Positions 1 to 43,662 of a stretch of DNA of 43,662 nucleotides are shown here, piece by piece. The DNA is from an uncultured bacterium (GTDB lineage Bacteria > Verrucomicrobiota > Kiritimatiellia > PWTM01). Below the pieces are notes generated by a model. That model did no database searches and had not been told where the DNA came from. It was given only the letters and a program-made list of their open reading frames with translations. Every line of letters begins with the position of its first letter. Positions within the stretch are counted from its first letter, which is position 1. Made by a program: the position numbers and the translations under genes. The stretch lies in contig CAKZPT010000050.1 of assembly GCA_937139365.1 (NCBI GenBank), forward strand, positions 1 to 43,662, written 5' to 3'.

Positions 1-203
1 CGTGGGCCGCCATGGCCGACCCGCCCCTCACAGTCGTCGAACAGCCCGTCGCCGACCTCGCCGTCCGCGCAACCGGGCTGTTGCTGTCGCGCATCCACGC
101 CTCTGAATCCTCGCCGCCTACCCTCGTACGATTGTCCGTCCGGCTCGTCGAACGCGCGTCGGTCGCCCCGCCGCCATCACCCCAAAAAGGAGACCCGAAA
201 TGA
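1..203 (+). CDS. LacI-family transcriptional regulator, C-terminal end (partial)
   Basis: The frame entering from the left edge (first full codon at base 3) ends with a TGA at 201-203. Its residues TVVEQPVADLAVRATGLLL and the ending RLVERASVAPP match the usual close of LacI/GalR repressors, where the effector-binding domain finishes with a 'T.V.QP...G..A...LL' helix and a 'L..RLV.R.S' strand. The DNA-binding helix-turn-helix lies outside the window. Its stop overlaps the start of the nucleoside hydrolase (ATGA at 200-203), so regulator and catabolic genes are translationally coupled. Inferred role: local repressor of the ribose/nucleoside operon, RbsR-like, but the ligand cannot be read from this fragment. 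Confidence 0.75.
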   Translation, partial: WAAMADPPLTVVEQPVADLAVRATGLLLSRIHASESSPPTLVRLSVRLVERASVAPPPSPQKGDPK

Positions 204-883
204 ACCTGCTCGCCCTCCTCGCCGCCGCCGCCATCGCCACTACGCCGGTGCCGTTGATCTTCGACACGGACATGGGCAACGACGTAGACGACGTGCTCGC
301 CCTCGGCCTCATCCACGCTTTGCAATCCCGAGGCGAATGCCGCCTGCTCGCCGTCACCATCGCAGAGGACCACCCGCTCGCCGCCGCCTTCGCCAACGCC
401 GTGAACACCTTTTACGGGCGCGGCGACATCCCCATCGGCATCGTGAGCGGCGGCGTCACGCCCGACCTCGGTCGTTTCCTTAAGCTTGCGACCGAGCGCG
501 ACGGCGATTCGCTGCGCTATCCCCGCGACCTCGACGGAACGAACGACACCCCTGAGGCATGGCGCCTGCTCCGCCGCGTTCTCGCCGCCCAACCCGATGG
601 CTCGGTCGTGATCGCGCAGGTGGGCTTCTCCAACAACCTCACGAGCGTCTTGTATCCCGTCCGTCCAGATCGCGACTACTTCGGCCTCTCCGAACCGGGA
701 CGGATTACTATGGAGGAGCATGGGCGCATCCGGTTTGAGCCTGCACCGGACGGCCGTCACCGGTACCTGACGATGTCGCGCGAACAGTCGCTGCGTGTCG
801 TCGAGGCGTTCGTCGCATGGTGCAGCCAGCCGCCCTGCCGCGGCCCGCTCGATCCAGAGGCGCCGGCCCATGCCGCCCCCTAA
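200..883 (+). CDS. Secreted IUNH-type nucleoside hydrolase with apparent internal deletion
   Basis: The protein has 227 residues, against about 310-340 for inosine-uridine nucleoside hydrolases, which split nucleosides into base and ribose. After a short hydrophobic leader comes FDTDMGNDVDD, the family's calcium-binding Asp cluster, at about residues 21-31. The first half looks normal up to VIAQVGFSNN (about 137-146). It then jumps to LTSVLYPVRPDRDYF, which in this family belongs near the C-terminus, so roughly 90-100 central residues appear to be missing in frame. At the junction an Asn stands where the second conserved Asp (the 'D.TAVLY' site, kept as SWDQTAVLF in the relic at 5.3 kb) would be expected. 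The start is supported by AAGGAG eight bases upstream of ATG. It is the first gene after the regulator and overlaps ribokinase by 14 bases. Activity is doubtful. Confidence 0.75.
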   Translation: MNLLALLAAAAIATTPVPLIFDTDMGNDVDDVLALGLIHALQSRGECRLLAVTIAEDHPLAAAFANAVNTFYGRGDIPIGIVSGGVTPDLGRFLKLATERDGDSLRYPRDLDGTNDTPEAWRLLRRVLAAQPDGSVVIAQVGFSNNLTSVLYPVRPDRDYFGLSEPGRITMEEHGRIRFEPAPDGRHRYLTMSREQSLRVVEAFVAWCSQPPCRGPLDPEAPAHAAP

Positions 884-1832
884 TGCCCCCGGCCCCCGCG
901 TCGCAGTGGTCGGCTCCCTGAACATGGACCTCGTCGCGCGGGTGCGCCGTCTTCCCCGGCCGGGCGAGACGGTGTCCGCCAGCGATCTCCAAGCCCATCC
1001 CGGCGGCAAGGGCGCCAACCAGGCCGTCGCCGCCGCCCGGCTGGGCGCCCGCACGCGCATGATCGGCTGCGTCGGGACCGACGGCCACGGCGAGGCCCTG
1101 CGCCGTGAACTCGCCGCCGCCGGCGTGGACATCGCCGAACTGCATGCGGTCTCCGACCGCCCGACCGGCACAGCCCTGATCGCGGTGGACGAAAAGGGGC
1201 AAAACCAGATCGTCGTCGTCGCCGGCGCCAACGGCCGCATGACCCCAGAGCACCTGCCCGCCTCCTTCCCCGCGCAGGACGATGTGGTCGTTCTGCAACT
1301 TGAAATTCCCATGGATACGGTGGTGCGGACGGCCCGAATGGCCCGCGCCGCCGGCCGGTTGGTCATCTTGAACACCGCGCCCGCCGCCGGCCCCTTGCCG
1401 GAAGAGCTCCTCGCCGCGGCGAACGTGCTCTGCCTCAACGAGACCGAGGCGTCCATGGTCGTGCCAGCGGCAGGGGCTGACGCGGCCCCCGCGCAGCGCG
1501 CCGAATGGCTCGCCCGCGACACCGGCGCCGTCGTCGTCGTCACTCTAGGGGAGCAGGGCGCGCTCCATTGCCTCCCCGGCGCCTCACCCACGGCCATCCC
1601 GGCGTTCCGCGTCAAGGCCGTCGACGCAACCGCTGCCGGCGACGCCTTTGTGGGGGCGCTCGCAGTGGCGCTGGGCGAGGCCGGTCCGCCGATCAGTGCC
1701 GGATCGTTGGCCCGGGCGGTCCGTTTCGCCAACGCCGCCGGCGCCCTGGCCGCCGCACGCGCCGGCGCCATTCCCTCGATCCCATTCCGGCCCGAGGTTG
1801 ACGCGATGCTCGAATTCGGAGATACTCCATGA
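870..1832 (+). CDS. rbsK: Ribokinase (PfkB family)
   Basis: About 320 residues. It phosphorylates ribose to ribose-5-phosphate using ATP in the cytoplasm. The N-terminal VVGSLNMDLVARV and the HPGGKGANQAVAAARLG segment are the two classic ribokinase signatures for sugar binding. The C-terminal DATAAGDAFVGALAVAL is the PfkB signature 2 with the anion hole and catalytic Asp. The start chosen is the ATG at 870, placing the GSLNMD strand about 15 residues in; an upstream in-frame start would add a low-complexity Arg/Ser stretch. It overlaps the hydrolase end by 14 bases and its own stop overlaps the binding-protein ATG (ATGA at 1829-1832). In context it consumes ribose imported by the transporter or released from nucleosides. 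Confidence 0.93.
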   Translation: MPPPNAPGPRVAVVGSLNMDLVARVRRLPRPGETVSASDLQAHPGGKGANQAVAAARLGARTRMIGCVGTDGHGEALRRELAAAGVDIAELHAVSDRPTGTALIAVDEKGQNQIVVVAGANGRMTPEHLPASFPAQDDVVVLQLEIPMDTVVRTARMARAAGRLVILNTAPAAGPLPEELLAAANVLCLNETEASMVVPAAGADAAPAQRAEWLARDTGAVVVVTLGEQGALHCLPGASPTAIPAFRVKAVDATAAGDAFVGALAVALGEAGPPISAGSLARAVRFANAAGALAAARAGAIPSIPFRPEVDAMLEFGDTP

Positions 1833-2794
1833 ACCGCGCCCCATACGTGCCCGCTGCCCTGGCCGTTCTATTGTCCATCGCTGGCTGTTCGCGACAGGAA
1901 TCCCCGCCCGCCATCCAAGGCCCCGGGCCCTCGAAGCCGAAGATTGCCCTCATCATGAAATCCCTGGCCAACGAATTTTTTGCGACGATGGCCGAGGGCG
2001 CCCGCGCCCACCAGCAGGCCCATGCCGATCGCTATGAGCTGATCGTGAACGGCATCAAGGACGAACGGGACTTGGCGCGCCAGGTGGCGCTGGTCGAGGA
2101 CATGATCGCCCAAGGCGTCCAGGCCATCGTCATCGCCCCGGCCGACTCGAAGGCCCTCGTCCCCGTGCTCAAGCGGGCCCGCGACAAGGGCGTCGTCGTC
2201 GTGAACATCGACAACCGGCTGGACGCCGATGTCCTGGCCGCTGCCAGCGTGCGCATCCCCTTCGTCGGCCCGGACAACCGCGCCGGAGCGCGCAAGGTCG
2301 CGGAGATGGTCGCCGCCCGGCTTCAACCCGGCGACAAGGTCCTCGTCCTCGAAGGCATCCGCACCTCGTTCAACGGCCAGCAACGTCGGCTCGGCTTCGA
2401 GGACGCCGTGCGGGCTGCCGGACTCGTCATCGCCGACAGCCAATCCGCACAATGGGAAATGAACATTGCCAGCCAGATCGCTTCGGCGATGCTGAACGCG
2501 CATCCAAACGCAAAGGCGATTCTGGCGGCGAACGATAACATGGCCCTCGGAGCTCTGGCATCCGTACGGGCCGCCGGCCTCAGCGGACAGATCCTGATCG
2601 CCGGTTTCGACAACATCCGGGCCGTCCGCCAGGCCATCCGCTCGGGCGAAATTCTAGCCACCGCCGACCAGCACGCCGACCAGTTGGCCGTCTTCGGGAT
2701 CGAATACGCTCTCCAGATCCTCTCCGGCGCCGCCGAGCCCTCCGACCGCGAAACGCCGGTGGACCTGATCACCTCCGCCAACGTGGGCGAATGA
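1829..2794 (+). CDS. rbsB: Ribose-type ABC transporter substrate-binding lipoprotein
   Basis: This is a periplasmic-binding protein of the ribose/galactose type (Peripla_BP_4), 321 residues. The N-terminus is a lipoprotein signal peptide ending in a lipobox (LLSIAGC, Cys at about residue 20), so it is probably membrane-anchored. The mature part starts ALIMKSLANEFF and has the family landmarks GVQAIVIAPADSKAL, GPDNRAGARK and AANDNMALGAL, followed by IAGFDN in the C-terminal lobe. A GGAG lies 7-8 bases before ATG. It is translationally coupled on both sides (overlap with ribokinase and with the ATPase). The substrate is inferred to be ribose or a nucleoside from the neighbours; the sequence alone cannot distinguish these. 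Confidence 0.9.
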   Translation: MNRAPYVPAALAVLLSIAGCSRQESPPAIQGPGPSKPKIALIMKSLANEFFATMAEGARAHQQAHADRYELIVNGIKDERDLARQVALVEDMIAQGVQAIVIAPADSKALVPVLKRARDKGVVVVNIDNRLDADVLAAASVRIPFVGPDNRAGARKVAEMVAARLQPGDKVLVLEGIRTSFNGQQRRLGFEDAVRAAGLVIADSQSAQWEMNIASQIASAMLNAHPNAKAILAANDNMALGALASVRAAGLSGQILIAGFDNIRAVRQAIRSGEILATADQHADQLAVFGIEYALQILSGAAEPSDRETPVDLITSANVGE

Positions 2795-4305
2795 TGCCGT
2801 CCGTTCCTCCACGTGTCCGCACCCTCGGGCTAAACAAGGCCTATGCCGTGCCGGTCCTTTCCGACGTCAACTTCGAGTGCCTTCCCGGCGAGGTCCACGC
2901 GCTGATCGGCGCCAACGGCGCTGGCAAAAGCACCCTGGCGCGCATCCTCTGCGGTCTGGTCCGGCCCGACGCCGGCTCCATGGAGTTCGACGGCCGCCCC
3001 TACGCCCCCCGGCACAAACGCGACGCGGAGGCCGCCGGCGTCCACATCGTCCACCAGGAACTCAACCTGGTCGGTAACCTCAGTGTCGCGGAGAACCTTT
3101 TTTTGTCGGACCTGCCTCGTCGCTGGGGGTGCCTCCGTCTTGGGGAGCTGCGCGAGGCGGCACGAACGGCGCTGGCGCGCGTGGGGCTGGCCGGCCTCGA
3201 TCCCGCGACGCCCGTGGCGGCCCTCGGCGTGGGCGTGCGACAGTTGGTCGAAATCGCCGGGGCGCTGGCACGCGCATGCCGCCTGCTGATCCTCGACGAG
3301 CCGACCGCGGCGCTCTCCGATCCTCAGATCGAGCGGCTGTTCGACCACATCCGCCGACTCCGCGCCTCGGGCGTCTCGGTGATCTACATCAGCCACCGAA
3401 TGGACGAAATCGCCCGGATCGCGGACCGCACCACGGTCTTGCGGGACGGCCGAATCGTTGCCACCCGCCCGGTCGCGGCGTTGCCGGTCGCCGAAGCGGT
3501 CCGCATGATGGCCGGCCGCGACCCCTCGGCCCACGCCGCCGCGCCCCGCGTACCTGGGCCGATTCGGTTGCGTGTTCGGGATCTCCGCCGGGCGCCGGCC
3601 GTCCGCGGCATCACCCTAGAGGCGCGCGCCGGCGAAATTCTCGGCCTCGCCGGCCTTGTCGGATCGGGTCGTACAGAGTTCCTTCGCGCCGTCTTCGGCG
3701 CCGAACGCGCGGACGGGGGCGAGGTGCAGGTGGACGACAGTCCTCCGCGGCGCTTCAGTTCGCCGGCCGAGGCGGTCGCCGCCGGCCTTGCGATGGTGCC
3801 GGAGGACCGCAAGGAGGATGGCTTGATGCTGGCCCGGCCCGTCGCAATGAACATGTCCCTGGCCTCGCTGGCATCCTTTCGGCGCGCCAGCGGCCTGCTC
3901 GCGGCGGCCGCGGAGCGGACCGCGGTGGGGCAAACGGCCGACCGCGTGAATCTGCGTTGCGCCTCGCTGGACCAGCCGGTGACCGAGCTCAGCGGCGGCA
4001 ATCAGCAAAAAACGCTCATCGGACGTTGGCTGATGCGCGACGCAGCCGTGTACCTTTTCGACGAGCCGACCCGCGGCGTCGACATTTCGGCCAAAGCGGC
4101 GATCCACGAGCTTATGGGGGATCTGGCCCGTCGTGGCCGGGCCTGCGTTGTCGCGTCCAGCGAGCCGGAGGAGCTGATGTCGCTCTGCGACCGGATCGCC
4201 GTGTTCGCCCGCGGCCGGATCGCGCGGGTCTTCGAGCGAGGCGAATGGACGCATGAGCGGATCTTGGCGGCGGCCTTCGAGGATCCTGCGGGAGGTGCGC
4301 AATGA
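2791..4305 (+). CDS. rbsA: Sugar ABC transporter ATPase, two nucleotide-binding domains
   Basis: This 504-residue tandem ABC ATPase is the RbsA/MglA type that energises import from both halves of one polypeptide. Domain 1 has Walker A GANGAGKST (about residues 42-50), a degenerate signature (LGVGVRQLVEIAGAL) and Walker B LLILDEPTAAL. Domain 2 begins with a variant P-loop GLVGSGRTE, where Thr-Glu replaces the Lys-Ser/Thr, as is normal in this family. It then shows a full LSGGNQQK signature and VYLFDEPTRGVD. Start and stop both overlap neighbours (with the binding protein at 2791-2794 and the permease at 4302-4305), so this is one translational unit. Ribose or nucleoside specificity is an inference from context. 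Confidence 0.93.
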   Translation: MMPSVPPRVRTLGLNKAYAVPVLSDVNFECLPGEVHALIGANGAGKSTLARILCGLVRPDAGSMEFDGRPYAPRHKRDAEAAGVHIVHQELNLVGNLSVAENLFLSDLPRRWGCLRLGELREAARTALARVGLAGLDPATPVAALGVGVRQLVEIAGALARACRLLILDEPTAALSDPQIERLFDHIRRLRASGVSVIYISHRMDEIARIADRTTVLRDGRIVATRPVAALPVAEAVRMMAGRDPSAHAAAPRVPGPIRLRVRDLRRAPAVRGITLEARAGEILGLAGLVGSGRTEFLRAVFGAERADGGEVQVDDSPPRRFSSPAEAVAAGLAMVPEDRKEDGLMLARPVAMNMSLASLASFRRASGLLAAAAERTAVGQTADRVNLRCASLDQPVTELSGGNQQKTLIGRWLMRDAAVYLFDEPTRGVDISAKAAIHELMGDLARRGRACVVASSEPEELMSLCDRIAVFARGRIARVFERGEWTHERILAAAFEDPAGGAQ

Positions 4306-5324
4306 GGTCGGGGACGAACGGCCAGCCCCGCCGCCGCGCGGCGGAGTGCGCGGGTCTGCTCGCGGTGCTCGCCGCCCTGGTCGCGTTGTTCGCGGCGCTC
4401 AGCGACCGTTTTCTCGCGCCTGAAACGTTTTTGACGATCGCCAACCAGATCCCCGACCTCGTCGTGATCGCCGTGGGGATGACGCTGGTGCTGGTGTCGG
4501 GCGGGATTGACCTCTCGGTTGGATCGGTCATGGCCCTAGGCGCCTCGTTGTTGGGCGTGGCCATGACTGATCATGGTTGGCCGGCCGGCGCGGCGGCCCT
4601 GGTGGCGGCCTCGGTGGGGCTGGGCTGCGGCCTGGTCAACGGGGTGATCTCGGTCGGCGCAGGGATTCCCTCGTTCATCGTCACGCTCGGCATGCTCGAG
4701 ATCGCCCGCGGCGCGGCCTACCTCGCCACGCGCTCGCAGACGCAGTACATCGGCCCCGCGATCGAGCCGATCGGCGCGCCGTTGCCCGTGCTGCACCTCT
4801 CTCCCGCCGTCCTGGCCGCGTTGGCGCTGGTCGCGGGGGGGCAATTCATCCTCTCCCGCACGGTCCTGGGCCGTCACCTGGTGGCGATCGGCTCGAACGA
4901 GTCCGCCGTCCGGCTCTCGGGCATCGATCCTCGGCCGCCGAAGATTGCGGCCTTCGCGATCTCGGGTTTGTTGAGTGGACTGGCAGGTGTGTTTCAATCG
5001 TCGCGGCTATCGGCCGCCGACCCGAACGGCGGCGTCGGCCTCGAGCTGGCCGCCATCGCGGCCGTGGTGATCGGCGGAACGAGCCTGATGGGCGGACGGG
5101 GCTCGGTGGTGAACAGCTTCATCGGCGTGCTGATCATCGCGGTGCTGCAGACCGGCCTGGCACACGTCGGCGCGACGGAGCCCGCCAAGCGCGTGATCAC
5201 CGGCGCCGCTATCGTGGCGGCCGTGCTGGCAGACGCCGCACGCCACCGATGGGCCGCAGCCGACCTGTGGCGCCGGCTGAGACGTGCCGTCCCCGCCACC
5301 GCGATGCCGGCTGACCGCTTATGA
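4302..5324 (+). CDS. rbsC: Ribose-type ABC transporter permease
   Basis: This membrane permease (340 residues) of the BPD_transp_2 family forms the channel partner of the tandem ATPase upstream. It has many hydrophobic segments. The conserved SGGIDLSVGSVMALGA stretch and the NGVISVGAGIPSFIVTLGML loop are diagnostic of RbsC/XylH/MglC-type permeases. The cytoplasmic-coupling region AIGSNESAVRLSGID is also conserved. Its ATG overlaps the ATPase stop and its stop (TGA 5322-5324) overlaps the ATG of the following relic. No rbsD (ribose pyranase) is present in the operon within this window. Confidence 0.92.
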   Translation: MRSGTNGQPRRRAAECAGLLAVLAALVALFAALSDRFLAPETFLTIANQIPDLVVIAVGMTLVLVSGGIDLSVGSVMALGASLLGVAMTDHGWPAGAAALVAASVGLGCGLVNGVISVGAGIPSFIVTLGMLEIARGAAYLATRSQTQYIGPAIEPIGAPLPVLHLSPAVLAALALVAGGQFILSRTVLGRHLVAIGSNESAVRLSGIDPRPPKIAAFAISGLLSGLAGVFQSSRLSAADPNGGVGLELAAIAAVVIGGTSLMGGRGSVVNSFIGVLIIAVLQTGLAHVGATEPAKRVITGAAIVAAVLADAARHRWAAADLWRRLRRAVPATAMPADRL

Positions 5325-5873
5325 GCCGCCTCCTCCCCATGCTACTGCCCACCGCTGCAGCCGCCGGCGAGTTCGCCGTAGCCGGGCCATCCGCGTCGTC
5401 CACGTTGCCCCTCATCCTGCACGGCACCGACATGTCGGGCGACGCCGACGACGCCGGCGCACTGGCTGTATTGCATGCCCGTGCTGACCTCGGCGAGTGT
5501 CGACTCCTCGCGACGCTCGTCCATCGCAACGGCCACGCCAATTCCTCGGACGCCGCCCGGCTCGCCCATGGCCCCGCCAGCCATTCGGTCCGCCGGGCGT
5601 ACGAGCTGCGCCATTCCGAGGGCCGGCCCTCGATCCGCGGCGCCCAGCCGAGCTGGGACCAGACGGCGGTGCTCTTCGCCGTGCGGGGCCCCGATCTCGC
5701 CCTGTGAATTCTCCGGCGCGGTGGCCTTTCGGTGGACAAACATGCCCTGACGCACTGGACCGACCCGCCGGACGGTCCCCATTTCTCGTGGATCGCGGAT
5801 GTTCGGCGCAGACGTCCGCGCGGATCACCGAGGAATTGGTGATCGCGCCGCCGCGCCGGCCCCCGACCGCCCA
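5321..5873 (+). pseudogene. Nucleoside hydrolase relic closing the ribose operon
   Basis: Starting from an ATG that overlaps the permease stop, residues PLILHGTDMSGDADDAGAL mirror the nucleoside hydrolase Asp cluster of the gene at 200. The order of Asp residues is disturbed. GECRLLATLVHRNGHANSS is also parallel to GECRLLAVTIAED in that gene. The frame then jumps to SWDQTAVLFAVRGPD, a C-terminal block of this family, and stops at 5705-5707. Beyond the stop, other frames continue recognisable family text: HWTDPPDGPHFSWIADV and then RITEELVIAPP (about 5825-5855). So there is an internal deletion plus at least two frameshifts. The true original end is uncertain. It was probably a second nucleoside hydrolase acting with the transporter. 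Confidence 0.75.
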
Positions 5874-5927
5874 GCCGCCCGGGGGCTTGAGCAGGGCGCG
5901 GCCGCCCCCTACGATGCGGCCGGTGCC

Positions 5928-6908
5928 ATGAGCGAGCCCCTATTGTCGGTCGTCGTCCCCGTCTACAACGAGGTCGAGAGCGTCGAAGCGCTCTGCGGCG
6001 CCCTGCACGCTTCCCTGTCGCGCCAGCCCCGAACGTACGAAATCATCCTCGTGGACGACGGCAGCACCGACGGCACATGGCCGGCGCTGGTCCGCCTCGC
6101 CAACCGCTGGCCGCATCTGCGCTGCATTCGCCTGCGCCGGAACTTTGGCCAGACGGCCGCGATGAGCGCGGGCATCGACGCCGCCCGTGGCGGGATCATC
6201 GTCACGCTCGACGCCGACCTCCAAAACGATCCCGACGACATCCCCCGTCTCGTGGAGTTGATGAGCGACGACGTGGACGTGGTCAGCGGTTGGCGCAAGG
6301 ACCGTAAGGACCCCTTCCTCTCTCGCCGTCTTCCGTCCATGCTGGCCAACGGCCTGATCAGTCGCATCACCGGCGTGTCGCTGCACGACTACGGGTGCAC
6401 GCTGAAGGCCTACCGTGCCGAGGTGCTGCGCCGCGTACGGCTCTACGGGGAGATGCACCGGTTCATCCCTGCGCTCGCCAGTTGGGTGGGCGCGCGGGTG
6501 ATCGAGGTCCCCGTGCGGCATCACCCCCGCCGCTTCGGCCGCTCGAAGTACGGACTTTCGCGAACGCTTCGCGTCGTGCTGGACCTAATCACGGTGAAGT
6601 ACCTGCTGCGCTACAGCCAACGCCCGATGCAGGCGTTCGGCAAGATCGGGCTGTCGCTCGGCCTGCCCGGCCTAGCCCTGCTGGCCTTCATGGTGGCGGC
6701 GCACCTCTCGTACCGCTTGTTCGGCACCGGATGGGCAGCGGAGCTCATCAAACGCCCCTTCTGGGTCATCAGCGCCTTTCTGCTGATCCTGATGGGCGTG
6801 CAATTCATTTCGATCGGGCTGCTGGCCGAGGTCCTCAGCCGCACCTACCACGAGGCGCAGGCCAAGCCCATCTACGCCATCCGCGAGACGATCGAATCGC
6901 CCTCATGA
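5928..6908 (+). CDS. GT2 family glycosyltransferase, DPM1/GtrB-like
   Basis: 326 residues. The GT-A fold occupies about residues 1-230: VVVPVYNEVES, ILVDDGSTDGTW, LRRNFGQTAAMSAGID and the metal-binding TLDADLQNDP. Two C-terminal transmembrane helices follow, typical of enzymes that transfer a sugar to polyprenyl phosphate at the inner membrane (GtrB, ArnC, DPM1 relatives). HDYGCTLKAYR and RRFGRSKYG are also characteristic of this subgroup. The ATG at 5928 is chosen because the catalytic domain begins a few residues later; the upstream in-frame extension runs through the relic. Its stop overlaps the ATG of the CPBP protease (ATGA at 6905-6908). The exact sugar and acceptor cannot be assigned. 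Confidence 0.88.
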   Translation: MSEPLLSVVVPVYNEVESVEALCGALHASLSRQPRTYEIILVDDGSTDGTWPALVRLANRWPHLRCIRLRRNFGQTAAMSAGIDAARGGIIVTLDADLQNDPDDIPRLVELMSDDVDVVSGWRKDRKDPFLSRRLPSMLANGLISRITGVSLHDYGCTLKAYRAEVLRRVRLYGEMHRFIPALASWVGARVIEVPVRHHPRRFGRSKYGLSRTLRVVLDLITVKYLLRYSQRPMQAFGKIGLSLGLPGLALLAFMVAAHLSYRLFGTGWAAELIKRPFWVISAFLLILMGVQFISIGLLAEVLSRTYHEAQAKPIYAIRETIESPS

Positions 6909-7783
6909 GCCGCGCCCCGGACGTTGCACAGGACCTGGCGGCGCGCCTGGGCGACCGCCCCGTACTGACCGCAGCGCTCGCGACGCTAATGATCGCGGGC
7001 ATGGCGGCCTCCGTCGTCTCCGTGGTGCTGATGTGGAGCCGCCGTCCCCGGCTCGCCGCGCTCCGCGCCCGGCCGTGGCACGAAACGGACGCCGCCGTTC
7101 TGGCGGCGTTGTTGGCCGGCTTGTTCCTAGTGGCCGCGGCTGTCGTCGCCACGCTGGACCGAGTCCTGCCCGGCATCCTGCACTCGCCGCATCGCGATGC
7201 CTGGGTGATGGCGGCTCAGAGCTTCGCATTCCACTGGCCTGCGCTGGGGTTGGCAGTGTACTGGCTTCGGTCCCGCCGCCGGAGCTGGACCGAGGCCTTC
7301 GGCGCGCCCGGCCGCCCACTCGTCAGCGATCTCTTCCTTGGTGCCTTTTTTTACCTGGCCATCGTCTGCCCGGCCGGCCTTGCTGGCTGGGCGGGCCGCG
7401 CCCTGCTCGACCGTCTGGGCCTTGATACGGCACCGCAGGAAATCATCCGCGTGCTCGCCGACCCGGCCGCCGGAGCCGCCCGGTGGTACCTTTTCTTCCT
7501 TTCGCTGGTGCTGGCGCCGGTGGCCGAAGAGATCGTCTTTCGCGGCATCGCTCTGCCGGCCATGACGCCGCGCTTTGGCCCCGGCGGCGCGGTGCTTCTC
7601 ACCGCCACCCTATTTGCGGCAGTGCACGGCCATGCCGCTGCAGCCGCCCCCATTTTTGTGCTTGGCCTCGGCCTGGCCATGGCCTACCTCTACAGCGGCT
7701 CGCTTGCCGTGCCGATCGTGATGCATGCCACTTTCAACGGCGTGTCCGTCGCCTTAAGCCATCTGCTGGAGTTGGCGGATTAG
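6905..7783 (+). CDS. CPBP family intramembrane metalloprotease (Rce1/Abi-like)
   Basis: 292 residues with about seven or eight hydrophobic segments. The C-terminal half has the three CPBP motifs: APVAEEIVFRGIALP (the EExxxR motif), an FAAVHGHAA histidine motif and a final HATFNGVS motif. Together these form the glutamate/histidine zinc site of Rce1-like proteases. The N-terminal part is a variable membrane domain. It is translationally coupled to the glycosyltransferase. Its last 50 bases overlap, on the opposite strand, the 3' end of queG. The substrate is unknown; bacterial members act on membrane proteins or in peptide maturation. Confidence 0.85.
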   Translation: MSRAPDVAQDLAARLGDRPVLTAALATLMIAGMAASVVSVVLMWSRRPRLAALRARPWHETDAAVLAALLAGLFLVAAAVVATLDRVLPGILHSPHRDAWVMAAQSFAFHWPALGLAVYWLRSRRRSWTEAFGAPGRPLVSDLFLGAFFYLAIVCPAGLAGWAGRALLDRLGLDTAPQEIIRVLADPAAGAARWYLFFLSLVLAPVAEEIVFRGIALPAMTPRFGPGGAVLLTATLFAAVHGHAAAAAPIFVLGLGLAMAYLYSGSLAVPIVMHATFNGVSVALSHLLELAD

Positions 7784-8873
7784 CGGGCGCCCTCGGCTGC
7801 CGCTCCGCCGCGGTGCGCCATTGTTCGAAGCACCGCGCCGCTTCCCGTCGTAGGAATTCGTCGCCGCCTTCTGCGTGTCGCCGCACCGCGGCGCACAGGG
7901 CCGGGTCCTCCGAGGCATGGGCGGCGGCGGCCAGCGCGTTCCGAATCCAACGCCGCCACCCAATCCTCCCGACCACAGTACCCGCGTAGCGCTGCCGAAA
8001 TTCCGCGGGATTGAGGAAAATGGCGGCGTCCAGGGGCGGCGTGTGCAGCTCGGGTTCAAACCGGAGCCACGGCCGTCGAGACGGTCGCACCATCGCGGGC
8101 CGATTCCACGGGCAGCACTCCTGGCACTCGTCGCAGCCCACCAGCCAACGTCCGGAGCCGGCAGCCGGATCCCCCGGCCAATCTCCCCGGCATTCGACCG
8201 TCATCCACGCGACGCATCGGCGCGCGTCGAGGACGGGCCCATGCGCCAACGCGCGGGTGGGGCACCGCTCCATGCAGCGCCGGCATTCGCTGCAGCCTCC
8301 GCCCGCCACCGCTTGCCGATCCTCGTCGCCGCCGTGCGGCTCCCACGGCAACGCCAGCACCGCCAAGTGCACCCAAGAGCCCAGCCCCGGACGGATGAGC
8401 ATCGTATTGTGGCCGATGAACCCCAGACCCGCCCGTTCGGCCAGCTCGCGTTCCGGGACGGGTGCCGTGTCCACCGCCACCGGCGGCGGGACCGACAACG
8501 CGGCCAACCGTCGCAGTCGTTCGGCCAGCGCGGCCGCGCGTGCCCGCAGCACATCGTGGTAGTCCGGCCCCCATGCGTAACGGGCAATCCGACCCCGACG
8601 CGGGTCGAGCCACAGCCCGGGCGGCGGCTCCGACGTGACGTACGAGGCGCCGACCACCAGCCAGCTTTTCGTTCCCGGGTACGCCGCGCCGGGATTCAAC
8701 CGCGCCGGCAACGATCGGGCCCACCACTCCATGTCGGCATGGCGGCCCTCCGCAACCCATCGGCGCATGGCCTCCGCCCGCGACGATGGCGCTGCCGGCG
8801 CCACCCCCGCCGCGTCGAATCCCTCCTCGGATGCCAGCGCCTCCAGTTCGGAACGTGTGGGGAACCTCGACAT
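7734..8873 (-). CDS. queG: Epoxyqueuosine reductase QueG
   Basis: This iron-sulfur, cobalamin-dependent enzyme performs the last step of queuosine synthesis, reducing epoxyqueuosine in tRNA. The N-terminal domain has the ARYAWGPDYHDVLRAR motif and DTAPVPERELAERAG..GFIGHN, both QueG hallmarks. Two 4Fe-4S clusters are formed by CSECRRCMERCP and CDECQECCPWN. A short HEAT-like tail follows (RRWIRNALAAAAHASEDPAL). The start is set at an ATG giving MSRFPTRSELEALASEEGF; another ATG five codons earlier (8888) and one at 8924 are possible, and none has a strong Shine-Dalgarno. The 3' end overlaps the convergent CPBP gene by 50 bases. The divergent neighbour starts within about 50 bases, so promoters must overlap. 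Confidence 0.92.
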   Translation of the reverse strand: MSRFPTRSELEALASEEGFDAAGVAPAAPSSRAEAMRRWVAEGRHADMEWWARSLPARLNPGAAYPGTKSWLVVGASYVTSEPPPGLWLDPRRGRIARYAWGPDYHDVLRARAAALAERLRRLAALSVPPPVAVDTAPVPERELAERAGLGFIGHNTMLIRPGLGSWVHLAVLALPWEPHGGDEDRQAVAGGGCSECRRCMERCPTRALAHGPVLDARRCVAWMTVECRGDWPGDPAAGSGRWLVGCDECQECCPWNRPAMVRPSRRPWLRFEPELHTPPLDAAIFLNPAEFRQRYAGTVVGRIGWRRWIRNALAAAAHASEDPALCAAVRRHAEGGDEFLRREAARCFEQWRTAAERQPRAPANPPTPADGLRRRTRR

Positions 8874-8922
8874 GCGCCCGTTTGTCATTCGCCGGCGATG
8901 GACTAGGATACCTTCTTGGTGC

Positions 8923-10242
8923 ATGGAACCCAACTGGGTTCACCTTATGACGTTGATCGGATGGATGATCGCCGCTGCCGCGACCGCCTCGGACGGCCCC
9001 GAGGTCCTTGAATTGCCCTTCGTCCGCGCCGACCGGGCAGCTCGCGAAGTTCGCGTCGTCGCCCGTGCCACCGGCATCGAGGCAAAAACGCTCTGCGAGT
9101 TCTTCCTCATCGCAACGAACAGCGGCCACGACTACGAGGCCATCGCCGTGTCCCTCGCCCGCCCCGGCGACATCCACCGCGCGCTCGAGCACATCGGCCT
9201 GCCGGCGGGTCGGCCCGTGGATCCCAAACAGCTTCGGTTCTGGCCGCGAGGCGAACGCGTCATCGCCGAGTTCGAATGGTGCGCCAGCACCAACCCCGCG
9301 TCCCCCCCCCGCCGAGTCCGGTTCGAGGATACGCTCCTCGACACCCGGATGGGGCGGCCCCTGCCCGCCGACGGGCTGGTCTTCGTCGGGTCGGCCCGTG
9401 TCCCCGCCGCCAACGGGACCGGAACGGTCTATGCGGCGGACGAAGTCGAACCGAACTCCATCGCCTCCGCCTTCAACCTTGAAACGACGGTGCTCGACAT
9501 TCCGCGGCGGGGCAGCCAGAGCGCATTGTACGACTACCAGGTCGTCAACCCCGATCATGTGTGGACGGCCGGCGCCCCTCTGACCGTCGTGCTGCGCCCC
9601 GAGCCGCGCCCGACGGGGGAGCCGCGCGTCGCGGATTTCAATCTCACCGCGGCGACGACCCACAACGGCTCGCCCGTCTTCCGCCTGGTCCGTGCGCCCG
9701 GCCAAGCCCAGGAGGCGGAAGGCGGGGCGGAGGCGATCCTGGCGGCCATCGAGGCGATCGCCCGCGCCGGCCGCGACGCGCATCTGACCATCGTTGTGGC
9801 GCCGCGGACGTCCGTGTCCGCCCTGCGTCCGATCGGCGAGGCCCTCGGGCGGATTGCTGAGCATCCCGCGGTCCGGATCGAGCCTCCGCCGGCGGGCCAG
9901 TTGTACTACCGCGCCCTGGCGCCGGACCCGAGCCTCCGCAACCGCGCCGAACGACCCTCCCAGCCATGGGAGATCCGTTTCGAGATCGGCGAAGGAAGCC
10001 GCGCCGCCGTACTGATCAAGGTCGAGCCGACCCGCGACCTGATCACGGATGCGCCGACCTACCATGAAACGCGCCGCCGGGCCGGGTCGCCCACCGCGCT
10101 GCGAGCCGCGTTGGACGAATGGGGGCCGGGTCTGCCCGTGCTGGTCGTGTTCGCCCCCCCGGCGATGACCTTCGGCGAGCTGCTGGAGTGGATCGCCCCG
10201 CTGCAAACCACGCACCCCGTCGTCCATGTCTTCGCCGATTGA
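8923..10242 (+). CDS. Secreted protein of unknown function, ExbD-like repeats suspected
   Basis: About 439 residues; not recognised as a known family. A short hydrophobic leader (LIGWMIAAAATA) suggests export. The start may be 8923 or the ATG at 8947. The middle (about residues 130-215) has strand-rich text such as GTVYAADEVEPNS and YDYQVVNPDHVWTAG. The C-terminal part contains two similar alpha/beta blocks: one around HLTIVVAPRTSVSALRPIGE and one around LPVLVVFAPPAMTFGELLEW. Their pattern, a hydrophobic strand, charged loop, then helix, recalls the periplasmic domain of ExbD/TolR; this is an inference only. It overlaps mtaB by 17 bases and is divergent from queG. Confidence 0.75.
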   Translation: MEPNWVHLMTLIGWMIAAAATASDGPEVLELPFVRADRAAREVRVVARATGIEAKTLCEFFLIATNSGHDYEAIAVSLARPGDIHRALEHIGLPAGRPVDPKQLRFWPRGERVIAEFEWCASTNPASPPRRVRFEDTLLDTRMGRPLPADGLVFVGSARVPAANGTGTVYAADEVEPNSIASAFNLETTVLDIPRRGSQSALYDYQVVNPDHVWTAGAPLTVVLRPEPRPTGEPRVADFNLTAATTHNGSPVFRLVRAPGQAQEAEGGAEAILAAIEAIARAGRDAHLTIVVAPRTSVSALRPIGEALGRIAEHPAVRIEPPPAGQLYYRALAPDPSLRNRAERPSQPWEIRFEIGEGSRAAVLIKVEPTRDLITDAPTYHETRRRAGSPTALRAALDEWGPGLPVLVVFAPPAMTFGELLEWIAPLQTTHPVVHVFAD

Positions 10243-11518
10243 ATCCGCGTCCGGCTTCGGACACGTGGACCGCCGGCCCAAGACCTTCGACGTCCGCGTC
10301 CGCGGTTGCAAGGTCAACCAGTGCGAGGCCGCAGCGGTCGCGCGGGCCTTGGAATCGCGAGGCCTCCGCCAGGCTCGCACCGGGGAGCGGCCGGACGTCG
10401 TCGTCGTACACGGCTGCGCGGTCACAGCGGCGGCGGAGAGGGAATCGACGCGACTGGCGCGGGCCGCGCGGCGTGAAGGCGCCGTCCATGTCGTGTTCAG
10501 CGGCTGCGCGGCCGCAATACCGGCGGCCGCCGAGGGCGTCGAGATCATCCCCTCCGGCCCTGGCTGGAGCGACGCGATCGCTCGCTGGATCGACCTGCTC
10601 CCGGCGCCGCGGCCCGGGGGAGATTGCAACGAGGCCTTTCCGGGGCACCACCGGGCCTTTGTGAAGATCCAGGACGGCTGCGACCGGTGGTGTACCTACT
10701 GCATCGTTCCCGCGCTTCGCGGACCGCCGCGCGACACGTCCCTCGACGACATCCTTCGAGAAGCCGCCGCGCGAATTCGAGCGGGGCATCTGGAGCTCGT
10801 GCTGAGCGGCGTCAACATCGGCCGGTGGCGTGCCTCGCTGGGCGGGCTTGCGGCCGTCGTCCGGGAGGTGGCCCGTCTGCCGGGCCTGCGCCGGTTGCGG
10901 CTGTCCAGCCTGCATCCTGCCGATCTAACGCCCGAGCTCCTCGACGTGATGCGATCCTCGGCGGCCGTTGTGCCCCACGTGCACCTGCCCCTGCAATCGG
11001 GATCCGACGATGTGTTGCGCCGAATGAACCGCGGCTACACGGCCGGCGAGTTTCTCGCCGCGGTCGAACGGGCGCGGGCGTACCTGGACCGGGCCGCCAT
11101 CACCACCGACGTCATGGTCGGCTTTCCCGGGGAAACCGGGCGGGATTTCAACGCCACAGTGGCGGTCTGCCGGGCCGCCGGCGTCTCGCGCATTCACATC
11201 TTCCCATTTTCGCCGCGGCCCAGCACGGCGGCCGCGCGGCTGGACGGACGCGTTCCGCAGGCCGTCGTTCGCGAACGATGCGGGCGGCTGCGCCGCCTCG
11301 CCATGGAATTGTCCGTCGCGGCCCACTCCGGGCACGTGGGCGAGGAGGTGGGGGTGCTCTGCGAAACATGGGATGGCGCAACGGCCGCCGGTTATTCGGA
11401 GCGCTACATGCCCGTCCGTTTCCCGGCGCCGGCCGATCCGCGAGGCCGAATCTGGCGGGTCCGCGTCGTGGCGGCCGACGCCGATACGCTGACGGGCGAG
11501 CTGATCGGGCCGGGGTGA
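10226..11518 (+). CDS. mtaB: tRNA methylthiotransferase MtaB
   Basis: 430 residues. This radical-SAM enzyme adds a methylthio group to N6-threonylcarbamoyladenosine-37 of ANN-decoding tRNAs. The N-terminal UPF0004 domain supplies three cysteines for one 4Fe-4S cluster (GCKVNQCE, VVHGCAVT and FSGCAA). The radical-SAM cluster motif is CDRWCTYC at about residue 153. Typical MtaB features follow: LVLSGVNIGRW, LPLQSGSDDVLRRMNRGYT and TDVMVGFPGET. A C-terminal TRAM-like tail is present (about 370-430). It overlaps the unknown gene upstream by 17 bases and converges on trkH with six bases between stops. With queG, this makes two anticodon-loop modification enzymes within 4 kb. Confidence 0.93.
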   Translation: MSSPIESASGFGHVDRRPKTFDVRVRGCKVNQCEAAAVARALESRGLRQARTGERPDVVVVHGCAVTAAAERESTRLARAARREGAVHVVFSGCAAAIPAAAEGVEIIPSGPGWSDAIARWIDLLPAPRPGGDCNEAFPGHHRAFVKIQDGCDRWCTYCIVPALRGPPRDTSLDDILREAAARIRAGHLELVLSGVNIGRWRASLGGLAAVVREVARLPGLRRLRLSSLHPADLTPELLDVMRSSAAVVPHVHLPLQSGSDDVLRRMNRGYTAGEFLAAVERARAYLDRAAITTDVMVGFPGETGRDFNATVAVCRAAGVSRIHIFPFSPRPSTAAARLDGRVPQAVVRERCGRLRRLAMELSVAAHSGHVGEEVGVLCETWDGATAAGYSERYMPVRFPAPADPRGRIWRVRVVAADADTLTGELIGPG

Positions 11519-11524
11519 TCCGCC

Positions 11525-12979
11525 TTACCGCCGCCAGAAGGCGGGCGAGAAGAGCACCAGAACGGTGAAGAGCTCCAGACGGCCCAGCAGCATCAGGAAC
11601 GAGAGAAACCCCAGCGCCCAGCCCGGCAGGGCGGCGTAGTTGGCCGCCGGGCCGACCGCGCCGAAGCCCGGGCCGATGTTGCCCAGGCACGCGGCCGCCG
11701 AGGAGGCCGCGCTGACCCAATCGTTTCGGAAATGGAGGGTCATCACCGCCGCCCCCGCCGCGAACAGCGCGACGTACAGCACGACGAAGACCACGACGTT
11801 GGTCAGCAGGTCCGGCTCCACCGCCTCGCGGTCCACCTTCACGCTCACCACGGCGTCGGGATGGAACCAGCGAAAGATCTCGCGCCCCATTGTCCGAAGG
11901 GCGATCAGCACCCGGACGACCTTGACGGACCCGCCGGTTGAGCCGGCGCACCCGCCGACGAACATCAGCAGCCACAGGATCGTCCGCGCCATCGCCGGCC
12001 ACTGGTCGTAGTCCTCGGTGGTGAAGCCGGTCGTCGTCATGATCGAGGTCACCGTGAAGGCGGCGTTGCGCAGCGCGCCGCCGGCGGAGGCGGACACGCC
12101 GGAGGTGAACAAGATCGCCGCCACCACGGCCGTCGCGCCGGCCAGCATCAGCGCGTAGAGCTTGAATTCCGAGTCCCGCCGAAAGGCGTCGAGCCGACCC
12201 TGCGCGGCGCGATAGTGCAGCGCGAAGTTGACGCCGCTCAGCGCCATGAACACCACAATGATCCACTCCACGACCGGACGACCCAGGCCGCCGACGCTGG
12301 CCTCCCGCGTCGAAAAGCCGCCGGTCGCGATGGTCGCAAACGCATGGCATACCGCCTCGAACCACGACAGGCCGGCCGCGCAAAGGAGCGCCGTCTCCGC
12401 CGCCACGAGCGCCACGTAGATCAGCCAAAGCCGCTTGGCGGTTCCCGCGATCCGCGGCGTCAGGCGGTCCTTGACCGGCCCGGGCATTTCCGCGCGGAAA
12501 ATCTGCATCCCGCCGGTGCCGACCATCGGCAGGATCGCCACCACCAGGACGAGCACCCCCATGCCGCCGAAGAAATGCGTCATCGCGCGCCAGAGGAGGA
12601 GACCGCGAGGCATCAGGTCCGGCCGGGGGATGACCGAGGCCCCCGTCGTCGTCAGTCCCGACATTGCCTCGAACACCGCGCCGGTCCACGTCGGAACGGC
12701 TCCCGACAACCGAAACGGAATGGCGCCAAACAACGCGGCCGCGGCCCAGCCGAAGACCACCACCGCGATCCCCTCCCGGCGCGTCAACTCCGCCGGCCGG
12801 CGCATCGCAAACGCCAGCAACGCGCCCGCCGCCAGCGACGCCTCGCCCCCCCATGCCAGCGCCTCGACCGAGGACTGGGGATCCCCCATCGCCACCGCCA
12901 CCCCTGCGCAGATGAACAGGGCAAGGCCGACTGCGACCAGGACCCACCCCACCAGCGCGGCCACCGGCCGGGCCCTCAT
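11525..12979 (-). CDS. trkH: Trk potassium uptake channel subunit TrkH
   Basis: 484 residues. A multi-spanning potassium translocator of the TrkH/KtrB family. Pore-loop selectivity motifs are visible: MSGLTTTGASV (first), FATIATGGFST (second), SIMTTTGFTTEDY (third) and MFVGGCAGSTGGSVK (fourth). This four-fold arrangement of glycine-rich loops is diagnostic. HFFGGMGVLVLVVAILP is another TrkH landmark. It lies 43 bases downstream of trkA on the same strand, forming the usual gate plus channel pair. The end converges on mtaB with six bases between stop codons. Confidence 0.95.
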   Translation of the reverse strand: MRARPVAALVGWVLVAVGLALFICAGVAVAMGDPQSSVEALAWGGEASLAAGALLAFAMRRPAELTRREGIAVVVFGWAAAALFGAIPFRLSGAVPTWTGAVFEAMSGLTTTGASVIPRPDLMPRGLLLWRAMTHFFGGMGVLVLVVAILPMVGTGGMQIFRAEMPGPVKDRLTPRIAGTAKRLWLIYVALVAAETALLCAAGLSWFEAVCHAFATIATGGFSTREASVGGLGRPVVEWIIVVFMALSGVNFALHYRAAQGRLDAFRRDSEFKLYALMLAGATAVVAAILFTSGVSASAGGALRNAAFTVTSIMTTTGFTTEDYDQWPAMARTILWLLMFVGGCAGSTGGSVKVVRVLIALRTMGREIFRWFHPDAVVSVKVDREAVEPDLLTNVVVFVVLYVALFAAGAAVMTLHFRNDWVSAASSAAACLGNIGPGFGAVGPAANYAALPGWALGFLSFLMLLGRLELFTVLVLFSPAFWRR

Positions 12980-13022
12980 CCGCGCCTCCGCGTCCTGCCG
13001 GCGACAGTTTTCAACAACACGC

Positions 13023-14372
13023 TCATCGGTCGGTCAACGCACTCAGCCTTGTCACCGCCGAGGGCAGCGCAAAGACGGCCACCCGGTCGCCCGCGGCCAG
13101 CCGGGTGTCGCCGGTGGGCACCTGCACCCCGTCCGCCCGCTCCATTGTTGCGAGGATCGCCCCTTCGGGCAGCTTCAGGCCTTTCACCGCCCGCCCGACC
13201 CACGGGTGTTTCGGCCCCAGCTGCACCTCTAGAAGCTCCCCCGAGAGGGTCTGGAACAGCGTCGCCGCCCGCACGTTCCGCCCGCGGACGAACTGCAGGA
13301 TCGCGTTCATCATCGAAAGATGCGGGCTCACTGCCCGGTCCAGCAGGCTGAGGTTCCGGATGATCGGCACGTAGCCCGGCTTCGCGACGCAGCCGACCGT
13401 GAAGCTGGCGCCGGCCTTCTGCGCGACGAGGCACATGATGATGTTGTTCTCATCGCTGCCCGTCGTGGACACGAAGGCGGTGCGTTCGTTCATGCCCGCC
13501 GCCTCGAGGATGTCGAGGCTCATCGCGTCGCCCCGGAGCACGAGAACCCGGTTGAGGCACGCAGAACACCGGTCCGCGACGGCCGCGTCGATGTCGATGA
13601 CGACCGTTTCCAAGCCCGCCTCCTCCAGGCGACGCGCCAGCGCCAGCCCTAGTGTACCCCCGCCGCCGATGACCACCCGCCGCAACTGGGGCCGGTCGGG
13701 GTAGACCACCGACAACAGCGCGGAGAGGGCCTCGGGCTGTCCCACCGCGTACAGATCGTCGCCCACCATGAACCGGGAGTCGCCAAATGGGATGGACTCC
13801 TTTTCCCCGCGCTTCACGGCGATCAAGCGCACGGAGGCGGCGACCTCCGGCGGCAGGCAATCCCGCAGCGTCTGACGCAACAGGGGGCTGTCGGCGGAGA
13901 CCCGGAAGCCCACCGCGAGCACTCGCCCGCCGAGCAGGTCCACCACCTCCTCTGACCCCGGCAGCTGGAGCAACAGGGCCAGCTCCCCGGCGCATTCCTC
14001 CTTGGGGTTCACCGCCAGATCCACGCCTAGCTCCGCCAGCGGCAGCAGCCGGCTTCCCCCGCCGGCATCCAGCCGCGTGACCCGGGCGACGCGATGCCGG
14101 ACCCCCGCGTTGCGCGCGCAAACGCAGGCCAAGACGTTGACTTCGTCGTTGTCCGTCACCGCGGCGAGCAAGTCGGCCCCCTCCACTCCGGCTTTTTCGA
14201 GCACGGCCGGGTCGGCACCGTGGCCCGACACCGTCTGCGCGTCCAGTTCGTCGCCCACAGCTCTTAATGCCGCGGGGTCACGATCGATGACGATGACATC
14301 GTGGCGTTCTCGGTAGAGGCGGTGCGCCAGCTCGCGACCTGCGCTGCCGGCGCCGACGATGATGGCCTTCAT
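13023..14372 (-). CDS. trkA: Trk potassium uptake regulatory subunit TrkA
   Basis: 449 residues. Cytoplasmic NAD(H)/ATP-binding gating protein of the Trk system. It has two RCK modules: the first Rossmann motif is IIVGAGSAGRELAHRL with the adenine-binding acid in VIVIDRDP; the second is VVIGGGGTLGLALARRL with VVIDID. Each RCK-N is followed by a TrkA_C domain (about 130-215 and 370-449; the last ends AAGDRVAVFALPSAV). The ATG at 14372 is chosen because the nucleotide-binding strand starts immediately after it; the upstream extension is Ala/Pro-rich noise. The gene precedes trkH by 43 bases and follows the FHA-MoxR gene by 90 bases. Confidence 0.95.
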   Translation of the reverse strand: MKAIIVGAGSAGRELAHRLYRERHDVIVIDRDPAALRAVGDELDAQTVSGHGADPAVLEKAGVEGADLLAAVTDNDEVNVLACVCARNAGVRHRVARVTRLDAGGGSRLLPLAELGVDLAVNPKEECAGELALLLQLPGSEEVVDLLGGRVLAVGFRVSADSPLLRQTLRDCLPPEVAASVRLIAVKRGEKESIPFGDSRFMVGDDLYAVGQPEALSALLSVVYPDRPQLRRVVIGGGGTLGLALARRLEEAGLETVVIDIDAAVADRCSACLNRVLVLRGDAMSLDILEAAGMNERTAFVSTTGSDENNIIMCLVAQKAGASFTVGCVAKPGYVPIIRNLSLLDRAVSPHLSMMNAILQFVRGRNVRAATLFQTLSGELLEVQLGPKHPWVGRAVKGLKLPEGAILATMERADGVQVPTGDTRLAAGDRVAVFALPSAVTRLSALTDR

Positions 14373-14462
14373 TTGCGCTGAGTCGGGAGCCGCCCCGGGG
14401 GCGGCGATTCCAGAAGCTGCAGCATACCCCAAGGGGCCACGGCCCTCAAACCAGGGGGCAGG

Positions 14463-15680
14463 TCACGCCGGACGGACCTCGTAATCCTTCGCGGACGGCT
14501 TCGGCACGGCCTCAAGCAGCCGCTCGATCAGCTTCAGCGGCGTCACGCCCTCGCTGTCGGCCGTAAAGTTCGTGAAGATCCTGTGGCGAAGCACCGGCCG
14601 GGCGGCGGCCCGCACGTCGTGACAGCTGACATGGATGCGACCGTCCAGCACCGCCCGCACCTTGGCCGCCAGCACCAGGTACTGGCAGGCCCTCGGCCCC
14701 GCTCCCACCGACACATATTGACGGACGAAATCCGGCGCCCCCTCCAAAGCGGGCCGAGTCGCCCGGACCAGCCGAACCGCATACTTCACGACGTGGTCCG
14801 ACACGGGCACTTTTCGCACCACGTCCTGCAGTCGCAACACCTGCTCCCGCCCCAACACCTTTTGAGGCCGCACGGCCGTGTCGACGGTGGTGGCGCGGAC
14901 GATCTGTTCCTCCTCCACCTCGGCCGGATAATCTACCCAGATGTTGAACATGAACCGGTCGAGTTGGGCCTCGGGCAGCGGGTAGGTGCCCTCCTGCTCG
15001 ATCGGGTTCTGTGTCGCGAGCACAAAGAACGGCTCCTCGATCGGGTACGTGCGGTTGCCCACCGTCACGCGGTGTTCCTGCATCGCCTCCAGCAGCGCCG
15101 CCTGCGTCTTGGGCGGCGTGCGATTGATTTCGTCGGCCAGCAAGATGTTGCAGAACACCGGACCGGGCACAAAACGGAACTCCTTCTCGCCGGTCTCCCG
15201 GTTCGTCTCCAGCACGTCCGTGCCGGTGATGTCCGTCGGCATCAGGTCGGGCGTGAACTGGATGCGCTTGAACTTCAGGTCGAGCACCTCGGCGATCGTC
15301 CGGACCTCCTCGTCCGTCGCGGCGACCGGCGCCACCGGCGCGTGTCGTCCGGCGGGGCGGGGTTCGAGCACCACCGGCGCCGGCGCCGAGGCATCCGCAA
15401 CGAAGCGGAACCGCGTCTCCCCGACGGCGACCAGATCGCCGTCGTCGAGCGTCTGCACTTGCACCGGCTGGCCGTTGACCTCCGTGCCGTTAGCGCTTTC
15501 GAGGTCGCGAATCCGCCACTGCTCGCCCAGCCGCTCGATGCGGGCATGGTAGCTCGATTCCGCCAGGTCGTCCGTCAGCCGCAGGTCGCACAGATCGCTC
15601 CGGCCGATCACGAATCCCTGCGGCTTCAACTCGATGGGATCACCCTCGCGCGGTCCGCTGATGATGTGGATGCCGGCCAT
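14463..15680 (-). CDS. FHA domain-MoxR AAA+ protein lacking the Walker A region
   Basis: 405 residues. Residues about 1-95 form an FHA phosphothreonine-recognition domain: FVIGRSDLCDLRL, SSYHARI and NGTEVNG. From residue 127 the sequence is MoxR-type AAA+: TIAEVLDLKFKRIQFTPDLMP, Walker B ILLADEINR (about 179-187), sensor-1 VLATQNPIEQEGTYPLPEAQ and the C-terminal lid (RQYVSVGAGPRACQYL). A normal MoxR has about 50-60 residues before this point, including GQ and the GVPGxGKT P-loop. Here they are absent, and no frame of the local DNA encodes them. The join lies near 15300-15320. As read, it could not bind ATP conventionally. GGGAGA precedes the ATG. Likely a MoxR chaperone crippled by deletion, or a non-ATPase scaffold. 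Confidence 0.85.
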   Translation of the reverse strand: MAGIHIISGPREGDPIELKPQGFVIGRSDLCDLRLTDDLAESSYHARIERLGEQWRIRDLESANGTEVNGQPVQVQTLDDGDLVAVGETRFRFVADASAPAPVVLEPRPAGRHAPVAPVAATDEEVRTIAEVLDLKFKRIQFTPDLMPTDITGTDVLETNRETGEKEFRFVPGPVFCNILLADEINRTPPKTQAALLEAMQEHRVTVGNRTYPIEEPFFVLATQNPIEQEGTYPLPEAQLDRFMFNIWVDYPAEVEEEQIVRATTVDTAVRPQKVLGREQVLRLQDVVRKVPVSDHVVKYAVRLVRATRPALEGAPDFVRQYVSVGAGPRACQYLVLAAKVRAVLDGRIHVSCHDVRAAARPVLRHRIFTNFTADSEGVTPLKLIERLLEAVPKPSAKDYEVRPA

Positions 15681-15690
15681 GGGTTTCTCC

Positions 15691-16190
15691 CTAGGGCGAC
15701 ACCGACGGGTCCAGGATTCCCAGGTCTCGAACGGTGTCCAGTACACGGATTCCCTGAAGCCGGCGGTTGTGCACGTGACGCAGCAGGCCCCGGGCAGCGG
15801 CGGAGCCGACCTCCTGCCGCAGCAGCTCCAGGGTGCACAGCGGGTGCCATCCCGGCCCCACTTCCTTGAAAGAGGCAAGCTTGAGGCTGCGGATCTGGAT
15901 GTCCGTCCGCACGCTGGCGTCCTGCAGGGTGACTGGCCGCGTGCGGATCTCCTGGGCCAACGCTGCGGCGCGTCCGGCCGACCCATCGATCTCCCCTCCT
16001 CGCCGGAACTCATCCGGCCCAGCTCATGGCGGCTTCGTCGGTCGTCGGCCGGCCAGATATCCAACCGCACGGGCACGCCGCCCGTGCCTTTCGCCCGGAC
16101 GGCCAGCTCCAACGGCTGACCGAACAACTCGCGGGTGTCACCGGGCCGGACCTCGAGAATTTCCGCCAGTGTCGCGGCCTGACGGCCGCA
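15691..16190 (-). pseudogene. Broken unidentified gene between FHA-MoxR and tRNA-Glu
   Basis: No intact gene fits here, but two frames carry protein-like text on the minus strand. From about 16190 to 16000 one frame reads ILEVRPGDTRELFGQPLEL and VRLDIWPADD, which looks like a strand-rich secreted or membrane-protein domain. Another frame, from about 16000 to a TAG at 15691-15693, reads GSAGRAAALAQEIRTRPV, QIRSLKLASFKEVGPGW and RGLLRHVHNRRLQGIRV. A single frameshift near 15990 would join them. The 5' end is cut off by the tRNA-Glu promoter. The family was not recognised; it may be one damaged gene or two remnants. The stop lies ten bases before the FHA-MoxR start. Confidence 0.4.
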
Positions 16191-16203
16191 ACACCGGATG
16201 CGG

Positions 16204-16232
16204 TTGACAGGTCCGGCCGACGCCCTTATCTT
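16204..16232 (+). promoter_or_regulatory. Sigma-70-type promoter of tRNA-Glu
   Basis: A perfect -35 TTGACA (16204-16209) is followed by a 17-base spacer and TATCTT (16227-16232). The expected transcript start is near 16239, about 18 bases before the tRNA. Confidence 0.75.
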
Positions 16233-16256
16233 TTCTCGCGCCAAACGGGCGCACGT

Positions 16257-16331
16257 GCCCCCTTCGTCTATCGGCTAGGACGGCAGGTTCTCATCCTGCA
16301 AAGACCGGTTCGATTCCGGTAGGGGGTGCCA
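16257..16331 (+). tRNA. tRNA-Glu (anticodon CTC)
   Basis: A full cloverleaf can be folded. The acceptor arm GCCCCCT pairs with AGGGGGT (closing G-T wobble). The anticodon stem GCAGG/CCTGC encloses loop TTCTCAT, giving anticodon CTC. The T arm ACCGG/CCGGT encloses TTCGATT. The discriminator is G and CCA is encoded (16329-16331). Confidence 0.95.
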
Positions 16332-16467
16332 GCCAGCTCGCCTGCAGATCTTGCCGCCCTCGCCGTCACCGACGCTTCAACCTCGGCGTTGTGCGTTCTC
16401 GACAGGCCAGCACGGACGCGATACGGTGCACGTGGTGAGCGGCTCCGTTCGTGCTTTGCTGGGGCGA

Positions 16468-17016
16468 ATGCGCTGGCCCTTGGCCGTCGGCGGCGCCGCG
16501 GCGGCCGCCACCCTTGTGTGGTGGCACTGGCGCGAGCACCGCTTCGACGCCTTGGTAAGCGAGGTCGCTGGTCTCTACGATGTTCCGCCGAAGCTTGTCC
16601 GCGCTGTGATACATCGCGAAAGCCGCTTCAACGTCACGGCGATCGGTCGACGGGGCGAGGTGGGACTGATGCAAGTGACCGCCGGCGCCTCCGCCGAATG
16701 GGCCGCCGCCGAATCCCGTCCGCCCCCGTCCACCGCCGAGCTTTTCGTGCCCGACGTCAACCTCCGGGCCGGCACGTGGTATCTCGGCCGCGCCATCCGC
16801 CGGTGGGCGGAGAGAGTGGACGATCCCCTGCCCTACGCCCTGGCCGAATACAACGCCGGCCCCCGCCACTCGGAGCGGTGGGCGTCCAACGCCTCCGGTT
16901 CCGCTGAGTTCATCGAACGCATTGATTTTCCCACGACCCGGCGGTACGTCCAGGATATTCTCCGCCACTACCGTGGTCACGTGAAGCCGTCCGCGGCGAT
17001 GGCGGACCCGCCCTAA
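16468..17016 (+). CDS. Small membrane-anchored lytic transglycosylase (SLT domain)
   Basis: 182 residues. It cleaves the glycan strands of peptidoglycan. A single N-terminal hydrophobic segment (PLAVGGAAAAATLVWW) anchors it. The SLT domain has the catalytic glutamate in HRESRFN (about residue 51), the GEVGLMQV motif and the AEYNAGP motif near the C-terminus, all in canonical order (motifs I-III). Overall it resembles a minimal Slt70/MltE-type catalytic domain without accessory modules. The ATG at 16468 is chosen, but GTG codons at 16432 or 16435 could add about 12 residues. It follows tRNA-Glu and converges on mutL with ten bases between stop codons. Confidence 0.88.
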   Translation: MRWPLAVGGAAAAATLVWWHWREHRFDALVSEVAGLYDVPPKLVRAVIHRESRFNVTAIGRRGEVGLMQVTAGASAEWAAAESRPPPSTAELFVPDVNLRAGTWYLGRAIRRWAERVDDPLPYALAEYNAGPRHSERWASNASGSAEFIERIDFPTTRRYVQDILRHYRGHVKPSAAMADPP

Positions 17017-17026
17017 GCGGGTGCGT

Positions 17027-18820
17027 TCACGCGCGCCCGAATTTTCGGTTTAGTTCGCCAAAGCTGAAGTGGAGCAGCGTCGGGCGACCGTGAGGGCAGG
17101 TGTAAGGCATGTCCGTCTGCGCCAGCTCGACCACCAGCCGTTCGATCTCCTCGATTTTGAGGATGTCGCGGGCCTTGACCGCCGCCCGACAGGCTGCGGA
17201 CGCGATGCGTTCGCGGATCCACCGCCCCGTGCCGCCACGGGCCCCGCCGGTCTCTAAGCCCGTCGCGATTTCGGCCAGCAGGTTCGCCGGGGCGGCAGGT
17301 CCCAGCGCCACCGGCATTGCGTCCAGCACAAACGTGTCCGTTCCGAACTCGGCCACGCCGAACCCCATTTCCTGCAACGCAGCCAGATGTTCCCGCACCA
17401 GCTCGGCATCCCGCGGCCGCAGCGCCGCCGTGACGGGCATCAAGAGCGGCTGGGACGCCGCTGGCCCCTCCGCCGCCCGCATGAGCCGGTCGAACAGGAC
17501 GCGCTCGTGCGCCGCATGAGGGTCCATCAATGCCAGACCGTCCTCCATCTCCAGCACCACAAACAATCCTCCCACCTGTCCCACCACGCGACACCACGCC
17601 CACGGCGAGCGGACGGCCTCCGTCGACGACGCCCCGACTGGGCCGGGCCCCCCGTTCAGAGACGTGGGTGTGGCAGCGGTGGTGGGTTGTGACGGGGCCG
17701 GCGACCATCTCGGGTACGCGAAGACCCGAGCCGGCGGCAGATCCGGAATGGAAAGGACCGGCCGGCTCCACTCCTCCGGCGGCGGTGGCGGAACCGCCGC
17801 GCCCTCCGGACGGGCGGCCGACCGCGCCGGAAGCTCCAGCGCCCCGCGCACCGCCTCAATCAACGCATCGCGCACGTCCCCCGGACAGCGGAACCGCACC
17901 TCCTTTTTCGTCGGATGCACATTGACATCCACTTCTTCCGGAGGGAGGTCGACGAATAGGAAGACGACCGGATGGCGGCCGCGGGGTAGCAGGGTTTGAT
18001 AGGCCTCGCTCAAGCCATGTTGAAGAACGGCCGCCGTCGCCGGCCTTCGGTTGACAAATAGAAAGATTTCCGAACGGTCCCCACGGCTGGCCTGCGGAAC
18101 CCCGACCAGTCCGCGTACCCACACCGCGCCCTTGCGCGCCTCGGCGCGGCGGAGGGCATCGACGGCCGGCTGCCCGTACAGGACCGCCAGACGGTCTTCC
18201 AGCGTACCTCCGGGCGGCACGCGGAACATCTCGCGATCGTCCGAGACGAAGCGGCACCCGACCTCCGGCCGGGCGAAGACATACGGTACCAGGACTTGCC
18301 GGACTTGCGTCAGCTCAGTCTGTTCGCTCCGCAAGAACCGGCGCCGCGCCGGCACGTTGAAGAAGAGGTTGCGCACGGCGACCCGGGTGCCGGGCGGAAC
18401 GCCAACGTCGCGAACGTCAAGCATCCGCCCGCCGTTCACCACGATCTCCGTTCCGCCGGTTTCACCGCGCCGCGCCGTTTGGAGCGTCATACGGGAGACA
18501 GCGGCGATCGCCGCCAGCGCCTCGCCGCGGAACCCGAGGGTGGCGATGCGATCGATGTCCTCCACCTCGCGGATCTTGCTGGTCGCATGGCGCTCCAGGC
18601 AAAGCAGCGCGTCGTCCCGCGTCATGCCTTCGCCGTCGTCGGACACCGCCACCAACACCCGGCCGCCCGCGACCACCTCGACTTCGATGCGGGTGGCGCC
18701 AGCGTCGAGAGAGTTTTCGACCAGCTCCTTGACCACCGATGCCGGCCGGTCCACCACCTCGCCCGCCGCGATCTTGTTGATCACCGCATCGCTGAGCACG
18801 CGGATACGGGGGGCCGACAT
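17027..18820 (-). CDS. mutL: DNA mismatch repair protein MutL
   Basis: 597 residues. It couples mismatch recognition by MutS to strand removal. The GHKL ATPase N-terminus shows IAAGEVVDRPASVVKELVEN, DDGEGM and GFRGEALAAIAAV, then the transducer domain including VNVHPTKKEVRF. The C-terminal dimerisation/endonuclease region has LMDPHAAHERVLFD, which corresponds to the DQHA(X)2E(X)4E metal motif of nicking MutL proteins but with Pro for Gln and Asp for the last Glu. CPHGRPT close to the end is also conserved. The gene is last in a tight minus-strand operon, starting four bases after the MFS gene ends. No mutS is in the window. Confidence 0.96.
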   Translation of the reverse strand: MSAPRIRVLSDAVINKIAAGEVVDRPASVVKELVENSLDAGATRIEVEVVAGGRVLVAVSDDGEGMTRDDALLCLERHATSKIREVEDIDRIATLGFRGEALAAIAAVSRMTLQTARRGETGGTEIVVNGGRMLDVRDVGVPPGTRVAVRNLFFNVPARRRFLRSEQTELTQVRQVLVPYVFARPEVGCRFVSDDREMFRVPPGGTLEDRLAVLYGQPAVDALRRAEARKGAVWVRGLVGVPQASRGDRSEIFLFVNRRPATAAVLQHGLSEAYQTLLPRGRHPVVFLFVDLPPEEVDVNVHPTKKEVRFRCPGDVRDALIEAVRGALELPARSAARPEGAAVPPPPPEEWSRPVLSIPDLPPARVFAYPRWSPAPSQPTTAATPTSLNGGPGPVGASSTEAVRSPWAWCRVVGQVGGLFVVLEMEDGLALMDPHAAHERVLFDRLMRAAEGPAASQPLLMPVTAALRPRDAELVREHLAALQEMGFGVAEFGTDTFVLDAMPVALGPAAPANLLAEIATGLETGGARGGTGRWIRERIASAACRAAVKARDILKIEEIERLVVELAQTDMPYTCPHGRPTLLHFSFGELNRKFGRA

Positions 18821-18824
18821 ACGG

Positions 18825-20051
18825 TCAGCCTACTCCAGAAACGCGACCCGTGCGACCAACCGACGGTTGAGCCCCGACGCCGGCACGACCGATCGCCCGC
18901 CATGCCAGCGCAGCCGGGATCAGAAGCAGGACCAGCGCGGGCCGCAGGCCGATCCAATCGGCCGCCACTCCAAGCACCCACGGGGCCACAAAACAACCCG
19001 TGTTTCCGGCCGCGGAGAGCAGGCCGAACAAGGCACCTCCGCCCCCGGGAATCCGCGCCGAGGCAGCGGCGAGAACCGTCGGCCACATCGCGCCGCTCGC
19101 CGGCCCGGCAAGGATGGCCGCGGCCAGCCCGGCCGTCGGCCAGAGCACACCGGCAGCGGCGACTCCGAGGAGGATGGCCGTCGCCGCAACACAGCCTCGC
19201 AGCAGGGGTTCCGCGCCCAAGCGCTTCAGCGCACGGCTCGCCAGCAACCGTGCCGCACCAACTCCAGCCAACGACAACGACATGGCCGCTCCCCCGCCGG
19301 AGGGCCCCCACCCCATTGACTGTTGGGCCAGCGCCGGCAACCACTGTCCTACTCCCGCCCCCATCGCCCCTACGCCGAACAACACCAGCGCCCACCGCCG
19401 GAACACCGGATGGCCACACAGCTCGCGGACCGTGGCCGCCTGTTCATCCGCATGAACCAGCGACGGGACCGGCGACACCAGAAACCCCGTGCCCACCACC
19501 ACCGGCACAGCCGTCCAAAGACCCATCACCCTCGCCCATGGCCAGCCGGACCTGAGCAGCATCGCCGACAGGGTCGAGGCCGCCACCGCCGCCAGCGCGA
19601 ACGTCGCATGAAGACGATTTAACGCCGACGCCGAGCGATCCGGATGAATGCGAGCCACCAACGGACTGAGCACCATGTCCAGCACACCCGCACCGGTACC
19701 GGCTGCCGCACCGGCCGCCAGGGCATGGGCATAGCTGTCGGCGACCGCCCACCACCCGAGGCCAAGGGCCACCAACACATTGCCACCAACAGCGAACCAT
19801 TTCGGCCCCAGCCGGTCCGCAAGCGGACCGCTCCACAACAGCGCCGAAACGAATCCCGCCGTCAGGGAGGCCAGCAGCCGCCCCCGTTGTTCATAGGTCA
19901 GGCCGGCCACACCGCCAAGATCGACGGCGGCCGACGGCAAGATGACCGGCAGCAGCGTCGTGGTCAGGGCGATCGACGCCATGCCGCCGAGGCACCAGAC
20001 GCCGGCCCAGCGATAGGGGCGGGCCCGCGCCGCTGACGTCGGTCTGCGCAT
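18825..20051 (-). CDS. MFS transporter
   Basis: 408 residues with about twelve hydrophobic segments arranged as two halves, as in the major facilitator superfamily. After the second helix a SGPLADRLGPK loop corresponds to the MFS motif A (G-x-L-a-D-r-x-G-r-k). Many GxxxG helix-packing stretches occur, such as AAGAAAGTGAGVLDM and GAMGAGVG. The substrate is unknown. The ATG at 20051 is chosen because it shares a base with the stop codon of the inositol monophosphatase (TGATG), so the two are translationally coupled. An alternative reading that extends upstream would run through the monophosphatase in another frame and is not credible. Confidence 0.85.
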   Translation of the reverse strand: MRRPTSAARARPYRWAGVWCLGGMASIALTTTLLPVILPSAAVDLGGVAGLTYEQRGRLLASLTAGFVSALLWSGPLADRLGPKWFAVGGNVLVALGLGWWAVADSYAHALAAGAAAGTGAGVLDMVLSPLVARIHPDRSASALNRLHATFALAAVAASTLSAMLLRSGWPWARVMGLWTAVPVVVGTGFLVSPVPSLVHADEQAATVRELCGHPVFRRWALVLFGVGAMGAGVGQWLPALAQQSMGWGPSGGGAAMSLSLAGVGAARLLASRALKRLGAEPLLRGCVAATAILLGVAAAGVLWPTAGLAAAILAGPASGAMWPTVLAAASARIPGGGGALFGLLSAAGNTGCFVAPWVLGVAADWIGLRPALVLLLIPAALAWRAIGRAGVGAQPSVGRTGRVSGVG

Positions 20052-20869
20052 CAGGACGTAAGATCCGGATGGCGATCGGGCTCGAGCGCCGGCAGGATCG
20101 TCGCCCGGGCAGCCTCGTGAATCCGGCCATTGGTCGCCAGAAATCGCAGCGTGTAGTCGCCCAGATCCTCCAGGACCTCGCACCGGCCGCCCGCCCGCTC
20201 GACGAGAAGAGCGCCGGCCGCCAGATCCCACACGTGGATCGTCGTCTCGACGTATCCGTCGCCCCGGCCCGCCGCGACGTAGCACAGTTCCGCCGCCGCC
20301 GAGCCCAGAATCCGAAGCTTCCGCACCGCCGCCGCCAGCCGCGTCGTGACTCGAAGGGACACGCCGCCGTCGCCCTCGGTCTCCACCATGCCTGTGTACA
20401 CAATGCCCGCCGAAAGATCGGAAGTCTCCGAGACGCTCAGCCGTCGACCGTTCATCGCGGCGGAGCCGGCGGAGGTGGCCGTGTACAGCTCGCCCATCTC
20501 CGGCAGCCAAACGGCGCCCGCCAGTGTATGGCCCCGGCGTTGGACGGCGACCGATGTCGCCCAAATCGGCAGCCCATGGGAGAAATTCACCGTGCCGTCG
20601 ATCGGATCGATGATCCAGACGAATTCGCCGCGCTCCCGCAGTCCGCGTTCCTCGCCCAGCATTGCGTGATCCGGAAAAAGCCGGCGGATCGCCTCCGCAG
20701 CCGCGGCCTGGCATTCGAGGTCCAGCGCCAGCTTCACGTCATGGGCGGTAACCTCTACGGTCTCGGTCCGGCGTCCCCAATGGTCCAGGGCATGCCGCCC
20801 GGCCGCACGGACGGCCTCCACACACCCTTCCAACAACCTCGTCGAGTCGATATCGCTCACAGAAACCAT
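20051..20869 (-). CDS. Inositol monophosphatase family protein
   Basis: 272 residues. This lithium-sensitive type phosphatase uses magnesium to dephosphorylate inositol phosphate or related small phosphates. Metal-binding motif A is WIIDPIDGTVNFSHG, preceded by GEE, and motif B is VWDLAAGALLVERAGG. The Asp-Pro-x-Asp-Gly-Thr signature and spacing to motif B are typical. The ATG at 20869 is preferred since the fold starts soon after; a GGAA lies a few bases before it. It heads the minus-strand operon with an MFS transporter and mutL. The natural substrate may be inositol-1-phosphate, NADP or PAP; the sequence does not decide. Confidence 0.9.
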   Translation of the reverse strand: MVSVSDIDSTRLLEGCVEAVRAAGRHALDHWGRRTETVEVTAHDVKLALDLECQAAAAEAIRRLFPDHAMLGEERGLRERGEFVWIIDPIDGTVNFSHGLPIWATSVAVQRRGHTLAGAVWLPEMGELYTATSAGSAAMNGRRLSVSETSDLSAGIVYTGMVETEGDGGVSLRVTTRLAAAVRKLRILGSAAAELCYVAAGRGDGYVETTIHVWDLAAGALLVERAGGRCEVLEDLGDYTLRFLATNGRIHEAARATILPALEPDRHPDLTS

Positions 20870-21218
20870 CCGTTCCGCCCGGCCAGTCTCCGAGCCGGAG
20901 ACGGCGGAAGATAGCGCAACCCCCGCTCGATGCAACCCACCACAGGCTCGCAGGAAGATCCAACTGTTTCGCCACGCGCCAACTCATTAGGGTACCCAAG
21001 GGAAGCCCGAAAGGCCCAACTCCGCACGAAGCCCGAATTCCCTTTCCCGTCGGCTTGCCGGCGGTTTTCTACGTCCGGACCGGGGTGCCCGTGGGCTTGA
21101 AGTAGGTCGCGCCGCGCAGAAACCCGATCCGTCGTTGGCATCTCGGGCTGGGCGTGCGCATTGCGTTCGTGTATCATGCACACATCTTCATTAGCCTGCC
21201 CTGTACAACGCAGTGTCC
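20870..21218. other. Divergent intergenic region between IMPase and ThyX fusion
   Basis: No credible gene. Short frames here lack family similarity. A TATCAT at 21172-21177 could be a -10 element for the ThyX fusion, but no good -35 stands 17 bases upstream. It must hold promoters for both divergent transcripts. Confidence 0.5.
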
Positions 21219-21271
21219 AGACGGCCGCTGCTGCCGGCCGTCTTCGGGGCGGCTTGCATTCCCGCCGCCCC
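21219..21271 (+). promoter_or_regulatory. Two tandem strong hairpins in the ThyX-exonuclease leader
   Basis: AGACGGCCG (21219-21227) and CGGCCGTCT (21235-21243) form a perfect nine-base-pair stem with a seven-base loop. Two bases later GGGGCGGC (21246-21253) and GCCGCCCC (21264-21271) form a perfect eight-pair stem with a ten-base loop. They end 28 bases before the ATG, with a Shine-Dalgarno GGAG in between. There is no T-run, so they are unlikely to be a simple terminator. Confidence 0.65.
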
Positions 21272-21299
21272 GCTGCAACGCTTTCGACGGAGAAAACGT

Positions 21300-22850
21300 A
21301 TGGGCCATGTCGTAGTACCTGAAGCCGAGGCGTTACTGGACAAGGAGTTGCGCGTGCTCGACAAGGGCTTCGTCCGGCTCGTCGATTATATGGGCGGCGA
21401 TGTCCGGATTGCGCAGGCGGCGCGCGTTTCCTATGGCAAGGGCACCAAAACCGTCCGCGACGACGCCGCGCTCATCGATTACCTGATGCGGCACGGTCAC
21501 ACTTCCCCCTTCGAGCACGTCGTCCTCGAATTCCACTGCAAGCTGCCGATCTTCGTCGCCCGCCAATGGATCCGGCACCGGACCGCCCGGTTGAACGAGA
21601 TCTCCGGCCGGTACAGCGTGTTGGCCGATGAATTCTACCTCCCGCCACCATCGCAAATCCGGCGTCAGTCAAAGGACAACAAGCAGGGACGGGACGCGGA
21701 GGAGGTCCCCGCCGAGCTGCAACGCGAGGTGCTGGACCTCCTGCTGCAGGAGCAGCACGCCGCTTACGAGACCTACCAGCACCTCTTGAGGCGCGACATC
21801 GCCCGCGAGCTGGCACGAATCAACCTGCCGCTGTCCCTGTACACCCAGTGGTACTGGCAGATGGACTTGCACAACCTGTTTCATTTTCTCGAACTGCGCA
21901 TGGATCCGCACGCCCAGTGGGAAATCCAGCAGTACGCCGAGGTCATCGCGCGCATCGCCCGGGCGGTGGCGCCGGTGGCCTACGATGCGTTCGAGCGGCA
22001 CCGCCTCAGGGGACAGCGTTTTTCCGCCGACGAAATGGAGGCCCTGCGCTGCCTCCTGCAGAACCAGCCCAACCCACTCACCGGCCTGGTACGCCGCGAG
22101 TTCGAAGCCAAACTCCAAGGGCTGCCCGTCGCGATGGAGCCACCGCCGTCCAGGCCCGGCCCGGGTACGCGGGCGCAGGAATCCCGTCCCCAACCTCCGC
22201 CCCCCCCGCCGGCCGCTGTGCCTTCGGAACCGCCCGCCGTCATGGCCGATGTCGGCGATCACCGCTGGCGCAAGGACCTGTCGGACGAGGAGGTCAACGC
22301 GATGCCGCTGCGCGCCTACGAGGGGCCAATTCACCTCATCGAACGGGATGCCGACCTGTCCGCCGCCGTACAGGCGCTCGCCCAGGAACAGGTGTTGGGC
22401 TTTGACACCGAGTCGCGCCCGGCATTCCGGCGCGGCGAATCGTTCCCGATTTCGCTGATCCAGTTCGCGACGGCCAACGCCGTCTACCTCGTCCGCCTAC
22501 AAGTGCTCAGCGACATCGCGCCGCTCTGGAGGATCCTGGAGTCGGCCGAGATCACCAAGGCGGGCGTTGCGCTGCAACAGGATCTGCGGAAGCTCGGCGA
22601 GGCCCGGCTGTTCCGGCCGGCGGGCTTCGTGGACCTGGCCGTCCTCGCAGCCCGGCTCGGGTTTCGCAAGACCGGGACGCGAGGGCTGACGGCCGCCATC
22701 CTTGGTTTCCGCGTCTCGAAGGGAGCTCAGCGCTCCAACTGGGGACGTGACGAGCTGACGCCGGCCCAGATTCGCTACGCGGCCACTGACGCTTGGGTAG
22801 CCCGCCAGTTGTACCTGGCCATCATGAGCCGCCAGGACACAACGCCCTGA
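21300..22850 (+). CDS. thyX: ThyX thymidylate synthase fused to DEDDy 3'-5' exonuclease
   Basis: 516 residues in one uninterrupted frame. Residues about 10-275 are FAD-dependent thymidylate synthase, making dTMP from dUMP with methylene-tetrahydrofolate and NADPH. The diagnostic RHRxxxxxExSxRYS motif is at 92-106 (RHRTARLNEISGRYS), and ERHRLRGQ is near 232. A Pro-rich linker (about 278-318) follows. Residues about 327-510 are an RNase D/WRN-type exonuclease: Exo I FDTES (D369, E371), Exo II LQQDLRKLG (D428) and Exo III YAATD (Y493, D497), hence DEDDy. No HRDC domain is present. GGAG stands eight bases before the ATG, chosen over an upstream GTG at 21213. Two leader hairpins precede it. Both active-site sets look complete. 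Confidence 0.93.
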   Translation: MGHVVVPEAEALLDKELRVLDKGFVRLVDYMGGDVRIAQAARVSYGKGTKTVRDDAALIDYLMRHGHTSPFEHVVLEFHCKLPIFVARQWIRHRTARLNEISGRYSVLADEFYLPPPSQIRRQSKDNKQGRDAEEVPAELQREVLDLLLQEQHAAYETYQHLLRRDIARELARINLPLSLYTQWYWQMDLHNLFHFLELRMDPHAQWEIQQYAEVIARIARAVAPVAYDAFERHRLRGQRFSADEMEALRCLLQNQPNPLTGLVRREFEAKLQGLPVAMEPPPSRPGPGTRAQESRPQPPPPPPAAVPSEPPAVMADVGDHRWRKDLSDEEVNAMPLRAYEGPIHLIERDADLSAAVQALAQEQVLGFDTESRPAFRRGESFPISLIQFATANAVYLVRLQVLSDIAPLWRILESAEITKAGVALQQDLRKLGEARLFRPAGFVDLAVLAARLGFRKTGTRGLTAAILGFRVSKGAQRSNWGRDELTPAQIRYAATDAWVARQLYLAIMSRQDTTP

Positions 22851-22854
22851 CGGC

Positions 22855-22879
22855 GGCCGGCCATCTCAGATGGTCGGCC
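22855..22879. terminator. Hairpin between convergent ThyX fusion and EF-hand genes
   Basis: GGCCGGCCAT (22855-22864) pairs with ATGGTCGGCC (22870-22879), with one mismatch and a five-base loop. It sits between the two stop codons and partly covers the EF-hand stop. There is no T-tract, so any terminator activity is inferred from position. Confidence 0.45.
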
Positions 22880-23570
22880 CGACCGGCGTGGCGGCCTTCC
22901 CCTCCTCCGGCGCCATGCCGCCCGCCGCGGGGGCCTTCCCCCGGCGGCGGCCCTCAAACTCCTTGCGCACAGCCTCGCGTTCCTCCTCGCTCAGCCTGCC
23001 ATCCCCGTCCTTGTCGAACCGTTTCAACGCCCCCCGCCACATTTCCTCCCGGCGCTGGCGGAATTGCTGTCGTGCCGCCTCCATCTCCTCGCTGTCGAGC
23101 TTGCCGTCACCGTCCCTGTCGAAACGCTTCACTGCCTCCGCACGAACCGACTCCGGCAACGCGTCGGCCCCGCGCTCCCCCCATGCCTTGCGGGCGGACT
23201 CGCGCTCCTCCTCGCTAAGTTTTCCATCCCCGTCCTTATCGAACCGCTGGAACAGTTCGCGCCGCACTTTCTCGCCGCGTTCTCGAAACTCCCGGCGTAT
23301 TGCCTTGCGCTCCGCGTCGTCGAGCTGGCCGTCGCCGTCCTTGTTGAACCGCTTCCCCAACTCTCGCCGGGGCTCGAAATCCTTACGGGCTGCGGCCCGC
23401 TCTTCATCGGCTAGACGGCCATCGCCGTCCTTGTCGTATTTCTTCAGCGCCTCCGCCCAACGACTGGCGCCTTCTCCAGCCGGCCTCGCGGCGCCGTCCC
23501 CGGCCCATACCTGCACAGCCAGCAGACCAACGCCGGCCGACACCATCACCCATGCCCACTGCGTCCTCAT
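22866..23570 (-). CDS. Secreted protein with five EF-hand calcium-binding loops
   Basis: 234 residues. A signal peptide (hydrophobic VMVSAGVGLLAVQVWA, ending near residue 23) directs export. The rest is highly charged helix carrying five canonical EF-hand loops, each D/N-x-D-G-D-G-x-L-x-x-x-E, at about residues 46-57, 76-87, 111-122, 151-162 and 186-197. The spacings are 30, 35, 40 and 35 residues. All calcium-ligand positions are filled, with Asn at the first position of loop 2. The intervening helices are rich in Glu, Arg and Lys. The start is the ATG at 23570. It lies 78 bases downstream of the PAP2 gene on the same strand. A calcium buffer or sensor outside the cytoplasm is the likely role. 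Confidence 0.9.
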   Translation of the reverse strand: MRTQWAWVMVSAGVGLLAVQVWAGDGAARPAGEGASRWAEALKKYDKDGDGRLADEERAAARKDFEPRRELGKRFNKDGDGQLDDAERKAIRREFRERGEKVRRELFQRFDKDGDGKLSEEERESARKAWGERGADALPESVRAEAVKRFDRDGDGKLDSEEMEAARQQFRQRREEMWRGALKRFDKDGDGRLSEEEREAVRKEFEGRRRGKAPAAGGMAPEEGKAATPVGPTI

Positions 23571-23648
23571 CGCCGTTATCCTTTCGTCGCTCGCCACCCC
23601 CGCTTGTTCGCATAGCCCTCAATTGGTTTAACGGGTGAGGACCGGCCG

Positions 23649-24344
23649 TTATTGTGGCCCCCCGTCGGCCGGCGCCCCGGCGCCGGCGGCTGCGCGCCGC
23701 CGCGCCGCAACGCCGAACGCCACGCCGACCAGTCCGCCCAACGCTCCACCGGCCACCGCATCGGTGAGGTAATGGCTGCGGTTGGCCACGCTGGCCGAGG
23801 CCACCACGACGGCGTTGACCGTGGCCAAAACCCCGTAGGGCGGCGTCGCCGTCAAAAGCGCCGCAGCGCAGGCAAACGAAGCGCCACTGTGGCCGGAGGG
23901 GAAGCTCTGCCGGTTCCAAGTCAGGGCGGGGCCGGTGAACCGGTCGGGGAGGTTGGCCCGGGGCCGTGGCCGTCCCGTCGTCACGCGCAACGCGTTGACG
24001 ACTACGCCCGAGGCCATCCCTGCCAGCACGGCCGCCAGGGCCGCTCTTCGCCACTCGCGACGCCGCCGCCATCGTCCGGCGGCGTACAGCACGCCGGCCA
24101 GGACCAGCGTGTCGTTGAAGGCTCCCCACGCCCGGATTCTTCCGAGGATCGCCTGTACCCGAGGGTTGGTCGATGCGCGGATCCGCTCGCTCAGCGGCCG
24201 GTCCCACCGCCACCCGGCCGCAACCAGCCCGGCGGTCGCCACCACCACAGCGACGGCGATGCGCCACCCTCGTGCGGCGGTACGCCACGCGTCGGCGGAC
24301 AGCGCCATCACATCGTTCCTCAGTTCCTGCAACCCGAAGTTCAC
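23649..24344 (-). CDS. PAP2-family membrane phosphatase
   Basis: 231 residues with about six membrane helices. The phosphatase motifs are in order: LRVTTGRPRP (motif 1, with Arg in place of the usual Lys), FPSGHSGAS (motif 2, catalytic His) and NRSHYLTDAVAG (motif 3). The family dephosphorylates undecaprenyl diphosphate, phosphatidate or related lipids at the outer face of the inner membrane. The GTG start at 24344 is preferred because it overlaps the upstream methyltransferase stop (GTGA) and follows a GGAGG; an ATG twelve codons later also has a plausible GAGG. The C-terminus is Ala/Pro/Gly-rich. Confidence 0.87.
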   Translation of the reverse strand: MNFGLQELRNDVMALSADAWRTAARGWRIAVAVVVATAGLVAAGWRWDRPLSERIRASTNPRVQAILGRIRAWGAFNDTLVLAGVLYAAGRWRRRREWRRAALAAVLAGMASGVVVNALRVTTGRPRPRANLPDRFTGPALTWNRQSFPSGHSGASFACAAALLTATPPYGVLATVNAVVVASASVANRSHYLTDAVAGGALGGLVGVAFGVAARRRAAAGAGAPADGGPQ

Positions 24345-25213
24345 ACCACCTCCTTCGCCCCCCGCGCCCAGCGGGCCCACGAGCCGCTGGGGAGGGCCGC
24401 GACGCCGGGCCGCCCAGTAAGAAGCATTTCGCCGCATTCGATGCGGCCCCGCATGTCGGGCCAACCGAACGCCAACAGGTTGGCCAGCACTTGTGGCGAA
24501 AAGCCTGGCGTGTGCGAGGTCAACAGCACCAGCATCGGCGTGTCGGACATGACGGCCCGGCAGAGGTCGAGGGTCGTCACGATCTCCTGCTCGATCTTGT
24601 ACACCTCGCCCGACGGACCGCGCCCGAACGTCGGCGGATCGAGGACGACGGCGTCATACCGCCGTCCGCGCCGAAGTTCGCGGCGGAGAAACTTGTGCAC
24701 ATCCTCCGCGATCCACCGCACCGGCGCGGTCTCCAGCCCATTCAGCGCCGCGTTCTCCCGCGCCCACTCGACCATCCCTTTCGACGCGTCCACATGGCAC
24801 GCCGAGGCCCCCGCGCGCAGGGCGGCCAGCGTCGCGCCCCCTGAATACGCAAAGAGGTTGAGCACTGCCGGAGGACGGCCCAGCCGGCGCGCCGCCTCCG
24901 CAACGCGTTCCCCCAGCCACCCCCACTGCTCCCGCTGCTCCGGGAACACGCCGAGGTGACCGAAGTCCGTCGCCGCAAGGCGGAATCGAAGTCCGCCCAT
25001 CTCGATCACCCACGACTCGGGCAGCGCATCGCGCCGGTGCCATCGCTGCCCGCCATCGCGGTCGAACGATGCGTGCGCCCCCTGCCAGCGGGACGGCGGC
25101 AGCGACGGTCGCCAGACCGCTTGAGCGGCCGGGCGTGCGAGGACACAGGGACCGAACCGCTCCAGTTTGCGTCCCCCGCCGCTGTCGAGTAGCTCGTAGT
25201 CGTTCCCCGGCAT
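24341..25213 (-). CDS. RlmI-like class I SAM-dependent methyltransferase
   Basis: 290 residues. The SAM-binding domain has VLNLFAYSGGATLAALRAGA (motif I, with the 'NLFaYtG' form typical of RlmI/RlmK/Trm5-like RNA methyltransferases) and HVDASKGMVEWARENAALNG (motif II). The catalytic region is YDAVVLDPPTFGRGPSGEV. An N-terminal strand-rich part replaces the PUA domain of true RlmI. It probably modifies a base of rRNA; the target is not known. The ATG at 25213 fits the start of conserved text. The stop overlaps the GTG of the PAP2 gene by four bases. Confidence 0.87.
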   Translation of the reverse strand: MPGNDYELLDSGGGRKLERFGPCVLARPAAQAVWRPSLPPSRWQGAHASFDRDGGQRWHRRDALPESWVIEMGGLRFRLAATDFGHLGVFPEQREQWGWLGERVAEAARRLGRPPAVLNLFAYSGGATLAALRAGASACHVDASKGMVEWARENAALNGLETAPVRWIAEDVHKFLRRELRRGRRYDAVVLDPPTFGRGPSGEVYKIEQEIVTTLDLCRAVMSDTPMLVLLTSHTPGFSPQVLANLLAFGWPDMRGRIECGEMLLTGRPGVAALPSGSWARWARGAKEVV

Positions 25214-25273
25214 GCGCGCGAGTATAGGCGGATGCGCGCGACGGCGAAAAGCCGCCAAGGCAGCGCGGGCAGG

Positions 25274-25302
25274 TTGCGTTGGGGGGGGCGCCCGCAGATA
25301 AT
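25274..25302 (+). promoter_or_regulatory. Sigma-70-type promoter of tRNA-His
   Basis: TTGCGT (25274-25279), a 17-base spacer and GATAAT (25297-25302). The predicted start near 25309 is about six bases before the tRNA. Confidence 0.6.
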
Positions 25303-25314
25303 GAAGGGCCGACG

Positions 25315-25390
25315 GTGGATGTAGCTCAGCTGGCAGAGCGCCAGGTTGTGGCCCTGGGTGTCGCGGGTTCGAATCCCGTCATCCACCCCA
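25315..25390 (+). tRNA. tRNA-His (anticodon GTG)
   Basis: The acceptor GTGGATG pairs fully with CATCCAC. The anticodon stem CCAGG/CCTGG holds loop TTGTGGC, giving anticodon GTG. A G is encoded just before position 1 (25314), the extra G-1 specific to tRNA-His. The discriminator is C, and CCA is encoded (25388-25390). Confidence 0.96.
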
Positions 25391-25435
25391 GACCGGCCGT
25401 TGGCTTTGCCCGCCGGTTAACGCGGGGAGACCACA

Positions 25436-25858
25436 ATGAACGCCGACTGCGTGTTTTGCCGCATCGTCGCCCGCTCGCTGCCGGCGACCGTCGTCCACGA
25501 GGACGACGAGACGATGGCCTTCATGGACATCCATCCGATTGTCAAGGGACATGTGCTGGTGATCCCCAAGGCCCACCACGACCCAATCACGGACGTGCCT
25601 CCCCCATTGTTGCACCGCGTGTTCGGCGTCGTTCAGCGTGTAGCCGCCGCTCAGTTGCGCGGGTTGCAGGCCGACGGCGTGAACGTCTTTCAGGCCAACG
25701 GCGCCGCGGCGGGACAAGTGGTGCCCCACGTCCACGTCCACGTGATCCCGAGGTTCGACGGAGATGGCCACCGCTGGAACTGGACGACTGTGGCCTACGC
25801 TAGCGCCGAAGAGTCGGCCGCCGTGGCCGCCCGAATTCGGGACGCATTGGAAAGATGA
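25436..25858 (+). CDS. HIT family nucleotide hydrolase/transferase
   Basis: 140 residues, the usual length for a bacterial HIT (HinT-like) protein. CVFCRIV at the start is the HinT-type N-terminal motif with cysteines that may bind zinc. DIHPIVKGHVLVIPKAHH is well conserved. The histidine triad is VVPHVHVHVIPR near residue 100. Members hydrolyse AMP-linked phosphoramidates and related adducts in the cytoplasm. GGGGAG stands before the ATG. It begins 45 bases after tRNA-His and is probably co-transcribed with the two small PVC genes downstream. Confidence 0.93.
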   Translation: MNADCVFCRIVARSLPATVVHEDDETMAFMDIHPIVKGHVLVIPKAHHDPITDVPPPLLHRVFGVVQRVAAAQLRGLQADGVNVFQANGAAAGQVVPHVHVHVIPRFDGDGHRWNWTTVAYASAEESAAVAARIRDALER

Positions 25859-25913
25859 TGGATGCCGCCGCACAAGTTGCAGCGGCGGCAATCGGACGGT
25901 ACGCTTCGGCATC

Positions 25914-26351
25914 ATGCAGGGAATGGATTTTGTCGACGCAGTGACCCGGATCCGCCGACGGGACCCGAGGTTCACGCCGACGGCCTACGCCTTTCTTCGG
26001 GAGGCACTGGACCACACCGTCGAAACTCGGCGGGCCGGCGCCGTCGGCGCACGACGGCACGTTAGCGGCCGAGAGCTGTGCGAGGGGTTTCGCGAACTGG
26101 CCCTGCAACGCTTTGGTCCGATGGCCGCCACCGTCGTGGAGGCGTGGGGGATCCGAAGCACCGAGGACATCGGCGCGATGGTATATCACCTCATCGCAGA
26201 AGAAATCTTGCGGGCCTCTCCGGAAGACCGGCCGGAGGACTTCGTCGGCGTGTTTGATTTCGATAGTGCGTTTCGGTTCCCGTTTCTGCCTCAAAACCTC
26301 GGACGAAGGTCTGCCCGCGCTGCGCGGCGGCGAAAGGAATCGGCCCAGTGA
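25914..26351 (+). CDS. Minf_1886-type conserved protein of the PVC group
   Basis: 145 residues. MDFVDAVTRIRRRDPRF, YAFLREALDHTVE, GRELCEGFRELALQRFGPMA and AWGIRSTEDIGAMVYHLIA match what I know of the Minf_1886 family, a short all-helical protein found mainly in Verrucomicrobia, Planctomycetes and relatives, with no assigned function. The tail (EDFVGVFDFDSAF) is acidic and ends in a basic stretch. The start is either 25914 or the ATG at 25923 that yields MDF; no good Shine-Dalgarno decides. Its stop overlaps the GTG of the DUF1844 gene (GTGA at 26348-26351), so the two are probably made together. Confidence 0.8.
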   Translation: MQGMDFVDAVTRIRRRDPRFTPTAYAFLREALDHTVETRRAGAVGARRHVSGRELCEGFRELALQRFGPMAATVVEAWGIRSTEDIGAMVYHLIAEEILRASPEDRPEDFVGVFDFDSAFRFPFLPQNLGRRSARAARRRKESAQ

Positions 26352-26776
26352 GCGATACTCCGCCCCTGCCCGACACCGGCACGATGTTCGAAGAGCTCAT
26401 CGCCTTCCTCGCGACCAACGCCATGGCGTTCCTCGGCGCGTTTCACGACGAATCGACGGAGCGCATTCAGGTGGACCTCGAAGGCGCCCGTCACATGATC
26501 GATCTGCTGGTGGCGCTGGAGGAAAAGACCCGTGGCAACCGGACGCCGGCCGAGGATGCCCGGATGGCGGAGACGCTTTCCGGCGTCCAGATGGCGTTCG
26601 TCCGGATTGCCGAGGCGGTACAACGCGGCCAGCCCCACGAGGCAACGCCGCCACCGCCCGCCGCACCCGCGAGACCGGAGGAGCGTCCGCCAGCAAGAGA
26701 CAAGGTCGGAGCGCCGGACAAGCCGCGGGACGATAGTGAGCCGCCGCCGCCACGGTTCCACAAGACCTACGGATGA
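26348..26776 (+). CDS. DUF1844 domain protein
   Basis: 142 residues. The core FLATNAMAFLGAFHDES followed by QVDLEGARHMIDLLVALEEKT and RTPAEDARMAETLSGVQMAF fits DUF1844, a short helical domain widespread in PVC and Acidobacteria and of unknown function. The first strongly hydrophobic helix may associate with membrane or partner protein. The C-terminal 45 residues are Pro/Ala/Asp/Arg-rich and probably disordered. Start is the GTG overlapping the Minf_1886 stop. It ends the small operon that begins with the HIT gene. Confidence 0.8.
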   Translation: MSDTPPLPDTGTMFEELIAFLATNAMAFLGAFHDESTERIQVDLEGARHMIDLLVALEEKTRGNRTPAEDARMAETLSGVQMAFVRIAEAVQRGQPHEATPPPPAAPARPEERPPARDKVGAPDKPRDDSEPPPPRFHKTYG

Positions 26777-27176
26777 CGACGTCCGCCCCCAGCGGAATTA
26801 CATACCTGTCCGCGAACCGTTCGGCTTAGTGACGGCCTTGGTCTCTGCCAATCCCAGAAAATCGCGATGGCCGGGGCCTTCAACATCTGATCGCATCCCC
26901 TTGACGATTCCGCCGATCCTGTCTGGTCTCCACACAGGAATTCCGCTCCGCCTGTCAATAATCGTTTTGGGGACAGGCACAGTTTATAATTCTTTGACCC
27001 GCATAGATTGGAATCAGGCTTAAAATTTTATATCGGCGGACTCTGGCAGAGTCTCCTACGGGATGTCAAGTTATCGGAAGGCTTGACATCCGTAGGTAGA
27101 CAGCGCCTGCACAGGCGCCTTCCACTCCTGCCATTTTTCTGCGGGACGTCGGGGCCGCCAGAATAGACGATGCTGT
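26777..27176. repeat. Hairpin-rich, AT-richer spacer between convergent genes, REP-like
   Basis: This 400-base spacer has no gene. It is visibly more AT-rich than its surroundings from about 26960 to 27035. Three inverted repeats lie in a row: GACTCT/AGAGTC (27039-27044 and 27048-27053); CTACGGGATGTCAAG/CTTGACATCCGTAG (27056-27070 and 27082-27095, one bulged base); and GCGCCTG/CAGGCGC (27103-27109 and 27112-27118). Upstream, a GGGGACAGGCACAG stretch near 26974 resembles sequence often seen at ends of REP-associated tyrosine transposase elements; that comparison is from memory. It may be a decayed REP/MITE cluster acting as bidirectional terminator. Confidence 0.55.
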
Positions 27177-27551
27177 CTATCCGGCCTTGCGGGCCGACGG
27201 TTTCTCGAAAAACCGGCGGACCGCGTCGAGGATTTCCTCAGGATACAGAGGTTTGTGAAACAGCTTCCGCACGTTCGGAAACTGCTTCATTTCCTCCTCG
27301 CCGAAATCCGGATCGGAGGTGACGACGATCACCGGAGTTCGGATGCCTTCGCTCTCCATGATCATCAGCAACTCGGGCCCGTTGACTCCAGGCATGTGAA
27401 GATCCAGCACGACCCCCTTGCATTTCGGGTTCTTCACATGCTCGTAGGCGGCCCCCCCCTCGTGGCAGACACGGACCTCGTACCCCTCCGCGCGCAGCAG
27501 TTCGGCGATGAGGGTGGTCAGGGTCGCGTCGTCATCGACGACAAGGATCAT
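27177..27551 (-). CDS. Stand-alone response regulator receiver protein
   Basis: 124 residues containing a single receiver domain and no output domain. The acidic pocket is VVDDD near the N-terminus, the phospho-acceptor Asp is in VVLDLHMPG (about residue 50), the conserved Ser/Thr is in VVTSD, and the Lys is in FHKPL near residue 100. Such CheY-like proteins pass a phosphoryl signal to another protein. It has no kinase neighbour here. It starts nine bases after the stop of the small basic protein upstream on the same strand, so the two are probably co-transcribed. Confidence 0.92.
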   Translation of the reverse strand: MILVVDDDATLTTLIAELLRAEGYEVRVCHEGGAAYEHVKNPKCKGVVLDLHMPGVNGPELLMIMESEGIRTPVIVVTSDPDFGEEEMKQFPNVRKLFHKPLYPEEILDAVRRFFEKPSARKAG

Positions 27552-27560
27552 GAAACACGC

Positions 27561-27827
27561 TCAAGCCGGAGACTTCGCAGGGGGCTCCTGAGGTGGAGCC
27601 GCCTCCGAAGCCGGCACATCGGCCGCCGCGGGCGCCGGTTCGGCGGCGGGCGCGCCGGGGGTCGGGCTTCCGGGCGCAGAGGGTTCCGCCGCCTGTGAGG
27701 CTGTCGCTCCCCGCGCCGATGACCGGGCGGGCTTTGCCGTGGCCTCCACGCGCCGCCGCCCCTTGAGGCGCTTCCAATAACGTTTACGGGCCTTGCGTTT
27801 GACGCGAGGTCGAAGTTGCTGTCCCAT
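27561..27827 (-). CDS. Small basic protein with Ala/Pro-rich tail
   Basis: 88 residues. The first 25 (MGQQLRPRVKRKARKRYW onward) are extremely basic and probably bind nucleic acid; similar short MGxxxRxRVKRKRR-type proteins are, from memory, common in PVC bacteria without known function. The remainder is a low-complexity Ala/Pro/Ser/Glu tail, likely disordered. The ATG at 27827 is chosen because the basic block begins there; an upstream extension would be random Arg/Cys-rich text. It is nine bases upstream of the receiver gene. Confidence 0.65.
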   Translation of the reverse strand: MGQQLRPRVKRKARKRYWKRLKGRRRVEATAKPARSSARGATASQAAEPSAPGSPTPGAPAAEPAPAAADVPASEAAPPQEPPAKSPA

Positions 27828-27974
27828 GGTGTCCATGCTGCGGCAAGTGGAGCGGCAGGTCAAGCGGATCGACCTTCCCGGCCATCGCGCCGTGCCCGGC
27901 CCCTGCCACCTTGCACGCATGCCGCAGGCCCCGCGGTTGCGTCGCACATGACCCAACCAGGCAACGAGCAGACA

Positions 27975-28003
27975 TTGTCGCTGGCAGAAGGCTCGAGCAT
28001 AAT
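27975..28003 (+). promoter_or_regulatory. Sigma-70-type promoter of the GH172 gene
   Basis: TTGTCG (27975-27980), a 17-base spacer and CATAAT (27998-28003). The predicted start near 28010 leaves a leader of about 20 bases containing AGGAGG, four bases before the ATG at 28031. Confidence 0.6.
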
Positions 28004-28030
28004 GGAGGCGGAGACTTGACAGGAGGCGTC

Positions 28031-30064
28031 ATGAGCCGGCTGGCACGCACCTTCGCCGTTGCGGTGGTCATCAGCAGCACGGCCGCGGTTACGTCCGAAT
28101 CCCTCGAGTACCCTGACCTCGTCCGCCGCCTATGGGATCTGGATCACGTCGCCATCTTGCCCCCGGCGGGCGAACGGTGCGCCCAGTGGTCGAGTTGGGA
28201 TCGGGCCAGCCGATACGACGCCGGCGCGGATCGGTACATCGACTGGAACGCCAACGGCGACGGCACCGGCTTCCTCCGCCAGGAAAACGGGCGGCTGGTC
28301 CTAGCTGAAATGTCCGGCCCTGGTTGCATCTGGCGCATCTGGTCGGCTCAACCGCAAAGCGGGGCCGTCCGTCTGATTCTCGACGGCAAGGTGGTGGTGG
28401 ACATGCCGTTCACCAACTTTTTCACCGGCCAGCATGCCCCCTTCGATTTCCCGAATCTCGCCTACACGGCGGCTCGCGGGTACAACCTCTACCTGCCTAT
28501 TCCCTACCGCCGCTCCTGCGTGGTGCTGGCCGAAACCAACTGGGGCCGGTTCTACCACTTCACCTACACCACCTTCGCCCCAGGCACCGAGGTGCCCACC
28601 TTCGAGGCCCCGCTTCCGGCCGTATGGCGCGACGCGCTCCGAGACGCGGATCGTCGGCTGGGGACAGCGCTCGAGGCCGTCCCCCCACCTCCACCCGAAG
28701 CGATCCATGGCGAAACGGCCGATCTGGCCCTGCCTGGTCGGGCTCTGCGCCTGGCCCACATCCGCACCGCCCGACGCATCGTCCATTTCGAAATGACGAT
28801 CGCCGCCCGCGACCGGGAGGATCAGATCGCCGCGCACCGCGAACTGGTGCTCCGCATGCGATGGGACGGCGAGACGCAGCCGGCCGTGGAGTGTCCAGTA
28901 GGGGACTTCTTCGGAAGCGCGCCCGGCATCAACCCATTTCGCACCTGGCCCACCGCGATGGAAAACGAACGGCTGGTCTCAAGGTGGCCGATGCCGTTTG
29001 CGTCGGAGGCCATCATCGAGGTCGCCAACGAAGGCGGCGAACCTCGGCCGGTGCGGATGCGGCTGGCCCATGTAGCCGAGACCCGCGCGCCGGACATCTT
29101 CGGGCGTTTTCACGCGCGGTGGCATCGCGGGCTGGGCCCGGTACGGCCGGACCGGCATCCGGACTGGCCGTTCCTCATCGTCGGAGGCCGCGGCCGGTTC
29201 TGCGGCCTGATGCTCCATGTCTGGAACCCCATCGGCGGTCGGTACGAGCCCGCGAAGCCCGGCCATTGGTGGTGGGGGGAGGGCGATGAAAAGTTTTTCG
29301 TGGACGGGGAACCGTTCCCCTCCACCTTTGGGACGGGCACAGAGGACTACTTCGGCTATGCGTGGGGCTGTCCCGAAAAGTTTCAGCGCCCGTTCCATGC
29401 CCAGACGATGTCGGAAGACAACGCCGGCCATCAATCGTTGGTGCGATGGCACGTGGCGGACAACGTCCCTTTCCAGAGCCGGTTTGAGGGATGCCTGGAG
29501 AAATACTTCCCCGACGAGCGGCCGACCCTCTACACCGCCGCGGTTTTCTGGTACATGGCTCCCGGCGGCCGCCACGGCATCGGGCTGCCCCCCGTCCACG
29601 AACGGCATGGGTGGGTCCGTCCACCGCCCGAGGCCGGGGGGTTCCGTCTGGCCGCCATCCCGCCCGGGAGCGTCCGAACGCAGAACATGTCCCAGTTCAC
29701 CAGCGGATCCTGGGATCAAAACGACCAGCTCTGGTGGACCGGCGGCCGCCCCGGCGATCGCATTGAACTCTTCATCCGTCCCCCCAAAGCCGGCCGACAC
29801 CGACTTCGGCTCATCCTGACGCGCGCGCGCGACTATGGAATCGTCCGTTTTGATTTAGACGACCGACCGTGTGGCGAGCCCGTGGACCTCTACCACCCAA
29901 CGGTCGCCCCCCTGGGACCGGTGGATCTCGGGACTCACGAGTTTTCCGCAGAAGATCACCGGCTTGGCGTCACGATCGTCGGGGCGAACCCGGCCGCCAT
30001 GCCGGCCTACATGTTTGGACTGGACCAGGTGCTGTTCGAGCCAGCCGAGCCGGAGGCCCGCTGA
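28031..30064 (+). CDS. Secreted GH172 (DUF2961) glycoside hydrolase
   Basis: 677 residues. A signal peptide (LARTFAVAVVISSTAAVTS) leads into a DUF2961 domain, now classed as GH172, whose known members act on fructofuranosides and arabinofuranosides. Family features include SSWDRASRYDAG near the start, GPGCIWRIWSAQP, and VGDFFGSAPGIN in the middle. The acidic motif DGEPFPSTFGTGTEDYFGYA (about 425-445) is the catalytic region. The C-terminal part (RDYGIVRFDLDDRPCG) is a beta-sandwich-like accessory region. AGGAGG four bases before ATG fixes the start. It is the only extracellular carbohydrate-active gene here that is intact. A Gfo/Idh pseudogene follows 66 bases downstream. The exact substrate is unknown. 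Confidence 0.9.
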   Translation: MSRLARTFAVAVVISSTAAVTSESLEYPDLVRRLWDLDHVAILPPAGERCAQWSSWDRASRYDAGADRYIDWNANGDGTGFLRQENGRLVLAEMSGPGCIWRIWSAQPQSGAVRLILDGKVVVDMPFTNFFTGQHAPFDFPNLAYTAARGYNLYLPIPYRRSCVVLAETNWGRFYHFTYTTFAPGTEVPTFEAPLPAVWRDALRDADRRLGTALEAVPPPPPEAIHGETADLALPGRALRLAHIRTARRIVHFEMTIAARDREDQIAAHRELVLRMRWDGETQPAVECPVGDFFGSAPGINPFRTWPTAMENERLVSRWPMPFASEAIIEVANEGGEPRPVRMRLAHVAETRAPDIFGRFHARWHRGLGPVRPDRHPDWPFLIVGGRGRFCGLMLHVWNPIGGRYEPAKPGHWWWGEGDEKFFVDGEPFPSTFGTGTEDYFGYAWGCPEKFQRPFHAQTMSEDNAGHQSLVRWHVADNVPFQSRFEGCLEKYFPDERPTLYTAAVFWYMAPGGRHGIGLPPVHERHGWVRPPPEAGGFRLAAIPPGSVRTQNMSQFTSGSWDQNDQLWWTGGRPGDRIELFIRPPKAGRHRLRLILTRARDYGIVRFDLDDRPCGEPVDLYHPTVAPLGPVDLGTHEFSAEDHRLGVTIVGANPAAMPAYMFGLDQVLFEPAEPEAR

Positions 30065-30130
30065 AGCCAGCGACCATGGCCAGAGGAAAGGAAGAGTACA
30101 CGGCTGAAGACAGGCCAAAGGAGGTGCGAG

Positions 30131-31484
30131 ATGAAAGCGCGGCCGACGATGCGGCGGCGGTCCGTTCTGGGCCGCGGTCTGGGCCTAGGAGGAATGCTGA
30201 GGGGAACGTCGCGCGCCTAGGCTGGCGCTAACAACCGCGTGCGGGTGGCGGCGGCATCCACGGCATGGGCCAAAGCCACATCAAGGAATACTCGGCCCTA
30301 CCGGACGTTGAGGTGGCCGCCCTCTGTGACATAGACGAAAACCTGTTCCCCGAGGTCATCGAGAAGCACTTCACGAAGAGGAATCTCCGGCCGCCCAAAA
30401 CCTACACGAACCTCCGGAAACTCTACGAGGACAAGGACATCGACGCCGTCTCGATCGTGACTCCGAACCACTGGCACGCGTTGGCAGCGATCTAGGCCAT
30501 CCGGGCGCGTAAGCACGTCAGCGTCGAAAAACCCTGCGGCCACAACGTGTACGAGGGCCGCAGACTCGTCGAGGCGGCGCGGAAATACCGCGTCATTGTG
30601 CAGGATGGCGCCGAGCAACGAAGCAACCCCTGCGCCCAGACGATGGCGAAATTCCTGCGCGAGGGCGGCCTCGGCGAGGTCTACATGGCCAAGGGGCTCT
30701 GCTACAAGTGGCGCGAGCCGATCGGCCGGTTTCCGGACGAGCCGGTGTCGCCGGGCGTCCACTACGACCTGTGGCTGGGACCGGCCCCACCACGGCCGTC
30801 CAACCGGAACCGGTTTCACTACAACTGGCACTGGGACTACGGCAACGGCGACATCGGCAACCAAGGCGTCCACGAGATGGACATCGCCCGCTGGGGCCTC
30901 GGCGTCACGCTGCCCACGCGCGTTCATGCCGCCGGCGCGCACGTCATGTTCGACGACGCGCAGGAGACGCCCAACGTGATGATGGCGATCTTCGAATTTC
31001 CCAACCCCGACGGCGGCGGCGACCGGAAAAAATCCTTCAGTTCGAGGTCCGCGGATGGATCACCAACGCCGAGGACTCCATATGGATGAAGCCGGCGCCG
31101 ACCGGCGGCTACATGGCCACCAGCACCTCCAACGTCATTGGCAACCTCTTCTACGGCTCGAAGGGCTACATGGCCAAGACCGTCCGCGAGTGGCGCACCT
31201 TCCTGGGGCAGGATCGTGAGCCCGGCCCGACCGGATCCGGCATCGGCAACCATTACGAGGTCTTCGTAGACGCTATTCGCAACGGCGACCCCGCGACCTT
31301 CAACCGCAGCATCGAGGAAAGCTTTTGCACCTGCGCCCTCGTCCACCTCGCGAACATTTCGTACCGTCTCGGCCGAAGCCTGACGTTTGATCCCGCCACG
31401 CTCACATTCCCGGGAGACGCCGAGGCCAACGCGATGCTGACCCGCGAGTACCGCCCACCGTTCGTGGTGCCGGACAAGGTCTGA
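30131..31484 (+). pseudogene. Gfo/Idh/MocA family oxidoreductase, multiply disrupted
   Basis: The ATG at 30131 follows AAGGAGGTG and begins a Tat-like leader (MRRRSVLGRGLGLGG). Lesions in order: TAG at 30218-30220; a frameshift near 30250, after which HGMGQSHIKEYSALPDVEV is the NAD-binding half; TAG at 30493-30495 inside HWHALAAI, where this family has Trp; and a frameshift at a six-A run (31027-31032), after which EVRGWITNAEDSIWM continues to the true stop at 31484. The family's EKPCGHN catalytic-lysine motif and the NQGVHEMDIARWGLG motif survive. It was a secreted oxidoreductase probably paired with the GH172 enzyme in sugar catabolism. Confidence 0.9.
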
Positions 31485-31572
31485 TCGCGGCAGCCATCCC
31501 ACGGTTCATTGCGAACGCCCTCCGCCGCAGGCACCCGTGCTCTGCGCGGCCAGCCATGCGGGGCCCAGCGCG

Positions 31573-31610
31573 CCAAAGCAAACGGGCGCCTCCCGCCAGG
31601 GAAGCGCCCG
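31573..31610 (-). terminator. Rho-independent-type terminator of the RRM gene
   Basis: On the minus strand CGGGCGC and GCGCCCG (31583-31589 and 31604-31610) close a long GC stem with inner pairing, followed by TTTGCTTT. It lies 21 bases beyond the RRM stop codon. Confidence 0.65.
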
Positions 31611-31630
31611 CCTAGAAGACACCAGTCTGA

Positions 31631-31927
31631 TCAGAACCGGCGGCCGCGACCGCCGCCAAAGTCGCCCCGGGGGCGCTCCTCGCGCGGGCGGGCCTCATTG
31701 ACCGTCAGGGGCCGGCCGGCCAGCCGATACCCGTGGCAGTCCGCGATCGCCTTCGTCGCCTCGTCCTGCGAGGCCATCTGAACGAAGCCGAAGCCGCGCG
31801 AGCGGCCGCTGAACTTGTCCAACACGATCTCGCAGCTCACCACCTGACCGGACTTCTGGAAGAGTTCCCGAAGATCGTCCTCGGTCGTGTCGAAGGACAA
31901 ATTCCCCACGAACAGTTTGGTGGCCAT
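31631..31927 (-). CDS. RRM-domain RNA-binding protein
   Basis: 98 residues. A single RRM fold fills residues 1-80: RNP2 is KLFVGNLSF and RNP1 is SRGFGFVQM. The C-terminal tail is Arg/Gly-rich (RPRGDFGGGRGRRF), as in bacterial and cyanobacterial cold-inducible RRM proteins. It probably binds single-stranded RNA as a chaperone. AGGAGA eight bases before ATG supports the start. The upstream leader contains a perfect CCTGAAC/GTTCAGG palindrome (31969-31983) that may be an operator or a leader hairpin. Confidence 0.94.
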   Translation of the reverse strand: MATKLFVGNLSFDTTEDDLRELFQKSGQVVSCEIVLDKFSGRSRGFGFVQMASQDEATKAIADCHGYRLAGRPLTVNEARPREERPRGDFGGGRGRRF

Positions 31928-32707
31928 GTGTTTCTTTCTCCTCTGCGCGGCAGGCCTCAGCGGCTGTTCCTGAACCGTTCAGGTTTCGGACTGTCACCGA
32001 GGCACGAACACCGGCCGGGTGGGCAATCTACCAACCGAACTGTGCGACTGACCGGCTGCAGACGCGCACACTCTACCACAGCCCGGGGCGGATGCAACCA
32101 AGCCGGTTACGCTGTTCGGGCAGACCGGGAGTTACGAGGTACCGCAAGGGGACTCGTAACCGTTTCCCGCCGATCCATGCGTGGGTTTCTTTGGAAACTC
32201 TCGTGTCCTCGCCGCAGAACGGAAATTTCGTGAAGTCTCGACCACGCCCCCGGAGCGAAGCCCGATGGCACACGGTCATCCGGCGTGAACCCCAGCTTTC
32301 ATGATTCGGCCATCCGGCGGTGGTCGACACCTCCAGTTGCCTCCCACTGTCGAGCACGTGGTGGAACGCCGAATCGCACACACCGTGCGGCGCCACATTC
32401 CCATCATTTACTTTGCACCGGCGGAACGCGGTAGGGCCTCGGCTGACCGAAGGCTCGGCGTAGCCCGGATGGCGAAGCCGAGCCCAGGGCCTCGTCGTAG
32501 TCTGAAGGATGAACCTGAGGTGAGCCCTCCTCCGGCTCGAGCAAGCTCACGCCCTGCAGCGGGCCACCTCACAGGATGGGACAGTGTCGCAGGCCAGGGT
32601 GGGGCTCACTCCGCGACGGCTTCGCAGCCGAGGTCGGCGCGGCTGCGGATATCCTCCCCCGATGAGCGTTCGGCTCCCCCGTGCAATCGCCCTGTGCCGC
32701 GATCCCT
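31928..32707. other. Gene-free region with inverted repeats and REP-like sequence
   Basis: About 780 bases without a believable gene. It holds the CCTGAAC/GTTCAGG palindrome near the RRM gene, a perfect eight-base inverted repeat GTTACGAG/CTCGTAAC at 32131-32138 and 32153-32160 with a 14-base loop, and a segment around 32431-32497. In that segment GGCTCGG/CCGAGCC flank GTAGCCCGGATGGCGAAG, which resembles REP elements of other bacteria. The octamer GGGCCTCG occurs on both sides of that segment. The remainder looks featureless. Confidence 0.5.
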
Positions 32708-35587
32708 TCAACCGCCAACGCGGGGCGGCCAGTCGAAGAGGGCCGGTAGCGGCGGTCCAGTTCGTGGGGATTCACCGGGCCGTCATCGGGGTCGTCGGGG
32801 GACAGCACGCCGTACCGGCGCATCTCCCATAGGTAGGGCCGCGGTGGGCGGAAACCGGGCATGTCGAAGCGGCCGATTCCCCGAGTTCGCGCCGCCCGGC
32901 TTCGATCATTTCAAGAATCGCACAATAATCAGCGTCGTCTGCGCCTCGGAAGATGGCGGCCGTGTCGTTGGAGGCCCGGCAGATCCCCCAGCCACCGGCC
33001 TCCCGCGATAGCGGCGCCAGGAGTACGGTGGATTTTCGAGGCCGGCTCAGGTTGAAGACGATGTGACGGCTGGTGGACAGCCGCGGATCGTTCCAATCCG
33101 GCCGCCAGAATGAAACGCCGCGCTCGTCCGCCAACGCCGTCCGCAACTGACGCGCCGACCCCTGGTGACACGACAGGCACCGCCGCTCGATGGCCGCCCT
33201 GGCGGCCTGGGTTACGGGCCAGTCGAAATCCGTCACCACCTGTCGGTTCTCCGCATACCCCCCGATCGAGACGGATCCGAGCGCCGCGTACGTGCCCGGA
33301 TAGGGGGCGCCGGTGTCGATCCAGTAACGGAGGATGGCCTCCTGCCGTGGGCTCGTCCGCACGCCGTGATGCGACCCGTCGAGCATCTTCAAAATCCGGC
33401 TGGCGGAGGACCCAAGAGTCCGCGGCGCGTAGTCGCTGCGGGGATCGTTCCGTCCATCTGAGAAGAGACGGGCAACCGTCATCGCATAGTAGCGGTGGCT
33501 GAACATGGGGCCCCGGTCGCCGGAGAGCAGCAGCCGGGCCGGCGGAGGAACGGGCGGATCGCGGTCGTAACCGTGGCAGCGAACACACAACTCATCAAGG
33601 ATAGGCTGCACGTCGCGCGGAAAATCGAGCACGTCGGGCATCCCGCTCACCGGTCCCGGGCGCGACAGCGGGCGAGTCGGCGCCTTGGGTGTGCGGCGGC
33701 CGGCCGCGTTGGGCGCCGCCTGCGTCCGCGGCTCGTGGCAGCCGACGCAGCCGCTCTTCTCCTCGGGCATCACGCTGGCGAAGCTCTGCATCCGCTTCAC
33801 CGCGTACCCCGCCTCGTCCTGGGCGATGAACACGAAGGCCCGAAGGGCCGGCAGTTCGAACCGAGCCGAGCCGTCTTCCTCGACGGGCACAGTGCCGACG
33901 ATCCGCTCTAGCGTGAACGTCCCGCCGTAGCTGAGGGGGTCCATCCCACCGGTGTAGTTGATCGGCTTCGGCAACGATTCGAGGATCAGCAGCCGCTTGA
34001 TCTCGCCCCGCCGCACGCTGGCCATATTGCGCCCTTCCTAGATGTCGCTGAGCACAAACTCCCCCACGGGCGATTCCAGAACGATGCGGTCCGGCACGAC
34101 CGCCTCGCGGGAACGAGGCGCCAGCGGGCGGGGCTCGTGCAACATCGCCCTATGTCGATCCCCTTCGAGCGTGAACAGGGTCACCTACCCCCAGGCAGCA
34201 GCGCGACCAGGAAACGCCCCTTTGCCGCGAGGATCGTATCCTTGTCGACTGCCCAGGGGTCGCGGTAGTCCGCCCCGACGGTTCGGCGCCGCAGGCGGGA
34301 GGGGTCGTCGGGACCGGCCTTTGGATCTAGCAGCGCCACGTGGCCGGCGTGTTCCCGCTGGCCGTGGCCAGGCGAGTCGATGAGCACCAGCCAGTTTGAG
34401 CCGGGCACCGGGCGCGCGTCGATGAACACGCTGCCGGGATGCAAGTTGCCGAACAGCACCTGGACGCCGGTCCCATCGGGGTTGGAGGTCCAGAGATGGT
34501 GGTAGTGGACCTGGGACCGGTCGACGTACTCCCAGCGCATGTACGCCACGCGGCCGTCGGGCAGCGGCCAGGGCGTGTTGTCGTGCTCGATGTTCGCCGA
34601 GATGGGCAGCACGCCGGAGCCGTCCCGATTGCAGCGGCACATTGAGGCCACCTGCGTCAGCCAGCAGTTGACCCAGCGGCGGCAGCGGCTGGAGACGAAC
34701 GCGATTCGGTCATCCGGCAACCAGGCCGGCTCGATCTCGTCGTAGCGGCCGCCGCCGTCGGTGATCCGGCGCAGACCCTTGCCGTCCGCCCGAACCTCGT
34801 AGAGGTGGAACGACGTCGTTCCGGCGCGGCGCCATGAAAACAAGATCGTTTCCCCGTCGTAATGCACGGCGGGATCGCGGATCGTTCCGCCGGGATCGTC
34901 CACGATGGTCCGCACCGCGCGGCGGGCCAGATCGATGCGGATCAACCGTCCGCCGGCCCGATAGGCGACCCGACGCTCATCCTCGGCGTAGTACGAAAAT
35001 ATTCGCGTACCAGTGGCCGTCGTCGCCGACCTCCCGCACCGCCGCGACCACCTCGCGGATTCCGGCCTTTGCGCAACGCTCCAGCGCCGCGGTTCTCAAC
35101 TCGGATTCACGAGCGGCGCGGCGCGCCGCCAACCGTTCCTCCACCGGCCCGCCCAGCCCCACCTCCCAAATGGAATACAGGCGGTGCGGCCCCGGCCGGA
35201 GGCAAAGCACCCGGAGCCAACGGCCGGTCGCCGACAAACCCCCGAGAACCTCTGTCCCCCCGCGCCCATCCGTTCGATGGGCCACGCGCCGCCACAAACG
35301 GCCGTCGTCGGAGACCTCGATCGCGTATTCGGCGGCGCACGCGGCCTCCCATCGGAGGGTCACCCGCTCGAGAGTCGCCCGCTCGCCGAATCCACCGCGA
35401 CCCATTCCGTGCCCGCTCCAAGGCTGGCCCAGCGCGTGCCGTTGCGGCCGTCAAAGGCCAGGTCGGCCCCGTAGCTCGGTTTGTGCGTCGAAGAGGATGA
35501 AAACGCCGGTAACGGCACCTCCCCAAAAGCCAAGCCGGCGCAGACGACCGCAACGACTCCACCCCCACGGAATGCATTCGAGTTCAT
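32708..35587 (-). pseudogene. Secreted PD40/CXXCH protein (HzsA-like), multiply disrupted
   Basis: One long gene can be rebuilt from fragments in three frames. It starts at an ATG (35587) overlapping the stop of the nucleotidyltransferase gene, with a signal peptide. A discoidin (F5/8 type C)-like domain follows (DLAFDGRNGTRWASLGAG, then YAIEVSDDGRLWRRV). Next come PD40 beta-propeller repeats (TDGGGRYDEIEPAWLPDD) and a C-terminal part with three CXXCH motifs (CVGCH, CVRCH, CLSCH). Lesions: a frameshift near 35390; one at a four-base run (34997-35000); one at a C5 run (about 34188); a TAG at 34038-34040; one at a C4 run (32879-32882); and one near 32740. Related to proteins annotated as hydrazine synthase alpha-like in PVC bacteria; that identity is from memory. 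Confidence 0.8.
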
Positions 35588-36993
35588 TGGCGCATTCTGC
35601 CCGCCCCCCGGCGCCGGTCGACCCGGCCGGCGGCCGGCGGCGGCGATCCTGTGCCGGTGCGGCGCGCGCCACGAACCCACTCCAAAAGCGCGTCGCGGCC
35701 AAGCCCGGGGTTCTCGATCTGATGGTCGTGCACCCGACGCAGCCAGCGCCCCACCTCCGGCCCCGGCGGAATGCCCAGCCCCAGCAGGTCGGGCCCGCGC
35801 AACTTCGGCGGAGGAATCGCGCCCTCCTCCGCGATCTGCCGCCGCATCTCCGCCACCCGTTCCGCCGCCGGGCACGGGGCGCCGCGCACGCGCAGGTCAA
35901 GACGGTGTAGTTCCAGCCCCGTCTCGAACGCCGGCTCGGCCATCCACCGCCGAAGCCGCGCCGGTCGCATCGTCGGGATCTGCCGGTATCGCATGTGATC
36001 CCGCACGCACGCGACGACCACTTCGACCAGCCGGTTCGGCAGGCGGAGCCGTCGCACGGCGGCCTCCGCGATCCTCGCCCCGACCTCGGCATGTCCCCGA
36101 AAGTGGACGGGCGCGCCCTCGGCGTCAGTCTCGTCCGCCCGCGTCGCCGCCTTGCCGACGTCATGGAACAGGATCGCCCACGCCAGCGCCTCGGACCGCA
36201 TGTCCATCGCATCGAGCATCCGCGCGGTGTGCTCGAACACGTTCCCCTCCGGATGTCGGGCGGATCGCTGCCGCAGCCCCTCCAGCGCGGCGACCTCGGG
36301 AAGCACGACGGACAAGAGACCGCTGTCCCGAAGCAGGCGCACCCCCTGGCCAGGTCGCGGGGACTCCAGCAGAATGCGTCGGAGCTCCTGCGCGATACGC
36401 TCCCTGGCGATCCGGCCGAGGTGGGCCGCCATCCGGCGGATCGCCTCCATCGTGGCCGGCTCGATCTCGAACCCCAGCGTCGAGGCAAACCGCACGGCGC
36501 GCAGCATCCGGAGATGGTCCTCCCGGAATCGCTGCTCCGGGTCGCCGATCGCGCGAATCCGCCGTTCTCGAAGATCCCGCCGTCCACCGACGAGATCCAC
36601 GACCCTATCCTCGACGGGATCGTAGAACATTCCATTGATGGTGAAATCCCGGCGCGCGGCGTCGGCGGCTTCATCCGCGTACTCCACGGAGGTCGGCCTG
36701 CGGCCGTCGGCGTAGTCCCGGTCGCGACGGAACGTCGCCACCTCAAACCAGTACTGGTCCTGCCGAACCAAGACGACCCCGAACGCCCGTCCCACCTCCT
36801 TCGTCGCCGCGAACAACGAGATCACCTGTTGCGGCCGCGCGTCGGTTACGATGTCAATATCCTTGGCCGGTCGGCCGAGCAGACGATCGCGAACGCATCC
36901 CCCTGCCCACATCGCCTTGTGCCCGGCGGACCGCAGGCGTTCGCACACGCGCCGCGAGGAGGCCTCCATCGCCACGCTGGTGTCGCTGGCCAT
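35584..36993 (-). CDS. cca: CCA-adding/poly(A) polymerase family tRNA nucleotidyltransferase
   Basis: 469 residues. A class II nucleotidyltransferase head shows WAGGCVRDRLLGRPAKDIDIVTDA, with the GG, RRDFTINGM and metal-binding D-x-D. RNA-binding head-to-neck motifs REDHLRMLRAVRFAS and EPATMEAIRRMA follow. An HD domain (ILFHDVGK, about residue 265) comes next, then a variable C-terminal domain. The ATG at 36993 is preferred since the fold starts shortly after. It adds or repairs the CCA end of tRNAs, although both tRNAs in this window encode CCA. The stop overlaps the start of the PD40 pseudogene by four bases. It may instead be a PcnB-type poly(A) polymerase. Confidence 0.9.
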   Translation of the reverse strand: MASDTSVAMEASSRRVCERLRSAGHKAMWAGGCVRDRLLGRPAKDIDIVTDARPQQVISLFAATKEVGRAFGVVLVRQDQYWFEVATFRRDRDYADGRRPTSVEYADEAADAARRDFTINGMFYDPVEDRVVDLVGGRRDLRERRIRAIGDPEQRFREDHLRMLRAVRFASTLGFEIEPATMEAIRRMAAHLGRIARERIAQELRRILLESPRPGQGVRLLRDSGLLSVVLPEVAALEGLRQRSARHPEGNVFEHTARMLDAMDMRSEALAWAILFHDVGKAATRADETDAEGAPVHFRGHAEVGARIAEAAVRRLRLPNRLVEVVVACVRDHMRYRQIPTMRPARLRRWMAEPAFETGLELHRLDLRVRGAPCPAAERVAEMRRQIAEEGAIPPPKLRGPDLLGLGIPPGPEVGRWLRRVHDHQIENPGLGRDALLEWVRGARRTGTGSPPPAAGRVDRRRGAGRMRQ

Positions 36994-37021
36994 GCGCCCA
37001 CTATATCGTATCTTGAGGGGC

Positions 37022-38593
37022 ATGAAGACACCCCTTTTGCTCGCCGGCGCCGCAGTCGTGGCGTGCGCGGCCGCGGCGCCGGCCTTCGGTTCCCCATTCC
37101 AGGTGTCCGTACGGACGACCGACGACGGCCGGACGATCGAGGTCGCGGTCGGTATCCCCTCTCAACATCGACTCTACGCCGACAGCCTTAAGGTAGCCGG
37201 CCTGGACGGAACCGAGCTGGGCCCCGGATCCCTTCCCCCGCCCGAACCGATGAAGGATCCCTTGAGCGGCCAATCGCATCCATTCTACCCTTCGTCGATC
37301 ACCGGCCGATGGCCAGTGGTTCGTTCCGGCCCCGGGGGGCCGGCCGTGTCGGTCGAATGGCAGGGCTGCGACGACGCCCAATGTTTTTTCCCGGAGCGCA
37401 TGGAGTGGCGGGCCGGCGACGTCGCTCCTCCGCCGCCTCCCGCGCCGGCGCAGCCGCCCGGGCGCGCGATTCCGAACGACTTTTCGCTGGCGCGGACCAG
37501 CGTCGGGTACCAAGGAGAGACGGCGTTTCTGGCGTTTCTCGAGGGCCGAGGCGGAACCGTGGACCTGTTGCGGCGCGGCTGGGTGGTGGCCATCGCCCTG
37601 ATTCTCGGCGGCGGGCTGTTGCTGAACTTGACCCCCTGCGTGCTGCCGATGATCCCGATCAACCTTGCGATCATCGGCGCAGGCGCCCGCGCCCGTTCGC
37701 GCGCCGAGGGGTTTGCGTTGGGGGGGCTCTACGGAGTGGGCATGTGCGTGGCGTACGGGCTGCTGGGGGTGGCCGTCGTCCGGTCTGGCGCCCCCTTCGG
37801 CGCACTGAACGCATCGCCTTGGTTCAACGCATCGATCGCCGCGCTGTTTGCCGTGTTGGCGCTGGCCATGTTTGGCGCCATCCCGCTGGATCTCTCGCGG
37901 TTTCAAGGCCGGCTGGGCGCGGGCGGTCCCGGCCGCCACCGCTACGCGGGAGTGTTTGCGCTCGGCGCGGTGTCGGCCCTTCTGGCGGGGGCGTGCGTCG
38001 CGCCCGTGTTGATCAGCGTCCTGCTGCTGGCGGCCTCGCTCTATCAAAAGGGCCACGCCGTTGCGCTGTTCCTGCCGTTTCTGCTGGGCCTGGGCATGGC
38101 TCTGCCCTGGCCGTTCGCCGGGGCCGGTCTGGCCCGGCTACCTCCGCCCGGGCGCTGGATGGACTGGGTCAAGTACGGATTCGGCGTCTTCATCGCGGCC
38201 ATGGCCCTATACTACGGCCGTCTGGCCTGGGACGGATTCCGCGGGCCGGCCGCGCCGCCAGGGGCCAAGGGAACCGAGGGCAAGGCGAAGTTCGACCACG
38301 ACCTGCCCGCCGGTGCCGGGCCGGACGCGTGGGCGGTCGTGTTCGACCAAGCGCGCCGGGAAGGACGGCCGGTCTTTGTGGATTTCTGGGCGACCTGGTG
38401 CAAGAACTGCGCCGCCATGGAGGCCACCACCTTTCGGCAGCCCGCCATCCGCGCCGCGCTGGCGCGAATGGTAACGGTGCGCTACCAGGCCGAGCGCCCG
38501 GCGGAAGAGCCGGCGCGCTCCCTCCTCGCCGAATTCGGCGCACTCGGTCTGCCCACCTTCGCGATTCTCGAACGCCGCACGGAGGGCCGCTGA
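37022..38593 (+). CDS. dsbD: Thiol:disulfide interchange protein DsbD
   Basis: 523 residues. It carries electrons from cytoplasmic thioredoxin across the membrane to periplasmic thiol proteins. A signal peptide precedes the N-terminal alpha domain, whose cysteine pair is in WQGCDDAQCFFPERMEW. The membrane domain of about eight helices has the redox cysteines in NLTPCVLPMIPI (near residue 206) and GACVAPVLIS (near 325). The C-terminal thioredoxin-like gamma domain has FWATWCKNCAAME (near 460). GAGGGG stands three bases before the ATG. It is divergent from cca with 28 bases between starts. It could help mature secreted CXXCH proteins such as the decayed neighbour; that is an inference. Confidence 0.94.
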   Translation: MKTPLLLAGAAVVACAAAAPAFGSPFQVSVRTTDDGRTIEVAVGIPSQHRLYADSLKVAGLDGTELGPGSLPPPEPMKDPLSGQSHPFYPSSITGRWPVVRSGPGGPAVSVEWQGCDDAQCFFPERMEWRAGDVAPPPPPAPAQPPGRAIPNDFSLARTSVGYQGETAFLAFLEGRGGTVDLLRRGWVVAIALILGGGLLLNLTPCVLPMIPINLAIIGAGARARSRAEGFALGGLYGVGMCVAYGLLGVAVVRSGAPFGALNASPWFNASIAALFAVLALAMFGAIPLDLSRFQGRLGAGGPGRHRYAGVFALGAVSALLAGACVAPVLISVLLLAASLYQKGHAVALFLPFLLGLGMALPWPFAGAGLARLPPPGRWMDWVKYGFGVFIAAMALYYGRLAWDGFRGPAAPPGAKGTEGKAKFDHDLPAGAGPDAWAVVFDQARREGRPVFVDFWATWCKNCAAMEATTFRQPAIRAALARMVTVRYQAERPAEEPARSLLAEFGALGLPTFAILERRTEGR

Positions 38594-38652
38594 TCCGACG
38601 GCTGCCGACTGAAGCCCGCCACAATCCGGACGCGTTCTGCTAGACTGCGTTC

Positions 38653-40197
38653 ATGAGAACCGCGCGGGCCATGTGGGTGGGCATGGCGGTCGCCGTCGCA
38701 GTGGCCGCTCACGCCGCCCCAACGAACATCTTGTTCTGTATCGCCGACGACTGGTCGCATTCGCATGCCGGCGCCTACGGTTGCCGTTGAATATCGACAC
38801 CCGCGTTTGACCGCGTCGCGCGTTCCGGCATCCTGTTCGACCGCTGCTACACCCCGAACGCGAAGTGCGCGCCCTCGCGCGCCTGCATCATCACGGGCCG
38901 CCATCCTTGGCAGCTCGGCGCCGCCGCCAACCATGTTCCGTTCTTCCCGGCCGAACTCCCAAGTGTATTCGAAGTATTGGCCCGCCGCGGTTGGCACGTC
39001 GGCTACACCGGCAAGGGATGGTCGCCCGGCAACGCCGGCCGTCGGGAGCTCACCGGGCGCGCCTTCAACCGCCGCCAGTCCCCGCCGCCCACCTCCGGCA
39101 TCAGCTCCCTCGACTACGCTGCCAACTTCGAAGACTTTTTACGCGCTCGTCCCGCCGGCGCGCCGTTCCTCTTCTGGTACGGAGGCCTCGAGCCTCATCG
39201 CGGCTACGAGTACGGTTCCGGCCCCCGCCTCACCGGCCGTTCGCCAGTCGACGTGGATCGCGTGCCCGCGTTCTGGCCCGACCACGAGGTCGTCCGCACC
39301 GACCTGCTGGACTATGCCCTCGAAGTGGAACATTTCGGCCGCCACCTCGGCCGGATGTTGGACGTGCTCGAACAGCGCGGCGAGTGGTCGAACACCGTCG
39401 TCATCGTCACCTCGGACAACGGCATGCCGTTCCCCCGGTGCAAGGGCAACATCTACGAGCTGTCGAACCACATGCCGCTGGCCGTCGCGTGGCCGGCGGG
39501 GCTCCGGCAGCCGGGCCGGAGGTCCGCAACGCCGCGCCTATGCACTGGCCCGCCGGCAACCCGTAAACCGGTTATATGAACACCGACGGCGGCGCGACGA
39601 AGACCCTGCTTCTCGACGTGCGACGGCGCGATCCCGCCAACGCCGACGCCCAGCGGTTCTGGCAGCTCAACTTTGGACGACGCCCCTCGGAGGAACTCTA
39701 CGACCTGACCGCCGACCCGGACTGTGTGGTCAATCTCGCCGACCGTCCGGAGACCGCCGCGACGCGGGCAGCGCTGCGCCGGCGCCTGGAAGAGCGACTG
39801 GCCGCCGAGGGCGACCTGCGGTCGGCCGGCGGGGCCGGGAGTACGAGGCCCACCCTTACGCCCACCCCGACCACGTTCGCTTCTACGAGCGCTTCATGGC
39901 CGGTGAAAAGGTCCGGGCCGGCTGGATCCGACCGACGGACATCGAACACGGATTCTATTCCGCCCCCCCGTCATCCGCGCATTTGCCGCACTCCCCGACG
40001 AGGATGGCGTGCGCCTGAGGTGGGACGTGGACGGCCGCGAGCCGACGTGCGCGCCGACGGAGCTGCGGATCGAGCCGGACGTGGGCTTCCTGTCGTCGGA
40101 CCGCGGAGAGGTCCGCGTGGCGAGCGGGGGGCCGTGGACCCTGATGGCCCTCAACCCCGCCGGCACTAACCGTCAGACCGTCGCCGCCGTGCCCTGA
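38653..40197 (+). pseudogene. Secreted sulfatase (N-sulfoglucosamine type), multiply disrupted
   Basis: A signal peptide precedes NILFCIADDWSHSHAGAYG, the sulfatase metal-binding start. The formylglycine motif C-A-P-S-R survives ([17 protein letters not shown]), as do [10 protein letters not shown] and [12 protein letters not shown]. Lesions: TGA at 38788-38790 where Trp is expected; a frameshift with an apparent deletion near 39515; a TAA (39564-39566) in GNP[13 protein letters not shown], where Glu is likely; a frameshift near 39835; and another at a C7 run (39963-39969). The final part reads VIRAFAALPDEDGVRLRWD and may be a beta-sandwich tail. It resembles heparan N-sulfatase-like enzymes and lies 59 bases after dsbD. 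Confidence 0.88.
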
Positions 40198-40246
40198 CGC
40201 GCCGTCCGTTCTTTCCCCCACAAGGCTTCCGCGCTACTCTCCGCCT

Positions 40247-41218
40247 GTGCGACGCCACGTCCAGACGTTCTTGGCTGTCGCCGGCCTGACGACGCGCGAA
40301 ATGGTCCGGCAGCCCCTGACCCTGTTGGTGACCGCCTGCGCCGTCGCCGTGGCCGCGCTGCTGCCGCTGCTGACGACCCACACCCTCGACGAGGGCGAAA
40401 AGATCATCGCCGACAACGCGCTGGCGCTGCATTTCTTTCTCGGCCTCTTTCTCGCGGCTATGTCGGCCAGCCATGCGATGTCGGCCGAACTGCGCCGCGG
40501 GACGGCGGCGGCCGTGCTGGCCAAGCCCGTGGATCGCGCGGTGTTCTTTCTGGCCAAGTACGCCGGGCTGGCCGCCGGCATGGCCATGTATTCGGCGATC
40601 CTTGCCCCGGCGACGCTGATGGCGGCCCGAGTCGTCGCGGTGCCGTTTTTCTGGGATTGGCGCGTCGAAATCCCGTTCCTATGCACCGTCCCCCTCGCGC
40701 TGCTGGGTGCGGCGGCCGCAAACTTCTTGACGCGCCGCTCGTTCGCCTCGCTGACCTGGTATTTGTTGCTGCTGTTCGTCCTGGGCGCCTTCGTAGCGGG
40801 CGGGTGGCAGCCCAAGGAGGGTATCGCACCGGAGCGTTTCGGCGCCTTCTACCTGAGGCCGATGTTCGCCGCGAACGGGCTGATCGCAGTTGCCCTTCTG
40901 GTGTTGACCGCGATCGCGCTGGCCGCCTCGACGCGGCTGGAGGCGGTGCCGACGATGGTATTGTCGGCCGGCGTCTTCCTGGTTGGACTGGTGAGCGACC
41001 ACCTGTTCGCCGGCCGGGCCGATCGGTGGTGGTGGGCGGGCGCGCTTCGCGCCGTTGTGCCGAACTGGCAGCACTTCTGGCTGGCCGACGCCGTGCTGTT
41101 GGACGCCCCAGTCCCGCCCTCGTACATCGTCGCCGTCCTCGGGTACGCGGCCGCGTACTTGATTGGCATTCTGGCGGTCGGTATCGTCATGTTCCGCTCG
41201 GCGGAAGTGAAGACCTGA
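40247..41218 (+). CDS. ABC-2 type membrane permease
   Basis: 323 residues with about six or seven hydrophobic segments. The stretch MSAELRRGTAAAVLAKPVDRAVFFLAKYAG is the classic amphipathic coupling-helix region of ABC-2 transporters (NosY/GldF-type). No ATPase gene is adjacent on the left, where the sulfatase relic lies; it may lie beyond the right edge. The GTG start has no strong Shine-Dalgarno. The stop shares a base with the ATG of the HflK-like gene (TGATG at 41216-41220), so the permease and the SPFH proteins are translationally coupled. The substrate is unknown. Confidence 0.85.
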   Translation: MRRHVQTFLAVAGLTTREMVRQPLTLLVTACAVAVAALLPLLTTHTLDEGEKIIADNALALHFFLGLFLAAMSASHAMSAELRRGTAAAVLAKPVDRAVFFLAKYAGLAAGMAMYSAILAPATLMAARVVAVPFFWDWRVEIPFLCTVPLALLGAAAANFLTRRSFASLTWYLLLLFVLGAFVAGGWQPKEGIAPERFGAFYLRPMFAANGLIAVALLVLTAIALAASTRLEAVPTMVLSAGVFLVGLVSDHLFAGRADRWWWAGALRAVVPNWQHFWLADAVLLDAPVPPSYIVAVLGYAAAYLIGILAVGIVMFRSAEVKT

Positions 41219-43137
41219 TGGACGCCACCGCGGAACGCACGGCCCTTGCCGCCGCCGTCGTTTGCGCGGCCGCGGCGGGGATCACCCTGGCGGGCGGTCC
41301 ACCGGGCCATGCCTCACGGCCTGACGCCGCCGCCGGCGTCCTTCAGGCGTGGGCCGCGCTCGTGGCGCTGGTGGTGGCCCTGCGGGAGTGGTTGGCCGGC
41401 GCCGAAAGCGCCGAAGCGGAGGAGGCAGAGGCGCTTCGAAGGCGAGCGGGCACAGGGTTGTTTGCGACCGACGCCGCCCCCTTGCCCTTCTCCGCCGCAC
41501 GGTCGCGCGCGATCCTTGAGCGCCGGATCGTCCCGCTGGTGGCGCCGCTCTTTGGCACGGTCCTGCTGCTGGCATCCCGGAGGCTCTGGCAGAAACTCCC
41601 GCCGCCGCATGAGATCGGCGCCCCCGCCACGGCCGTTACGGACCGCCTCGCCTGGTTCGGCGCCGCTACGTTTGTCCTCCTGATCCTCGCTCGGTACCTT
41701 ATCGTCGCTTCTCGCGCTCCCTCGCGGGTGCGTCTGCGGGCCGCCGGCGTGGCGGCCGCCGCGGCCGCCGGCGGCGCCGGAGCCGCCTTGGCCAGCGCAT
41801 TGGCCCTTCGCGCCGGCCTACCCGGGGCCCCTCGCATGATCAGCGCGATGCTGGCTGCCGGTCTGGCCGTGCTCGGCCTGGAACAGTGGGTATTCGCGAT
41901 TCTGGAACTGTACCGGCCGCGTCGTCCGGAAGACCCGCCTTCCTCCCCTTACGAGAGTCGGCTGGTCCGCCGACTGTGCGATCCGACGGCCTGGCTGCGC
42001 ACCGCCGCGGAATCGCTGGATTATCAGTTCGGTTTTGCGGTCTCCCGAACATGGGTCGCCGCCTTTCTGGCGCGGACGGTGGCCCCCCTCGCCGTATTGC
42101 AGGCCGCCGTGCTCTGGGGCCTGACGTGCCTAGTCGCGCTGGGGCCGGAGGAGCAAGGGTTGCGTGAACGATGGGGACGCCCGGTGGGCGGCCGCAATGG
42201 AACGACCCTTGGGCCCGGCCTACACGCGAAATGGCCCTGGCCGATCGAGATCGTCCGCCGCGCCCCGACCCGCCGCCCTCAACGCCTGTTTTTGGGCTTC
42301 GATCCGCACGGACCGGAGCCGGCCGACCTGTTGTGGAGCCGACCGCACCACGCACGGGAGGACCGGTTCCTCGCCGCCGTCACGGCGCGGGGGCCGGAGG
42401 TCTCCGCCGCATCGGGCGCCGCCCCGGCAAGCATCGTCAATGTCAACCTGCCTGTCGAATACGCAATCACCAATCTCTACGACTATTTGTACAGCGCGGC
42501 CGACCCGGCCGCCCTGATCGGGCAAATCGCCCGACGCGTCCTCACTACCGAGATCGCCGGGCGCGACGTATTCGACATCCTCGGCCCGGGGCAGGCCGGG
42601 TTCGCCGATGCCCTCTCGCGCCGGCTGGGGGAGGAAGTGGGCCGCCTGCGCTTGGGCGTGGCCATCACGTTCGTCGGCGTCCAGGGCGTCCACCCGCCGG
42701 TCGAAGTCGCGGAGGCGTTCGAGTCCGTCGTCGAGGCGATCGAGGAGCGGGAGACCGCCATCCTGTCGGGCCGCGCGCACGCTGCCAGGGTAGTTGCCAC
42801 GTCGGAGGCGTCGGCGCGGCGGATTGTCCAACTCGCGGAAGCCGCCCGCGACCGGATCCGGACCGTATCGGCGGCCGCCGCCGACAGGTTTCGTTCGCAG
42901 AAGGCCGCTCACGACGCCGGGACGCGTGTGTATCCCGGCTTCGTGGCACTGGAGACCCTGCGCCGCGCCCTCGCCGGCCCACGACTGTATGTGGTCGCCG
43001 CCACGCCGGAGCGGGAGGTCCTTCATTTGAACCTCGAGCCGAAACTGTCGTCGGTCCTCTGGGACCTAGACGATTTGACCACCAATCGTCCTGGCCCCGC
43101 CGCAGCGGGCGCGGGCCGTGGGGAGGGCTCGCGATGA
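41218..43137 (+). CDS. HflK-like SPFH protein with large N-terminal membrane domain
   Basis: 639 residues, longer than typical HflK (about 400). Residues 1-300 contain about six hydrophobic segments (for example FGTVLLLASRRLW, TFVLLILARYLIVAS and AVLQAAVLWGLTCLVAL), forming an unusual membrane domain. From about 310 the SPFH/band-7 domain begins: GLRERWGRPVGG, GPGLHAKWPWPIEIV, NVNLPVEYAITNLYDYLY and VRTVS-type coiled-coil helices near 520-570. The last block ends LNLEPKLSSVLWDLD. HflK-HflC complexes cage the FtsH protease in E. coli. It is coupled to the upstream ABC permease and overlaps hflC (ATGA at 43134-43137). Membrane-fused HflK proteins also occur elsewhere in the PVC group, from memory. 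Confidence 0.85.
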   Translation: MDATAERTALAAAVVCAAAAGITLAGGPPGHASRPDAAAGVLQAWAALVALVVALREWLAGAESAEAEEAEALRRRAGTGLFATDAAPLPFSAARSRAILERRIVPLVAPLFGTVLLLASRRLWQKLPPPHEIGAPATAVTDRLAWFGAATFVLLILARYLIVASRAPSRVRLRAAGVAAAAAAGGAGAALASALALRAGLPGAPRMISAMLAAGLAVLGLEQWVFAILELYRPRRPEDPPSSPYESRLVRRLCDPTAWLRTAAESLDYQFGFAVSRTWVAAFLARTVAPLAVLQAAVLWGLTCLVALGPEEQGLRERWGRPVGGRNGTTLGPGLHAKWPWPIEIVRRAPTRRPQRLFLGFDPHGPEPADLLWSRPHHAREDRFLAAVTARGPEVSAASGAAPASIVNVNLPVEYAITNLYDYLYSAADPAALIGQIARRVLTTEIAGRDVFDILGPGQAGFADALSRRLGEEVGRLRLGVAITFVGVQGVHPPVEVAEAFESVVEAIEERETAILSGRAHAARVVATSEASARRIVQLAEAARDRIRTVSAAAADRFRSQKAAHDAGTRVYPGFVALETLRRALAGPRLYVVAATPEREVLHLNLEPKLSSVLWDLDDLTTNRPGPAAAGAGRGEGSR

Positions 43138-43662
43138 CGCAAGTGGACTCCGGTCCCCGTCCAGGCCGCCCGTGGCTGGCCGCATTGGGTGCGGTCGTCG
43201 CGGCAGTGCTGATCCTGTCCCAGACGGTCGTCATTGTCCGCGAAGGGGAAGTGGTGGTGCCCACCACGTTCGGCCGAGTGGCCGGAGCGTCTTGGACGTC
43301 GCCTGGACCCCGGCTGCGGTGGCCGTGGCCGATCCAGGAAATCCACCGGTTCGACGCGAGGGCACAGACCTTCGAGAGCGGGATGGAACAGACGTTAACG
43401 CGCGACGGCCGGCCGGTGGTGATCTCGCTCTTCGCGGTGTGGCGCGTGGCCGACCCCATCCGGTTCCTCGAGCGCGTCGGCGGCCTCGCATCCGCGCGAC
43501 GGAACCTCAACGGCCTGCTGGCGCACGGCCGGAACACGGTGCTGGGCCGCCACGACTTCGAGGAGTTGCTGAACACCGATCCGGCGCGGTTGAAGCTGGC
43601 CGCCATCGAGTCGGAGATCGCGAACGCGACGGCCCGGGAGGCGATGGAACGGTACGGGATTG
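43134..43662 (+). CDS. hflC: HflC-like SPFH protein, N-terminal part (runs off the window)
   Basis: 176 codons are visible before the right edge. One membrane helix (LAALGAVVAAVLILSQTVV) is followed by an SPFH domain: VREGEVVVPTTFGRV, SPGPRLRWPWPIQEIHRFD, and FAVWRVADPIRFLERVGG. The order matches HflC, the partner of the HflK-like protein upstream. A GGGGAGG seven bases before the ATG supports the start, which overlaps the HflK-like stop. The C-terminal half is not in the window. Confidence 0.88.
   Translation, partial: MTQVDSGPRPGRPWLAALGAVVAAVLILSQTVVIVREGEVVVPTTFGRVAGASWTSPGPRLRWPWPIQEIHRFDARAQTFESGMEQTLTRDGRPVVISLFAVWRVADPIRFLERVGGLASARRNLNGLLAHGRNTVLGRHDFEELLNTDPARLKLAAIESEIANATAREAMERYGI

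Follow-up and report, generated by a model that had tools for sequence, protein, structure and literature searches.

The 43,662 nt stretch of DNA analysed here (the window) ends in three overlapping genes, which are most likely the first part of an operon encoding an ABC-2 type permease, an HflK-like SPFH protein (K), HflC, a third SPFH protein (K2) and a P1B metal ATPase. This operon appears to form part of a larger ABC exporter cluster found in the Planctomycetes-Verrucomicrobia group, composed of two ABC-2 permeases, one ABC ATPase and a TPR-like protein, with an SPFH module and the P1B ATPase among them. The SPFH module would be a dedicated one, of the HflK/HflC type and with three SPFH proteins; judging from the genes, there is an even chance that it assembles into a cage organising the exporter, the metal pump or both.

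Organisation of the operon

The permease gene, PERM (40247..41218, forward strand), has a GTG start and encodes an ABC-2 type permease subunit of 323 aa. It overlaps by a single base, the A of TGATG, the gene for K (41218..43137, forward strand), a 639 aa HflK-like SPFH protein predicted to have seven transmembrane (TM) helices. This in turn overlaps the HflC gene (C; 43134..43662, forward strand) by four bases, ATGA; the preliminary description, made from the window alone, had correctly given these overlaps as one to four bases. Only the first 176 residues of HflC lie within the window, because the contig itself (C50) stops at position 43662. The window closes with 24 bases that are the first 24 of contig C103 reversed, and reading C50 and C103 through this overlap completes HflC in frame, at a full length of 318 aa. 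Beyond HflC, C103 carries the K2 gene and then that of the P1B ATPase. These two genes, and the resemblance of the extra domain in K to CDF proteins, are features beyond those previously described.

The viral contigs searched contained no relative, and a search of plasmids found ten records, which matched the SPFH end only and covered at most 52% of the query. An anti-phage library held no match for the window proteins, and querying it with the ABC ATPase gave general ABC/AAA matches.

A predicted CDF-like domain in the HflK-like protein

About 304 residues precede the SPFH domain of K, in agreement with the roughly 300 extra residues first noted. Residues 1-238 (41218..41931, forward strand, as are all features of K) are predicted by VIA and hhalign to form a six-helix CDF-like domain lacking the CDF metal ligands. 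They are followed by a predicted cytosolic loop (residues 233-278; 41914..42051), the alignment columns of which hold a near-invariant signature, YRPR ... S ... P ... DYQFGF ... S (with Y at 232), continuing into helix 7. This seventh TM helix (residues 279-302; 42052..42123), placed by the AF2 model (pLDDT 83.6) and by alignment with the HflC profile, occupies the position of the single TM helix in HflK/HflC, the HflC match starting at profile position 283. The SPFH domains (residues 305-492; 42130..42693) are indicated by AF2, Foldseek matches to 7vhq/9cz2 and Band_7, and the long helix behind them (residues 499-567; 42712..42918) is a predicted HflK-type coiled coil, on the basis of AF2 and alignment with the HflK profile. 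The predicted topology agrees with the distribution of charge, lysine and arginine being denser in the loops required to be inside, with the caveat that acids are just as abundant in the helix 2-3 loop.

The N-terminal domain, initially assigned to no recognised family, resolves to a CDF-like fold. Two comparisons of the predicted model with YiiP gave VIA Z scores of 18.9 and 18.7, and ranks 1-26 in the latter were all CDF proteins; a CDF profile of 25 rows matched the domain in hhalign with a probability of 95.0 (P 3.7e-8), the controls reaching at most 1.9. As Foldseek alone is weak (E 0.044 for the domain within the whole model and 0.095 for the domain by itself), the assignment rests on the VIA scores and sequence profiles together. 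Pfam Cation_efflux is not detected in the K of the window at E values up to 1; it is found in four of 50 members of the K family, with a best E of 0.002. That the domain is a second ABC-2 permease could be ruled out, since the profiles of PERM and of the second permease encoded by relatives gave probabilities of 0.2 and 1.9 respectively, versus 95 for CDF.

In the aligned columns, the metal-ligand quartet of CDF helices 2 and 5 is absent from K. Across the family, ligand-type residues (D, E, H, N or C) occupy columns 42, 46, 179 and 183 in 7, 0, 2 and 15 of 50 members respectively, and the N-terminal domain is itself conserved in other members, contrary to the possibility, raised at the outset, that it might be peculiar to this protein. 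Residues 1-238 are therefore predicted to adopt a CDF-like fold without a metal site. The same columns make it very improbable that K is itself a transporter, moving ions via other residues of this domain, even though acidic residues are found at position 222 in all 50 members and at position 66 in 47. The likeness to CDF zinc/manganese transporters such as YiiP, ZnT and SLC30A10 extends to the predicted six-helix fold and a remote similarity of sequence; unlike them, K lacks the metal ligands and continues into helix 7 and an SPFH part. For the CDF fold, attachment to a scaffold as a domain without ligands would be a new fate.

Relationship to HflK and HflC

K has a Band_7 score of 43.9 bits and fits the wider HflK/C-type plan, with a TM helix followed by SPFH domains and a coiled coil in the predicted structure. 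Its score against the HflK model TIGR01933, 95.2 bits, is under the equivalog cut-off of 159.4, as is that of K2 (97.2); the last SPFH gene of a second cluster in the same genome is over it (165.9). The HflC fragment in the window scores 64.8 bits against Band_7 and, cut short as it is, 39.7 against TIGR01932 (cut-off 134.4), which a full-length relative in locus L086 passes with 139.8. In the tree, K forms its own clade (support 100/99), as does C (100/97), and the K, K2 and C clades are each separate both from E. coli HflK/HflC and from two HflK/C pairs of ordinary appearance in the class.

Bacterial SPFH proteins are best known through their FtsH or NfeD partners. It is unlikely that the three proteins are HflK/C variants still partnering FtsH, with the transporters as co-regulated substrates. 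The HflK-like character of K and K2 and the score of the HflC relative are consistent with such a role, as are the closest structural relatives of the K SPFH part, HflK/C, which were solved in part with FtsH. The genome of the window also encodes FtsH, and has no HflK/C pair beyond its two clusters. Against this, K and K2 fail the HflK equivalog cut-off, another genome of the same family (G007) has an ordinary-looking HflK/C pair alongside the K system, and a motif scan with a positive control found no FtsH-like frame in 1.15 Mb covering 80 related loci. Compared with the E. coli HflK/HflC cage, which is found with FtsH, the SPFH domains, coiled coil, HflK-HflC gene pair and predicted periplasmic side are shared; the differences are the three SPFH genes, the six extra helices in K, the ABC and P1B neighbours and the lack of a nearby FtsH-like frame in those 80 loci.

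Conservation of gene order

The 80 loci, spanning the Kiritimatiellae, Verrucomicrobia, Lentisphaerae, Planctomycetota and others, were selected solely for their resemblance to K. HflC comes next after K in 78 and K2 after HflC in 74, whilst PERM adjoins K in 71. Repetition in 71 to 78 of 80 loci chosen in this way means that the order exceeds chance, and the permease-HflK-HflC arrangement is hence kept in relatives, which had been suggested as a check. A recognisable PERM is absent from four loci that have upstream sequence (L089, L114, L118 and L136). Overlaps of one or four bases recur in the closer loci: between PERM and K in 16/24, K and C in 14/25, C and K2 in 15/25 and K2 and P1B in 4/22, counts that include the locus of the window and, for C/K2, one value that is a contig-break artefact in L047.

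Downstream of K2, relatives carry the gene for a P1B ATPase, an ABC ATPase or both, together with genes for a second ABC-2 permease and for a TPR-like protein. The P1B ATPase is present in 55 loci; an ABC ATPase lies immediately after the K2 or P1B gene in 47 (46 without L136, in which it is doubtful, since the gene is also that of L067 and is 1.7 kb distant), and is followed by the second permease in 37. No P1B ATPase is near in 14 of the 47 loci with the ABC ATPase, and of the 39 loci in which enough sequence follows the P1B gene, 11 (12 with L136) have no such ABC ATPase there. The downstream ATPase anticipated in the preliminary description is thus present in relatives, but the next ATPase in the genome of the window is of the P type; an ABC ATPase directly downstream is ruled out there, since it is encoded on contig C61. 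The cluster is conserved in a large, mostly uncultured bacterial group, and brings genes for ring-forming membrane scaffolds together with those for two kinds of membrane pump.

It is quite improbable that these envelope genes travel jointly through co-regulation only, with no shared complex. They are partly separable, PERM being divergent in 28 loci and P1B upstream in nine, but the overlapping starts, the block inside an ABC operon and the P1B-SPFH fusions described below indicate contact.

The ABC exporter module

The Pfam ABC2_membrane_4 match of PERM is below the cut-off (E 0.00024; 21.6 bits against 27), hence its identification as an ABC-2 permease depends on context and on its profile, which matches that of the relatives' second ABC-2 permease (probability 95.1, P 3e-8, 115 columns). 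Of six K-less genomes examined, two have PERM, the ABC ATPase, the second permease and the TPR-like gene in one contiguous row, and the SPFH/P1B block therefore lies within an ABC exporter operon. The ABC ATPase, the profile of which comprises seven sequences, two of them (L067 and L069) other ABC ATPases, scores below the DrrA, GldA and NodI cut-offs; the TPR-like protein belongs to no Pfam family.

Among 97 genomes, the TPR-like gene is present in 28 of 29 with K and in 54 of the 68 K-less relatives, so the ABC exporter needs no cage. The proposal that an SPFH ring organises an ABC exporter is partly supported: the SPFH genes are linked to an exporter operon of the ABC type, but this module is frequently found in genomes that lack K.

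Neither the genome of the window nor that of a congener (G002) has the ABC ATPase, second permease or TPR-like gene next to the SPFH operon; in the former, all three sit on other contigs. There, the ABC ATPase on C61 is 62% identical to that in the operon of relatives and adjoins part of the second permease. The halves of this permease on C61 and C15 were assigned together on profile positions only, as no terminal overlap was found between the two contigs.

The P1B ATPase and its fusions to SPFH domains

The P1B ATPase scores 513.8 against TIGR01525 (cut-off 346.25). The catalytic DKTGT motif is present in 65/65 aligned rows and CPC in 50, including the protein encoded on C103; the second Cys is altered in 12 rows and the first in three. 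The motif of the last helix, mostly H-N-x-G-S/T ... N-S-x-R-L, is one that we take to match neither that of ZntA nor that of CopA. The second cluster of the genome encodes a whole P1B ATPase fused to an HflK-like SPFH domain; such fusions occur in five genomes, namely this one, three congeners and one of another class. The family resembles P1B metal ATPases such as 7qbz (entry name cadmium-translocating), CopA and ZntA in its TIGR01525 match and in the DKTGT and CPC motifs, but differs in the last helix and in having a form fused to SPFH.

A doubtful alternative is a metal-handling unit in which the cage exists mainly for this pump. Either the pump itself or the CDF-like domain would then be tethered to the SPFH dome, and the ABC genes would be historical neighbours. 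The frequency of P1B ATPases among the 80 loci, the fusions and the invariant DKTGT are in keeping with this, as are the CDF fold, a metal-transporter fold, and the genus of the window, which retains P1B, though not the ABC ATPase, alongside K. Weighing against it are the 14 loci with an ABC ATPase and no nearby P1B, the altered CPC cysteines and the permease adjoining K in most loci.

A putative scaffold for transporters

In the evenly balanced reading with which we began, that of a dedicated SPFH cage for the exporter and/or the pump, the ligand-less domain of K would serve as a membrane adaptor, not as a transporter, and the conserved cytosolic loop could contact the ATPase or permease of a transporter. 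Together with K2 and C, K would build an SPFH dome on the periplasmic side, like that of HflK/C, which would surround the exporter and/or metal pump instead of FtsH and hold them in one membrane patch. The assembly and contents of this cage, and the direction and substrate of transport, are all putative. A more specific version can be offered only tentatively: a closed K/K2/HflC dome may wall off a patch of the inner membrane, such that the ABC exporter and P1B pump discharge into a private chamber. In this picture the ligand-less CDF domain of K would be a former metal transporter now acting as an adaptor, and the P1B-SPFH fusion would follow the same plan with the pump built into the wall.

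No precedent was found in searches of the open-access literature. Searches for words in the main texts of essential-gene papers on Planctopirus limnophila (PMC10632474) and Verrucomicrobium spinosum (PMC12283558) gave no match. In SPFH-NfeD operons, too, an SPFH gene is constantly paired with one for a membrane protein (PMC2636767), but here the partner is a transporter; the main text of that paper contains no word beginning 'transporter' or 'ATPase'. The cluster offers a candidate SPFH client that can be read from gene order and that is, in one form, fused to the scaffold, so that a role of SPFH proteins in organising transporters can be tested directly in bacteria. The analysis also singles out an ABC exporter module widespread in the Planctomycetes-Verrucomicrobia group, which resembles exporters of the DrrA, GldA and NodI kind in combining an ABC ATPase with two ABC-2 permeases, and is unlike them in having an ATPase below their cut-offs, a TPR-like protein outside Pfam and an SPFH block in between.

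The SPFH locus and its continuation

The coupling of the three genes at the end of the window is real: an ABC-2 type permease (40247-41218, plus strand) overlaps by one base with K (41218-43137, plus strand), a 639 aa HflK-like SPFH protein with an extra N-terminal membrane domain, which in turn overlaps by four bases with HflC (from 43134, plus strand), running off the window end. The assembly comprises 2.82 Mb in 117 contigs, and the window ends where contig C50 does; the first 24 bases of contig C103, reversed, are the last 24 bases of the window. Read across this overlap, HflC is complete at 318 aa, and is followed by a third SPFH protein of 344 aa (K2; four base overlap) and a metal-transporting P-type ATPase of 634 residues (P1B; 23 base overlap). 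The join is supported by two congeners (L044 and L045), in which the same gene order is contiguous.

Just upstream of the permease, a sulfatase-like gene (38640-40170) looks decayed; it is legible only piecewise, its fragments being spread over all three frames, and a stop lies close to its start. On the minus strand at 32772-35405, adjacent frames give the impression, from their translations, of parts of one cytochrome/propeller/discoidin-like protein, possibly split by frameshifts.

Distribution and gene order

K was matched in 44 of 97 relatives (E 1e-3) and its N-terminal domain in 31 (E 1e-5), 29 of which were counted as having K; G068 and G086 were left out because they match weakly, and in other frames that are some 390 residues long. 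Across the phylum, K was matched in 145 of 288 genomes (E 1e-20), with the match reaching into the N-terminal domain in about 115, as counted among the matches listed. A contig scan using one genome per species gave 177 relatives, the best 80 of which were taken as a locus set; their records are titled Kiritimatiellae, Lentisphaerae, Verrucomicrobia, Planctomycetota, Auribacter, two Nostoc isolates and others. Genes were called in these loci with profiles made from closer loci, and the set shares some genomes with the 97 relatives, hence the two are not independent.

The permease-K-HflC order, whose conservation the preliminary description had suggested examining, is kept in these best 80 loci: HflC follows K in 78, and the permease adjoins K in 71, being co-oriented with it in 43 (including L127, where 1.9 kb separates them) and divergent in 28. 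K2 follows HflC in 74, and loci lacking either the K-HflC or the HflC-K2 step end at that point. Five of the nine loci without a permease start at or within K's side of the contig end; none was found by profile in L089, L114, L118 and L136, despite upstream sequence being present. Where there is room for a further gene (66 loci), the next one recognised after K2 is P1B in 46, an ABC ATPase in 19 and neither in one. In 47/80 loci (one, L136, being doubtful), the ABC ATPase comes immediately after K2 or P1B, with a second ABC-2 permease after it in 37 and a TPR-like gene next in 35. P1B is present in 55/80, lying upstream of the permease in nine, whilst 14 have the ABC ATPase and no P1B nearby. 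Two contigs of ~10.4 kb from the Nostoc isolates (L140 and L142) have a Planctomycetes-style divergent permease with K, HflC and K2, and seem likely to be contamination from an associated planctomycete.

A tree of 68 SPFH rows, which leaves 17 inner branches open and whose bootstrap had yet to settle, separates K (100/99), K2 (99/92) and HflC (100/97) into group-wide clades of their own, distinct from E. coli HflK/HflC, from a cluster of P1B-SPFH fusions and from two HflK/C pairs of the class that look ordinary (L073 and L074).

The extra membrane domain of K

K matches solved HflK/HflC only from the last transmembrane helix onward. An AF2 model (50 sequences; pLDDT 83.6) predicts seven transmembrane helices followed by the SPFH domains and an extended coiled-coil helix, with residues 1-237 resembling YiiP, a member of the cation diffusion facilitator (CDF) family (Z 18.9, rmsd 2.8 Å, 197 residues). 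When the N-terminal domain was modelled alone (pLDDT 89.2, pTM 0.85), VIA again aligned YiiP (Z 18.7, rmsd 3.1 Å, 201 residues), rows 1-26 all being CDF and the first non-CDF protein having a Z of 9.5; the first 14 Foldseek rows were also CDF, yet with E values of only 0.095 to 0.86. Support for the predicted CDF fold independent of structure comparison comes from a profile of 50 K domains, which matched a profile of 25 CDF domains from relatives over 187 columns (probability 95.0, P 3.7e-8); the probability did not exceed 1.9 for any of the controls, namely profiles in reverse, 20 shuffles of the columns and each of the ABC-2 permeases. Pfam Cation_efflux was the second commonest match among the 50 K members (4/50, best E 0.002), and was not matched in the window K itself.

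Columns were compared using what we take to be the CDF ligand pattern, present in the CDF reference set as [HDN]xxxD in the first part (19/25 rows) and HxxxD in the second (17/25). Ligand-type residues occupy the aligned columns in 7, 0, 2 and 15 of the 50 K members, a scarcity showing that the domain has lost the known CDF metal site.

Lysine plus arginine density is about 0.13-0.21 per residue in loops placed inside by the predicted topology, as against 0.06-0.10 in outside loops; between helices 2 and 3, acids are as numerous as these basic residues. With this topology the SPFH domains would lie outside, as PMC2636767 describes for HflK/C. The strongest K signature is in the predicted cytosolic loop before helix 7 (YRPR, DYQFGF).

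The metal pump and its fusion to an SPFH domain

P1B scores 514 bits against a heavy-metal ATPase cut-off of 346, its best PDB matches (280-282 bits) being 7qbz (named cadmium-translocating), 3rfu (copper efflux ATPase) and 4umv (zinc ATPase). All 65 rows of an alignment, some of which share a genome, have DKTGT, and 50 have CPC; the second cysteine is altered in 12 and the first in three.

Elsewhere in this assembly, on contig C48, a single frame encodes a P1B ATPase fused to an HflK-like SPFH domain (L009, 130-3009), with HflC and a third SPFH gene coming next; the same arrangement occurs in locus L202 (4867-8109, minus strand). Beyond this genome, the fusion is found in three congeners and in G176, a genome of another class, which additionally has the K, HflC, K2, P1B and ABC ATPase of the main operon. 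In the fusion, the pump occupies the position held in K by the CDF-like domain. In congeners L070 and L072, the fusion is preceded by a pair of conserved genes, one of about 240 aa and one of about 1050 aa.

The ABC exporter with and without K

The closest models to the ABC ATPase are DrrA, RbbA, GldA and NodI, the score falling below the cut-off of each, and the two permeases are remote relatives (profile comparison, probability 95.1, P 3e-8). The TPR-like gene following the second permease (L092, 16931-18346, and equivalents) is named by impression, the one member scanned having no Pfam family at E 1. Six genomes lacking K were examined: the permease, ABC ATPase, second permease and TPR-like gene are contiguous in two (G020 and G065), the last three occur with no first permease adjoining in two (G009 and G028), and the TPR-like gene has no adjoining ABC ATPase in two (G029 and G038). 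The first of these arrangements assigns the permease to an ABC exporter; wherever all occur together, the SPFH/P1B block sits between the permease and the ABC ATPase. In this genome, contig C61 carries the ABC ATPase and the beginning of the second permease, the remainder of which lies with the TPR-like gene on C15; these genes are also separate from the SPFH operon in congener G002 and in G013.

The TPR-like gene was found in 82/97 relatives (E 1e-10), comprising 28 of the 29 genomes with K versus 54 of the 68 without (Fisher P 0.035). That the module often occurs without K, and K almost always with the module, speaks against the exporter depending on an SPFH cage.

A possible role for the SPFH set

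FtsH hexamers are described in PMC13220708 as held by HflK/C cages. The role that we infer, docking, cage and substrate alike, is modelled on this, with transporters in FtsH's place: a dome consisting of K, K2 and HflC would hold transporters as HflK/C hold FtsH, the ligand-less CDF domain of K would serve as the membrane dock for the exporter and/or the P1B pump, and the pumps would discharge within or under the dome. Open-access full text was searched for SPFH, HflK or HflC with P-type ATPase, ABC transporter or permease, CDF, Planctomycetes, Verrucomicrobia or Kiritimatiell-; the listings, and the passages of PMC13220708, contain no description of this SPFH/ABC/P1B/CDF system, and a word search of the main text of Hinderhofer 2009 (PMC2636767) returned no word beginning 'transporter' or 'ATPase'.

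A motif scan of the 80 loci (1.15 Mb) found no FtsH-like frame; the same scan recovers the FtsH that this genome encodes. Contig C115 of this assembly (L010, 6184-9548) has two large adjoining SPFH proteins, apparently of a non-HflK/C kind.
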